A DNA stretch of 48,076 bases from Vulcanimicrobiota bacterium (GTDB lineage: Bacteria > Vulcanimicrobiota > Vulcanimicrobiia > Vulcanimicrobiales > Vulcanimicrobiaceae). Of this stretch, positions 1 to 48,076 are shown piece by piece. The notes beneath the pieces are model-generated. The model worked only from the letters and a program-made list of their open reading frames with translations. It had not been told where the DNA came from and made no database searches. The stretch lies in assembly GCA_027459645.1 (NCBI GenBank), contig DAIDHQ010000037.1:1-48076 (forward strand), written 5' to 3'. Positions within the stretch are counted from its first letter, which is position 1, and every line of letters begins with the position of its first letter. Both the position numbers and the translations under genes were made by a program.

Positions 1-1
1 C

Positions 2-208
2 GCGGTAATGGTTCGCTTGAACCAGGATGCCGATGCAGATAATCTGGCTTCGACCAACCTTCAATCGGCAGAGTCGAACCTGCGGGATCTCAGCGTGGGA
101 CAAGCAACGACGGAGTTTACGAAGCTGCAGGTACTCGTACAGCTGGGTTCATCGCTGCTCGCTCAGGCGAACCTAAACCCCGGAACGGTGTTGGGTCTGT
201 TCAGATAG
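2..208 (+). CDS. fliC: Flagellin, C-terminal fragment (gene enters from left edge)
   Basis: This is the last ~68 codons of a flagellin, the subunit of the flagellar filament. The visible part matches the conserved C-terminal D0/D1 helix: 'NLQSAESNLRDLSVGQATTEFTKLQ' corresponds to the usual 'N.AAESRIRD.D.A.E..EFTK.QIL.Q' pattern, followed by 'LAQANLNPGTVLGLFR', the typical 'MLAQANQ.P..VLSLL' end. The frame is open from base 2, so the internal ATG at 8 is not the start. The gene ends with TAG at 206-208. No flagellar partner gene is seen downstream. The identification is firm; the size and variable region lie outside the window. Confidence 0.9.
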   Translation, partial: AVMVRLNQDADADNLASTNLQSAESNLRDLSVGQATTEFTKLQVLVQLGSSLLAQANLNPGTVLGLFR

Positions 209-379
209 CAGCATTTAACAACTAGGAGCGAACGGTGCCTTGCGAAAGCTCTTTCTGGCGATAGCCGGTCATAGCACCGAGTGGGCGAACCAATCGCGAA
301 AAACTACGAGATCTGACCGTTTTTGTTGGGCAAGTCCGATCAAGCACTTCTTGTATCCCCCCATCACCAATTGCTTGTG

Positions 380-409
380 TTTACATGAACTATCCTGACC
401 TCATAGCAG
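380..409 (+). promoter_or_regulatory. Possible sigma-70-type promoter
   Basis: TTTACA at 380-385 and TAGCAG at 404-409 are separated by 18 bases and lie upstream of the uncharacterised gene that follows. The -10 resembles the TAGCAT proposed for arsR. The rest of 209-449 shows no ORF, hairpin terminator or RNA that I recognise. The match is weak and rests only on spacing and similarity. Confidence 0.25.
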
Positions 410-503
410 CGACCTTGAAGTAGAGCCGACCAAACCGGCCACCGCAGCAATGATTAGGGGGAGGCTCGATCGACGTGCCAAGAGGGTGACCGCAGCCAAT
501 TCG

Positions 504-1184
504 ATGGAATTGATTTTGAACCGCGATAGCGTTGCAGCGAGCGACTTCACGGACAGCCATGAACGCAGATTTACCGCGCCCGGCTTTATGACGCTGCGTC
601 AGTTGCTTCAGCTAGTCGAGAAAGTGCGTTACCTTCCTACCATCGGTGGTGGAAAGGCCACATGGTCAGCCTGGGCGGGTCGCCCTCTTGCCGTGCTTGC
701 ACAGGAATGGGAGGAGCCAAAGTTCGTGGCACCGCCAGATACGCCGCTCGATGTCGACCCGCTCCGCGTGCATTTTTCCTACCATGCGCTTGCGCCCCCG
801 ATGGCCGTCTACACCGAAGTACTGCAGGGTAGCGACCGGCCAGCGACGCCACGCCGACCATCACTCGTCAGCGGTGAGAATTTCATCGCTGAATTCCTCG
901 CCGAAACCGCGCCCGAGCGAGAAGACTTGATTCAGCCGGGCCTCGACCTTGCGCGCGCCCTTCGCAATGAGGCTGTTGCGCTTAGCCACGGTAAGCGTAC
1001 CGAATATTCGTCCGATATTCCGGAGCTCTTTTTTACCGCTGCGAAAATTGCGCTACTGGTTCTACAACGCGACTCAAGTGAATTGCAGCGACACGAGCGC
1101 GACCTTCTGGTTTATCTACAAAAGGACAATCCGAGAAAACTGCTCCTCGATTATGAGCGGTTCAAAAAAGAACTGACATCATAG
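504..1184 (+). CDS. Uncharacterised protein with 'LNRDSV ... YLPxIxGGxATW' N-terminal module
   Basis: A 226-residue soluble protein of unknown function. The frame is open back to an ATG at 450, but I prefer the ATG at 504. From there the sequence begins 'MELILNRDSVAASDF' and continues to 'VRYLPTIGGGKATWSAW', a layout I recall from small uncharacterised bacterial proteins that start 'M.L.LNRDSVA.GDD'. The extra 18 residues from 450 are basic and look unrelated. The C-terminal ~130 residues are charged and helical, with no motif I know. Neither start has a good ribosome site. It stands alone between flagellin and the arsenic operon. That it is a gene is likely; its role is unknown. Confidence 0.6.
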   Translation: MELILNRDSVAASDFTDSHERRFTAPGFMTLRQLLQLVEKVRYLPTIGGGKATWSAWAGRPLAVLAQEWEEPKFVAPPDTPLDVDPLRVHFSYHALAPPMAVYTEVLQGSDRPATPRRPSLVSGENFIAEFLAETAPEREDLIQPGLDLARALRNEAVALSHGKRTEYSSDIPELFFTAAKIALLVLQRDSSELQRHERDLLVYLQKDNPRKLLLDYERFKKELTS

Positions 1185-1454
1185 CGCTGCGCCAAGCGCC
1201 GTTGGCCTCGGCATTGAAGGCGCTCCCAACGACGCACGCTTCAAAAAGCCAAAGCAACTTGGGGTGGGGACGAGCACGATCAGATGCTGGACGCTGCGAA
1301 CGATGAGTGCAGATGCATCACGAGCACCCGTAGCATGGTTCTGGTCATGGCCGAGAGCATCCACGCAACCGATATGCATCCATCGCTTCTGCGTGCGCCA
1401 CTTCGAGCCGCGTGGTAGCGACCGGAGGCCGTATGGCGACCCATTCGGTTTTGA

Positions 1455-1610
1455 AACCGCGCGCTCTTTGCCTTTGGAGCGCTCACGCCGCGGGATTTCA
1501 TCGTGATCGGGCTCGCGTGGCTGGGATGCGTCGTGGGGCTCGTGCTGCTCAAGTTTGCCTCCAACGCGATACCCCGCCGCTATATTGACAAGGTTCGATA
1601 TGATGCATAG
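1455..1610 (+). pseudogene. Possible remnant: C-terminal membrane segment of a lost gene
   Basis: Between 1185 and 1619 there is no convincing gene. From a TGA at 1452-1454 the frame is open to TAG at 1608-1610. It encodes an alternating hydrophobic stretch ('DFIVIGLAWLGCVVGLVLLKF') followed by a polar tail, like the last helix of a membrane protein. It has no ATG; a GTG at 1503 is possible but has no ribosome site. It could be the tail of a decayed transporter or chance. The leftward frame over the same bases looks like a shadow. Confidence 0.2.
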
Positions 1611-1617
1611 CATCGAA
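1585..1617 (+). promoter_or_regulatory. arsR promoter with overlapping ArsR-type operator
   Basis: A perfect -35 TTGACA (1585-1590), a 17-base spacer and -10 TAGCAT (1608-1613) precede the arsR ATG at 1620. An imperfect inverted repeat at 1594-1617 has outer arms TTCGAT / ATCGAA and a central ATGCAT (18 of 24 positions symmetric), covering the spacer and -10. That is where an ArsR/SmtB dimer would bind to block polymerase. Only six bases separate the -10 from the ATG, so the predicted transcript starts at or next to the start codon and would lack a leader. Confidence 0.6.
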
Positions 1618-1619
1618 GA

Positions 1620-1958
1620 ATGTCGATGCAACGCTGTTGCCCCCCGGCGACTATTGCCGAGGGCGACTTCGAACCGGCCGCCGCGCTCCTAAAAGCGCTC
1701 GCCGATCCCTATCGCCTGCGCATCCTCGCCACGCTCGCCGGCAGCCCCGACGACGTCTGCGTCTGCGATTTCACGGGGGCGCTGCCGCTCAATCAGCCAA
1801 CCGTTTCGCATCATCTGCGCATTCTGCGCGAGGCGGAGCTCGTTACGTCGGAGCGGCGCGGCACCTGGGTCTACTACCGCCTGGCACCGGGGGCAGAAGC
1901 CCGCATCGAGGCCGCGTTAACGCCGATCTTTTCGCCGAAGATACCGCTGCACGCATGA
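1620..1958 (+). CDS. arsR: ArsR-family arsenite-responsive repressor
   Basis: A 112-residue winged-helix repressor that should bind the operator just upstream and release it on As(III). Residues 44-51 read 'PDDVCVCDF', the ELCVCDL-type metal site at the start of the DNA-binding region with Cys47 and Cys49; an extra Cys6-Cys7 pair could supply a further ligand. The recognition helix is 'LNQPTVSHHLRILREAELV' (about 58-76), followed by the wing 'SERRGTWVYYRL'. It is first in a three-gene operon: its TGA overlaps the ATG of the aquaporin gene (ATGA). No Shine-Dalgarno precedes the ATG, in line with a leaderless message. The family is certain. Arsenic rather than another metalloid is inferred from the CVC motif and the downstream arsC. 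Confidence 0.92.
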   Translation: MSMQRCCPPATIAEGDFEPAAALLKALADPYRLRILATLAGSPDDVCVCDFTGALPLNQPTVSHHLRILREAELVTSERRGTWVYYRLAPGAEARIEAALTPIFSPKIPLHA

Positions 1959-2671
1959 CGCTCGCGCTCGCACGCCGCTGCGCCGCCGAATGTATCGGTA
2001 CGGCCATCTTGCTCGCGGCCGTCGTCGGATCGGGCATTATGGCCGAGCGTCTCGCGCAAGGCAACGTTGCCATTGCGCTGCTCGCAAATTCGATTGCGAC
2101 CAGCGGCGTTCTGCTGTGTTTGATCCTTGCGCTCGGGCCGTTATCCGGTGCGCACTTCAATCCGGCGGTATCGCTCGCGGACGCGATGCGCCGCGGTCTC
2201 ACCGCGATCGAATGCACGTGGTACATCGTCGCGCAGATCGCCGGCGGCGTCGCCGGCGTCGTCGCAGCGCACGCGATGTTCGGATTGCCGCCGGTCTTTT
2301 TCTCGCAGCACGCGCGCACGGGGCCTTCGCAGTGGTTCGCGGAGTTCGTCGCAACCTTCGGCTTGCTGCTCGTCATCTGGGGCTGCGTTCGTTTCAAGTC
2401 CGCCTTTACGGCCTTTGCCGTATCGGGATACATCGTCGGCGCCTATTGGTTCACCGCCTCGACGTCGTTTGCAAACCCCGCCGTCACGATCGCGCGATCG
2501 CTCAGCGATACGTTCGCCGGAATCCGTCCGATCGACGTTCCCGGATTCGTCCTCGCGCAACTGCTCGGAGCGGTCGCCGCGACGCTGCTCTTCAACTGGC
2601 TTGCGCCGATCGACGCCCAGCAAGCACACGATACGCTCGTTCCTCACGATGGAGAAACCCATGTCGCCTAA
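1955..2671 (+). CDS. aqpS: Aquaporin (MIP family), probable arsenite channel of the ars operon
   Basis: A 238-residue six-helix MIP channel with both pore half-helices: 'HFNPAVSL' with NPA at 69-71 and 'FANPAVTIAR' with NPA at 174-176, plus the selectivity-filter Arg181. In arsR-aqpS-arsC operons, first described in Sinorhizobium meliloti, the channel takes the place of an ArsB/Acr3 pump: arsenate is reduced inside the cell and neutral As(OH)3 flows out down its gradient. Gene order and overlaps here (ATGA with arsR; arsC starts inside its last codons) fit that role. A frame open from further upstream overlaps arsR and is not the start. Water or glycerol transport cannot be excluded from sequence. 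Confidence 0.88.
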   Translation: MTLALARRCAAECIGTAILLAAVVGSGIMAERLAQGNVAIALLANSIATSGVLLCLILALGPLSGAHFNPAVSLADAMRRGLTAIECTWYIVAQIAGGVAGVVAAHAMFGLPPVFFSQHARTGPSQWFAEFVATFGLLLVIWGCVRFKSAFTAFAVSGYIVGAYWFTASTSFANPAVTIARSLSDTFAGIRPIDVPGFVLAQLLGAVAATLLFNWLAPIDAQQAHDTLVPHDGETHVA

Positions 2672-3077
2672 ACCGTTCGTGCTGTTCGTCTGCCGCCACA
2701 ACACGGGCCGCAGCCAAATGGCGGAAGCGTATTTGCGTCACTTCGCCGGAGATCGCGTGGAGGTTGCCTCGGCCGGAACCGAAGCCGCCGACGCTCCGAA
2801 CGCGGGCGTCGTTGCCGCCATGGCGGAAGACGGCATCGATATCTCCGCCGCGCGGCCGAAATTGATCGATCCGCAGATCGCCGCTCGTGCGGACCGCATC
2901 ATCACGATGGGCTGCGACGTAACGGGCGTGCCGCGCATCGACGACGATTGGGGCCTTCCCGATCCCAAAGGCCAGCCGCCGCAACGCGTTCGCGACATTC
3001 GCGAACTGGTTAAAGCAAAGGCGCGCGCGTTAGCCGGGCAATTGTGCGAGGAGATACCACGCAGCGTCGACGCATAA
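2661..3077 (+). CDS. arsC: Arsenate reductase, low-molecular-weight phosphatase type
   Basis: A 138-residue ArsC that reduces arsenate to arsenite in the cytoplasm. The P-loop 'CRHNTGRS' supplies Cys11 and Arg17 (CX5R), and 'LPDP' (D101) is the acid. Cys85 in 'ITMGCDV' corresponds to the second Cys of the thioredoxin-coupled class. I see no third Cys about seven residues later, where S. aureus and B. subtilis ArsC have one; the only other Cys is Cys129. Recycling may therefore use Cys129 or a low-molecular-weight thiol. GGAG at 2651-2654 is the ribosome site, and the start overlaps the aquaporin gene by 11 bases. The 3' end overlaps the opposite-strand glycosidase-like gene by 48 bases. Confidence 0.88.
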   Translation: MSPKPFVLFVCRHNTGRSQMAEAYLRHFAGDRVEVASAGTEAADAPNAGVVAAMAEDGIDISAARPKLIDPQIAARADRIITMGCDVTGVPRIDDDWGLPDPKGQPPQRVRDIRELVKAKARALAGQLCEEIPRSVDA

Positions 3078-4061
3078 CGGCGGCGGTGAGAAGGCCGGCA
3101 CCGTAACCGCGCTGCCCATCAGATGCTGCGTCGCAAGCAGCGCGTAGCGATGTTCTTCGAGCCCGTCGGGCGAGGTCTGCAGTGCCGGAGCGGCGCGCGC
3201 AACGAGCGACGCCGCGAGCGCACCGTCGGGGGGAACCACCCCGTAGTAGATCGCCAAGATCTGCGCTAGCGCATCGGGATACGACTTCGTGAAATCGGCG
3301 ACGGGGCCGGGATGGCCGGGAAATGCGTAGGGCCGGTACGATTGCGTCGCTTCATCGAAGAGATGCGTTTGGATGGCAGAGCGTATCGTCGCCGCATCGT
3401 CGCCGTAGCGGCGCGCGGTGGTTTCGTCGCCGAACGCCTCGCGAAACAACGCCGCCGCTTCGCGCAGTCCGCGGTAGACCTGCACGTTGTCGATCGTGTA
3501 ATAGACGGCATGCCCCGGCCGCGACAACGTCAATCCGATCGGTTGCAGCGTCGCCAGGCTCGAATCCATGATGCGCACGAGATCGGCGCGATGGCGCAGC
3601 ACGAAGGCGCGCAGCGCGGGATCGCCGCTCGCATACGCGTCGTGCGCCAGCATCAGAAACATCGCGCCGTAGGCGTCGGTCGAATCCGGGCGCCCTCGCG
3701 AAACGACGCGGTGCCGGATCACGTCCACGTCGTCGGGCACCCCGTCGATGCCGGTTCCGGAGCCGTGTGCATGTGCGACGTACCAGCGCATCCAGTTCAG
3801 CACGATGTCGCTGCGCAAGCCCGAACGAACGAGCGCATCGGAAACCAGCGTGCCGAAATAGCCGCTCACGTACGACCGCGCCGGCCGCACGCGAAGCATG
3901 TCTCCGACGAGGCATTGATTCGCGATCCAGTCCGAGGCGCGCTCCATCTGTTCGCGTTGCGGCAAAGCAAGCGTGGCGGCGAGCATAGCAGGGCCAATAA
4001 TAGGGGCTACGAAAGGCCTCCTTGCTTGCAATTTGCGAGCGAGGTGAAGGTTTGGCGACAC
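3030..4061 (-). CDS. Six-hairpin (alpha/alpha-toroid) glycosidase-like protein, probably exported
   Basis: A protein of up to 343 residues with the alternating helix pattern and aromatic/acidic repeats of alpha/alpha-toroid glycosidases: 'GYFGTLVSDALVRSGL', 'DSTDAYGAMFLMLAHDAY', 'VYYTIDNVQVYRGLREAAAL', 'SYPDALAQILAIYYGV'. I cannot assign a GH family or pick catalytic acids with certainty. A GTG at 4061 gives a start with a signal-peptide look (basic 'ARKLQARR', hydrophobic 'PFVAPIIGPAMLAATLA'); an ATG at 3986 removes most of it. The longer form overlaps the start of the divergent synthase operon. Its position opposite a family-2 synthase recalls the glycanases (BcsZ, AlgL, PgaB) that accompany exopolysaccharide synthases. 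A cellulase-like role is only inference. Confidence 0.65.
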   Translation of the reverse strand: MSPNLHLARKLQARRPFVAPIIGPAMLAATLALPQREQMERASDWIANQCLVGDMLRVRPARSYVSGYFGTLVSDALVRSGLRSDIVLNWMRWYVAHAHGSGTGIDGVPDDVDVIRHRVVSRGRPDSTDAYGAMFLMLAHDAYASGDPALRAFVLRHRADLVRIMDSSLATLQPIGLTLSRPGHAVYYTIDNVQVYRGLREAAALFREAFGDETTARRYGDDAATIRSAIQTHLFDEATQSYRPYAFPGHPGPVADFTKSYPDALAQILAIYYGVVPPDGALAASLVARAAPALQTSPDGLEEHRYALLATQHLMGSAVTVPAFSPPPLCVDAAWYLLAQLPG

Positions 4062-4828
4062 CCGGGGCGGCCGGCGCGCGCGTAACGATTCGTCCGCATC
4101 GTTCTTACCGAACGCTGAGGGTTTCGCGCGTCAATTGGCTGGCCACGATCATTACGTTACCCGTCGGCATGATGCTTGCCTACGTGGTGCTCTTTCTCGT
4201 GTGGCCGCGCGCGAGCGCCTGGGTAACGTCGTTGCTGAACGGATCGACGCCCGTTAACACCAGCATCGCCGACAACTTTTTGTGGATCGGTTCGACGATT
4301 CCCGTTCCAACGATGCCGCCGACCGGCATTCGCGGCGCCCTCAACGTCGCCGCCGCCTGCGCCGCCCTGCTGATCGTCGGCGGCGTCCTGCGGAAGCGCT
4401 CGCCGTTAGTGCTGTGGATCATGGGGAACTTGATCGTTCTGTTGCTTGCGGCACTCTGGTACTTCTTCGAAGGTAGCGCCGCATACGATGCGCCGACCTT
4501 CATGCTGCTGCTGGAACGCACCAGCGTGCTGATGATTCTTTGCGCGCCGATCTTTTCGGTGATCGTCGCCGCGCTCTTGCCGTTCAACGTCGTGGAGCGC
4601 AGCGTTATGTTCGTGATGCTGATCGGACTCAATTTCGGCATGTCGCTGCTGCGCATCGCCGCGTTTGCGATCTTCCTCGATCACTTCGGCGTGCTCTCGG
4701 AAGCGAACCTGTACTTATTTTTCGGACCGCTCATCGACGTGGTCTATTTCATCCTGGCATATTCGTTGTGCGTCGTGTCGCTGAGCCGCCGGATATCGCG
4801 CAGCGAAGAGGTTTGGGAATGGTTGTAG
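4052..4828 (+). CDS. Polytopic membrane protein, distantly exosortase-like, first gene of the polysaccharide operon
   Basis: About 258 residues with seven or eight membrane helices. The frame is open from a TTG at 4022, but GAGGTGAAG at 4041-4049 directly precedes a TTG at 4052, my preferred start. Later helices carry 'ILCAPIFSVI', then 'NFGMSLLRIAAFAIF' and 'FFGPLIDVVYF'. The Cys ... N(x)nLRI order recalls the Cys-Arg-(His) arrangement of exosortases/archaeosortases, but the usual EACSG context and His are absent, so I treat this as a weak resemblance. The stop overlaps the synthase start by 10 bases, so it is translationally coupled and presumably works with the synthase, for instance as a membrane partner. 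Function unknown. Confidence 0.6.
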   Translation: MATPGAAGARVTIRPHRSYRTLRVSRVNWLATIITLPVGMMLAYVVLFLVWPRASAWVTSLLNGSTPVNTSIADNFLWIGSTIPVPTMPPTGIRGALNVAAACAALLIVGGVLRKRSPLVLWIMGNLIVLLLAALWYFFEGSAAYDAPTFMLLLERTSVLMILCAPIFSVIVAALLPFNVVERSVMFVMLIGLNFGMSLLRIAAFAIFLDHFGVLSEANLYLFFGPLIDVVYFILAYSLCVVSLSRRISRSEEVWEWL

Positions 4829-6072
4829 CACTCCTCAACCTCTGGCTCGTGCTGGTCGTCGCGCTGATGTCGATCTACACGCTGCGCCATTGGATCTTCA
4901 CGTTTTCGCGCGTCTATTGGAAGCAGCGCATGTCGTTCTCGGACGCATACGAAGAGAACCCGCCGTCGATCACCGTCCTCGTTCCGATGCACAACGAGGG
5001 AGCGGTCGCGGCGGCGTGTCTGGATGCGCTTCTCTCGTCGGAATACCCGGCCGAACGTCTGACGATCGTCGCCGTCAACGACCAATCGACCGACGACACC
5101 GCCGAGATTCTCGAGCAGTACGCAGAGCGCCATCCGCGCGTCCAGGTCGTCTCGATCGACGGCCCCATACGCGGAAAGGCTAACGCGCTCAACATTGCGC
5201 TCGAGCAAGTCGATTCGGATATTGTGCTCGTCTTCGACGCGGATTACACGCCGGGACGCGGGTTGATTCGCACGCTGATCAACGCCTTCGTCGATCCCGA
5301 GGTCGGCGCGGTCATGGGCCGCGTGGTGCCCCGCAATACCAGCCGCAACATGCTCACGCGACTGCTTTCGATGGAGCGTTCCGGCGGCTACCAAGTCGAC
5401 CAGCAGGCGCGCTACAACTTCAACCTGCTGCCGCAATACGGCGGAACCGTGGGTGGATTCCGACGGCGCTTGCTGGTGCAACTGGGCGGCTTCGATCGCC
5501 ACGCGCTCGCCGAAGATACCGAGCTCACGGCGAAGATTTTCCAAGCGGGATGGAAGATCGTCTACGATAATCGCGCCGAGTGCTACGAAGAAGTGCCGGA
5601 GACGTGGGAATCGCGGTTCAAGCAGCTTCGCCGCTGGTCGCGCGGACACAATCGCGTGCTGTGGTCCTATCTGTGGGCGCTCGTAAACGCGCCGGTCCTC
5701 ACCGTTCCCCAACGCATCGACTCGGCGCTGTTGCTGCTGTGCTATGCCGTACCGCCGATTCTCATCTCCGGCTGGCTCGCGGCGCTCACGCTCTTCTTGA
5801 TGGGACGCCTGCCGTACGCCGGGGGCATTTTGCTCGCGTTTTGCGTCGTTCTCTATAACGCGTTCGGCAACTTCGCGCCGGTGTATCAGGTCGCAACCGC
5901 CGAAGTACTCGACGGTGCGACGACGAGGCTCTTGCTGCTGCCCTATCTCTTTTACATGTTTCCGTTCAATTCGTGGTCGATTACCACGGGTTTCATCGAT
6001 GCCGTGGGCGACATCCTCAAGAGCCGAAGAGGGCGATGGGACAAGACCGCCCGCGTCGGCTTGGCGAGATGA
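4819..6072 (+). CDS. Processive family-2 glycosyltransferase (polysaccharide synthase)
   Basis: A 417-residue inner-membrane GT2 enzyme of the cellulose / PNAG / hyaluronan synthase type. One N-terminal helix (about 5-28) precedes the GT-A domain with 'NDQSTDD' (UDP site, D88), 'DADYT' (DxD-like, D140 and D142), 'AEDTEL' (D233, catalytic base) and 'QLRRW' at 269-273, the QxxRW motif of processive enzymes. Several C-terminal helices would form the translocation pore. AGAGG at 4808-4812 is the ribosome site. The polymer cannot be told from the sequence. No PilZ or c-di-GMP domain is seen. The TGA overlaps the next ATG (ATGA), so it is coupled to the bactofilin-like gene. Confidence 0.88.
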   Translation: MVVALLNLWLVLVVALMSIYTLRHWIFTFSRVYWKQRMSFSDAYEENPPSITVLVPMHNEGAVAAACLDALLSSEYPAERLTIVAVNDQSTDDTAEILEQYAERHPRVQVVSIDGPIRGKANALNIALEQVDSDIVLVFDADYTPGRGLIRTLINAFVDPEVGAVMGRVVPRNTSRNMLTRLLSMERSGGYQVDQQARYNFNLLPQYGGTVGGFRRRLLVQLGGFDRHALAEDTELTAKIFQAGWKIVYDNRAECYEEVPETWESRFKQLRRWSRGHNRVLWSYLWALVNAPVLTVPQRIDSALLLLCYAVPPILISGWLAALTLFLMGRLPYAGGILLAFCVVLYNAFGNFAPVYQVATAEVLDGATTRLLLLPYLFYMFPFNSWSITTGFIDAVGDILKSRRGRWDKTARVGLAR

Positions 6073-7085
6073 CGCGCGTCGAAATACTCGTCGTCGCGCT
6101 CTATCTCGTCGCCGTTCTTCTGCCGTTGCTACCCGGCTTGCTCGAGTTGCGCGTCGCAACCGACGACGATCCGCTGAAGATCGACACCAGCTATGCGCGC
6201 GATCCGCGTTTTCTCGGTAAATCCATGCGTGCGAAGCTCGGCCCGGTGATGAACGAAGTCTCGGGTGATGCGCGCGTTCCCTTTCTCAATCGCAAAAACG
6301 AGTTCGCGCGGGTCACCGACGGCTTCGAATCGATCGATCGAGCGCGTTTCGACGACGTCGTGCTCTCGCGAGGGCGCTTTGCGGTCGGAGACCACAGCTC
6401 GATGTCGGATGTGTACGCCCGCGGCGACGTGGCCGTCGGAGCCTTTGGCGCGCTGCGGACGCTTGCGTCCGATGCCTCGGCTCGCTTCGGATCCAACACC
6501 CGCGTCGCGCGTTGGATCGACGTCGAAGGTGACTGCACCTTCGGCAACGGCTCCGACCTGGGTCAGTCGGCGAGCGCTGCGGGACGGCTCATCGTCGGCA
6601 CCGGCGTCCGCTTCAACCGTCTCTTCGGGCGCCCCGTCGCCGTCGTCGACGCGAGACGTGCCGAACTGCGCGCCCTCACCGGCAGTCCCGTCGCCGTTCG
6701 GGGCCCCAACGACCGCCGGCTCGTCACATCGTATGTAATCGATCCCGGATCAATCGTCGATGAAGATATCGTGGCGACCAAAGACGTGTTCGTCGGTACC
6801 GATGCAACGGTGGGCGGCAGCATTAAAGCGGCGGGCACGGTGACGATCGCCGAAAATGCGTGCGTTCTCGGCAACGTGATCGCGCGCGGAAACGTCACGC
6901 TCGCGCCCGATGCGACCGTTCTGGGCCACATCTTCGGCGACGCCGACGTGATCCTGGAGCCCGGAGCGCTGGTCGGCGACCGGCACGCGCCAAAGACGCT
7001 GCATGCCTCGCGCCACGCGCAGCTTTCCCCTGAAGCATGCGTTTACGGCTGGATCATTGCCGAGCGCGGCGGGATGACGCTGTAG
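6069..7085 (+). CDS. Membrane-anchored bactofilin-like beta-helix protein
   Basis: A 338-residue protein with one N-terminal membrane helix (about 5-25) followed by a long polar region built of short repeats with V, G and A at regular positions ('VFVGTDATVGGSIKAAGTV', 'VLGNVIARGNVTLAPDATV', 'LGHIFGDADVILEPGALV'). This is the pattern of bactofilins and other left-handed beta-helices. Bactofilins polymerise and can place envelope-synthesis enzymes; here a helix in the same operon as a synthase suggests a scaffold that localises the complex. A secreted beta-helix sugar-binding protein is an alternative. Start and stop both overlap neighbours by 1-4 bases. Confidence 0.7.
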   Translation: MTRVEILVVALYLVAVLLPLLPGLLELRVATDDDPLKIDTSYARDPRFLGKSMRAKLGPVMNEVSGDARVPFLNRKNEFARVTDGFESIDRARFDDVVLSRGRFAVGDHSSMSDVYARGDVAVGAFGALRTLASDASARFGSNTRVARWIDVEGDCTFGNGSDLGQSASAAGRLIVGTGVRFNRLFGRPVAVVDARRAELRALTGSPVAVRGPNDRRLVTSYVIDPGSIVDEDIVATKDVFVGTDATVGGSIKAAGTVTIAENACVLGNVIARGNVTLAPDATVLGHIFGDADVILEPGALVGDRHAPKTLHASRHAQLSPEACVYGWIIAERGGMTL

Positions 7086-8188
7086 TGCCCTCGACGCTCT
7101 CGCGCCATGCTGCCGGAGTGCTGCTGCAGCGCATCGGTGCCGCGCTGGTGCTTGCGGCGGTACTCAGCTCGCCGCTCGTACCAAAGGATGTGCGAGCCGC
7201 ATTTATCCTGATACGCCAACTCTCGCTCGCCACCGCGTTACCTTCTCCGGCGCCAAGGGTGTCCGTATCGCCCTCTCCCGTTCCGGCGCGAACCGTTCCG
7301 CGTCAAATGGTCCCGCACGCCGTGCCGAACATCCCCGCGCAGCCCCACATTGCACGCACGGGCGAGTTGACGATCACCAATCGGTTCGATACCTTTTCCA
7401 GCCCCGGCAACTTCTACGGACCTTGGCAAACGCAAACACTCGAATACCAATGGCAGGCCGGTAAGCGGGACATTCCGTCCTTTACGCTGCTCAACCGAAA
7501 CGATCGCGATCGCAATGCGTTCGGTCAGCCCGTACCCTCGCATTCGACGGCGGTCTATCTCGACGACTACCACAATTGGTCGAAGTCGTTTTTCACCTAC
7601 ACGCAAGTCATGACGTCGAACGGCAACATCTTGCCGAACCGGCTGCTGTATGTGGAAGCCGATCAGAAACTGTTGCGTCAACGCAATTTGGTCTTTGCCA
7701 TCGGCGGAGCGCTGTATTCGAACCCGGACGGCAGCGCGACGCGCTCGCTCAGCATCGGCCCGACGCTCTACGAGCGATCGATGGTTTACACCGTGCGCTA
7801 TATGCCCGCGGCGGTTTCGGGAAGCTTTTCCGGATTCGACAACAACGGGTTGCCGATCTCCGGCACGATGAAATCCTACGGCTCGGGCCTCGAGCTCGTG
7901 GCGGAATACAATAAACTTGGCAGCAATCAAATCACCGCAACGTATCTCGGCGGTAATCAGCCCGGCATTCTCGTGGGCGCGCTGGGCGCATTGCCGGCGC
8001 AGTTCACGAACATCCAGCGCATCGGAGAATTCGACCTGAACCTCAAGCATTGGTTCCGCAAGGATTTCGGTTTCGTCGCCGGGGTTACGATCGCATCACA
8101 TTCGATGCAATCGACGGGCGCACCGATCTACCGCGACAACGCGTTCACGGCGGGCTTGTTCTTCGGCCGCGCGGTGGGCTTGCCATGA
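7085..8188 (+). CDS. Predicted outer-membrane beta-barrel, YaiO-like
   Basis: The GTG at 7085 shares its G with the preceding TAG (TAGTG) and gives 367 residues with a signal peptide ('GVLLQRIGAALVLAAVLSS'). A Pro/Ser/Val spacer (about 50-90) is followed by ~270 residues of alternating aromatic/polar strands ending 'FTAGLFFGRAVGLP', as in outer-membrane barrels. The 'YERSMVYTVRYMPA' and 'HWFRKDFGFVAGVTI' segments remind me of YaiO-type barrels. In this operon it would be the route for polymer across the outer membrane, like AlgE, PgaA or the BcsC barrel. No TPR domain is seen. Export and barrel fold are fairly safe; the family name is tentative. Confidence 0.65.
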   Translation: MPSTLSRHAAGVLLQRIGAALVLAAVLSSPLVPKDVRAAFILIRQLSLATALPSPAPRVSVSPSPVPARTVPRQMVPHAVPNIPAQPHIARTGELTITNRFDTFSSPGNFYGPWQTQTLEYQWQAGKRDIPSFTLLNRNDRDRNAFGQPVPSHSTAVYLDDYHNWSKSFFTYTQVMTSNGNILPNRLLYVEADQKLLRQRNLVFAIGGALYSNPDGSATRSLSIGPTLYERSMVYTVRYMPAAVSGSFSGFDNNGLPISGTMKSYGSGLELVAEYNKLGSNQITATYLGGNQPGILVGALGALPAQFTNIQRIGEFDLNLKHWFRKDFGFVAGVTIASHSMQSTGAPIYRDNAFTAGLFFGRAVGLP

Positions 8189-10311
8189 TGCGCTCACTAC
8201 TTTGGGCCCTGATCGCCGTCGGCGCGGCCCTGCTTGCGGCATGCGGAGCCGGCACGACCGTGCTCGTTCCGCACAACGCCTCGCCCAGCGCATCACCCGG
8301 CGCCGCGGCGACGGCCGTGGCGACCGCTGCTGCAACGATGAGCTCTTCGGGATCCACGGCCGGCTTGATCCTTGCGCCGCCCGCGAGCAGCGGCGTCTCC
8401 GGCCTTACCGTTGCCTTCGGCGCAACCAACGGGAACGGGTTCGTCGTCGCTGGCGGCTGGAACGGCCTTCCACCCAATACGCCGCCGCTCACCGCAAACG
8501 TGGGCCCGCAGCCGTCGGTCCTTGCGTACGTTACGATCTCACCTTCAGTCGACGCCATCTTTCAAACGGTGCCGAGCTTGATCGTCAATCTCGGCACGGG
8601 TGCGACGACCAAAGGCAGCAGCTACTACGTCGCCTATCTTCCGCCGGGCGCGACGTCATGGCAACAACCGCTGCTGGGACCAGCGACGTTCAATAACGCC
8701 GTACAGCTGAATCTTCCGCCGAATCTCAACGCGGGCGCATGGACGGTGCAGGCCGGTTTGACCTACACGTACGCAATCTACCAGATTCCTACGCCGTCGT
8801 TCGTCGACGATTGGACGACCTACGCACACGACGCGCAACGCACGGGATTCGAACAATTCCCGGGTTCGAGTCCGCTCGGCGTCATCACCGCGCAAAACGC
8901 GCCCTCGCTCCAACTCGCCTGGAGCAACGCGCCCGATCCGAGCTGTCACGACAAAGCGATCGCCGCGCAGGTCGTCGTCGATGAAGCGAGCCCCCTCGTC
9001 GCAAACGGGCTGGTGTATTACGCCGACACGTGCGGATTCATCGCCGCGCTCAATCGCGACACGGGGGCGGTGGTCTGGTCCTATCAAGCGGCCGTGCAGA
9101 ATCAAGTCGACGGCGTGCTCGGCACGCCCGTGATCGACAACGGAAAACTGATCGTACCGGTTTGGGGTAATCCCGGTAACTGTACGCCTGCGACACTTTC
9201 GACGTGCGTACGCGCAAACGGCGGCTACCTGATCGCCCTCGACGCCACGAGCGGCGCACTTCTGTGGCAGACGACGCCGCTCGCGCAAGGCAACTTGCGC
9301 GGCGAACCGTTCGCACTCAACGGAATCGTCTACGAAGGCGTTTCCGGCGGCGACGATACCAGCGGATACGTCCAAGGCGGCATCGTGACGTACGACGAGA
9401 ACAGCGGGGCTCAGATCGGATCGATGATTCAATTCGCGTCTCCCACGAGCGCGTACGCGCCTTACGACGGAGGAAGTTCGTGGACGCCGATGACGTATGA
9501 CGGCACGAACATCTACGTCGGCACCGGAAACACGCGGGACGACAACGGGACCGACGACGGCGTCGTTCAATTGATTCCGCAGCCCGGCGCGGCTCCGCTC
9601 GTGAGCAGCAACTACGTCATCTCGACCTTCGACAATGTGAGTGCCGACGAAGACGTCGGCGGCGGCATCTTACTCTACGGCGGCAACCTCTATTTCACGG
9701 GAAAGAACGGCTACTTCTATAGCTACAGCGAGACGAATTCATCGACGCCGTTGATCGACAGCCTGATCAATACCAATCCGAGCCCCGCCGGGCGCGGCGG
9801 AATCGGTACGCCGACCACCGACGGAAACGTCATGACGGCGTCGTCGGGCTACAACTACTGTTTTTCAAACAACATCTGCACGCAAAGCAATCTGGATTGC
9901 TTCCACGTCGGATCGGGCACGCCGTTCGCGCAGCTCCAGGCGACGAACTCGGCGATCTTTTCGTATGCCGCATTCGCGCCCGGCGTCGGCTTTATCGGCA
10001 TCGACAACGGTGCGACGAGCGGCACCCCCACCGGCTCCGCTGCGGCCGCTCCGGCGTTCGTCGCGTTCGACGACACGTGCAAGATCGTTTGGCAAGCCAA
10101 CGCGGTGGACGTCCGCGGGTTCTTTTATGGGGGACCGGCCGTCGTGGGCAGCGGCGTCTATGCGGTGGACAACGCCGGGAACGTCTACGCCTGGAAACTG
10201 CCCTACCAGATGGGCCTCGCGGCCTCCAAGGCCCCGGCCGAGCGCATCCATTCGCTGCCCCTCACGCTGCTGCGCTCGACCCACTACAGCAAGCGGCCCC
10301 ACGATTTGTAA
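8185..10311 (+). CDS. Lipoprotein with PQQ-type beta-propeller repeats
   Basis: A 708-residue lipoprotein whose signal peptide ends in the lipobox 'LLAACG'. A ~180-residue Ala/Ser/Gly-rich region with beta strands precedes a propeller of BamB/PQQ-like repeats: 'GFIAALNRDTGAVVWSYQ', 'GYLIALDATSGALLWQTTP', 'VYAWKLPYQMG', each with a strand, a turn and a Trp. Such propellers form protein-docking platforms; without a dehydrogenase active site it is unlikely to be a quinoprotein enzyme. It starts at ATGATG overlapping the barrel stop and is last in the operon, so I infer a periplasmic or outer-membrane partner of the barrel. Paired Cys in the propeller ('CIPS'-like spacing near 9,870-9,900) may form disulfides. 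Confidence 0.72.
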   Translation: MMRSLLWALIAVGAALLAACGAGTTVLVPHNASPSASPGAAATAVATAAATMSSSGSTAGLILAPPASSGVSGLTVAFGATNGNGFVVAGGWNGLPPNTPPLTANVGPQPSVLAYVTISPSVDAIFQTVPSLIVNLGTGATTKGSSYYVAYLPPGATSWQQPLLGPATFNNAVQLNLPPNLNAGAWTVQAGLTYTYAIYQIPTPSFVDDWTTYAHDAQRTGFEQFPGSSPLGVITAQNAPSLQLAWSNAPDPSCHDKAIAAQVVVDEASPLVANGLVYYADTCGFIAALNRDTGAVVWSYQAAVQNQVDGVLGTPVIDNGKLIVPVWGNPGNCTPATLSTCVRANGGYLIALDATSGALLWQTTPLAQGNLRGEPFALNGIVYEGVSGGDDTSGYVQGGIVTYDENSGAQIGSMIQFASPTSAYAPYDGGSSWTPMTYDGTNIYVGTGNTRDDNGTDDGVVQLIPQPGAAPLVSSNYVISTFDNVSADEDVGGGILLYGGNLYFTGKNGYFYSYSETNSSTPLIDSLINTNPSPAGRGGIGTPTTDGNVMTASSGYNYCFSNNICTQSNLDCFHVGSGTPFAQLQATNSAIFSYAAFAPGVGFIGIDNGATSGTPTGSAAAAPAFVAFDDTCKIVWQANAVDVRGFFYGGPAVVGSGVYAVDNAGNVYAWKLPYQMGLAASKAPAERIHSLPLTLLRSTHYSKRPHDL

Positions 10312-10396
10312 AGCCAACGAAAAGCTAGAGAAAAGCGTTTGTAAGGTGCCCCCAAAGGATCAATAGGAGGCGACCGAGCGAGCCGATATTCCTAGC

Positions 10397-10540
10397 ATGC
10401 TCAAGCTGATCAACCGTTGGACCGTGCTCGCGGCCATCACGCTCGTGACCCTTCTGGGGATCGGGCATCGGCTTTCGACGCTGCCCGCGCATGCGGCCGG
10501 GCTGACGGTCTCCTCGACCTCGCTCGACGTCGCGCATTAA
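10397..10540 (+). CDS. Small secreted or membrane peptide, 47 residues
   Basis: An ATG at 10397 opens a 47-codon frame with a good signal-peptide shape: 'MLKLINRW', the hydrophobic 'TVLAAITLVTLLGIGH', then 'LPAHAAG' as a possible cleavage site, leaving about 15 residues. AGGAGG lies about 30 bases upstream, too far for a normal ribosome site. It could be a leader or membrane peptide of the following cyclase gene. The remaining bases of 10312-10599 show nothing else I can name. Confidence 0.35.
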   Translation: MLKLINRWTVLAAITLVTLLGIGHRLSTLPAHAAGLTVSSTSLDVAH

Positions 10541-10599
10541 GCTCGCCCGGCAGGAAGAACCTCGCCCCTAGACGGACCGACCAAGGGGAGGGTCCCATC

Positions 10600-11604
10600 G
10601 TGTTTACCGCGCGTTCACTCACTCTCGGCTTGATTGCCGTCATACGCTTCGTTGTCAACGCCGTCGGCCTCATCGCCGTGCTGGCGTACGTCGCGATCTT
10701 CGTTCTCGCGATGGTGCACGCGCCGAAGATTCAAAACGCCGTGCTCGTCGTCCGGATGGAGCACGTTTTCGCGCCTTCGATTCGCAGCGTTTCGTCCTGG
10801 TTCGGCTGGCATTGGCCCGCGACCACGACCAACTTTGCGCCGCTCATTTTAGCGGCGGCCGCCGGCGTCGTGAAACAGGTTTTGGACAACATCCTGGCAC
10901 GCATCGACCTGCAACTGCGCAGCTCTTGGACGCCGGCCCCGGCCCGCGCGCAAGGGAAGGCGGGCGCGCTTGGATCCGACCGCTACAAGCTAAGCGCCGA
11001 GTCCGAAAGCGACCGCGCGCTGTTGCTCAAGCGTTATCGCGAGATCGAAGATGCGCTGCAATCGACCGCGCGCAAGTCGTGCACGTTCGTTTCGATCGAC
11101 GTCGTCGGATCGACCGAGATGAAACGCGGCGAACGGGAAACCGCTATCGCCGCAACGTTCCAAGCCTACGAAGAGATGGTGCGCCATATCTTCGCGCAAT
11201 ATCGCGTGTGGAAGCAAACGTGGACGCCCGACGGCGTCATGGCCTGTTTTCTGGATCGTGATCTTGCGATGGCTGCGGCGCAGCAAGTCCTCATGGCGCT
11301 CGAAGCCTTCAACGCTAGTGAAAATCAACTTCGCACGCCGATCAAAGTGCGCTGCGGATTGAACGAAGGTGAGGTCGTGATCTTCGAAGACAGCGCGCTC
11401 GAAAAAGTTGCCGACCACGCGATCGACGTGGCGGGCCACATGCAAAAGCACGCGAGCGAGGACGCCCTGCAGATCGGCGATGCGGTCCACGCACGCCTGG
11501 CATCGTCGGCAGGCTTTGCCGCAACCGGCCGCAGCGTCGACGGGTACGCTACGTTCGAATGGACGCCGAAATCCCAGAACGTCGCCGTAGCGACACAGAC
11601 CTAA
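10600..11604 (+). CDS. Membrane-anchored class III nucleotidyl cyclase
   Basis: A 334-residue protein starting at GTG 10600 behind the strong site GGGGAGGG (10585-10592). Hydrophobic segments at about 5-45 and 75-100 are followed by a linker and a class III cyclase domain from about 155: 'TFVSIDVVGSTEM' (first metal Asp), 'TPDGVMACF' (second Asp) and 'VRCGLNEGEVVIFED', the equivalent of GxHxGxV. The substrate-selecting residues cannot be read with certainty, so ATP or GTP specificity is open. It would make a cyclic nucleotide at the inner membrane. No effector gene is nearby. The 3' end overlaps the MFS gene by 46 bases, so the two are probably co-transcribed. Confidence 0.8.
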   Translation: MFTARSLTLGLIAVIRFVVNAVGLIAVLAYVAIFVLAMVHAPKIQNAVLVVRMEHVFAPSIRSVSSWFGWHWPATTTNFAPLILAAAAGVVKQVLDNILARIDLQLRSSWTPAPARAQGKAGALGSDRYKLSAESESDRALLLKRYREIEDALQSTARKSCTFVSIDVVGSTEMKRGERETAIAATFQAYEEMVRHIFAQYRVWKQTWTPDGVMACFLDRDLAMAAAQQVLMALEAFNASENQLRTPIKVRCGLNEGEVVIFEDSALEKVADHAIDVAGHMQKHASEDALQIGDAVHARLASSAGFAATGRSVDGYATFEWTPKSQNVAVATQT

Positions 11605-12788
11605 CATCGAACGCGGGCCGTAGCGCGGCCTTCCGATTCGTCTTCATCATGGGCATCGTCAGCCTCTTCGCTGACATGACCTATGAAGGGGCACGCAGCG
11701 TCCTTGGGCCGTTCTTCGCAGCGCTTGGAGCGAGCGGCGCCGTCGTCGGCGTCGTCGCGGGAGCGGGCGAACTCATCGGCTACGCCCTGCGTTACGCATC
11801 GGGTCATTTGGCCGACCGCACGCGCCGCTATTGGCCGATCGCCTTCGCGGGTTATGCGATCAATTTGCTGAGCGTACCAGCGCTCGGCTTGGCGCGTTCG
11901 TGGCCCGTTGCGTCGATGTTCACGATCGGCGAGCGTTTTGGACGCGGCGTACGCAAACCCGCAAACAACGCGATGATCTCGTACGCCGGATCTCAACTCG
12001 GCCAGGGATGGGTCTTCGGTTTCCGCGAGGCGATGGATCAAACCGGCGCGACGATCGGTCCGCTTCTTGTCGCAGGCGCGCTCGCGATCGGGCTCGGTTT
12101 CAATCACGCCTTCGCGCTGCTTGCCATTCCGGCGTTTCTCTCCCTCGTCGTAATGACCGCCGCATGGCGCCTCTTTCCCGTGCCGTCGTCATTCGAGAAA
12201 GCGCAAGCGCATCTCGGCGGGAATCATCGCGCGGCTTACTGGATCTACGCCGCCGGAGCGGCGTGTCTGGCGGCTGGCTTCGCCGACTTCCCGCTGATCT
12301 CGTACCATTTCGCCAAAGCGCACGTTTTCGGAGCCGACGTCATTCCGGTCATTTATGCGGCTGCCATGCTCTCCGCCGCCGTCGCGAGCATCGGCCTGGG
12401 AAGACTTTACGATCGATTCGGCACGCCGTTGCTCGTCATTACCTTTATCGTCGTCGCCGCGTACACGCCGCTTGCGTTTCTCTTCGGCGGTTGGGTCGCG
12501 CTAATCGGGGCGTTTTTATGGGGCATCGGCATGGGCGCGCAAGACGCCCTCTTTCCCGCCCTCGTCGCTAAAATCACGCCGCAGCAGACGCGGGCGTCGG
12601 CGCTCGGGACCTTCGATGCAATCTACGGTATCGCATGGTTTGCGGGTAGCGCGCTCATGGGCCTCATCTACGATCGCAGCTTGGTCGCCGTCGTCATTTT
12701 CGGCGTGAGCGCACAGCTCGTCGGCGTGCCGCTCGTTGCGCTCGCGAGCACGCGCCACCGTCATGCCGAGGCGGCGATCGCAAAATGA
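11559..12788 (+). CDS. MFS transporter
   Basis: A 409-residue protein with about 12 membrane helices. 'GHLADRTRRYW' between helices 2 and 3 is the MFS loop signature, repeated in degenerate form as 'GRLYDRFGTPLL' in the second half; 'GERFGRGVRKPANNAMISY' is a conserved-looking loop. I cannot name a substrate. The ATG at 11559 lies inside the cyclase gene; a later ATG at 11649 begins directly at the first helix and is possible. The 3' end overlaps the opposite-strand methyltransferase by 28 bases. Confidence 0.8.
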   Translation: MDAEIPERRRSDTDLTSNAGRSAAFRFVFIMGIVSLFADMTYEGARSVLGPFFAALGASGAVVGVVAGAGELIGYALRYASGHLADRTRRYWPIAFAGYAINLLSVPALGLARSWPVASMFTIGERFGRGVRKPANNAMISYAGSQLGQGWVFGFREAMDQTGATIGPLLVAGALAIGLGFNHAFALLAIPAFLSLVVMTAAWRLFPVPSSFEKAQAHLGGNHRAAYWIYAAGAACLAAGFADFPLISYHFAKAHVFGADVIPVIYAAAMLSAAVASIGLGRLYDRFGTPLLVITFIVVAAYTPLAFLFGGWVALIGAFLWGIGMGAQDALFPALVAKITPQQTRASALGTFDAIYGIAWFAGSALMGLIYDRSLVAVVIFGVSAQLVGVPLVALASTRHRHAEAAIAK

Positions 12789-13342
12789 TACGCGAGGGTC
12801 TGCGACCACATCACGTTTAAACCGGAGGCGCGCACGCGCGCTTCCGCCTCGTCGAGCGTATACACGTGGTCGTTCGGCGGCCCGACCGGCCGGTCGGCAT
12901 CGGCGTTCCAGTCGATGAATAGCGCATAGCCGCCCGGTTTTACCAACTTCGAGAGTTCCGCGAGCGCTTCGTCGCCAAGTTCGTGCAGCACGTTGAGCGC
13001 CAGTACGCGGTCTGCGGTCCCTTCGAGAGGGCGCGGATCGTCCGCGAGTTCGACCGATGGCTGCGGCCGAGCGTTCAGCTTTGCACGCAAGAGATCGAGC
13101 ATCTGCGGCTGCTCGTCGAGCGCGACGATCTCGAGGTCGGGCCGGCGTTGCGCGAGCGCGACCGCATAGGCGCCGGTTCCCGTGCCAAAATCGACGATGC
13201 GCGCGTTCTCGGGCGCGTCGAGCAGATCGAGAACGAGTTCCGCCGGCAAATAGATGAAGCGGCTGGGATCGTCGAGCACTTGTGCGCGCGCGGGATCGAA
13301 GCGTTCGGGCTGCTTCGCGCCATGCCGTTCGTGATGGGGCAT
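12761..13342 (-). CDS. Class I SAM-dependent methyltransferase
   Basis: A 193-residue small methyltransferase. Motif I is 'ARIVDFGTGTGAYAVALAQ' (SAM binding), motif II 'EIVALDEQ', motif III/IV 'DRVLALNVLHELGDEAL', followed by 'LVKPGGYALFIDW'. The substrate is unknown; the compact fold and the 'HE' after motif IV resemble UbiE-like and metalloid-type methyltransferases. The ATG at 13342 has TAGGAA just upstream. It lies 10 bases behind the CsoR-type repressor gene on the same strand, so it is probably autoregulated with it. No Cys cluster typical of ArsM is seen. Confidence 0.8.
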   Translation of the reverse strand: MPHHERHGAKQPERFDPARAQVLDDPSRFIYLPAELVLDLLDAPENARIVDFGTGTGAYAVALAQRRPDLEIVALDEQPQMLDLLRAKLNARPQPSVELADDPRPLEGTADRVLALNVLHELGDEALAELSKLVKPGGYALFIDWNADADRPVGPPNDHVYTLDEAEARVRASGLNVMWSQTLAYHFAIAASA

Positions 13343-13352
13343 CGTTCCTACC

Positions 13353-13664
13353 TTACGAGAGCAATTTGACGAAGGTCTCGGTCAAACGCGAGAGTTCGCG
13401 TTCGTCGATATCGCCCTTCGCGTTCGGACGAAGGCATGTCGCCATGCTCGAGGTCATCAACTGGACGGTCGCGCGTTCGAGCGCGGACCGCGCGGCCGAC
13501 ATCTGCTGCGCGATCGCATGGCAATCGCGACGTTCGGTCAGCATGCGTTGGATCGCGCGAATCTGTCCCTCCACGCGCCGCAGCCGCCCGATGATCTCCT
13601 CGATCGTCGCATCGTCGATCTCTAGCGATTGCGGCGGAGGAGCCGCTGACGTCTTGCGAGCCAT
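13353..13664 (-). CDS. CsoR/RcnR-family repressor, CstR-like ligand pattern
   Basis: A 103-residue all-helical repressor of the DUF156 family: 'EEIIGRLRRVEGQIRAIQRML' is its DNA-binding helix signature. The first sensor Cys is in 'ERRDCHAI' and the second in 'MTSSMATC', 29 positions apart as in CsoR (Cys36/Cys65) and CstR (Cys31/Cys60). The His that copper-sensing CsoR has four residues before the second Cys is Ser here. This two-Cys, no-His pattern is that of persulfide sensors such as CstR. It sits beside two CsoR-type operators and opposite an RND efflux operon. The predicted promoter leaves no leader. Family sure; persulfide versus copper sensing is inference. Confidence 0.88.
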   Translation of the reverse strand: MARKTSAAPPPQSLEIDDATIEEIIGRLRRVEGQIRAIQRMLTERRDCHAIAQQMSAARSALERATVQLMTSSMATCLRPNAKGDIDERELSRLTETFVKLLS

Positions 13665-13670
13665 AGGGCC

Positions 13671-13720
13671 ACTATACCCTCAGGGGTACCTCTTGTAAAT
13701 ACCCTACGGGGTATAGTAGT
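13671..13720. promoter_or_regulatory. Divergent promoter with two CsoR/CstR-type operators
   Basis: Two near-copies of the family's operator lie between the repressor and the DUF2892/RND operon: TATACCCTCAGGGGTAC at 13673-13689 and ATACCCTACGGGGTAT at 13699-13714. Each has C-tract / G-tract arms flanked by TATA. Leftward promoter: -35 TTTACA (13699-13694), 17 bases, -10 TATAGT (13676-13671), six bases before the repressor ATG. Rightward promoter: -35 TTGTAA (13693-13698), 16 bases, -10 TAGTAT (13715-13720), ten bases before the ATG at 13730. Both promoters are covered by operators, so one repressor should silence both arms until it senses its ligand. Confidence 0.75.
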
Positions 13721-13729
13721 ATGGGCTCC

Positions 13730-13978
13730 ATGAAGCTGTCGTCCGAACTCTCCCGCGCCGCGTGCGATCGCGGCTGGCGGGTCGAATCCGCCGTCCGCGG
13801 CATCGCCGGGATACTCGTTCTTGCGAGCATCGCGCTCGCGCTGTTCGTCGACGAACGGTGGCTGCTGCTCACCGCGTTCGTCGGCGTGAATCTCTTGCAA
13901 TCGTCGCTCACCGGCTGGTGTCTGATGTCGAACCTGCTCGGTCTCGCGGGCGTGGGCCGGGGTGGGCGCCATGCGTAA
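13730..13978 (+). CDS. DUF2892 family small membrane protein
   Basis: An 82-residue protein with two hydrophobic segments: 'RGIAGILVLASIALALF' and 'LLTAFVGVNLLQSSLTGWC', the latter followed by 'LMSNLLGLAG'. The 'LTGWC...LLG' ending is the DUF2892 signature, the membrane module attached to rhodanese in YgaP and common in sulfur and metal gene clusters. The ATG at 13730 is preferred over 13721, which lies too close to the proposed -10. It is the first gene of the operator-controlled operon; its stop overlaps the membrane fusion protein gene by eight bases. Its biochemical role is not established. Confidence 0.75.
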   Translation: MKLSSELSRAACDRGWRVESAVRGIAGILVLASIALALFVDERWLLLTAFVGVNLLQSSLTGWCLMSNLLGLAGVGRGGRHA

Positions 13979-15110
13979 GGCGACGGTAGCGGCCGTTGCA
14001 GCGCTCTCCCTTACCGCGTGTGGAGCGCACGACGCGCAGAGTCAACCCGCCAAGCAAGCAATCGCCGTCCAAAGTACGACCGCGAAGACGACGTCCTTCG
14101 CAACGAAGGTCAACCTGGCGGGCTCGCTCACTGCAACGTCGCAGGCGCAAGTCGGCGCGATGACGCCCGGCCGGGTGGAGGCGATCTACGTACGGGTCGG
14201 CGATCACGTGCACGCGGGCGAGGTCGTGGCCCAGGTGGACGCTTCGAGCTACGGCGCGCAACTCGCCGGCGCACGTGCCGGCGCCGTGGCTGCACGTGAA
14301 GGCGCGGTCGCCGCGCAGGCCGGCGTCGCGCAAGCCCAAAGCCAGCTTCATCTGGCCACGGTCACCGCCGCTCGCATGCGTGCGCTGTATTCGGAGGGCG
14401 CCATTTCGCGCCAGCAGTACGATCAAGTCCAAGCGAATCTCGCCGCAGCCAGAAGCGGTTACGCGCAGGCGCAAGCTTCGGCACTTTCGGCTTCCGCACA
14501 GCGCGCGCAAGCGCAGGCCGGAGTCGCTGCAGCGAGCGTTCCCGTCGCGCAAGCATCCGTCACCGCGCCGTTTGACGGCGTCGTCACGAGCCGATTCGTC
14601 GATACCGGAGCCGTCGTCGGCCCCGGAAGTCCGATCGTCGCACTACAGGGAAGCTCGGGACTCGAGCTCGACGTCGCGATTCCGGAAGACGACGCCGTTG
14701 CCGTCAGGCTCGGTGCGCCGGTGCGCGTGCGCATCGACGCGCTCGGCGGCAAGCAAACGACGGGGACGGTTCGCGGCATCGCGCCCTCCGATAACGCGGC
14801 GCTGCGTTCGTCGACGCTTCGCATCGCGGTCACGCCCGTGCCGGGCGCGACCGCCGGCATGTTCGCGCGCGTCACGCTCGAAGGCGCGCAGCATCGCGGC
14901 ATCGGCGTGCCGCTTTCATCCATCGTCACGCGTGGCGGTCAATCCGGCGTCTTCGAAATCGACGGTGGAACGGCAACCTTCATCCCCGTAACGACGCTCG
15001 GCATCAACGGCGCGACCGCCGAAGTGCAAGGCGTCAAAGCCGGCGCGAAAATCGCGACCAGCATGCTCGGCCAACTCACCGACGGCGCGGCCGTAAGCGA
15101 GAGCCGATGA
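13971..15110 (+). CDS. RND efflux periplasmic adaptor (membrane fusion protein), lipoprotein
   Basis: A 379-residue HlyD/AcrA-type adaptor. The signal peptide ends in the lipobox 'LSLTACG', so it is lipid-anchored. The biotinyl-lipoyl half-motif 'GRVEAIYVRVGDHVHAGEVVAQVD' is followed by a long Ala/Gln-rich hairpin coiled coil (about 90-195), the second half-motif 'VTAPFDGVVTSRFVDTGAVVGPG', and beta-barrel and membrane-proximal domains. It links the RND pump to the TolC-type channel. The hairpin is unusually rich in A/Q repeats. The start overlaps the DUF2892 stop, and the end overlaps the pump start (ATGA). Confidence 0.93.
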   Translation: MRKATVAAVAALSLTACGAHDAQSQPAKQAIAVQSTTAKTTSFATKVNLAGSLTATSQAQVGAMTPGRVEAIYVRVGDHVHAGEVVAQVDASSYGAQLAGARAGAVAAREGAVAAQAGVAQAQSQLHLATVTAARMRALYSEGAISRQQYDQVQANLAAARSGYAQAQASALSASAQRAQAQAGVAAASVPVAQASVTAPFDGVVTSRFVDTGAVVGPGSPIVALQGSSGLELDVAIPEDDAVAVRLGAPVRVRIDALGGKQTTGTVRGIAPSDNAALRSSTLRIAVTPVPGATAGMFARVTLEGAQHRGIGVPLSSIVTRGGQSGVFEIDGGTATFIPVTTLGINGATAEVQGVKAGAKIATSMLGQLTDGAAVSESR

Positions 15111-18100
15111 GCGCTCCCGTCAAACGTCTCGGATTTGCAGGGCGCCTCGCGCGCATGTTTTTGCGTTCGAAGCTTACGCCCGCGATCGTCGTAGCCATCG
15201 TCGCCTGGGGATTGCTCGCGATCTTCCAAACCCCGCGCCAAGAAAACCCGCAGATCACGATGCCGGCGGCGATCATCGTCACGCAATATCCCGGCGCCTC
15301 GGCTGCCGAAGTGCAGCGTCTGGTGACCGAACGCGGAGAGCGCGTGCTCGCCGAAGTTCCCGGAATCGAGCACATTTATGCGACGTCCACGCAAGACGTT
15401 TCGATCATGACGGTGCTCTTTCACGTCGGCGACGATCCCACGAAATCGTTCGTCTCGCTCTACGACCAAGTCTTCGCGCACCTCGGCGACCTTCCGCCGG
15501 GAGCGTCGCAACCGCTGATCACGCCGCTTTCGGTCGACGACATTCCGATCGTGACGCTGACGCTGCACGGCGCACACTACAACCGGGGCCAACTCGACGC
15601 AACGGCAGAACGCCTGATCGACCGTCTTCGTTCGATCGACGGCGTGTCGACGATCGACACCTACGGGGGGCGCCCGCGCGAAGTCAACGTAACGCTCGAT
15701 CCCATCAAGCTCGCCGCGTATAACCTCTCGCCGGGGCAGATCGCGCAGGCACTGGGCGCGACGAACGTCACGCGTCCGGTCGGATCGCTGCGCGACGGTT
15801 CCCGCGACATCTCGATGCACGCCGGCACCCCGTTTACGAGCATCGATCAAGTACGCGCGCAAATCATCAACGTCGTCAACGGCCAACCGGTCACGCTCGG
15901 ACAAGTTGCCGACGTACAGATGGGCTATTCGCCCGACGAAACGCGCACGACGTTTGCGTACGGCCGCGGTACCAAAGGCGAAACGCAAGCCCCGCAAGAT
16001 GCGGTGACGCTTGCCATCGCCAAAAAAGCCGGCACCAACGCGGTGGACGTCGCAAACGCGATTCTCGCGGCGACCAAAGCTTTTGACGCCCCTCCCGGCG
16101 TGGCAATCACCGTTACGCGAAACGACGGTAACAAAGCCAACCTCGCGGTCAACGAGCTCATCGAGCGGCTGGTAGAAGCGATCATCATCGTAGTGCTGCT
16201 GCTCCTCGTGCTCGGATGGCGCGAGGCGCTCGTCGTTGCGACGGCGATCCCGCTCACGCTCTTCGTCACGCTCGGAACCGGTATGCTCACGGGCCAGTCG
16301 ATCAACCGCATCACGCTCTTCGCGCTGATTCTAGGTCTCGGCTTGCTGGTCGATCAGGCGATCGTCATCGTCGAAAACATTCACCGGCATTACCACGCCG
16401 AACCCGACCGTCCGAAAGACGAAGCGACCGTGCTCGCCGTCGACGAGATCGGGAGCCCTACGACGCTTGCGACCGTCACCGTCGTCCTCTCGTTCTTGCC
16501 GATGCTCTTCGTCACCGGAATGATGGGACCGTACATGCGGCCCATTCCGATCAACGTCCCGATCGCCATGATCGCGTCGCTGCTCATCGCCTTCGCAATT
16601 ACGCCCTGGGCGACGTACGCGCTCTTGCGCAACCGGCCGGTCAAAGCACAGCACGGAACCCCGCGGTGGATCCGTCCCTTCCGCAACGCGCTCGACAACA
16701 TGCTGGAGCATCCCAAACGCGCCCGGTGGTTTCTCCTCGCGCTCGCGGTGGCGTTCGTGTTGAGCATCGCGCTACCGGCGGTAAAGCTCGTGAAGTTCCG
16801 CATGCTGCCCGACGCAAATCAGACGTCGTTCCTGGTCGAGGTCGATACGCCGCCCACAAGTTCCGTTGCGGCGAGCGCGCGCGTGGCCGAGATCATCGGC
16901 GCGAAGATCGCGTCGTATCCCGAAGTCTCCGACTACGAGGTATACGCCGGAATCCATAGCGTTCCCGATCTCGCCGCGCTGCTTCAAGGTTCGGTATTTC
17001 GCGGAGCCCCGAATGAAGCGGACATTCGCGTGAACCTTCTTCCGAAGGGCGAACGCAAGATGCAATCGGCGCCGTTCGTCGCGCAGATCCGCCCCGATCT
17101 CCAAAAGCTCGCCGCGCGATACGGCTCGACGTTGCGCATCTTGCAGGTTCCTCCGGGACCGCCGGTGCGCGATACGATCCTCGCTAAGATCTACGGACCC
17201 GATCCGGAAGTGCGCCGCGCGATCGCCGCGCGCGTCGTCGGGATGATGCAGCACGAACGCGGCGTCGTCGACATTAATCCGAGCGATAAGGCGCAACCAG
17301 CCGCGCTTCAACTCGAGGTCGATCAACGCAAGGCCGCGCTCTCGGGCGTCGACGTTGCCACGATCGCGCAAACGCTCGGCATGGCGCTGCACGGCGCATC
17401 GGTTTCGACGCTTCATACGCCGGGCGACGCTCGCCCGGTCGGCATCTTCGTTCGGTTCGCGCCGCAGTACCGCCAAGACACGGCGGCATTGGGTTCGATC
17501 ATGGTGCCCTCGCGCACCGGCGGGAGCGTGCCGCTTTCGTCACTGACGAACGTGGTGGCAACCAACGTCGCGCAGCCGCTCTATCGCGACGATTACCGCG
17601 ACGTCACCTACGTCGGCGCCGACATGGCGGGTCGCAGCTCGACCTATGCGGTCATCGACATGGCGCTGGAGCTCATGCACCATCCGCTTCCCGCCGGCTA
17701 TCGCTTGGCGTGGGGCGGCGAATGGCATCTCACCAATACGGTCTTCCGCGATCTTGGAACGGCGATGGGTATCGCCTTCGTCCTGATCTACTTCTTGCTC
17801 GTCGCGCGCTTCCGGTCGTTCCGTATTCCGTTCGTCGTACTTGCGGCCGTGCCGCTGGCCGTCATCGGCGTCTTGCCTGGCTTCGCGATCCTCGCGCCGT
17901 TTGGCGTGTATTTCTCGGCGACCGCGATGATCGGACTGATCGCACTCATCGGCATCGTCGTTCGCAACTCGATCATCTTGATCGAGTTCATCGAAGACAA
18001 ACTCAAAGAAGGCATCCCCTTACGGGAAGCATTGGTTGAAGCGGCGGCCGCAAGAACGCGTCCGATATTCCTGACCGCTGCCGCCGGCGTGCTTTCATCC

Positions 18101-18544
18101 ATCGTGATCGCCGCCGATCCGGTATGGAGCGGTCTGGCGTGGGCGTTGGTCTTCGGCATGACCGCATCGGCGGTGCTTTCGGTGCTCGCCATTCCCGTGC
18201 TCTACGCCGGCGTAGCCAAAGCCGGTGCACTCGCACGCACCGAATTACCCGAAGAGCAGGCGTCGCTTGCAAGCGTCGTCACCTTCCCCGAACTCGGCAA
18301 TTACGTCATGGAATCGCGTGCGCTTCCGCGCGTGCTTTCCGGGGAGACGATCGAACTCGACGCGGAGATTTTCCGCGGCGAAGGCGACGGCGTCGATGCG
18401 GTCGCGACCCTGAAGGGGCCTTTCCGCGTAGAAGCCGCCGAGATGCGCTTCACGAGTGCCTACGGCCGTTTGCAAGGCACGCAACACCTCACGCTACGCT
18501 CGATCGCGCAACAACCCGTCTGGAGAACCCTCGAAAATGCTTAA
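15107..18544 (+). CDS. RND-family efflux pump with altered proton relay and C-terminal extension
   Basis: A 1145-residue inner-membrane pump with the RND layout: helix 1, a porter domain ('YPGASAAEVQRLVTERGE'), helices 2-6, a second porter domain, helices 8-12. The helix 4 motif reads 'LGLLVDQAIVIVENI': Asp416 is kept but the second Asp of the usual VDDA is Gln417. In the helix 10 motif the Lys of 'AKNAI' is Arg ('VVRNSIILIEF'). After helix 12 comes an extra ~106-residue domain of predicted beta strands ('GETIELDAEIFRGEGDG', 'LKGPFRVEAAEMRF') ending 'PVWRTLENA', which ordinary pumps lack. Context does not tell drug from metal export; no Met-rich metal path is evident. Confidence 0.92.
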   Translation: MSAPVKRLGFAGRLARMFLRSKLTPAIVVAIVAWGLLAIFQTPRQENPQITMPAAIIVTQYPGASAAEVQRLVTERGERVLAEVPGIEHIYATSTQDVSIMTVLFHVGDDPTKSFVSLYDQVFAHLGDLPPGASQPLITPLSVDDIPIVTLTLHGAHYNRGQLDATAERLIDRLRSIDGVSTIDTYGGRPREVNVTLDPIKLAAYNLSPGQIAQALGATNVTRPVGSLRDGSRDISMHAGTPFTSIDQVRAQIINVVNGQPVTLGQVADVQMGYSPDETRTTFAYGRGTKGETQAPQDAVTLAIAKKAGTNAVDVANAILAATKAFDAPPGVAITVTRNDGNKANLAVNELIERLVEAIIIVVLLLLVLGWREALVVATAIPLTLFVTLGTGMLTGQSINRITLFALILGLGLLVDQAIVIVENIHRHYHAEPDRPKDEATVLAVDEIGSPTTLATVTVVLSFLPMLFVTGMMGPYMRPIPINVPIAMIASLLIAFAITPWATYALLRNRPVKAQHGTPRWIRPFRNALDNMLEHPKRARWFLLALAVAFVLSIALPAVKLVKFRMLPDANQTSFLVEVDTPPTSSVAASARVAEIIGAKIASYPEVSDYEVYAGIHSVPDLAALLQGSVFRGAPNEADIRVNLLPKGERKMQSAPFVAQIRPDLQKLAARYGSTLRILQVPPGPPVRDTILAKIYGPDPEVRRAIAARVVGMMQHERGVVDINPSDKAQPAALQLEVDQRKAALSGVDVATIAQTLGMALHGASVSTLHTPGDARPVGIFVRFAPQYRQDTAALGSIMVPSRTGGSVPLSSLTNVVATNVAQPLYRDDYRDVTYVGADMAGRSSTYAVIDMALELMHHPLPAGYRLAWGGEWHLTNTVFRDLGTAMGIAFVLIYFLLVARFRSFRIPFVVLAAVPLAVIGVLPGFAILAPFGVYFSATAMIGLIALIGIVVRNSIILIEFIEDKLKEGIPLREALVEAAAARTRPIFLTAAAGVLSSIVIAADPVWSGLAWALVFGMTASAVLSVLAIPVLYAGVAKAGALARTELPEEQASLASVVTFPELGNYVMESRALPRVLSGETIELDAEIFRGEGDGVDAVATLKGPFRVEAAEMRFTSAYGRLQGTQHLTLRSIAQQPVWRTLENA

Positions 18545-19850
18545 CCCTGCACGCAGCGCACGCACCGCGTTGCTTGCGCTTCTCGCCGCCGTTTCGGTGC
18601 CCCATGCGGCAATCGCACGAGACACGGCACCGCAGCCGCTGACGCTCGATCGAGCGATTTCGATCGCGCTCCAGCACAATCTCACCTACGCCGCCTCGCA
18701 CGATCGCGTCGACTCTGCGGTCGCGCAACTGCAGCAAACGCGCGCGCCGGAACTTCCTTCCGTCGGCTTGCAGTACCAGTATCAATACGTCAGCAACGTT
18801 GCGAAGTTGAACACGCCCATCGGCCAGTTGCCGTTTAGTTCGGTCAACGCGACGAGCGTGCCGCTCGCCACCGTGCAGTACACGCTCTTCGACGGAGGCC
18901 TCACGGCTTCGCGCGTCAGCCAAGCCCAAGCCGGCCTTGCGGCAGCCGAAGCCGGCGAGCGACAGAACCGCGCATCGGTGATCGCCGACGTTTCAAAAGC
19001 CTATTACGATCTCGCCTCCGCGGAATCGATGCAAGACGTGGCCAATCGCGCCGTCGCTCTTGCGCAATCTGCGGAACGCAACGCAGAGCGCTTTTTAAAG
19101 CAAGGACAGATTCCGCGCGCCGACCTTCTTCGCGCGCAGGCAGAAGTGGCAAACGAGCGCGTCAAGGCGCTTCAGGCGCAGAACGCCGTTCATCTGTTAC
19201 AGGTCGCGTTGGATAACGTGCTCGGCATGCCGCACGATCTGATCTACCGCCCGACCGACCCGATCGACGCTCCCGCGCCATCCTTCAAACTCGCCACACT
19301 GCTTGCATCGGCGACGCAGTCGCGCGGCGATCTGGCAGCGGCGCGCGCGGCCGTCGTTGCCGCTGAAGACGCGGTTTCTGCCGCAAAGGCCGGGTATGCT
19401 CCGCACGTGAGCGCGATGATTGCGGACGGCAATACCCAGCCGGCGGTGACCGCCGGCTTTCACAACCAGTTCACGATCGGTCTCAACGCCGTCTGGTCGC
19501 TCTTCGATAACGGCTATACGGCCGGCGCCGTCGCTCAGGCACGCAGCGGGGTTGCGCTCGCGCAAAACGGGCTCGAGCAGCTCGAAGACGGCATCGATCT
19601 GCAAGTGCGCCAAGCGTTCCTGAATGTCAACGACGCAAACGAGCGGGTCGCCGCCGCGTCATCGTACGTGAAGCTGGCGGACGAGAATCTACGGCTGGCC
19701 AGCGTACGCTACCGGGGCGGCGTGGGTACGGCCCTGGAACTCCAAGATGCCGAAGTCCGCGACCGGGCCGCTCACGAAGAACTCGTCCTGGCGCAAACCG
19801 CGCTGCGCAAGAGCATCGTCGAACTGCGATTTGCTTCGGGTCTTCTCTAA
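18537..19850 (+). CDS. TolC-type outer-membrane efflux channel
   Basis: A 437-residue outer-membrane efflux protein with a signal peptide ('ALLALLAAVSVPHAAIA'). It shows two homologous OEP halves: 'LTLDRAISIALQHNLTYAA', long coiled coils, the strand segment 'VQYTLFDGGLTASRVSQAQ' and its repeat 'AVWSLFDNGYTAGAVAQARS', then 'ASVRYRGGVGTALELQDAEV'. It completes the tripartite pump with the adaptor and RND protein. Its ATG overlaps the pump's last codons by eight bases, so all three are one transcript. Confidence 0.93.
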   Translation: MLNPARSARTALLALLAAVSVPHAAIARDTAPQPLTLDRAISIALQHNLTYAASHDRVDSAVAQLQQTRAPELPSVGLQYQYQYVSNVAKLNTPIGQLPFSSVNATSVPLATVQYTLFDGGLTASRVSQAQAGLAAAEAGERQNRASVIADVSKAYYDLASAESMQDVANRAVALAQSAERNAERFLKQGQIPRADLLRAQAEVANERVKALQAQNAVHLLQVALDNVLGMPHDLIYRPTDPIDAPAPSFKLATLLASATQSRGDLAAARAAVVAAEDAVSAAKAGYAPHVSAMIADGNTQPAVTAGFHNQFTIGLNAVWSLFDNGYTAGAVAQARSGVALAQNGLEQLEDGIDLQVRQAFLNVNDANERVAAASSYVKLADENLRLASVRYRGGVGTALELQDAEVRDRAAHEELVLAQTALRKSIVELRFASGLL

Positions 19851-19891
19851 CCTAGCCCAAAACCGTCACAAGGAGCGTATACCGTTACATT

Positions 19892-20308
19892 ATGAACACC
19901 GTTACTTTCAACTATGGCCGCGCCGTAACGACGGCCCTTCCCTTCGACCAAGCGATCGAGCGTGTGAAAGCATTGCTCAAAGATGAGGGCTTCGGGGTCC
20001 TCTGCGAGATCGACGTTACCGCGACGATGCAGCAGAAACTCGGCGCCGAATTCCGTCCCTATCGCATCTTGGGTGCCTGCAATCCGCAGCTCGCGCACCG
20101 CGCGCTCAGCGTAGAAAGTCAGCTTGGTTTGTTGCTACCCTGTAACGTCGTCGTGCAGGAAGAAAACGGCAAGACCGTCGTTTCGGCAATTGACGCGAGC
20201 GCGATGATGGGCGTCGTCGGACACGCCGGCCTGAGCGACGTCGCCGAAGACGCGAACGCGCGTTTGCAACGCGTGCTGGATTCCATCGCAGCCGCGTCTC
20301 CGGCATGA
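19892..20308 (+). CDS. DUF302 family protein
   Basis: A 138-residue cytoplasmic protein of the DUF302 family: 'DQAIERVKALLKDEGFGVLCEIDV' and 'YRILGACNPQLAHRAL...GLLLPCNVVVQE' are its hallmarks, including Cys in 'GACNP' and 'LPCNV'. DUF302 proteins often sit with thiol or metal stress genes, and this one follows the CsoR-controlled efflux operon by 41 bases, so co-expression is plausible. AAGGAG at 19870-19875 is about 16 bases from the ATG, a little far. No enzymatic role is established for the family. Confidence 0.85.
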   Translation: MNTVTFNYGRAVTTALPFDQAIERVKALLKDEGFGVLCEIDVTATMQQKLGAEFRPYRILGACNPQLAHRALSVESQLGLLLPCNVVVQEENGKTVVSAIDASAMMGVVGHAGLSDVAEDANARLQRVLDSIAAASPA

Positions 20309-20387
20309 AGCCCCGGGGCGTCATCCCCCGTGTCGCCCTTGGCCTTCAAGTTACGAACGCCTGAGTTTGGGAACGCTCTTCGGTACG

Positions 20388-20717
20388 ATGTTCTCGGATC
20401 AGACCGAAGAGCTTACGGTCGCGACATTCGAGGGAGCGCTCGGTATCTACGAGCGCCCGCTGTTCGAAAAAGCTCTTCCTCCCGCGAATTACGCGGGGCG
20501 GATCGTCCTGGATTTCGCGCGCGTCACCTCGATCGATTCGACGATTCTTGCGGCGCTGATGCTCTATCGCCAGCGCCGCATTATCGCGGGCGGTAATCCG
20601 CTCGAGGTCATTGCGATCGTCAACCCGCGCCTCCACCGGCTCTTCGAGATTACCGGAATCGTCCGTGCGATCACCGTGTTGCCGCTAGAGGCGCGGGAAG
20701 AGTTCGTCCAAGACTAG
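20388..20717 (+). CDS. STAS-domain protein (anti-sigma factor antagonist type)
   Basis: A 109-residue single-domain STAS protein. 'RIVLDFARVTSIDSTILAALMLY' is the core strand-loop-helix with the Ser/Thr after Asp that is phosphorylated in SpoIIAA/RsbV-type antagonists; 'LFEITGIVRAITVL' is the usual 'L...G....F.I' end. It should regulate an anti-sigma factor or a partner kinase, none of which is in the window. A TTG at 20367 extends the frame by seven residues, but the ATG at 20388 starts the domain cleanly. Confidence 0.8.
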   Translation: MFSDQTEELTVATFEGALGIYERPLFEKALPPANYAGRIVLDFARVTSIDSTILAALMLYRQRRIIAGGNPLEVIAIVNPRLHRLFEITGIVRAITVLPLEAREEFVQD

Positions 20718-20724
20718 CGCCCGG

Positions 20725-21162
20725 TCACCAGGTGCGCATTCCCGGTGCCAGATAGCCCGGATTGTGCATGTGCTGCGCGATCGGGCCCATGTAGGCGAGC
20801 ACGGCGAGCGCCAGCGCCACCGCTCCCCATCGGAACAGATGCTGCAGGATGCCCGGCGTCACGTACGACGTTTCGGGATCGGGCGCGAAATTGCGCGCAT
20901 CCGGCTGCTTGCGCAGCCCGGGTTGTCGAAGGGCGGCCTGGAGGCAACCTTGGGTGGATCGATGGTTTGGTCGGCGCTTGACGGTTGATGGTATCGCACA
21001 GGCGCACAGAGGATCGTCCCCAGGAGCAGGGCCAGGATCGCCAGCCCAAGGTGATTCCTTAGCGCTTGTAGCGATCCAGCCTGCCAAAAAAGCGGCTCCC
21101 ATCACGACGACGAACAGTAAGGTGGCGGGAAGCGGTGGGTCTTTCTGGTCGAGTTGACTCAC
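20725..21162 (-). CDS. Two-helix membrane protein, probably double-frameshifted
   Basis: The GTG at 21162 with AAGGAG 10 bases upstream starts a frame of 145 residues: 'MSQLDQKDPPLPATLLFVVV' leads into a first helix, and 'FRWGAVALALAVLAYMGPI' is a second helix near the end. The middle (about 21,065-20,920) reads poorly in this frame. The neighbouring frame there has better G/C third positions and encodes a hydrophobic segment 'HLGLAILALLLGTILCAP' followed by 'YHQPSSADQTIDPPKVASRP'. So the gene may carry two compensating frameshifts, or two short genes overlap. The N-terminus resembles small heme-copper oxidase accessory subunits, a loose comparison only. Confidence 0.45.
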   Translation of the reverse strand: MSQLDQKDPPLPATLLFVVVMGAAFLAGWIATSAKESPWAGDPGPAPGDDPLCACAIPSTVKRRPNHRSTQGCLQAALRQPGLRKQPDARNFAPDPETSYVTPGILQHLFRWGAVALALAVLAYMGPIAQHMHNPGYLAPGMRTW

Positions 21163-21276
21163 GATAGCGGTTCTCCTTAACGGCCAAAAACATACCAGGC
21201 GGCCGTACCGCCGGTGTGAACGCGTCTTCACGAATCGTGCACAACTTCTGATTAGCTGAACGAGAAAATACGGCGA

Positions 21277-21963
21277 ATGAGCAAACGGGTTCTGATCGTC
21301 GACGACGAGGCCCAGATCGGCGAGGTACTGACCGCATATTTGGAACGGGAAGGCTTCACGCCGGTCTTCAAGCAGAACGTCAAAGACGCGATGGCCGAAC
21401 TCGAGCGGGCGACACCCGACATCATGCTCTTGGACATCACCCTGCCCGACGGCAGCGGCCTGGACATCCTGCGGGCCTCGACGCCCAAGGAGATCCCCAC
21501 GCTCATGCTGACAGCGCGCGCCGACGAGTTGGATCGCATCGTCGGTCTGGAACTGGGTGCGGACGACTATATTACCAAGCCGTTTTCGCCGCGCGAAGTC
21601 GTGGCTCGCGTGCGCGCGGTCTTACGCCGAAGCAACGGCGACCCACAGCGCGCGCCGAAAAACGACGTGCTGCGCTTTGATTCGATGGAGATCGATTTCG
21701 GCGAGCACGAAGTACGCATCGACGGCAAGAGCGCCAACCTTACCCGTTCGGAATTCAAGATTCTCTCGGTTCTCGCGAAGCAGCCCGGCCACGCGTTCAC
21801 CCGCAGCCACCTTTTGGATCTCCTCGGCGACGAGGGGTCGGTCTACGAGCGCACGCTCGATCGGCACATCAACAATCTACGCAAAAAGATCGAACCGGCG
21901 CCGGAAAACCCGACGTACGTGCAGACCGTATTCGGCGTAGGGTATAAGTTCAGGAAGCAATGA
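21277..21963 (+). CDS. OmpR/PhoB-family response regulator
   Basis: A 228-residue two-domain regulator. The receiver has 'VDDE' (acidic pocket), phosphoacceptor Asp53 in 'IMLLDITLPDG', 'LMLTARAD' (switch Thr) and 'DDYITKPFSP' (Lys). The winged-helix domain ends with 'RTLDRHINNLRKKIEP...TVFGVGYKF', typical of OmpR DNA binding. The TGA overlaps the ATG of the kinase (ATGA). The ~115 bases upstream hold a short inverted repeat GTGAA-N6-TTCAC at 21216-21231 that might be a self-binding site. Target genes are unknown; the neighbouring phosphoketolase/acetate kinase genes are candidates by position. Confidence 0.93.
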   Translation: MSKRVLIVDDEAQIGEVLTAYLEREGFTPVFKQNVKDAMAELERATPDIMLLDITLPDGSGLDILRASTPKEIPTLMLTARADELDRIVGLELGADDYITKPFSPREVVARVRAVLRRSNGDPQRAPKNDVLRFDSMEIDFGEHEVRIDGKSANLTRSEFKILSVLAKQPGHAFTRSHLLDLLGDEGSVYERTLDRHINNLRKKIEPAPENPTYVQTVFGVGYKFRKQ

Positions 21964-22790
21964 CCGAGGCGCTCCTCCACGCGATCGACCTTGCACTCAA
22001 TGAAGAGTGGCAAGAAGCAAAGGATATCGTGGAGGCGCTCGACGCACCCCTCGCCGACCGCTTATTCCTGTTGATTTGCACGCTCGAAGAACGCGAAAGC
22101 GCCCGCGGCCGGCAGATCGCGACCGTGCGCCACGAGATCGGCAACGCCATTGCGATCGCTCAAGCGAATCTGGAAGCGATGGCCGACGGCGTCCTAGAGG
22201 CGACGCCCGCGCGTCTGGAATCGATCGTTGTCGCGCTTTCCGGCGTCGGCGAAATCCTGGACGATCTGCGCAAGCCGCCGAAATCCGAGCCGGGCAGCGA
22301 GGTCGTGAATCTTGCCGAGTTTGACATGTGCGCGCTAATCGCCGCGCACGTCGCCGCGGTGGCCGGAATGGCCAAAGCAAAATCGGTCAGCGTCGTCTAC
22401 GAATCTTGCGGTGCGGGTTTCGAGAGCTGCCGGAACTATCGAGGCGATCAAACGCGCGTCGGCCAGATCTTGCGCAACGTGCTGCTCAACGCCGTGCGTT
22501 ACACGCCTCCCGGCGGTTCGATCCGCGTGGAATGTCAAAAGCACGACGCGGAATTGCACGTGTCCGTCCGCGATACGGGAACCGGTATCGCGAGCGCGGA
22601 TCTGCCGCACGTCTTCGAAGCGGGCTATCGCGGCAAGAACGGATCGGGATCGGGCTTGGGCCTGTCGGTTGTGAAGAAACTCGTCAAAGCCATGGGCGGC
22701 GAGGCGTCGATCGCCTCGGCCGAAGGCGACGGGGCAACGTTTATGTTGGCTCTTCCGGCGCAGGTGGTCCCTTCGCCACCTCCCGCTTGA
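21960..22790 (+). CDS. Soluble sensor histidine kinase
   Basis: A 276-residue kinase without membrane helices, so it must sense a cytoplasmic signal or partner. The H-box is 'TVRHEIGNAIAIAQANLE' with His58, the N-box 'LRNVLLNAVRYTPPGG', the G1 box 'VRDTGTGIA' and the G2 box 'GSGSGLGLSVVKKLV'. The ~50 residues ahead of the H-box show no PAS, GAF or HAMP module. Cys residues in 'YESCGAGFESCRNY' are a possible redox element. It is coupled to the response regulator by ATGA overlap. Its 3' end overlaps the opposite-strand SRPBCC-like gene by 50 bases. Confidence 0.9.
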   Translation: MTEALLHAIDLALNEEWQEAKDIVEALDAPLADRLFLLICTLEERESARGRQIATVRHEIGNAIAIAQANLEAMADGVLEATPARLESIVVALSGVGEILDDLRKPPKSEPGSEVVNLAEFDMCALIAAHVAAVAGMAKAKSVSVVYESCGAGFESCRNYRGDQTRVGQILRNVLLNAVRYTPPGGSIRVECQKHDAELHVSVRDTGTGIASADLPHVFEAGYRGKNGSGSGLGLSVVKKLVKAMGGEASIASAEGDGATFMLALPAQVVPSPPPA

Positions 22791-23190
22791 GACCGGCCGC
22801 GATTTCCTCGACGAAACGGCGCAACGAACGTTCGGCGATCCCGTGAAGCGCGATGTCGTCGAGCAGTTTGCCCGCCCGTCCACCCGGCGGCGTATAGCTG
22901 CCTTGGAGCCATAATTCGCACGCGTTCTCGCCGAGCGGCGTAACCGAAAGCGTTCCGTCGAACGTCGGGAAGAATCGTTGCGCGCGCGCCGCGCGCAAAT
23001 GCAGTTCGCATTCCCAGCGTTCGGGGCGCTCGCCGATTTCTACCACCATCGGCATCTTGAAGGCGAACTCGAGCTGCTTGTAGGGTTCGGCACGCTCGCG
23101 CAATTCGGCAATCACCGCGAAGAGCGACGAGCGTACCGAAGCCGACGGCAGATCGAGACATACGTACATCTCGACGCCGGGGCTTTTCAT
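22741..23190 (-). CDS. SRPBCC-like protein, paralogue B of a tandem pair
   Basis: A 149-residue soluble protein. The core 'RFFPTFDGTLSVTPLGENACELWLQGSYTPPGGRAG' followed by a C-terminal helix 'SLRRFVEEIAAGLKRE' matches its upstream neighbour position by position, so the two are diverged duplicates. The strand-rich middle with a long last helix is the START/SRPBCC (polyketide cyclase-like) layout, a fold that holds hydrophobic ligands. The ATG overlaps the neighbour's stop by four bases. The ligand is unknown. Confidence 0.7.
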   Translation of the reverse strand: MKSPGVEMYVCLDLPSASVRSSLFAVIAELRERAEPYKQLEFAFKMPMVVEIGERPERWECELHLRAARAQRFFPTFDGTLSVTPLGENACELWLQGSYTPPGGRAGKLLDDIALHGIAERSLRRFVEEIAAGLKREVAKGPPAPEEPT

Positions 23191-23663
23191 CGCGTAGATT
23201 TCGCCGCCTCCTCGACCTTGAAGCGTTCTTCGATGCGGCTGCCGATCTCACGCAGCAATTCACGCGCGGTCGAAGACGCGAGCCGCGATCCGAGAATCGC
23301 ATCGAATGCGGCGCCGGCGGCGCCCAGCGGCGGCAGGTACGTTCCACGCAGCTCGAGCGCGCAACTCGTGTAATCTTCGTCGGCCCGGACGGTCAACTCA
23401 CCGTCGAAGTCCGGAAAGAGGCCGCCCTGAGGATGCCAATGCAGCTTCCACGGTTCGTCGAAATGCATGGGGTCCGTGCCGGGGCCGTAGGTAACGACGA
23501 CGTCCTTCTGCAGCCTTGCCTCGCCGTTCTCCGGAAGCGGAATCGCGAGGCGTACCATCTGCGGCTCCCCCGATATCGCGTACGCGCCAAGTGCGTCTTC
23601 GAGATAGCCGCGAGCGCGGCCGTAGGGGACGTTGACATAGCGGCGATAAAACAGCGTTGACAT
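23187..23663 (-). CDS. SRPBCC-like protein, paralogue A of a tandem pair
   Basis: A 158-residue soluble protein starting at ATG 23663. The core 'GLFPDFDGELTVRADEDYTS', then 'LRGTYLPPLGAAGAAFDAIL' and the final helix 'TARELLREIGSRIEERF' align with the second copy downstream. The frame is open further upstream, but those residues are basic and unrelated. It is divergent from phosphoketolase, with 83 bases between; that gap contains an inverted repeat CGCCTT-N13-AAGGCG at 23704-23728. I infer co-regulation with the acetyl-phosphate genes, without direct proof. Confidence 0.7.
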   Translation of the reverse strand: MSTLFYRRYVNVPYGRARGYLEDALGAYAISGEPQMVRLAIPLPENGEARLQKDVVVTYGPGTDPMHFDEPWKLHWHPQGGLFPDFDGELTVRADEDYTSCALELRGTYLPPLGAAGAAFDAILGSRLASSTARELLREIGSRIEERFKVEEAAKSTR

Positions 23664-23746
23664 GCGCCAACCATAGCGGCAGATGAAGAATAGCCGGTGA
23701 ACGCGCCTTCTCCGCTCATTCAAAGGCGGTTGGAAGAATCGACGCG

Positions 23747-26075
23747 ATGAAGACCCTCGACGCCTACTGGCGTGCGGCCAACTATCTTTCGGTCGGCCAG
23801 ATCTATTTAATGGCCAACCCCTTGCTGCGCGAACCACTCGCGCCGGCACACGTGAAGCCGCGCCTGCTCGGGCACTGGGGAACGACGCCGGGGCTCAACT
23901 TTATCTACGCCCACATGAACCGCGCGATTCTGGAACGCGACCTGAACGCAATCTTCGTGGCCGGCCCGGGCCACGGCGGACCGGCCGTCGTTGCAAACGC
24001 CTATCTCGAGGGAACCTACAGCGAGCGCTATCCGGACGTCACGCAAGACGCGGGCGGCATGGCGAAGCTCTTCAAGCAGTTTTCGTTTCCCGGCGGCATT
24101 CCCAGTCACGCATCGCCCGACACGCCCGGTTCGATCAACGAGGGCGGGGAACTAGGGTATTCGATCGCGCACGCCTACGGAGCCGTCTTCGACAATCCCA
24201 GCCTGCTGGCGTGCTGCGTGGTCGGCGACGGCGAAGCCGAGACCGGTGCGCTTGCCACCAGCTGGCATTCGAACAAGTTCCTGAATCCGGCGCGCGACGG
24301 CGCGGTGCTGCCGATCCTGCATCTCAACGGTTACAAGATCGCGCAACCGACCGTGCTCGCGCGGATCTCGCAGCGCGAACTGATCGCGCTCTTCGAAGGA
24401 TACGGCTACGCGCCGGTCGTGGTTGCCGGCGACGATCCGCGCATCATGCACGAGCGCATGGCCGCTGCGCTCGATCACGCGCTCGACGTCATCGCCGAAA
24501 TACAACGGAGCGCCCGCGAAGGCGGCTTCAAAAAGCGCGAGCCATGGCCGATGATCGGTCCTGCGCTCGCCGAAGGGCTGGACGGGACCGCGCGAGATCG
24601 ACGGCGTGCAGATCGAAAATACGTTCCGCGCGCACCAGATACCGATCGCCAACGCGCGAGAGAACCGCGAGCATCTCGAACTGCTCGAAGGCTGGATGCG
24701 CAGCTACCAGCCCGAGACGCTCTTCGACCCGCACGGCCGTTTGCGCGACGAGCTACGCGCCGCGGCCCCTTCGGGAACGCGGCGGATGAGCGCGAATCCG
24801 CACGCCAACGGCGGCGAACTGCTGGAAGACCTCATGATTCCGGACTTCACGCGCTATGCCGTCCCGGTCGACGCGCCGGGCCGCAGCACCGCGGAATCGA
24901 CGCGCGTGTTCGGATCGTTCGTGCGCGACGTAATGCAAGCAAATGCCGGACGCTTCCGGCTCTTCGGACCCGATGAGACGGAATCGAATCGCCTGGGAGC
25001 GGTCTTCGAGGTCACCGATCGCGCTTCGACCGCGGAGATCTACGCAAGCGACGAACACCTCTCACCGGACGGGCGCGTGATGGAGGTGCTGAGCGAACAT
25101 CTCTGCCAAGGGTGGCTGGAAGGCTATTTGCTGAGCGGGCGGCACGGGCTCTTTTCGTGCTACGAAGCCTTCATTCACATCGTCGATTCGATGTTCAACC
25201 AACACGCGAAGTGGCTGAAGGTTGCGCGCGACATCGCCTGGCGGCGCCCCATCGCATCCCTGAACTACCTGCTGACCTCGCACGTGTGGCGTCAAGACCA
25301 CAACGGCTTCAGCCATCAGGACCCCGGCTTCATCGACAACGTCGTCAACAAGAAGGCCGACGTCGTGCGCGTCTATCTTCCGCCCGACGCCAATACGCTG
25401 CTTTCGGTCGGCGATCACTGCCTGCGCAGTAAGAACTACGTGAACGTGATCATCGCCGGAAAGCAACCGGAACTGCAGTGGCTCGACATGGAAGCCGCCA
25501 TCCGCCATTGTTCGCAGGGTGCATCGATTTGGCGCTGGGCGAGCAACGACGAAGGCACGACACCCGACGTCGTCATGGCGTGCGCCGGCGACGTGCCAAC
25601 GCTCGAAACCCTCGCGGCGGTCGATTTGCTGCGCGAGAAGATTCCCGACTTGAAGATTCGCGTCGTGAACGTCGTCGATCTCATGGCCTTGCAACCGCAG
25701 AGCGAACATCCCCACGGTCTCTCGGATGCCGATTTCGACGCACTCTTTACGGCGGACCGTCCGATCATCTTTGCCTTCCATGGGTATCCGTGGCTGATCC
25801 ATCGGTTGACCTATCGCCGCCACGGACACGACAATCTTCACGTCCGCGGATATAAAGAAGAGGGCACGACCACGACACCTTTCGATATGGCGGTGCGCAA
25901 CGAGATCGATCGCTTGCATCTGACCGCCGACGTGATCGACCGCGTCCCGGGTCTAATCGAACGCGCCGCGCATGTGAAGCAGTACGTGCACGACAAGCTG
26001 GTCGATCATAAGCGCTACATCGGCGAATACGGCGACGACATGCCCGAATTCAAACAGTGGCGCTGGAACCGCTGA
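23747..26075 (+). pseudogene. xfp: Phosphoketolase (Xfp type), split by a one-base frameshift
   Basis: A thiamine-diphosphate enzyme that splits xylulose-5-P or fructose-6-P to acetyl phosphate. The first 270 codons hold 'YLSVGQIYL', '[17 protein letters not shown]', 'GPGHGGPA' and '[10 protein letters not shown]' (ThDP site). Then the frame breaks: after 'PWPMI' the sequence reads ATCGGTCCTGCG, where removal of one G (24557 or 24558) restores '[11 protein letters not shown]', then '[15 protein letters not shown]', and runs in the second frame to 26075. The repaired protein has 775 residues, close to family size. Second-half motifs such as '[17 protein letters not shown]' are intact, so a recent mutation or a sequence error is more likely than old decay. 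Acetate kinase follows with a 19-base overlap. Confidence 0.9.
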
Positions 26076-27067
26076 ACGTTCTCGCGGTCGACGCGGGCTC
26101 ATCGTCGCTCAAGCTCGCGCTCTACGAGATGCCCTCGGAACGGCGCATCGACGAAGCCAGCGTTGCCGTGGGCTCTTCGAGCGAAAGCCTTGCATCGTTC
26201 GTCGCTTCGCTGCGCGAACGAGACATGTCGATCGACGCGGTCGTACATCGCATCGTCTTCGGCGGTCCCGGTGCGACGCAGCCTCAACGCGCGACGCCAG
26301 AAGAACTGCAGCGCATCGAAGGCTTCGTGCCGATGCATCCGGTGCATCTGCGCATCGAACTCGACGCAATCGCCGAAACGCAGCGCTTGCTGCCGGCGAT
26401 CGCGCAGTGGTTGTGCTTCGATACCGTCTTTCACGAGCGGATGCCGGCGCTCGCGAAGCGCTATCCTCTGGGACCGGAATTCGAAGGCATCCGCCGCTAC
26501 GGCTATCACGGGCTTTCCTACGAATACATCGTCTCGACGCTTCCCAAGACGGGACGCTTCGTCATCGCGCATCTCGGAAGCGGTGCCAGCATGGCTGCCG
26601 TGCGCGACGGCGAGCCGATGGATACGACGATGGGTTTTTCGCCGCTCGGCGGCATTATGATGGGCACGCGTCCCGGCGATCTGGATCCCGGCGTGCTGCT
26701 CTACGCAATGGAAGAGCTCGGCATCGACGCGCGCCGCCTGCGCGATGCGCTGACGCGGCACAGCGGTTTGCTCGGCGCCTCGCAATCGACGAGCGACATG
26801 CGCGAACTCCTGGAGCGCGAGACGCACGACGAGCGCGCACGCGAAGCCGTCGAGCTCTTCGTCTATATCGCGGCGAAAGCGGTCGGAGCGCTGGCTACGG
26901 CGCTCGGCGGCATCGATCGCTTGATTTTCACCGGCGGTATCGGCGAGAACGCGCGCGTGGTGCGGGATCGCATCTGCGCGCGCCTCGCGTATCTCAACGC
27001 CGAATCGTTCGTCGTGCCGACGAACGAGGCTCTAGCGATGTGCCGCCACGTGTGGAACGGCAAATAG
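26057..27067 (+). CDS. ackA: Acetate kinase
   Basis: A 336-residue ASKHA kinase that turns acetyl phosphate and ADP into acetate and ATP, completing the phosphoketolase route. Motifs: '[12 protein letters not shown]' (phosphate 1; the usual Asn of NAGSSS is Asp), 'VHRIVFGGP', '[10 protein letters not shown]', '[13 protein letters not shown]', '[11 protein letters not shown]' (phosphate 2), '[21 protein letters not shown]' and '[10 protein letters not shown]' (adenosine). It is about 60 residues shorter than most AckA proteins. The start is a GTG at 26057 inside the phosphoketolase gene with no clear ribosome site, so coupling is likely. The 3' end overlaps the opposite-strand phosphoesterase by 36 bases. 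Confidence 0.92.
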
Positions 27068-27973
27068 TCGCGTCATATCGTTTGCGGACGCCGCGTACAT
27101 GAGGTGTCGCAGGCCGAACGCATCTTCGATCGTGCGCAGCAACGAGTAATGCGTGTACGGCGTCGAGTCGGCAACGCCGCGCGGACCGTGATTCGTGATG
27201 ACGATCGCGGGAACGCGACCGCCGCCGCCTTCGCTTCCGTCCCCGTTGTCTTCGTCGAACGTCAGCACGATCGCAACGTTCTGCTTGCTCTTCCACGCCG
27301 CCGAATTCATGAGCTCGCCGACGATTGCGCCGAATGCACGGTCGCCGCGCGCGATCAGACCGTCGCGGTCGAGCATGAAGCAGTCGTGCGGAACGCCGAG
27401 GACGCCGGCGATGCCGTGCATGTCGTTGCAGACGTTCGGAACGATCAGTGCAAAATTCGGAAGGCGGTTCTGCTCGGCGTCCTTCTGCAATTGATCGAAT
27501 CCGACCAGATGCTGCGCCCGATACGACGGCGACGCTTTTTGAACGCCGTCAAAATTCAAGAAGCCGGAGTGTTTGCTCGCATAGAAGCCCTTATAGAGCG
27601 CAAGCGAACCGGGCGCCGGCATGCTTTCGTAATAGCCCTTCCATGATAGACGCGCGGCATCGAGCTGCGTCGCTAGGCTCGGCGCGTCGACGGCATTGAC
27701 GGTGAACGGGCCGTCGTTGCGAATGCCGAACGTGCTGCCGCCGACGAGGGCAACATAGTTGGGCTCGCTTGGATGCGCGACGGCGTCGTAGTGCGTGGCG
27801 GAACCGTAGGCCTTGGCCATGGCGTTAATCCGGGGAGCGGCCTTGTTGCCGTAGATCGCCGATGCGTCTTTATTCTCGTCGACAATGACGAAGATATGTT
27901 GGTAACGCGGCACCGGAGGGGATACCGGTAGCAGGGCGGCGAGTGTAAAAGCGAGCGAGCCGAGATTAATCAT
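27032..27973 (-). CDS. Secreted phosphoesterase (phospholipase C / acid phosphatase family)
   Basis: A 313-residue protein with a signal peptide ('MINLGSLAFTLAALLPVSPP'). The body matches the PF04185-type phosphoesterase family: 'YQHIFVIVDENKD' (metal Glu/Asn), 'HPSEPNYVALVGG' (usual S.PNY), 'VPNVCNDMHG', 'VLTFDEDNGDG' and 'VITNHGPRG' (metal His). It probably hydrolyses phosphomonoesters or phospholipids in the periplasm or outside. It is divergent from the lytic transglycosylase gene; the 61-base gap holds a perfect GGCCGC-N5-GCGGCC hairpin at 28000-28016. Confidence 0.85.
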   Translation of the reverse strand: MINLGSLAFTLAALLPVSPPVPRYQHIFVIVDENKDASAIYGNKAAPRINAMAKAYGSATHYDAVAHPSEPNYVALVGGSTFGIRNDGPFTVNAVDAPSLATQLDAARLSWKGYYESMPAPGSLALYKGFYASKHSGFLNFDGVQKASPSYRAQHLVGFDQLQKDAEQNRLPNFALIVPNVCNDMHGIAGVLGVPHDCFMLDRDGLIARGDRAFGAIVGELMNSAAWKSKQNVAIVLTFDEDNGDGSEGGGGRVPAIVITNHGPRGVADSTPYTHYSLLRTIEDAFGLRHLMYAASANDMTRLFAVPHVAAHR

Positions 27974-28034
27974 GTATGAACCCTACACCAGCGAGGAAAG
28001 GCCGCGCCCTGCGGCCAGAGAAGAGGCAGGGGGT

Positions 28035-28508
28035 ATGAAACGTCTGCTCGGGATTTTGGGCCTCCTGAGCCTGCTGTACGGATGTGACGGCGGCGGCTAT
28101 TTGCCGTACGCGCCACATGCCTTGAACCCCCAGCAGATATCTACCCTGGTGAACGACGCCTCCGCCGAAAACGGCGTGCCCCCGGGCCTCGTCCGGGCCG
28201 TCCTGATGGCGGAATCGGCCGGCGACCCCTCTGCAGTCAGCATGGCCGGCGCCCAGGGGCTGATGCAGCTGATGCCGGCGACCTCGGCGGATTGCGGCAT
28301 CGTCAATCCGTTCGATGCCACCCAGAATGTCTCGTGCGGTACTTCCTACTTGAAGCAGCTGCTCGACCGTTATCACGGCGACGCGACGCTCGCGGTCGCG
28401 GCCTATAATGCGGGGCCCGGGGCCGTCGACCGGTACCACGGCGTTCCACCATATGCAGAGACGCGCGCATATGTAGCGCGCGTAATTAGCGCTTACCGGA
28501 GCTACTAG
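28035..28508 (+). CDS. Lipoprotein lytic transglycosylase (SLT domain)
   Basis: A 157-residue lipoprotein with lipobox 'LLYGC' and a Slt/MltE-type goose-lysozyme domain: 'LVRAVLMAESAGDPSAVS' with the catalytic Glu, 'GAQGLMQLMPAT', and 'AVAAYNAGPGAVDRY'. It cleaves peptidoglycan to 1,6-anhydro ends. The ATG at 28035 follows GGCAGGGGGT; a frame open from 27972 adds a charged stretch that would spoil the signal peptide. It stands alone 22 bases before the LPS permease, so the two may share a transcript. Confidence 0.9.
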   Translation: MKRLLGILGLLSLLYGCDGGGYLPYAPHALNPQQISTLVNDASAENGVPPGLVRAVLMAESAGDPSAVSMAGAQGLMQLMPATSADCGIVNPFDATQNVSCGTSYLKQLLDRYHGDATLAVAAYNAGPGAVDRYHGVPPYAETRAYVARVISAYRSY

Positions 28509-28530
28509 GGACTTCCGTCCCGCCTCCTTG

Positions 28531-29685
28531 ATGGCGACGCTCACGGAACGGCAGCCGCTCCCGCGCGCGCTCACGTCAAATTTCCGGCCGAACATTCTCG
28601 ATCGCTATTTGCTCGGCGAAATGGCCGGCCCGTTCGCATTTGCATTCGTCGCGTTCTTGCTCTTTTGGGCGCTCCAAATTTTCTTCGCGGCCGCAGACTA
28701 CATTATCAATCAGCACGCGCCGTTTTTCTTGGTGCTGCGTTTCGTGTTGTTTCGCGTGCCGCCCGCGGTGCCGATGGCGTTTCCGTTCGCCTGCCTCTTC
28801 GCCGGATTGCTCGCGATGGGGCGGCTCATGGCGGACAACGAGGTCACGGCGATGCGCACGTCGGGCATTCCGATCTGGCGCATCGCGCTCACACCGCTGA
28901 TTTTTGGTTTCGCGATGTTTCTCGTAGCGTACGCTACCGACGAATGGATCGCTCCCGCTTCGGCCGATCTCTCGTCGCGTACGTTCTATCAGATCATCTA
29001 TCACACGAACGCGCTGCCCGTCGATCCGCAGTTTTTCCAGAAAGACCCCGATACCGGCAACGTCTTCTTCATCACGCAAATTCTCCCCGATCATAAGACG
29101 ATGGTCGACGTTCAAGTCTATAAGCCGGCGCGCTTCGGTGAATGGACGGAGACGTTGCAGGCGAAAAGCGCGACGGTCGATCATAGCGCGCTCGTGCTGC
29201 ACGACGTCATCGACACGCGATACGCTGCGGACGGTTACGTGAACAGCCAGCAGCACGTCAAAGAAGTGATGATCGGCTTACCGCTCGCCGAAGCGGCGGC
29301 CCAGTTCATGACCAGCATCAACTCGGACGCGAGCTCGACGTCGACCAAGGCGCTACAGACGCAGGTCGCCGCGATGCAGGCGCAAGGAATCAGCGGCTCC
29401 GCGCTCGGAACGGTGCAGGTCAATCTTGCAAACAAGGTGGCTTGGCCGTTTGCGAGCTTCATCGGGGTCGTGCTGGCCGTACCGCTCGCACTGCGATTCG
29501 GGAAACGGGGCAGGACCTTGGGAATCGCACTAGCGATTCTTGCGTTCTTCGTGTACTACTTGATGTCGTCGGCGGGCGCTGCGCTCGGAAGGAACAATTC
29601 CATCAATCCGTATCTCGCGGCTTGGCTGCCGAACATCATCATGGGATCGGCCGGCCTGTTGCTTCTGTGGCTGGAAGAACGCTGA
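28531..29685 (+). CDS. LptF/LptG-family LPS export permease
   Basis: A 384-residue permease with three N-terminal and three C-terminal helices around a periplasmic beta-jellyroll: 'ILDRYLLGEMAGPFAFAF', 'VLFRVPPAVPMAFPFACLFAGLLAMGRL', the LptF/G signature 'DNEVTAMRTSGIPIWRI', then 'NLANKVAWPFASFIGVVLAVPLALRF'. It would work with LptB to drive lipopolysaccharide to LptC and LptD. Only one such gene is here, so it is a homodimer or its partner lies elsewhere. ATG 28531 is preferred over TTG 28528. Its TGA overlaps the LptD-like start (TGATG). Confidence 0.9.
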   Translation: MATLTERQPLPRALTSNFRPNILDRYLLGEMAGPFAFAFVAFLLFWALQIFFAAADYIINQHAPFFLVLRFVLFRVPPAVPMAFPFACLFAGLLAMGRLMADNEVTAMRTSGIPIWRIALTPLIFGFAMFLVAYATDEWIAPASADLSSRTFYQIIYHTNALPVDPQFFQKDPDTGNVFFITQILPDHKTMVDVQVYKPARFGEWTETLQAKSATVDHSALVLHDVIDTRYAADGYVNSQQHVKEVMIGLPLAEAAAQFMTSINSDASSTSTKALQTQVAAMQAQGISGSALGTVQVNLANKVAWPFASFIGVVLAVPLALRFGKRGRTLGIALAILAFFVYYLMSSAGAALGRNNSINPYLAAWLPNIIMGSAGLLLLWLEER

Positions 29686-32222
29686 TGCGGTTCCTTCGCT
29701 CGCGCGCGCTCTCAGGTATCGTGCTGCAGCGCTTCGGCGCGCTGCTCGTCGCGGTGTCGATTCTCTCACCGTCCTTCGTGCCGCACGATGCCATGGCCGC
29801 GGCGGCCCTGCAATCTCCCAACGTCATGCGCCTGCTTTCCGATCAACCCTGTTCGGATCGCCGTCAGCTCTTCGGCCCCGAACCGCAACAGGTCGCGCAG
29901 GCGACGCCGGAGCCGACGCCGCCGCAGATTCTGGCGACGGCAACGCCGGGCATCTCGACGAGCCCCTCGCCCTTCCCGACGCCGAGTTTCGGGGCGCCCA
30001 CCAATTCCACGACGACGCTCTATGCAACGCCGCCCCCGCGTCCGGGATCGACGCAGAATCCCGTCACGCCGCCGCCGGTTCCCACGGCAACGCCGCCGCC
30101 ATTCAGCCAAAACGTGCCGGTCTTCGTGCAACGCGGCGGCGATACGCCCCCGCCGATCACGCCGGCCGGCCAGCTTGCGCCCGCCCCCACGCCGGTCCCG
30201 ACGGGCGTGCCTACGCTCGCGCCCGGCTATATAGCGATTCTGGCCGACAAGGTATCGGGCAGCACGAAACAGGGCGAGCCCGGCGATGCCGACGGCAACG
30301 TGCACATCCTGTACAAAGCCGAAGAGATCGTCGGCGATCACGCCCATTACGACGGCTTGCGAACCGTTACCATCACCGGTCATCCATTCATCATCGATCG
30401 TCAACAAGATTCGGTGCTGCAAGGCGACGAGATCATCTTCGACACGATCTCGCAGACGGCAAAGCTGGTTCACGGGCGCGGCACCAGTTCGCAAGGCGTG
30501 CAGCGCGGCTTGGTGCACTTTAACGCAAAAGATCTGCATACCGACGCGGACGGCGTCGGGCACGGGCTCGCGCCTACCGTTTCCACCTGCGAAAATCCGC
30601 GCGGCGGCTATCACATCAGCGGCAAAAACATGGTCGTCTATCCCGGCGATAAGATCGTCATCTACCAGGCGATCCTGTGGCTGGGCGCGGCCGCGATCTT
30701 CTGGCTGCCGAAGGTCGTGATTCCGCTGCGCACCGTCGAAAACGAAGCGCAGAAGCCCAAGTACTTTCCCGACGTCGGATACGATCAGTACGAAGGGTAC
30801 TGGATCAAGACGCGCATCACGTTCGGTAAGAACCAGTACTACTACGGCTACTATACGATCAACTATTTCAGCAAGGTCGGCCTTGGCTTGGGCTATACGG
30901 CGTACTACCTATCGCCGAAAAACAAGCGCAGCGCCTCGCTGAATTTTTACACCATCAGCGACAAACGCGTGCAAGCACGCCAGAACAACCTTGCGGTCAA
31001 TGAGATCGAGAATTTCTCGCAGACGCTGCGCGGAAATTTCGGGATGACCTATACGTCGAACTACGGCCCGTACACCAACGTTCCCGCGAATACGGGCTTT
31101 ACGAGCAACATCGCGCACACCGGTCTGCACGCGCAGCAGACCTATGGATTTACCTACAACTCCGTCGGTTCGCAATCGAACAGCACGTCGTATTCGTTCA
31201 CCGACAGCCGCCAGCTACGAAGCAACCTCCGCAACTCGGTGAACTTCAATCTGTCGTCGAGCTCGTCAAACTACGGCGGATTCTCATCGTCGAACTCGAC
31301 CGCGCACTTCAACGACTTGGCGGATCTTACGACCAGCGGCGCCGACTACCAGATGGTCTTCGACAAACAGTTCGCGCGCCAGCCGTTCGGCATCAACAAA
31401 GAACCCGAGCTGACGATTCGCCCGTACAAGATGTTCGACAACTTTCACGCGTTCCCGATCCAAGGCAACTTCGTGATCGGCGAATACTCCGAGCCCTCGA
31501 ACGCTTTTGCAACGCAGCGCGCCGACATCGGCCTGAACTTCGGGCCGCTCTCGAAAAAGATCTTCAACAGCGATTTCAACGCGACGGTCAACGTCAACCA
31601 ATATGCGTACGGAACGGGCGACTTAAAGGCGGCGATCCAGCAGAATCTCTCGCTGAACACGCCGCTCGGCAACCACTTCCTCAACAGCATCTCGTACAAC
31701 GAATCGAACTACAACGGCCCTGCCACCGTGCCGTTCCAATTCCTCGATCAGCAGCCGACGGCGAATACGAAGGCCGCGCAGGATTTGGTGCGCATCTTCA
31801 ACGGCAACACCTACAATCTCTCATTGGGCTTCTCGACGTACTTCAACGCGCAGGCGCAGCCGGTCACGTATCAACTGACCGCGCAGCCGAGTCCGCGTTC
31901 AATCGTGCTGCTCGGCGGCACGTTCAATCCCGGGCCGGGCAACGGCTTCTATCAGACGAACATCCAGGCGGCCACGCCGTTCGGGCGCGATGCGTCGCTC
32001 CAATTCGTCGGCGACATCAATTGGAAAGAAAAGGGCCGCATCGAAAACAAGGTCATCTATTACACGCGCACGATCGGCAACTGCTACCAGATTCAGACGC
32101 TCTACAATCAGTCGTTGAAGCTGGTAACGGTCTCGATCAACATTCTCGCGTTCCCGTCACGCGGCGCGACCTTCAACATCGGCCAAGCCGGCCCGATCGT
32201 CCCGACGACGTTCAACTTCTAG
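29685..32222 (+). CDS. lptD: LptD-like outer-membrane LPS assembly protein with proline-rich insert
   Basis: An 845-residue outer-membrane protein. After the signal peptide comes a ~120-residue Pro/Thr/Ser-rich linker (about 60-180), then an OstA/LptA-like beta-jellyroll ('IAILADKVSGS', 'GDHAHYDGLRTVTITGHPFI', 'QGDEIIFDTISQTAKLV') and a barrel rich in Tyr/Asn/Ser strands. 'YPGDKIVIYQAILWLGAAAIFWLPKVVIPL' is the LptD 'Y..D.PV.Y.P...P' region with a longer hydrophobic run. Direct coupling to an LptF/G gene supports the role. The disulfide Cys pattern of E. coli LptD is not seen. It may be a divergent LptD of this phylum. Confidence 0.72.
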   Translation: MRFLRSRALSGIVLQRFGALLVAVSILSPSFVPHDAMAAAALQSPNVMRLLSDQPCSDRRQLFGPEPQQVAQATPEPTPPQILATATPGISTSPSPFPTPSFGAPTNSTTTLYATPPPRPGSTQNPVTPPPVPTATPPPFSQNVPVFVQRGGDTPPPITPAGQLAPAPTPVPTGVPTLAPGYIAILADKVSGSTKQGEPGDADGNVHILYKAEEIVGDHAHYDGLRTVTITGHPFIIDRQQDSVLQGDEIIFDTISQTAKLVHGRGTSSQGVQRGLVHFNAKDLHTDADGVGHGLAPTVSTCENPRGGYHISGKNMVVYPGDKIVIYQAILWLGAAAIFWLPKVVIPLRTVENEAQKPKYFPDVGYDQYEGYWIKTRITFGKNQYYYGYYTINYFSKVGLGLGYTAYYLSPKNKRSASLNFYTISDKRVQARQNNLAVNEIENFSQTLRGNFGMTYTSNYGPYTNVPANTGFTSNIAHTGLHAQQTYGFTYNSVGSQSNSTSYSFTDSRQLRSNLRNSVNFNLSSSSSNYGGFSSSNSTAHFNDLADLTTSGADYQMVFDKQFARQPFGINKEPELTIRPYKMFDNFHAFPIQGNFVIGEYSEPSNAFATQRADIGLNFGPLSKKIFNSDFNATVNVNQYAYGTGDLKAAIQQNLSLNTPLGNHFLNSISYNESNYNGPATVPFQFLDQQPTANTKAAQDLVRIFNGNTYNLSLGFSTYFNAQAQPVTYQLTAQPSPRSIVLLGGTFNPGPGNGFYQTNIQAATPFGRDASLQFVGDINWKEKGRIENKVIYYTRTIGNCYQIQTLYNQSLKLVTVSINILAFPSRGATFNIGQAGPIVPTTFNF

Positions 32223-32230
32223 CTGGGGTA

Positions 32231-32370
32231 CGATGGTGAAGCATCGTTCGTCCGGAGCCGCTCCTCGCTCCGGCATCCTGCCTGCGCTCCTGCTGCACTT
32301 CCTCGCGCCTCTCGCCATCGTGGCTCCGGCGCTCGTTCAGAGCCTCCGTCCGAACGATACTTCACCATCG
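32231..32370. repeat. 140-bp element with 27-bp imperfect inverted ends (MITE- or REP-like)
   Basis: CGATGGTGAAGCATCGTTCG begins a left arm at 32231-32257; the right arm at 32344-32370, read on the other strand, matches it at 24 of 27 positions. The 86-base interior is C-rich on the + strand (many CTCC/GCTCC tracts) and has smaller internal repeats such as GGCTCC/GGAGCC. It lies in the gap between two convergent genes, where it could also act as a bidirectional terminator or RNA-processing stem. No second copy occurs in this window and no transposase is nearby. A leftward frame over it is compositionally odd, probably not a gene. Confidence 0.6.
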
Positions 32371-32390
32371 ATGCCCGTTGCGTAGAGATG

Positions 32391-32594
32391 TTATTGGCCG
32401 GCGTCGCAGGGCGGGTGGCCGCAGGCACACATTTCGGTTTCGATGTCGGTCTCCGCGTCGCGGCAGTAGTCGCTGCAGTAACTCTCGCCCATCGTCGCGC
32501 CCATCATCGTGCACTGACAGATCTCGTGCGCGCAGATGACGCCTTGCTGGAAATCGGATGCATCGCTGATCATGGCACGTTCGTACCCCGTCAT
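32391..32594 (-). CDS. Prokaryotic metallothionein
   Basis: A 67-residue Cys-rich protein of the SmtA/BmtA type that binds Zn, Cd or Cu by thiolates. The ligand pattern is 'CAHEICQC', then 'YCSDYC', then 'CACGHPPC': eight Cys and two His in the family order C-x-H-x2-C-x-C ... Y-C-S-x2-C ... C-x-C-G-H-x2-C. An N-terminal stretch ('MTGYERAMISDASDFQQGV') precedes it. The ATG overlaps the TGA of the upstream lipoprotein gene (ATGA), so both are translated from one message. No metal regulator is adjacent; the CsoR-type and ArsR genes are distant. Confidence 0.85.
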   Translation of the reverse strand: MTGYERAMISDASDFQQGVICAHEICQCTMMGATMGESYCSDYCRDAETDIETEMCACGHPPCDAGQ

Positions 32595-33436
32595 GGATTG
32601 TTCGTAATGTCCCCGGAGAAAATGATCGACGCCGTGTCGCCGTTGTTTCCGGTGTGAGAGCCGACTACCGGATTGAACGTTCCCGTATCAAAAGCGGAAA
32701 CCGTGTTGAGATTGGGCGATTGCCACGTCGTGTCGGTCGCTCCACCCTGTCCGAGCGAATCGACGATTTGGGATGCGACGTCCGTCGCTGCGCCGTGGAC
32801 GATGAAATAGTTGAAGAGCCAAATCGACGCCGTGCCGGGCACCGGCGTCGCGCTGGGAGTGGGTGACGGCGTCGGCGATCCGCTCGGACTTCCCGTCGGA
32901 CTCGGCGTCGGAGACGGCGTGGCGGTCGGCGTCGCACTCGGCGTCACGGTCGGGGTCGCGGTCGGACCCGGCGTCGCGTTGAACGACGCCAGGGTGCGCC
33001 GAAACTGCACCGTGAACTGACTGTTCTGGCCGTTGCTGTTCGGTTGGAAATAGAGATCGTTTCCGTTGACGAACGGCACGCTCAACCACTGTGGAGCGCC
33101 CTGCGAGCCCGGGGGACGATAGCCTTGCCATACGGAGGCGCCGACGGAGCCGCTCGTGCCGTCGATGGCCACCATGAACCAATAGCCCTGGTACCCGTTG
33201 TTAAACCCTTGTGCGATCGGCTGTTGATTGTTGCCGCTGGTATTAAACATAGCGACGTACGAGTACGTTCCAAAATTCATCGGACCGGAGGTCTGGAATT
33301 TCACTTGCATGAATCCCGATGGCAAGCTTCCTGAAGGGCCAGTACTTCCGTTTTTATTCGGCGTCACTTGACGCCCGCACGCTGCAACCATGAGCGCACT
33401 TACCGAACCAACGACGAAACCGGATCTACGAATCAT
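32591..33436 (-). CDS. Lipoprotein with Thr/Pro/Ser-rich linker, function unknown
   Basis: A 281-residue lipoprotein starting at ATG 33436 after GAGGAG; the signal peptide 'SGFVVGSVSALMVAACG' holds the lipobox. The frame extends upstream, but those residues are not signal-like. A first beta-rich domain (about 40-150, Asn/Gln/Gly-rich) is followed by ~45 residues of Thr/Pro/Ser repeats ('TPTVTPSATPTATPSPTPSP') and a second ~80-residue domain. I know no family. Its ATG and that of lnt on the other strand share the bases CATG. Coupling to metallothionein suggests a role in metal handling, which is inference only. Confidence 0.7.
   Translation of the reverse strand: MIRRSGFVVGSVSALMVAACGRQVTPNKNGSTGPSGSLPSGFMQVKFQTSGPMNFGTYSYVAMFNTSGNNQQPIAQGFNNGYQGYWFMVAIDGTSGSVGASVWQGYRPPGSQGAPQWLSVPFVNGNDLYFQPNSNGQNSQFTVQFRRTLASFNATPGPTATPTVTPSATPTATPSPTPSPTGSPSGSPTPSPTPSATPVPGTASIWLFNYFIVHGAATDVASQIVDSLGQGGATDTTWQSPNLNTVSAFDTGTFNPVVGSHTGNNGDTASIIFSGDITNNP
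32835..32975. repeat. Low-complexity GGCGTC / GTCGGC tract
   Basis: Degenerate short repeats (GGCGTCGG, GTCGGAC) encode the Thr/Pro/Ser linker of the lipoprotein on the - strand. Such tracts are prone to slippage and could vary in length between strains. It is a coding repeat, not an independent element. Confidence 0.6.
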
Positions 33437-34937
33437 GCTCTCCTCAACGTGGGTGCGACAGACTGCCGCGGCGGCTCTCGCCGCCATCCTGCTGGCATTG
33501 GCATTCCCACGCGCCGGACTTGCGTGGTGCGCACCGCTGGGTGCAGCGGCGCTGTTCTGGACGTGGGAAGGCGCGTCCTGGAAACGCGCGTTCGCCCTTG
33601 GTTGGTTCGCTGGATGGATCTTTTTTACCATCAGCTTCTGGTGGTGGACCGTCACGATTGCGACCGTCGTCGGCCCGCTCGCTTATGCGGCGGTCGTCGT
33701 TGCATCGGCGATTGAAGCGCTCGCGTTCGGCGCGGCGGCAATCGTCGCTTCCGGTATCCGCACGCGCGCGATGCCCGCGCTCGCGCCGCTAGGCGGCGCG
33801 GCGGCTTTTACCATGCTCGAATGGATTCGCTCGGTCGGTCCGCTCGGCGTGCCGTTCGCGCAACTCGGCTACACGCAGGCCGACACGCCGCTCAAAGCGA
33901 TCGCGGCATACATCGGCACGATCGGCATAACGTTTACGCTCTGCGTTTTCGGCGCGTATCTCGCCGATGCAATCGTCCGAAAGACGTGGCGTACGTTTGC
34001 CGTTACGACCGCGTGCATCGTCGTTGCGACGGCGGCGGCATGGATTGCGTGGCCGGCGCGTTATCTTCCGAAGCCGGCGATTCCCGTCGCGGCGGTGCAA
34101 GGCAACATCACGCAAACGCTCAAGTGGCAGCCGGGCGCGGAAGTGCTTGCGACGCAGCGCTACGAAGCGATGACGCAAGCGGCGATTGCGCACAATCATC
34201 CAAAGCTCGTCGTTTGGCCAGAAACGGTCATCGCGCTGCGCAACGGCGGGTTGAACGAACATCCCGAACTGCTGAGCGCGTTCGCGCAGCTCGCGCGTCG
34301 CGGCGATATGACGCTGATCGCCGGCAGCCTGTCCTTGCGCAACGACCGTTTCTACAACAGCCTGTTCTTCTTCACGCCGCTCGGCTTGACGTCGGTGTAC
34401 GACAAGCATCAGCTCGTGCCGTTTGCGGAACATTTTCCCGGCAAAGCGTGGCTTGGATGGCTGCCGTACATCGGACAACTCAACGGTCATCTCGCGGAAG
34501 GCTCGGGTACGATCGTCTTTCCGACGAGCGCTGGCCTCGTCGTCGGGCCGTTGATTTGTTGGGAATCCGCGTTCGGCGACCTTGCCTACGACGAAGCGCG
34601 GCAAGGCGCACAAGTGCTGGTGGTTTCTACCGATGACGCATGGTTCGGAACGTCGTCGGGTCCCTACCAGCACGCGCAGATCGCGCAGCTTCGCGCGATC
34701 GAAAGCGGTGAATACGTCGTGCGCGCGGCGGCTACAGGCATCAGCGGCGTCATTAATCCCGATGGAACGTGGCAAAGCCGCACGACCTTGGAAACGCAGA
34801 CGACCGCATTCGGCGACGTCGGCCTTCCGGCAGGTTCGGTGTTCGCGCACATCGGACCGAACGGCGTGTTCCTCGGATTATTCGTGCTCGCGCTGATCCT
34901 GCCGTTTACGGGCCGAGGGCGCAGTGATCAAGCGTAA
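33435..34937 (+). CDS. lnt: Apolipoprotein N-acyltransferase
   Basis: A 500-residue inner-membrane enzyme that adds the third acyl chain to lipoproteins. About seven N-terminal helices precede a nitrilase-like domain with the triad Glu263 ('VWPETVI'), Lys324 ('VYDKHQLVPFAEHFP') and Cys375 ('LICWESAF'). The many lipoproteins in this window are its likely substrates. ATG 33435 begins just before the first helix; an earlier ATG at 33390 would overlap the divergent lipoprotein gene by 47 bases. The GTG of the next gene lies inside its last codons. Confidence 0.92.
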   Translation: MLSSTWVRQTAAAALAAILLALAFPRAGLAWCAPLGAAALFWTWEGASWKRAFALGWFAGWIFFTISFWWWTVTIATVVGPLAYAAVVVASAIEALAFGAAAIVASGIRTRAMPALAPLGGAAAFTMLEWIRSVGPLGVPFAQLGYTQADTPLKAIAAYIGTIGITFTLCVFGAYLADAIVRKTWRTFAVTTACIVVATAAAWIAWPARYLPKPAIPVAAVQGNITQTLKWQPGAEVLATQRYEAMTQAAIAHNHPKLVVWPETVIALRNGGLNEHPELLSAFAQLARRGDMTLIAGSLSLRNDRFYNSLFFFTPLGLTSVYDKHQLVPFAEHFPGKAWLGWLPYIGQLNGHLAEGSGTIVFPTSAGLVVGPLICWESAFGDLAYDEARQGAQVLVVSTDDAWFGTSSGPYQHAQIAQLRAIESGEYVVRAAATGISGVINPDGTWQSRTTLETQTTAFGDVGLPAGSVFAHIGPNGVFLGLFVLALILPFTGRGRSDQA

Positions 34938-35487
34938 TCGCAAATTCGTACGTCCGCTGCTCGTCGGCATCGGCATCGTTCTGGTCGGGTGGCTCATCGC
35001 CGGCATCATTCTTGCCGGCCGCGGCACGCCGCCGATTCCCATTCCGCAGAACGGCATCACGCTGCAGGGCGGTCACGTACAAGGAAATCGCATCTCCACC
35101 AAATCGTGGAGCTTCGACTATAAGAGCGCGCAATTGTCGCCCGACGGCACGACGGGTACGGTCGACGGGGTACGCAACGGCATCGTCTTAAAGAAAGGCA
35201 AGCCGTATCTGCGCGTATCGGCGGAGCAGATTACCATCGACACGCAGTCGCTCAACTTCACCGCCGTCGGAAAGGTCCACGTAGAGGTGATCCACGACCC
35301 GCAAAAGCGCTCGTTCGACACCGATCTGGTCGTGTGGACGAACGGCGCCAAGATGCTGCGCATGGACCACCCGAGCTACCTGCACTCCGGTAGCCAGACG
35401 CTCAAGCTCTCCAGCGTGATCATCAACTTTCAGACCAATACGATCCACCTGGGCGCGATTTCGGGGAGCTTGGATATCCAGAAATAG
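34924..35487 (+). CDS. lptC: LptC-like LPS transport protein
   Basis: A 187-residue bitopic protein: a basic N-terminus, one helix ('LLVGIGIVLVGWLIAGIIL') and a periplasmic beta-jellyroll with the LptC/LptA pattern ('VSAEQITIDTQSLNFTAVGKVHV', 'VIINFQTNTIHLG'). It would accept LPS from the LptF/G permease. It starts at a GTG 14 bases inside lnt, so the two are coupled. Assignment rests on architecture and on the nearby LPS genes, since LptC is poorly conserved. A general LptA/OstA-like assignment is the alternative. Confidence 0.75.
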   Translation: MIKRNRKFVRPLLVGIGIVLVGWLIAGIILAGRGTPPIPIPQNGITLQGGHVQGNRISTKSWSFDYKSAQLSPDGTTGTVDGVRNGIVLKKGKPYLRVSAEQITIDTQSLNFTAVGKVHVEVIHDPQKRSFDTDLVVWTNGAKMLRMDHPSYLHSGSQTLKLSSVIINFQTNTIHLGAISGSLDIQK

Positions 35488-35511
35488 AAGCGAGGGGCCG
35501 ATAGTAAGAAC

Positions 35512-36084
35512 ATGCCCCGTCTGCGGTCGCTGCTTATAGGCGCCCTCGCCTTGCTTTCCCTATCGGCCTGCCACAAAGGCACGACTGCCGCGCATCCGTC
35601 GCTGCCGCCGCTGCTCATAGAGGACCGAGGATTCGTCATGCCTCTGCATCAGGCGGTCACGCACATCAGCTACCGGCCCTACGTTCCGCGCGGCGCGCAG
35701 ATTCTCGCCTACGCGGTCATTCCGCCGCTCGGCGACAAGGACACTCCCGCGAACCGCGGCATCGCCGTCGAATATGAAAGCAATCGCCACGCGTGGCTGC
35801 TCTCACAGTGGCCGAAGCAGAATTTCACCTTGCTGTTTCTTCACGGCAACAACATCAGCGACGCGCCGTGCACGATCGCCCACTATAAGAAAGACGGCGT
35901 GGCCTGGACCACGCGCGGAACGTTGGCAATGACGCTGCAACCCGATGGGAACGCGACGGCGGCTTCGGTGGACGCAGAGGCACGACGGCTTTTCGCCGCC
36001 GGCGCCTGCACGGCTTCGGCGTTACCGAAATCTTCGCGTTCGGCCGCTCGCGATGCTCGCGGCCGATCCGCGCAGTCCGCCTAA
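35512..36084 (+). CDS. Small lipoprotein, function unknown
   Basis: A 190-residue lipoprotein with lipobox 'LSLSAC' and a globular domain ('HISYRPYVPRGAQILAYAVIP', 'FTLLFLHGNN', 'TTRGTLAMTLQPDGN'). The C-terminal ~25 residues ('SSRSAARDARGRSAQSA') look unlike the rest; in the +1 frame from about 35,995 the sequence reads 'LHGFGVTEIFAFGRS', more protein-like, so a late frameshift is possible. GAGGGG precedes the ATG. It follows lptC by 24 bases and overlaps the opposite KGG gene by four. Confidence 0.7.
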   Translation: MPRLRSLLIGALALLSLSACHKGTTAAHPSLPPLLIEDRGFVMPLHQAVTHISYRPYVPRGAQILAYAVIPPLGDKDTPANRGIAVEYESNRHAWLLSQWPKQNFTLLFLHGNNISDAPCTIAHYKKDGVAWTTRGTLAMTLQPDGNATAASVDAEARRLFAAGACTASALPKSSRSAARDARGRSAQSA

Positions 36085-36407
36085 TCTTTTGGCGTTTCGT
36101 CAGGCTCTTCGAGCTTTTTCTTTGCCTCGGCGATCAGTTTCTTGACCTTCTGACCGCCTTTGTGGCCGATTTCTTCGTAAAAGTCGGGTCCGTACTTGTC
36201 CTTAACGACTTTCCCGCCTTTTTGGCCGATCGACTCGTAGAATTCAACGCCATGGCGATCTCTGGTCGCCTTGCCGCCCTTCCGGCCGATCTCTTCGTAG
36301 AATGTCGACCCGTAGCGATCCCGCACGGTGTCGCCGCCCTTCTTGCCGGCTTCGCGAACGGACATTTCCTTACGGTCGTCCGCGTCGCCGCCTTTTTTTT
36401 CAGCCAT
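36081..36407 (-). CDS. KGG-repeat stress protein, long copy
   Basis: A 108-residue, highly charged hydrophilic protein with four KGG motifs ('GKKGG', 'GRKGG', 'GQKGG', 'GHKGG') spaced by ~19-residue units of the form 'RDRYGSTFYEEIGRKGG', then a Lys/Glu-rich tail. Proteins of this kind (GsiB, con-10, KGG-domain) accumulate under starvation, desiccation or general stress and are probably disordered protectants. It is the second of two tandem copies 36 bases apart on the same strand, so both are likely induced together. Confidence 0.88.
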   Translation of the reverse strand: MAEKKGGDADDRKEMSVREAGKKGGDTVRDRYGSTFYEEIGRKGGKATRDRHGVEFYESIGQKGGKVVKDKYGPDFYEEIGHKGGQKVKKLIAEAKKKLEEPDETPKD

Positions 36408-36443
36408 GTGTCCCGATCGTGGTTAACCCGAGATGAACGCGTG

Positions 36444-36662
36444 CTATGTCGCAGAACCAGACTTGCGCTTCGGTTTTTGACCGCCTTTTTGGCCGATGAC
36501 CTCGTAAAAGGACGGACCATACTTGGTTTTGGTGGCCTCGCCGCCCTTACGGCCGATTTCCTCGTAGAACTCCGTGCCGTACTTGGCTTTTACGCGCTCA
36601 CCGCCGCGGCGGCCGGCCTCCCGGACGCTCATGCCGCCCTGCGGGTCTTCTTGCATCGCCAT
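36444..36662 (-). CDS. KGG-repeat stress protein, short copy
   Basis: A 72-residue protein with three units ('GRRGG', 'GRKGG', 'GQKGG') and the same 'YGTEFYEEIGRKGG' repeat as its neighbour. It begins 'MAMQEDPQGGMSVREAG', the latter being the shared start of both proteins. The ATG at 36662 is 12 bases behind GAGGTG; a GTG at 36677 adds five residues. It ends with a basic tail ('QKPKRKSG'). It arose by duplication with the long copy. Confidence 0.85.
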   Translation of the reverse strand: MAMQEDPQGGMSVREAGRRGGERVKAKYGTEFYEEIGRKGGEATKTKYGPSFYEVIGQKGGQKPKRKSGSAT

Positions 36663-36745
36663 TGTTCTGATCTTCACCTCGAAAGAAGTATGCGAAGGTA
36701 CTTATTGCCCCCCCGACCGCTCGGTAAACCAAGGATTTCCCAGGC

Positions 36746-38083
36746 ATGATTACGACGGTCTTGGAAGGCGTCTCGATTATCGACGGTACGGGCCGCCCGC
36801 GCTTCTGCACGGACATCGCCCTGGCCGGCGAACGCATCGCGATCGTCGGGGACTGCACCGGCCGTGAGGCCCGCCGCCGGCTCGACTGCCGAGGCAGCAT
36901 CGCCGCGCCGGGCTTCATAGACGCTTGTTCCCACACCGGCAGTAGGTGGCTCACCCTCCCCGGGCAGAGCACGAAGACCGCTCAAGGCGTGGCCACCGAA
37001 ATCACGGCAATCTCGGCAAAATCCTTGTCGTCGGATTGGGAAGAAAGCCTCTCCTTCGACGGGTTTTTAGACCTGGCCCGACGCGCGGGCTATGAGGCGA
37101 AAGGCTCGTTTTTAGCGGACGCCGGTGTTCGAGAGGCGTGCGAAGCGGGTGCGGGCGGCGGCTTCATCGACTTCGAGCTGATGTCGCCTTCCGACGCCGT
37201 GACCCTCGCCCGCGAAGCTCGGGCCGGCGGGGCCCCGCGCGTCGTGGTTGCGAACGCACAAATCGACGACGCAATCGCGGTTGCGGAGCGGGCGGCCGTG
37301 CACGTGCACGTCGCACGCGTCGAGAGCGCCCCGCGAGAAATGGAGCGGATCCTCGAGCGAATCGATCGCGCCCGCACGCGCGGCGCATCGATCTCGATCG
37401 ACGTCTATCCGTACGTTGCGACGTGGATCTCGTTGGAATCGCTGCTGCCGGCGCGGGTCGGCGTCGCGGCGCTGGAGGACGAGGCGTTCGCTGCGACCGT
37501 TGCGTTAGAAATGCAAGTTCGGCTCGGCGATATCTGGCACGACGTGATGCTGGCCTCGGTTGCAAGTGAGGAGCGCATGGCGTGGTGCGGCATGCGCTTC
37601 GACGAAATCGCGCGCCAGATGCGCGTGTCGCCCGCGCGCGCCGTGCTCTCGTTCGTACAATCCGAAGGCGGCGAGGCGCGCGCGTTTTACTTCCGCTTAC
37701 GCGAAGACGATATCGCGACCGCGCTGTCGGCCGATTTTTGCGCGGTCGGCAGCTCCGCTCCGTCGTACGATCTGCGCGATCGTCGTTTTGGCCTGGTGCA
37801 TCCGCGCGCGTACGGAACGTTTCCGCGCATCGTCGGACGCTACGTGCGTCGACGCAAGACGTTAAGCCTGGAAGAGGCCGTGCGCCGGATGACGTCGCTC
37901 CCCGCGCGCATCTTCGGCCTCGACCGGCGCGGCGAGATCGCCGAGGGGGCCTCCGCCGATCTGACGATCTTCGACGAACGCGAATTCGTCGATACCGCAA
38001 CCTACGAGCAGCCATATTCGTTACCAACGGGGCTGCGATACGCTTTTATCAACGGCCGCCAAACCATCGGAGAAACCTCATGA
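36746..38083 (+). CDS. D-aminoacylase-like amidohydrolase with lost active-site residues
   Basis: A 445-residue amidohydrolase-superfamily protein of the N-acyl-D-amino-acid deacylase group, shown by its ends: 'VLEGVSIIDGTGRPRF', 'HPRAYGTFPRIVGRYVRRRKTLSLEEAVRRMTSLPARIFGL' and 'RGEIAEGASADLTIFD'. The active site is badly altered: the first His of HxH is Cys61 ('FIDACSHTG'), the NCG Cys is absent ('ITAISAKS'), the SHLK His is gone ('VHVARVES'), and the catalytic GSD Asp is Ser337 ('VGSSAPSY'). It is probably not a normal deacylase and may be a binding pseudoenzyme. It is coupled by ATGA to the BsuPI protein. Confidence 0.82.
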   Translation: MITTVLEGVSIIDGTGRPRFCTDIALAGERIAIVGDCTGREARRRLDCRGSIAAPGFIDACSHTGSRWLTLPGQSTKTAQGVATEITAISAKSLSSDWEESLSFDGFLDLARRAGYEAKGSFLADAGVREACEAGAGGGFIDFELMSPSDAVTLAREARAGGAPRVVVANAQIDDAIAVAERAAVHVHVARVESAPREMERILERIDRARTRGASISIDVYPYVATWISLESLLPARVGVAALEDEAFAATVALEMQVRLGDIWHDVMLASVASEERMAWCGMRFDEIARQMRVSPARAVLSFVQSEGGEARAFYFRLREDDIATALSADFCAVGSSAPSYDLRDRRFGLVHPRAYGTFPRIVGRYVRRRKTLSLEEAVRRMTSLPARIFGLDRRGEIAEGASADLTIFDEREFVDTATYEQPYSLPTGLRYAFINGRQTIGETS

Positions 38084-38694
38084 TTCTCGCCGCCGCGCTC
38101 TCGCTTTCGCTGCAATTAGTACGCACGAGTTTCGACATGCTCGACGGCGTCAGCGTCGAGGTGATCGTGCACAACCCCGAATCGCATCCGGTCACGGCAA
38201 CCTTCCCGGCCCCGGCCGAATACGAACTCGACCTGACCGACGGTAAAAAGCGGCTGTGGACCACGCTGCAGGCACCGCCGCCCGGAGTACGCTTTCCGGC
38301 TCACACGCACGTCTTTATGCCCGGTCCGACCGTTCTCGCGATCTACGTGTGGAACGGCGCACTCGGCGACGGCAGCATTCCCGCACCGGGCACGTATCGC
38401 TTTCGCGCCAAGCTTCTCGATACGTCGCCGCCTGCGGATGCATTTACAAGCGTGCACTTCATCAAGCCGGTGCCCGTGTCGGCGCTCTCAAAATTGAAAG
38501 TTGGCGACGAGGTGACTATCGCCGGAACGCTGGCACGAGACGGCATGCACCTGACGGATTCGACCGGCACGGTTGCCTTGATGCGTAGACTGGCGAACGC
38601 AACGAAGGGCATGGTCGTCATTCGCGGCTACATCGTCGAACGTCCGGATCACACGCTTGCGTTTTATGTCAAACGATGGGGAATGATGCTATAA
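38080..38694 (+). CDS. BsuPI-domain (intracellular proteinase inhibitor-like) protein
   Basis: A 204-residue protein with a short signal-like N-terminus. Residues ~15-115 match the BsuPI domain: 'VEVIVHNPESHPVTATFP', 'YELDLTDGKKRLWTT', 'GTYRFRAKLLD'. The last ~70 residues form a second small beta domain ('KVGDEVTIAGTLARDGMHLTDSTGTVALM'), similar to OB-like nucleic-acid or ligand modules. The family name comes from a Bacillus protease inhibitor, but most members are uncharacterised. It is translationally coupled to the degenerate amidohydrolase. Confidence 0.7.
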   Translation: MILAAALSLSLQLVRTSFDMLDGVSVEVIVHNPESHPVTATFPAPAEYELDLTDGKKRLWTTLQAPPPGVRFPAHTHVFMPGPTVLAIYVWNGALGDGSIPAPGTYRFRAKLLDTSPPADAFTSVHFIKPVPVSALSKLKVGDEVTIAGTLARDGMHLTDSTGTVALMRRLANATKGMVVIRGYIVERPDHTLAFYVKRWGMML

Positions 38695-38698
38695 GGTT

Positions 38699-39214
38699 AT
38701 GTTGAGCGCACTCGTTCTTGCCGTTACGCTTCACACGACGCCCCTCACCGGCGCACTCTATCGAGCGGGCGGCGGAGCAGGCGACGGCTTCTCGACGGTT
38801 CGAGCGCTCGACACCATGTTTGGCGCTGCGGAAGTGCAGGCCGAGTTCGAGAAACTGCAGGCGCAATACGGTGAGAGCACGCCGCTGGTGGACGCCTTCG
38901 ATTTCGCGATGCGCGACGCGTGGCATCGCGCGGGCCAAGACGACGTTCGCATCGCAAGCGGATCGTCGCTTGACGGGCGCGGGCTCGCCCTGGCGGTCAT
39001 ACGGGCGGGATCCCACAAGAACCGCTTCAGCGTCGAACGCCTCTTCGGTTCGCTCTTCCCGCCGCGGCTCGCCGGCGACGTCCTGTTGGATCTCGACACG
39101 AAGTACGGCACCGACCGGGCATCGCAGTTCCGCAAACTCGCCGATACGTTCTTTGCCGACATGGGTTCGGACTTGGGTGACACCGCCCTGAAGGGAGCTG
39201 CGGGCAAGCGCTAA
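38699..39214 (+). CDS. Secreted hypothetical protein
   Basis: A 171-residue protein with a weak N-terminal hydrophobic stretch ('MLSALVLAVTLHTTPLTGAL'), then a helical, charged body ('EVQAEFEKLQAQYGESTPLVDAFDFAMRDAW', 'FRKLADTFFADMGSDLGD'). I recognise no family. It starts four bases after the BsuPI gene, so it belongs to the same transcript. It might be a small adhesin or regulator; the evidence does not say. Confidence 0.65.
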   Translation: MLSALVLAVTLHTTPLTGALYRAGGGAGDGFSTVRALDTMFGAAEVQAEFEKLQAQYGESTPLVDAFDFAMRDAWHRAGQDDVRIASGSSLDGRGLALAVIRAGSHKNRFSVERLFGSLFPPRLAGDVLLDLDTKYGTDRASQFRKLADTFFADMGSDLGDTALKGAAGKR

Positions 39215-39226
39215 AAGCCGCTCGTA

Positions 39227-41173
39227 ATGGAGTGGGGCCACTTCGATGTCGCGTCGCAACGCGAGTGGCTGGTCACCGACGGCCGCGGAGGCTATGCATC
39301 CGGGACGGTTTCCGGCGCTTTGACGCGCCGCTATCACGGCTTGCTCGTCGCCGCTCAACAGCCGCCCCTAGGCCGGCGCGTGCTCCTTTCGAAGATCGAT
39401 GCGAGCGCTACGTACGACGGTAACGCGTTCGACCTCGGCACGAATCGCTGGCACGACGGCACGATCGCGCCGAACGGTTATTGCCGTTTGCTGGATTTCA
39501 CCCTCGAAGACGGCTTCCCGGTCTGGACGTATGCGTTTGCCGACGCACGCATCGAACAGCGCGTTTGGATGGACGGCGAAGCAACGACGTACGTTCGCTT
39601 TTGCGCGCGTGCCGCGTCGTCCGACGTCACGCTTCGGCTAAAGTGCTACATCGAAGACCGTGATTTTCACACGCTCACGCATGCGTACGACGCGGGCGCG
39701 CCCGCAGCGGTGCAAGGAACCCGCGCAACGCTGCGTTTGGGAAACGGCACGGAGTGGCATCTCGCGAGCGACCGCGGAACGCTCGACGCCGCGCAAGAGT
39801 GGTATTACGGCGTCCGTTACGACGTCGAACGCGATCGCGGTCTGGACTATACCGGCGACGTCTATCATGCGCTCACCATCGACGCAGCGCTTGCGCCGAA
39901 CGAATCGATCACGTTGATCGCTTCCACGCAGACGATCGGCCTCGTGGACGGCGACGCTTCGCTCGCGCGCGCTTCGGGGCGTTGCGCGTCGTTGCTGAAC
40001 GCATGGAGACGCGCGCAGCCGGCGGCGGCTCGGGCTCCAGCGTGGATCGCCCAGTTGGTGCGCGCGGCGGATCAATTCATCGTGGACCGCAAAGACGGAA
40101 AGACGGTCATCGCGGGCTATCACTGGTTCGGCGACTGGGGTCGCGATACGATGATCGCGCTGCCGGGGCTTACTCTGACGACGGGACGCCCGGAGATCGC
40201 GAAATCGATCCTGCAGACCTTTGCGAGCTACGTCGATCGGGGGATGATTCCCAATCGCTTTCCCGACGAAGGCGAAGCGCTCGAATATAATACGGTCGAC
40301 GCGCCACTGTGGTTTATCGAAGCGGTCCGCGCCTATCACGACGCAACCGACGACACGTCACTGATCGCCGAGATCTTCGATCCGCTCGATTCGATCGTCA
40401 CCTGGTACCAGCGCGGCACCCGGTACGGCATCGCCGTCGATCCGGCCGACGGGCTGGTGCGCGCGGGCGTACCCGGCGTGCAGTTGACGTGGATGGACGC
40501 GAAGGTCGGCGATTGGGTCGTGACGCCGCGGATCGGCAAGCCCGTGGAAATCAACGCGCTCTGGTACAACGCTCTGCGCTCGATGGATATGCTCGCCGGA
40601 TCGATCGGCCGCGATCCCACGCGTTATCGAGATCTCGCCGGATCCGTGCGGCGTTCGTTTTCGCGCTTCTGGAACGCCGACGGGCAGTATCTTTTCGACG
40701 TTCTCGACGGGCCGAACGGCAACGATGCGTCGATCCGGCCCAACGCCGTTTTTGCCGCCGCGCTGCCGTTTCGAGCCATAGATCAAACGACCGAGCGCGC
40801 CATCGTGGAGCGTGCCTCGCAAGTGCTGCTGACGCCGCTCGGTTTGCGTTCGCTCGCCTACGACGATCCGGCGTATGTCGGTCATTACGGCGGCCCCGTG
40901 CAAGAACGCGACTGCGGTTATCATCGCGGCACGGTATGGCCGTGGTTGATCGGGCCATTCGTGCGCGCGTGGAACAATGCATACGGAAGCAGCGCCGGCG
41001 TGTTGCGCTTTGTGGACGCGTTCGGAATGCGGCTAGAAGACTACGGCGTGGGTACGCTCGCAGAAATTGCGGACGGCGACGCGCCGCACGACGAACGCGG
41101 TGCGATCGCGCAAGCGTGGAGCGTGGCGCAAGTGCTGCAAACGTGGCACGAATTTGCAAGGGAGAATCAGTGA
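39227..41173 (+). CDS. Glycogen debranching enzyme (amylo-alpha-1,6-glucosidase type)
   Basis: A 648-residue enzyme of the archaeal/bacterial type: an N-terminal beta-sandwich ('WLVTDGRGGYASGTVSGALTRRYHGLLVAA') and an alpha/alpha-toroid catalytic domain with 'GYHWFGDWGRDTMIALPGL', 'NTVDAPLWFIEAV', 'WMDAKVGDWVVTPRIGKPVEINALWYNAL' and 'RGTVWPWLIGPFVRAW'. It removes alpha-1,6 branches from glycogen. It ends with GTGA shared with the glucosidase start. The three-gene unit through 45125 handles stored glucan. Confidence 0.92.
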   Translation: MEWGHFDVASQREWLVTDGRGGYASGTVSGALTRRYHGLLVAAQQPPLGRRVLLSKIDASATYDGNAFDLGTNRWHDGTIAPNGYCRLLDFTLEDGFPVWTYAFADARIEQRVWMDGEATTYVRFCARAASSDVTLRLKCYIEDRDFHTLTHAYDAGAPAAVQGTRATLRLGNGTEWHLASDRGTLDAAQEWYYGVRYDVERDRGLDYTGDVYHALTIDAALAPNESITLIASTQTIGLVDGDASLARASGRCASLLNAWRRAQPAAARAPAWIAQLVRAADQFIVDRKDGKTVIAGYHWFGDWGRDTMIALPGLTLTTGRPEIAKSILQTFASYVDRGMIPNRFPDEGEALEYNTVDAPLWFIEAVRAYHDATDDTSLIAEIFDPLDSIVTWYQRGTRYGIAVDPADGLVRAGVPGVQLTWMDAKVGDWVVTPRIGKPVEINALWYNALRSMDMLAGSIGRDPTRYRDLAGSVRRSFSRFWNADGQYLFDVLDGPNGNDASIRPNAVFAAALPFRAIDQTTERAIVERASQVLLTPLGLRSLAYDDPAYVGHYGGPVQERDCGYHRGTVWPWLIGPFVRAWNNAYGSSAGVLRFVDAFGMRLEDYGVGTLAEIADGDAPHDERGAIAQAWSVAQVLQTWHEFARENQ

Positions 41174-43812
41174 GCGACAGCGAGAACCCCGAGCGCGCCC
41201 GGCTGCGCGAGAAACGCGCGCCGTGGTGGCGGTGGGGACCGTACGTCAGCGACCGCCAGTGGGGCACCGTGCGCGAAGATTATTCGGCCACCGGCGAGGC
41301 GTGGGAATACTTCCCGTTCGACGTGGCCTCGAAGCGCGTCTATCGCTGGGGCGAGGACGGCATCTTCGGCATCTCCGACAACCAGCAGCATCTTTGCTTC
41401 GCGCTTGCGATGTGGAACGGCAACGACGATCGCCTCAAAGAACGCTTCTTCGGACTCACCGGCAATCAGGGCAATCACGGCGAGGACGTCAAAGAATACT
41501 ACTGGTATCTGGACAATCTTCCGTCGCACGCGTATATGAAGGCGCTCTACAAGTATCCTCATCGCGCCTTCCCTTATAAGCAACTGCTCGACGAAAATGC
41601 ACGCCGTACGCGTCTCGACCCAGAATACGAATTGGTCGACACCGGAATCTTCGACGAAAACCGCTATTTCGACGTGCAGATCGAATATGCGAAGGCCGAC
41701 ACCAACGACATCCTCGTTCGCATTACCGTTACCAACCGAGGCGGCGAGCCGCACGACCTGCAGTTGCTTCCGACGCTCTGGTATCGCAACGAGTGGTCGT
41801 GGCGCGAAGGCATTCCGATTCCTGCAATCACCGGGCAGCCGAAGCACTCCGGATACGAATGGGCGATCGCGAGCGAGCAGCATCTCGGCGACATGCATTT
41901 TTATGCCGAAGCGCCGGCGCGCATGCTTTACACGGAAAACGAAACGAATTTTCAGGCGCTCTGGAACGTCGCCAACCGCACGCGTTTTGCCAAGGACGGC
42001 ATCGAACGATGCATCGTGCACGGCGACGACAGCGCGGTCAGCCGCGAGGCGCACGGCACGAAAGTAAGCCCGCATTATCCGCTCTCGCTTGCCGCCGGCG
42101 AATCGCGCGTGATTCGCCTGCGTTTGAGCGCGTCTTCGCACGACGAGCCTTTTGGAGCCGGTTTCGACGAGGTCTTCGCCAACCGGATCGAAGAAGCGGA
42201 CGCCTTTTACGAAGAGATCAATCCGTTTCGTGCCGACGTCGAAGCGCGCAACGTGCAACGGCAAGCGTTCGCCGGCCTCTTGTGGTCCAAGCAGTTCTAT
42301 CACTACAACATCAGGCGGTGGCTGGAAGGCGATCCGCTGCAGCCGCCTCCGCCTCCGCAGCGGTATCAAGGACGCAACCACGATTGGATCCACTTCGACG
42401 CCGGCGAAGTCATGTCGATGCCGGATACGTGGGAGTATCCCTGGTTTGCGGCTTGGGATCTTGCGTTTCACTGCGTTGCGTTCGCGCTGATCGATCCGGA
42501 TTTTGCGAAAAATCAGTTGGTGCTGCTGGAGCGCGAATGGTTCATGCATCCCAACGGTCAGATTCCGGCGTACGAGTGGGCGTTCTCGGACGTGAATCCG
42601 CCCGTCCATGCATGGGCGGCTCTTCGGGTCTACCAGATCGAACAGAAAGAACACGGACGGGGCGACATCGCGTTTCTGGAACGCGTGTTCCAGAAGCTGC
42701 TGCTGAACTTCACGTGGTGGGTGAACCGCAAAGACGCCAACGGCAATAACGTCTTCCAGGGCGGCTTCCTGGGATTGGACAACATCGGCATCTTCGACCG
42801 CAGCCGCCCGCTGCCGACGGGCGGATTTCTGAATCAATCCGACGGCACGAGCTGGATGGGCGTCTATACGCTCAACATGCTCGCGATCGCCGTGGAACTT
42901 GCGATGCACAACCCCGTCTACGAAGACATCGCGACGAAATTCTTCGAGCATTTCCTGTATATCGCCGATGCGATGAACCATCTCGGCGGCGAAGGGTTGT
43001 GGAACAAAGAAGACGGCTTTTATTACGACATGCTGATGCTCGACGACGGGCGAAGCATCCCGATCAAGATACGATCCATGGTCGGCTTGATTCCGCTTCT
43101 CGCCGTCGAGATCGTCGAACCGGAAGAGCTCGATGCGCTTCCCGCGTTCAAACGCCGTTTGGAGTGGTTCATCCGCCATCGGCCCACGCTTGCAGAAAAC
43201 GTCGCGAGCATGGAAGAGAGCGGCGTCGGCGCGCGCCGTCTGCTCTCGATCGTCGACCGCGATCAGCTCGAGCAAATCCTCACGAAGATGCTGGAGGAAG
43301 ACGGGTTTCTCAGCCCCTACGGAATTCGCAGCATCTCGCGCTTTCATAAAGACCATCCGTTTACGCTGGACATCGACGGATCGTCGTACAAAGTCGACTA
43401 CGAGCCTGCGGAGTCGACGACCGGCACCTTCGGCGGCAATTCAAATTGGCGCGGGCCGATCTGGTTTCCGATGAACTTCTTGCTGATCGAAGCGCTGCAA
43501 CGTTTCCACTATTACTTCGGCAGTTCGTTTAAGATCGAATGTCCTACGGGCAGCGGTCAGATGATGGACTTGTGGGAGATTGCGTCGCTCCTCTCGCGGC
43601 GCCTGATCAACATCTTCTTGCCCGGCTCCAACGGCGCGCGTCCGGTCAACGGCGGCGTCGAACTCTTCGATCGCGATCCGCATTGGCGCGATCACCTCTT
43701 GTTCTACGAATACTTCAATGGCGACAACGGCATGGGACTTGGCGCAAGTCACCAAACCGGGTGGACGGCGCTCGTCGCCAAATTGATCGAGCAGCGCAGC
43801 GAATACGGTTAG
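41170..43812 (+). CDS. GH63-like alpha-glucosidase (mannosyl-oligosaccharide glucosidase family)
   Basis: An 880-residue cytoplasmic enzyme starting at a GTG with GGAG upstream. After a beta-sandwich half comes an alpha/alpha-toroid with 'EYPWFAAWDLAFHCVAFALI' (general-acid Asp), 'GQIPAYEWAFSDVNPPVHAWA', 'GGFLGLDNIGIFDRS', 'SDGTSWMGVYTLNMLAIAVEL' and 'GNSNWRGPIWFPMNFLLIEAL' (candidate base Glu), as in GH63. Bacterial members next to debranching enzymes probably trim alpha-glucosyl termini of small sugars or glucosylglycerate-like solutes. Substrate not assignable from sequence. Confidence 0.85.
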   Translation: MSDSENPERARLREKRAPWWRWGPYVSDRQWGTVREDYSATGEAWEYFPFDVASKRVYRWGEDGIFGISDNQQHLCFALAMWNGNDDRLKERFFGLTGNQGNHGEDVKEYYWYLDNLPSHAYMKALYKYPHRAFPYKQLLDENARRTRLDPEYELVDTGIFDENRYFDVQIEYAKADTNDILVRITVTNRGGEPHDLQLLPTLWYRNEWSWREGIPIPAITGQPKHSGYEWAIASEQHLGDMHFYAEAPARMLYTENETNFQALWNVANRTRFAKDGIERCIVHGDDSAVSREAHGTKVSPHYPLSLAAGESRVIRLRLSASSHDEPFGAGFDEVFANRIEEADAFYEEINPFRADVEARNVQRQAFAGLLWSKQFYHYNIRRWLEGDPLQPPPPPQRYQGRNHDWIHFDAGEVMSMPDTWEYPWFAAWDLAFHCVAFALIDPDFAKNQLVLLEREWFMHPNGQIPAYEWAFSDVNPPVHAWAALRVYQIEQKEHGRGDIAFLERVFQKLLLNFTWWVNRKDANGNNVFQGGFLGLDNIGIFDRSRPLPTGGFLNQSDGTSWMGVYTLNMLAIAVELAMHNPVYEDIATKFFEHFLYIADAMNHLGGEGLWNKEDGFYYDMLMLDDGRSIPIKIRSMVGLIPLLAVEIVEPEELDALPAFKRRLEWFIRHRPTLAENVASMEESGVGARRLLSIVDRDQLEQILTKMLEEDGFLSPYGIRSISRFHKDHPFTLDIDGSSYKVDYEPAESTTGTFGGNSNWRGPIWFPMNFLLIEALQRFHYYFGSSFKIECPTGSGQMMDLWEIASLLSRRLINIFLPGSNGARPVNGGVELFDRDPHWRDHLLFYEYFNGDNGMGLGASHQTGWTALVAKLIEQRSEYG

Positions 43813-43853
43813 GCGATAGGGTCCGAGCTCCGGCATCAATAAGGCGCAAGGGT

Positions 43854-45125
43854 ATGGACCGCTACCCTCACCTGCCGCAACGCATCGTCATCCTCGCCTT
43901 CGAGGGGCCCGACCGCTATTCGATGGTCGGCGGCCTCGGCGTTCGCGTCAGCGAGCTCGCCGTAGCCACGGCGGCAGCCGGCTTCGACACCGAACTGGTC
44001 TTCGTCGGCGACCCGTCGCTGGCGCCCATCGAACAGCGTGCCCCCCGCTTCACGCTACGGCGTTGGTGTCAGTGGATTTCCGCCTATCATCCCGGCGGCG
44101 TCTACGACGGCGAAGCCGGCAAGATCAACGATTATGCGCAGAGCGTTCCGCGATTTCTCATCGACGACGTCGTGCAACCGGCGGTCGCGCGCGGCGAACG
44201 CGTCTTAGTGCTGGCCGAAGACTGGCAGGTCGTACCGGCCGTGTTGAACCTGGACGCGGGGCTGCGCGCTGCGGGCCTGCGCTACGCCGTAACGATCGCA
44301 TGGAATGCGAACAACACTTACGGATTCCACGAGATCGATTTTCCGCGCCTTGCGGCCGCCTGCCGGATTACGTGCGTCAGCCGCTATATGAAGTTCGAAC
44401 TCGCGCTCGCGGGTGCCGACGCCCTCGTCATTCCAAACGGCATTCCCGAACGCATTTTCGATGAAGTCAAAGCCTCGGACGTCGCCTACTTAAATCGCGT
44501 GCTCTCGGGGCGCAACACGCTGTTGAAAGTCGGGCGGTTCGATCCCGACAAGCGTTGGCTGCAAGCGATCGATGCCGTCGCCGATCTTCGCGAAGCGGGG
44601 CGCCTCGTGCAATTGATCGTGCGCGGCGGGAAAGAAGCGTACGGAGACGTCGTCTTCGGCCAAGCGCGCGCTCGCGGGTTGACCGTCGCCGACGTCACGT
44701 TCGAATCACCCGACATCGAAACGATTGCAAAAACGCTCGCGGAATCCCAGGCGGACATCGTCAACGTCAAGAGTTTCTTGCCCGACGCAATGCTCTTCAC
44801 GCTCTATGGCGCGGTCGACGCCGTGCTGGCGAACAGTGGGAAGGAACCGTTCGGCCTTGTGGGACTCGAGGTCATGGCGTCGGGCGGCGTCGCCGTGTGC
44901 GGTTCGACGGGCGAAGACTACGCGAGCGCCTTCGAAAACTCCATCGTCTGCGACACGAGCGATCCACGCGAGTTGGCGACCTATTTGGAGCGCCTATTCG
45001 GCGACGCGTCGATTCGCGAGCGCATCCGGGAGAACGCGCCCGGCACGGCACGCCAGTTCTCGTGGACAAACGTGCTCGAGATTCTCGACGCGAAAGTGGC
45101 CTTCATGAACGCGCGTAGCGCCTAG
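43854..45125 (+). CDS. GT-B glycosyltransferase (GT4/GT5 type)
   Basis: A 423-residue glycosyltransferase. The N-terminal 'GPDRYSMVGGLGVRVSELA' is the acceptor-side GGLG loop typical of glycogen/starch synthases and GT4 enzymes; the C-terminal half has 'LLKVGRFDPDKRW' and the EX7E-like 'GKEPFGLVGLEVMASGGVAVCG'. In this cluster it may make glycogen or a glucosyl solute. RBS AAGGG ends just before the ATG. It follows the glucosidase by 41 bases, so it is likely part of the same operon. Confidence 0.85.
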   Translation: MDRYPHLPQRIVILAFEGPDRYSMVGGLGVRVSELAVATAAAGFDTELVFVGDPSLAPIEQRAPRFTLRRWCQWISAYHPGGVYDGEAGKINDYAQSVPRFLIDDVVQPAVARGERVLVLAEDWQVVPAVLNLDAGLRAAGLRYAVTIAWNANNTYGFHEIDFPRLAAACRITCVSRYMKFELALAGADALVIPNGIPERIFDEVKASDVAYLNRVLSGRNTLLKVGRFDPDKRWLQAIDAVADLREAGRLVQLIVRGGKEAYGDVVFGQARARGLTVADVTFESPDIETIAKTLAESQADIVNVKSFLPDAMLFTLYGAVDAVLANSGKEPFGLVGLEVMASGGVAVCGSTGEDYASAFENSIVCDTSDPRELATYLERLFGDASIRERIRENAPGTARQFSWTNVLEILDAKVAFMNARSA

Positions 45126-45148
45126 CCGTTGCGGCGGCGTTGTTAGAT

Positions 45149-45177
45149 TTGTTGAGACCTTCTGCGCGCCTTATGAC
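45149..45177 (+). promoter_or_regulatory. Predicted promoter of the TonB-dependent receptor gene
   Basis: -35 TTGTTG (45149-45154), 17 bases, -10 TATGAC (45172-45177). The ~58-base leader holds a possible stem (GCGCTGGGA ... TCCCACGC) and a strong ribosome site AAGGAAGG (about 45230) before the ATG at 45242. This contrasts with the leaderless promoters of the two repressor genes. Confidence 0.45.
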
Positions 45178-45241
45178 ACGCTGAGAGCGCTGGGATCGCA
45201 CGCGCGCTCCCACGCTTACTCACATCATAAGGAAGGCTAGC

Positions 45242-48076
45242 ATGAACAAACGCATGAGCCGGCCTTGGTGGGTGGCCCTCGCTCTAACTCTCGTCTTCAC
45301 CAGCCAGGTAACATGGGCACTGGCGGGCACGACGGGCGGACTGAGCGGGATCGTCTCCGATCAAGCCGGACATCCGGTGGCCGACGCCTCGGTCAAAGTC
45401 ACGTCTGCGTCGCAGACGGCGACCGCGACGACCGATGCGCGCGGGCACTTCACCTTCGTTTCGCTCTCGCCGGATACATATACGGTGTCGGCGGAAAAGC
45501 AAGGTTTTACGCCGGGTTCTCTCGCGGGCGTGACCGTCTTCGCCGATCAAAACTTGACGGTTTCGCTCACCATCTCCAATCAGCCGAAGACCATCGTCAA
45601 GACGGTTGCAACGGTCGGCGGCAATCTCGTTAAAAGCGGTACGACCTCCGACGTCTACTCCGTCAACGCGGCAACCGCGGCCGCGGTGCAGGGCATCGGC
45701 GGTGGTTACAATCTCGATTCGGCGTATTCCGCGCTGTACTCACAGCCGGGCGTGACCTCGAGCATCGGTAACTACGGCTTCGGCCAGGTATACTACATCC
45801 GCGGCTCCGCATACAGCCAAGTCGGCTACGAGTATGACGGCGTTCCGGTCAATCGCGCGTTCGACAACTATAACGCGAACTCGCTTTCGAGTCTGGGCAC
45901 CCAAGAGACGGAAGTCTATGCGGGCGGTTCACCTGCGGGTGCGTCGTCATCGACCCTCGCCGGCTACATCAACCAGGTCATTAAGACCGGTACGTACCCG
46001 GGAACGGGAACGCTGGTCGGCGGGATCGGGTCTCCGACGTTCTACCACAAACTCAGCGTTGAAACGGGCGGCGCGACGCCGAACCGGCTGTTTTCGTATT
46101 ACGTCGGTCTCTCCGGTTCGAACCAGCAGTTTCCGCTCATTACGAACAATAATGCGGCGGGACTGAATCCGGACGGAAGCAACGCCTACGGTTTCGTCGG
46201 CAGCGGCTTTAATCCGGTTGCCGGAACGTTTGCATCGTATGCGAACGGCCCGTGGCCGACGTGTACCGCAACGGGTGCGGCACCGGCCGGCGCACCTCTC
46301 TACGAACTGCAAAACATCCTGCCGGGTGGGACGCCGACGCCCGTGTGCTCGGCGTACGCTCCGCTTGCAGCAAACTATAACATCGGCATCCGCGATCGCG
46401 AGAACGTGTTCAACTTCCACTTCGGCATTCCGCACAAGAACAACGGCGGCCGCGACGATGCGCAAGCGCTGGTCTATAATTTCGCGTACCAGTCGCTTTA
46501 CAACGACAGCCTCAACGCCCTCGGCGGCGCGGGCTATTGGAACACCATGTTCGCATCGGCGGTCCCGGCGGCGGAACTTATCGACACGCTCAACGGCGGC
46601 TCCGGTGCGCCGTTACCCGGACCGTATTCGAATCTCTGCACGGTCAACTCGTATATCTTCGGATACGCGTGCGCGTCATCCGGGCCGTCGCCGGTTCCGG
46701 TCGGCGACAGCGTGATCTTCCCGACGAACACGAGCTTCGGGCAAAACGCCGCGGGTGTGGGTGCCGTTCCGTATCTCATCCCGGGTTATCCGACCAATCG
46801 TCCCGTCGGCGTCGGTGTCAACCCGAACCTTCAGGATGCGATTTGGAACGACGGGACCGTCGTGAAACTCCAGTACCAGAAGAACTTCGGTTCCACGGCG
46901 TTCGCGCGTCTGTTGGGCTACACGTTCTATTCCGACTGGCTGCAAACGGCCCCCAACGACGCGGGCGGCTTTATCAGCTTCTTCGTTCCGGGCATGGGTG
47001 CCAGCAATCCATCTCCGAACTACGAGCTGAACACGCACACGCGCGGCGTGCAACTCGACGTTGAAGATCAGATCAACGAAAAGAACCTGCTGAGCTTCAT
47101 CGGCAATTACACGACCGCTACCGTCACTCGCTGGAACAATGAGTTCTATGCCTTCAATGGTAACGGCGTCAACTTGACCGACGGTACGAACTGCTATAGC
47201 ACGACGACCGGGGCCGTCAATTCATGCCTCTCGGGCTCGACCGCCGTCAATGAAGCAAATCTGCTCCCCGGGAGCGCCGGACTTCCGCCGATCCCGGCTG
47301 GTGCGCCGGCAAACGCATCGTATCAGGTGACGGTCCCAGGCGGGTACGGTCCCCTGAACAACGTTCAACCGCGCTTTAGTTCGTTCGCGCTTTCCGACGT
47401 GTGGCAGCCGGACGATCGCTGGAACATCAATCTCGGCGTGCGCGAAGAGCTCTATCAGTACTTGCTGGGCAGCACGCAAAACCCAGAGTTCAACTTCTGG
47501 TTCAACCAAGCTGCGAACTCGTATTGCTACGACCCCGGCACGGGCAACGTGTTGCTCACGCCCGTGACGCCGACGACACCGCCGAACCGTCAAGGTCCGG
47601 TCGTTGCCTACAATACGCTTCCGGGTGAGAATCCGGGACTGTGCTACACCGGCAATGGCGGCGCGCTGATCGGGCCTTCCGGACAGCAAGCCGTTCATCC
47701 GAACGGCGTAGGTGGCAACAAGCTCTACACCAACGTCGCCCCGTCGTCCCTGAGCCACACGGTTTTCTCGCCGCGTCTCTCGGGTACGTACACCATAAAT
47801 CCGGATACGGTTCTTCGCTTCTCGGCCGGCCGCTACACGCAGCCGACGCAAACGGCGTTCGAACAGTATACCAACGCGTCGGGGCTCGGTGCGGCGAAGT
47901 TCGATTACACGTACTTCTGGAATCTGGGCTTCAATAACCCGGTCCACGACAACCCGGTTCAAACGTCGAATAACTACGACTTCTCGTACGAGCGGCACTT
48001 CAAGGGCACCGACTGGACCATGAAGATCTCGCCGTTCTATCGTTATACGACCAACGAACTCGTGACGGTCTCGCTC
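45242..48076 (+). CDS. TonB-dependent receptor with carboxypeptidase-regulatory domain, 3' end outside window
   Basis: The first 945 codons of an outer-membrane receptor; the frame is open to the last base. A signal peptide ('WWVALALTLVFTSQVTWALA') precedes a carboxypeptidase-regulatory-like beta sandwich ('GGLSGIVSDQAGHPVADASVKV', 'TDARGHFTFVSLSPDTYTVSAEKQGF'), then a plug-like region ('YNLDSAYSALYSQPGVTSS', 'YYIRGSAYSQVGYEYDGVPVNRAFD') and barrel strands. It lacks a clear TonB box near the N-terminus. Such receptors import siderophores, cobalamin or glycans. The nearby glucan genes suggest but do not show a carbohydrate ligand. Cys-containing loops (near 46,250-46,680) are typical of extracellular loops. 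Confidence 0.85.
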   Translation, partial: MNKRMSRPWWVALALTLVFTSQVTWALAGTTGGLSGIVSDQAGHPVADASVKVTSASQTATATTDARGHFTFVSLSPDTYTVSAEKQGFTPGSLAGVTVFADQNLTVSLTISNQPKTIVKTVATVGGNLVKSGTTSDVYSVNAATAAAVQGIGGGYNLDSAYSALYSQPGVTSSIGNYGFGQVYYIRGSAYSQVGYEYDGVPVNRAFDNYNANSLSSLGTQETEVYAGGSPAGASSSTLAGYINQVIKTGTYPGTGTLVGGIGSPTFYHKLSVETGGATPNRLFSYYVGLSGSNQQFPLITNNNAAGLNPDGSNAYGFVGSGFNPVAGTFASYANGPWPTCTATGAAPAGAPLYELQNILPGGTPTPVCSAYAPLAANYNIGIRDRENVFNFHFGIPHKNNGGRDDAQALVYNFAYQSLYNDSLNALGGAGYWNTMFASAVPAAELIDTLNGGSGAPLPGPYSNLCTVNSYIFGYACASSGPSPVPVGDSVIFPTNTSFGQNAAGVGAVPYLIPGYPTNRPVGVGVNPNLQDAIWNDGTVVKLQYQKNFGSTAFARLLGYTFYSDWLQTAPNDAGGFISFFVPGMGASNPSPNYELNTHTRGVQLDVEDQINEKNLLSFIGNYTTATVTRWNNEFYAFNGNGVNLTDGTNCYSTTTGAVNSCLSGSTAVNEANLLPGSAGLPPIPAGAPANASYQVTVPGGYGPLNNVQPRFSSFALSDVWQPDDRWNINLGVREELYQYLLGSTQNPEFNFWFNQAANSYCYDPGTGNVLLTPVTPTTPPNRQGPVVAYNTLPGENPGLCYTGNGGALIGPSGQQAVHPNGVGGNKLYTNVAPSSLSHTVFSPRLSGTYTINPDTVLRFSAGRYTQPTQTAFEQYTNASGLGAAKFDYTYFWNLGFNNPVHDNPVQTSNNYDFSYERHFKGTDWTMKISPFYRYTTNELVTVSL

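Follow-up and report, generated by a model that had tools for sequence, protein, structure and literature searches.

Several kinds of small palindromic sequence have been described. The Rickettsia palindromic elements (RPE) are dispersed palindromes of about 100-150 bp, which lie between genes and also form open-frame inserts within genes (PMC10969869). REP, BIME and REPIN sequences are short dispersed intergenic hairpins, often located downstream of genes and sometimes arranged as back-to-back inverted pairs; a REP is a single hairpin of 20-40 nt with a conserved foot tetranucleotide. MITEs are small, non-coding, multi-copy and palindromic, and their distribution among relatives is patchy. 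The small RNAs of the CsrB/RsmZ type carry multiple hairpins with CAGGAUG or ANGGA loops, and their density of GGA on one strand is high. Long RNA stems are hard to create through single mutations. In template switching, a neighbouring stretch is copied as its reverse complement, which generates perfect stems and corrects those already present (PMC8794818).

The palindrome analysed here lies in a stretch of 48,076 nt, the whole of which is referred to as the window. The preliminary description had reported 27-base ends matching at 24 positions across an 86-base interior and a location between convergent genes, and both statements hold on direct reading of the two P1 arms and the flanking frames (Table 1). 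In a search for inverted repeats in the window, the palindrome was the first listed, with 32-nt arms that are 84% complementary. The RNA fold of 32200-32400 reached -87.8 kcal/mol, compared with a shuffled mean of -64.7 (z -6.2), and 0 of 200 shuffles were as good. The interior had also been called C-rich, which applies to the plus strand only; the structural strand is the minus strand. No U-tract or T-run was found at the element, so the combination of a G+C-rich hairpin and a T run that marks an intrinsic terminator is missing. The palindrome is real, and the reading as a local terminator only is rejected because copies of it are dispersed and its pairs covary, as shown below. Regarding the neighbouring genes, the upstream frame was considered as LptD from its neighbourhood, an assignment that was dropped since Pfam gave no match, and the ORF is left unnamed. 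Pfam gave no match for the small Cys-rich frame on the other side either, the product of which appears metallothionein-like by eye. In addition, an apolipoprotein N-acyltransferase gene (Pfam) is located near the element at 33387-34937 (+).

Table 1. Positions of the palindromic element, its parts and the adjacent reading frames in the window.
Feature	Position	Strand	Description
Whole element	32231..32370	-	Structural strand (RNA or single-stranded DNA) is the minus strand
Covariance-model match	32241-32360		113.6 bits, E 6e-27
P1 5' arm	32344..32370	-	Minus strand reads CGATGGTGAAGTATCGTTCGGACGGAG; outer part site-specific
P1 3' arm	32231..32257	-	Begins 9 nt past the stop codon of the gene ending at 32222
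Hairpin P2	32305..32332	-	GCGCC GGA GCC ACGAT GGC GAGA GGCGC; conserved core hairpin
P2 loop	32317..32321	-	ACGAU in the window copy; AGGAU in most copies (CAGGAUG including the closing pair)
Hairpin P3	32267..32287	-	Stem sequence differs among copies, with compensation
P3 loop	32275..32279	-	AGGAU in the window copy (CAGGAUG including the closing pair)
Upstream convergent ORF	29442..32222	+	Putative start; large secreted or outer-membrane-like protein; stop 9 nt from the element
Downstream convergent ORF	32391..32594	-	Small, Cys-rich, 67 aa

A search for copies elsewhere had been suggested for this palindrome, and copies proved to be numerous. In the genome that contains the window (G000; Ca. 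Eremiobacterota, 3.14 Mb in 47 contigs), a DNA search found 17 places at E <= 1e-5, which have about 95 nt of the middle in common and whose ends are unlike in sequence, yet paired within each copy. A covariance model, built from an alignment of 19 copies, detected about 25 strong copies in the same genome (E < 1e-7). Within the family, 77 of 99 genomes had matches (E <= 0.01), and within the class 81 of 117 (E <= 1e-4), the last set comprising 29 of 48 genera and all three families sampled. The count in a single genome rises to at least 26, and all copy counts are lower bounds, part of the candidates having been scored in each genome. The repeat is thus multi-copy, and it is patchy among relatives. 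A single copy with no conserved pairing, which the preliminary description had said would leave only a local terminator, is clearly contradicted. No Rfam family was matched at a meaningful score; a match to MIR8788 was dismissed as chance (31 bits, the cut-off being 124 bits). A pattern scan of genome contigs returned one Eremiobacterota MAG and one chance match at a Synechococcus gene junction, and a short pattern of 16-17 bases returned 31 stretches on viral contigs, which may be chance. We consider it likely that the palindrome belongs to a hitherto undescribed family of small, folded mobile elements, copies of which are dispersed over Eremiobacterota genomes. Mobility is deduced here from the distribution of the copies, because no mobility enzyme was found and no insertion was caught between near-identical strains.

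On the minus strand, the element has a core of about 80 nt with two hairpins (P2 and P3), enclosed by the long stem P1. The order is P1 5' arm, GGCUCUGAACGAG, P2 with a loop that is mostly AGGAU, CGAGGAAG(N)GCAGCAG, P3, GCGA(C/G)GAGCGG and P1 3' arm. Covariation of the stem, proposed earlier as a check, is pronounced. The consensus fold of the 19-copy alignment shows two-sided changes at 31 of 35 pairs. Among 110 distinct sequences, the alignment of which was fitted to the model so that pairing counts lean toward it, two-sided compensatory changes occur at 34 of 35 pairs (1276 such cells vs 379 in shuffles), 95.5% of cells are paired vs 60% in shuffles, and the covariation score is 0.835 vs 0.19 when shuffled. 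The covariation is lost when the partner is slid by 1-3 columns. The model-fitting bias is insufficient to explain it, as P1 and P3 vary far too much. Within P1, G-U pairs outnumber A-C (291 vs 133 overall; 147 vs 107 outside the model region, p 0.014), and one conserved pair beside P3 is U-G in 41 cells and broken in none. The excess of G-U over A-C therefore marks the strand with the GGA loops, the minus strand of the window, as the structural one, either as RNA or as single-stranded DNA. By eye, tandem sheared G-A pairs (CGAG/CGAG) are possible on both sides of P2.

Several variants were noticed among the copies (loci and genomes are given by L and G numbers). In a subfamily comprising L064, L065 and L066 (G000:C12:24845, C22:149637 and C22:203791), L134 and L104, a longer or additional hairpin replaces P2 and the P3 module is shared; L065, L066 and L134 contain TTCGCAGGAGGCGAA or similar, and L104 is a more diverged hairpin. 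Two elements, L044 and L063 (G000:C30:224427 and 224669), lie between nusG and rplK, and the related hairpin L104 occupies the same junction in G010. L307 (G043:C21:1-170) is a short version without P2, and the same intergenic region of G044 carries a full copy with unrelated arms (L168). L062 (G000:C28:248200-248363) has an extra 37-nt palindrome within P2. Pairs of elements in opposite orientation, back to back and BIME-like, occur at L056/L062, L099, L206, L209, L229, L025, L185 and L191. L207 (G061:C9) combines the 5' arm found in L169 with the 3' arm found in L187; the two no longer pair, and the copy looks like two elements fused by recombination or misassembly. A second, unrelated palindromic repeat of the CTTCGACAAGCTCAGGATGACA type occurs frequently in the intergenic regions of these genomes (for example, the right flank of L042, L084:1711-1794 and L181:1005-1065), and is nested within one element (L134).

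The main feature beyond the preliminary description is that every copy has outer arms of its own, derived from the insertion site. Among copies with near-identical cores (about 99%), only the inner part of the arm is common, and the outer 10-30 bp are site-specific yet almost perfectly paired. For example, L198, L222, L226 and L228, which have cores about 99% identical and lie at unrelated sites, are paired over 45-49 bp, with 18-25 nt alike between any two. In other groups with near-identical cores the common inner part measures 8-29 nt; the exception is the G021/G080 set, in which most of the arm is common. In some copies the stem is perfect, as in L166, where it continues for 37 bp outside the model. 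When arms of two different copies were combined into chimeras, the median paired length was 14 bp, compared with 30 for real arms. The median arm identity between copies is 0.60 vs 0.40 for random pairs, and some arms are partly inherited from copy to copy.

At three loci (L043, L053 and L177; gene names there were assigned by eye), one arm is the neighbouring gene's own coding or stop-codon sequence and the other arm is an inverted copy of it. The left arm of L043 comprises the upstream gene's end together with the downstream gene's start, and is conserved in G010, G074 and G001, which lack the element at this site; the right arm is an inverted copy of roughly 40 nt with about 80% identity, and the reading frame is open across the element by eye. 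At L053, a gmhB-like gene contributes its 5' coding end as the left arm, a sequence that relatives without the element there also have, and the right arm is an inverted copy of it. At L177, the left arm includes an atpG-like gene's stop codon, which recurs inverted in the right arm; the orthologous site in G056 is a short, element-free gap. In addition, 19 orthologous stretches from relatives contained no copy, the best match being 17.6 bits and within a coding region.

These features are probably best explained by a non-autonomous mobile hairpin that owes both the formation and the upkeep of its stem to template-switched copying of target DNA. The mobile unit would comprise P2 and P3, which make up the folded core of about 80 nt, and roughly the inner 15-25 nt of P1; it would be moved by a factor that would act in trans and might read the P2 and P3 loops. 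At arrival or soon after, DNA synthesis would switch template at the closing stem of the core and produce an inverted copy of 10-30 nt of the adjoining target DNA, which would enclose each element in its own long, near-perfect, site-specific hairpin. Later template switches would keep the arms matched. Surviving copies would mostly lie just past stop codons, with one orientation favoured, and would sometimes form open-frame inserts in genes.

Group IIC introns target terminators. By analogy, the elements might have inserted into ready-made terminator hairpins, the outer arms being the old target stem and no inverted copying being involved, which would agree with their position just past stop codons and their preferred orientation. 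A possible target of this kind is L230:1685-1731, beside recA in G044, where a perfect 21-bp inverted repeat surrounds TNNA; however, the Ns in this 4-nt loop probably hide an unassembled or withheld element, and the direction of copying may be reversed at this recA-recX site. Long perfect hairpins without a core are almost absent: none occurs in the 48-kb window, and among the three in 327 kb of relatives two are repeats of the CTTCGACAAGCTCAGGATGACA type and one has Ns in the loop. The outer stem was therefore made with the element and not found ready-made. No such hairpin was found at the orthologous empty sites, and the arm at L043 and L053 is protein-coding sequence conserved in relatives. 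We thus regard insertion into existing hairpins as very improbable.

The two arms also change together. L177 (in G043) and L157 (in G044) occupy the same site with highly similar flanks, and their arms differ by two-sided substitutions and by a 4-nt indel that is mirrored in both arms. The pairs L163/L185, L152/L199 and L192/L194 show 5, 8 and 11 two-sided changes and zero broken pairs of the consensus fold, a count that, over the four orthologous pairs, is biased by drawing the base pairs from the consensus fold of the same sequences. At another site (L080/G007), the arms of G007 form a perfect stem of 48 bp, and G061 differs in both arms at matching positions. Template switching would account for such matched changes, although strong selection on an RNA stem could also yield two-sided changes, a mirrored 4-nt indel being harder to obtain in that way. 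The arms might even be kept solely by selection on a functional RNA, with no template switching; the G-U excess in P1 and the unbroken U-G pair beside P3 are what a selected strand should show. However, this asymmetry is weak outside the model region, a folded single DNA strand would likewise tolerate G-T, the mirrored indel of L177/L157 speaks against it, and selection alone does not explain a perfect host-derived stem at a new site. We therefore find selection alone quite improbable, and prefer a stem built and kept by template switching.

A driver of this mobility was sought among known enzymes. The Y1 HUH transposase (RAYT, PF01797) has 0 matches in the own genome and matches in 4 of 99 family genomes, the E. 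coli control being positive. The reverse transcriptase (PF00078) has 0 matches in the own genome and matches in 11 of 99 family genomes, and an element driven by a reverse transcriptase (a group II/IIC intron or other) was rejected for the own genome. No parent transposon was found. No clear target-site duplication was found when flanking duplications, which the preliminary description had proposed to look for, were sought; matches between end flanks were close to those of shuffled pairs at k = 3-5 and 8, with a slight excess at k = 6. The initial suggestion of a MITE/REP-type repeat or structured RNA therefore stands in part: the element is indeed repeated at dispersed places and structured, with pairs that covary, but REP membership is not supported in a genome without a Y1/RAYT transposase, and neither is classical MITE anatomy, since the copies do not have a terminal inverted repeat in common at the arm ends and the flanks yielded no direct duplication.

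Most copies are intergenic; 5 of 144 fall within called ORFs, and L043 was added by eye. The called ORFs with an insert include a polymerase-like gene (imuC/dnaE by eye), the linker of which is an insertion hot spot with open frames in several genera (L054, L134, L170, L211 and L082). With gene calls from a simple home-made codon-score caller, 131 copies have a right-hand neighbour, and in 104 of these that gene ends toward the element, the median distance between stop codon and stem being 9.5 nt; in the same number of copies (104/131) the structural strand runs antisense to its neighbour. The left-hand neighbour shows no preference in orientation (70 vs 57). Convergent gene pairs are enriched at elements (48/131 vs 20/134 neighbouring pairs). 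This location, together with the very stable stem, raises the possibility that the hairpin is kept as a barrier at gene 3' ends, stopping or stabilising the transcripts of the adjacent gene. However, the gene calls come from a home-made caller, the U-tract of a terminator is lacking, a simple barrier needs no strand-specific, sequence-conserved core with conserved loops, and the empty orthologous sites manage without one. The location may equally reflect survival of insertions where they are least harmful, and we consider a role as 3'-end barrier somewhat unlikely.

A second possible role involves CsrA. The hairpin loops would offer their GGA to CsrA dimers, the element being a mobile CsrA-binding RNA that acts as a putative sponge or brings nearby transcripts under CsrA control; this concerns function and not the mode of spread, and is compatible with the template-switching explanation. 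C-AGGAU-G is the most frequent P2 loop, present in 88 of 144 folded copies, and GGA occurs in most P3 loops despite the variable P3 stem. CAGGA(U/A/C)G is the CsrB repeat, RUACARGGAUGU is the CsrA SELEX site, and CsrA prefers GGA in hairpin loops (PMC7652899). The core has 4.5 GGA vs 3.1 in dinucleotide shuffles, and CsrA is encoded in the own genome with the RNA-binding residues L4 and R44 conserved. Among genomes at least 90% complete, elements are carried by 48 of 59 with csrA vs 3 of 11 without it (Fisher p 0.0008, kinship ignored), a tally in which two csrA-lacking genomes were counted as element-free, as every element-bearing genome was listed. However, G010 and G074 carry copies without csrA, about a quarter of P3 loops are ACGAU and have no GGA, and the P2 loop of the window copy is ACGAU as well. 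Moreover, the antisense orientation noted above would require an own promoter or convergent transcription, and the hairpins selected by CsrA are mostly short-stemmed. We consider CsrA binding an unlikely function. The csrA gene lies in a flagellar cluster (L302; G000:C12:19000-28000) with flgK-, flgL-, fliW- and flagellin-like genes, and a variant element follows the flagellin gene there. It is similarly doubtful, and would join both ideas, that the element inverts and copies its landing site at each insertion and so spreads CsrA-type loops through the phylum as a mobile, self-enclosing CsrA ligand.

In this family, a single core is found in many different near-perfect stems of site-derived sequence, and the copies number well over a hundred. 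Such a natural series allows a direct test of the idea that hairpins are built and maintained by template switching. Moreover, Rfam lacks this large, structured family of repeats, which occurs in a phylum of which very few members have been cultured. The family may also distribute sites to which a global RNA-binding regulator binds.

The nearest known kinds are RPEs, REP/BIME sequences and MITEs, and the tests that define REPs and MITEs fail here. The RPE traits given at the outset recur in the present family, including probable open-frame inserts in genes (L043, L050, L054 and the imuC cases), the comparison being made with the published description (PMC10969869). Unlike RPEs, the present family lies mostly outside genes, belongs to a different phylum and has outer arms that differ in each copy and are site-derived; regarding an RPE-like conserved encoded peptide, no frame of the structural strand is open in more than half of the copies. 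It shares with REP/BIME sequences the dispersed intergenic hairpins, often downstream of genes and sometimes in inverted pairs, but the Y1 transposase is missing from the own genome and from 95 of 99 family genomes, conservation does not extend to the outer stem, and a core of about 80 nt with two hairpins and P1 replaces the single REP hairpin. MITEs are alike in all the general traits listed above and differ in having a terminal inverted repeat common to the outer ends, a target-site duplication and a parent transposon; the strong RNA-like internal covariation is a further difference. CsrB/RsmZ-type RNAs are alike in their hairpin loops and in the one-strand density of GGA; the present family, known from sequence alone, differs from them by two hairpins per copy, many dispersed copies, a long outer stem and no Rfam match. 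Finally, the hairpins of template switching (quasipalindrome correction) resemble the present stems in being made or repaired by reverse-complement copying (PMC8794818); they are known as scattered single mutations, and here they would be a regular event in the life of one mobile family.
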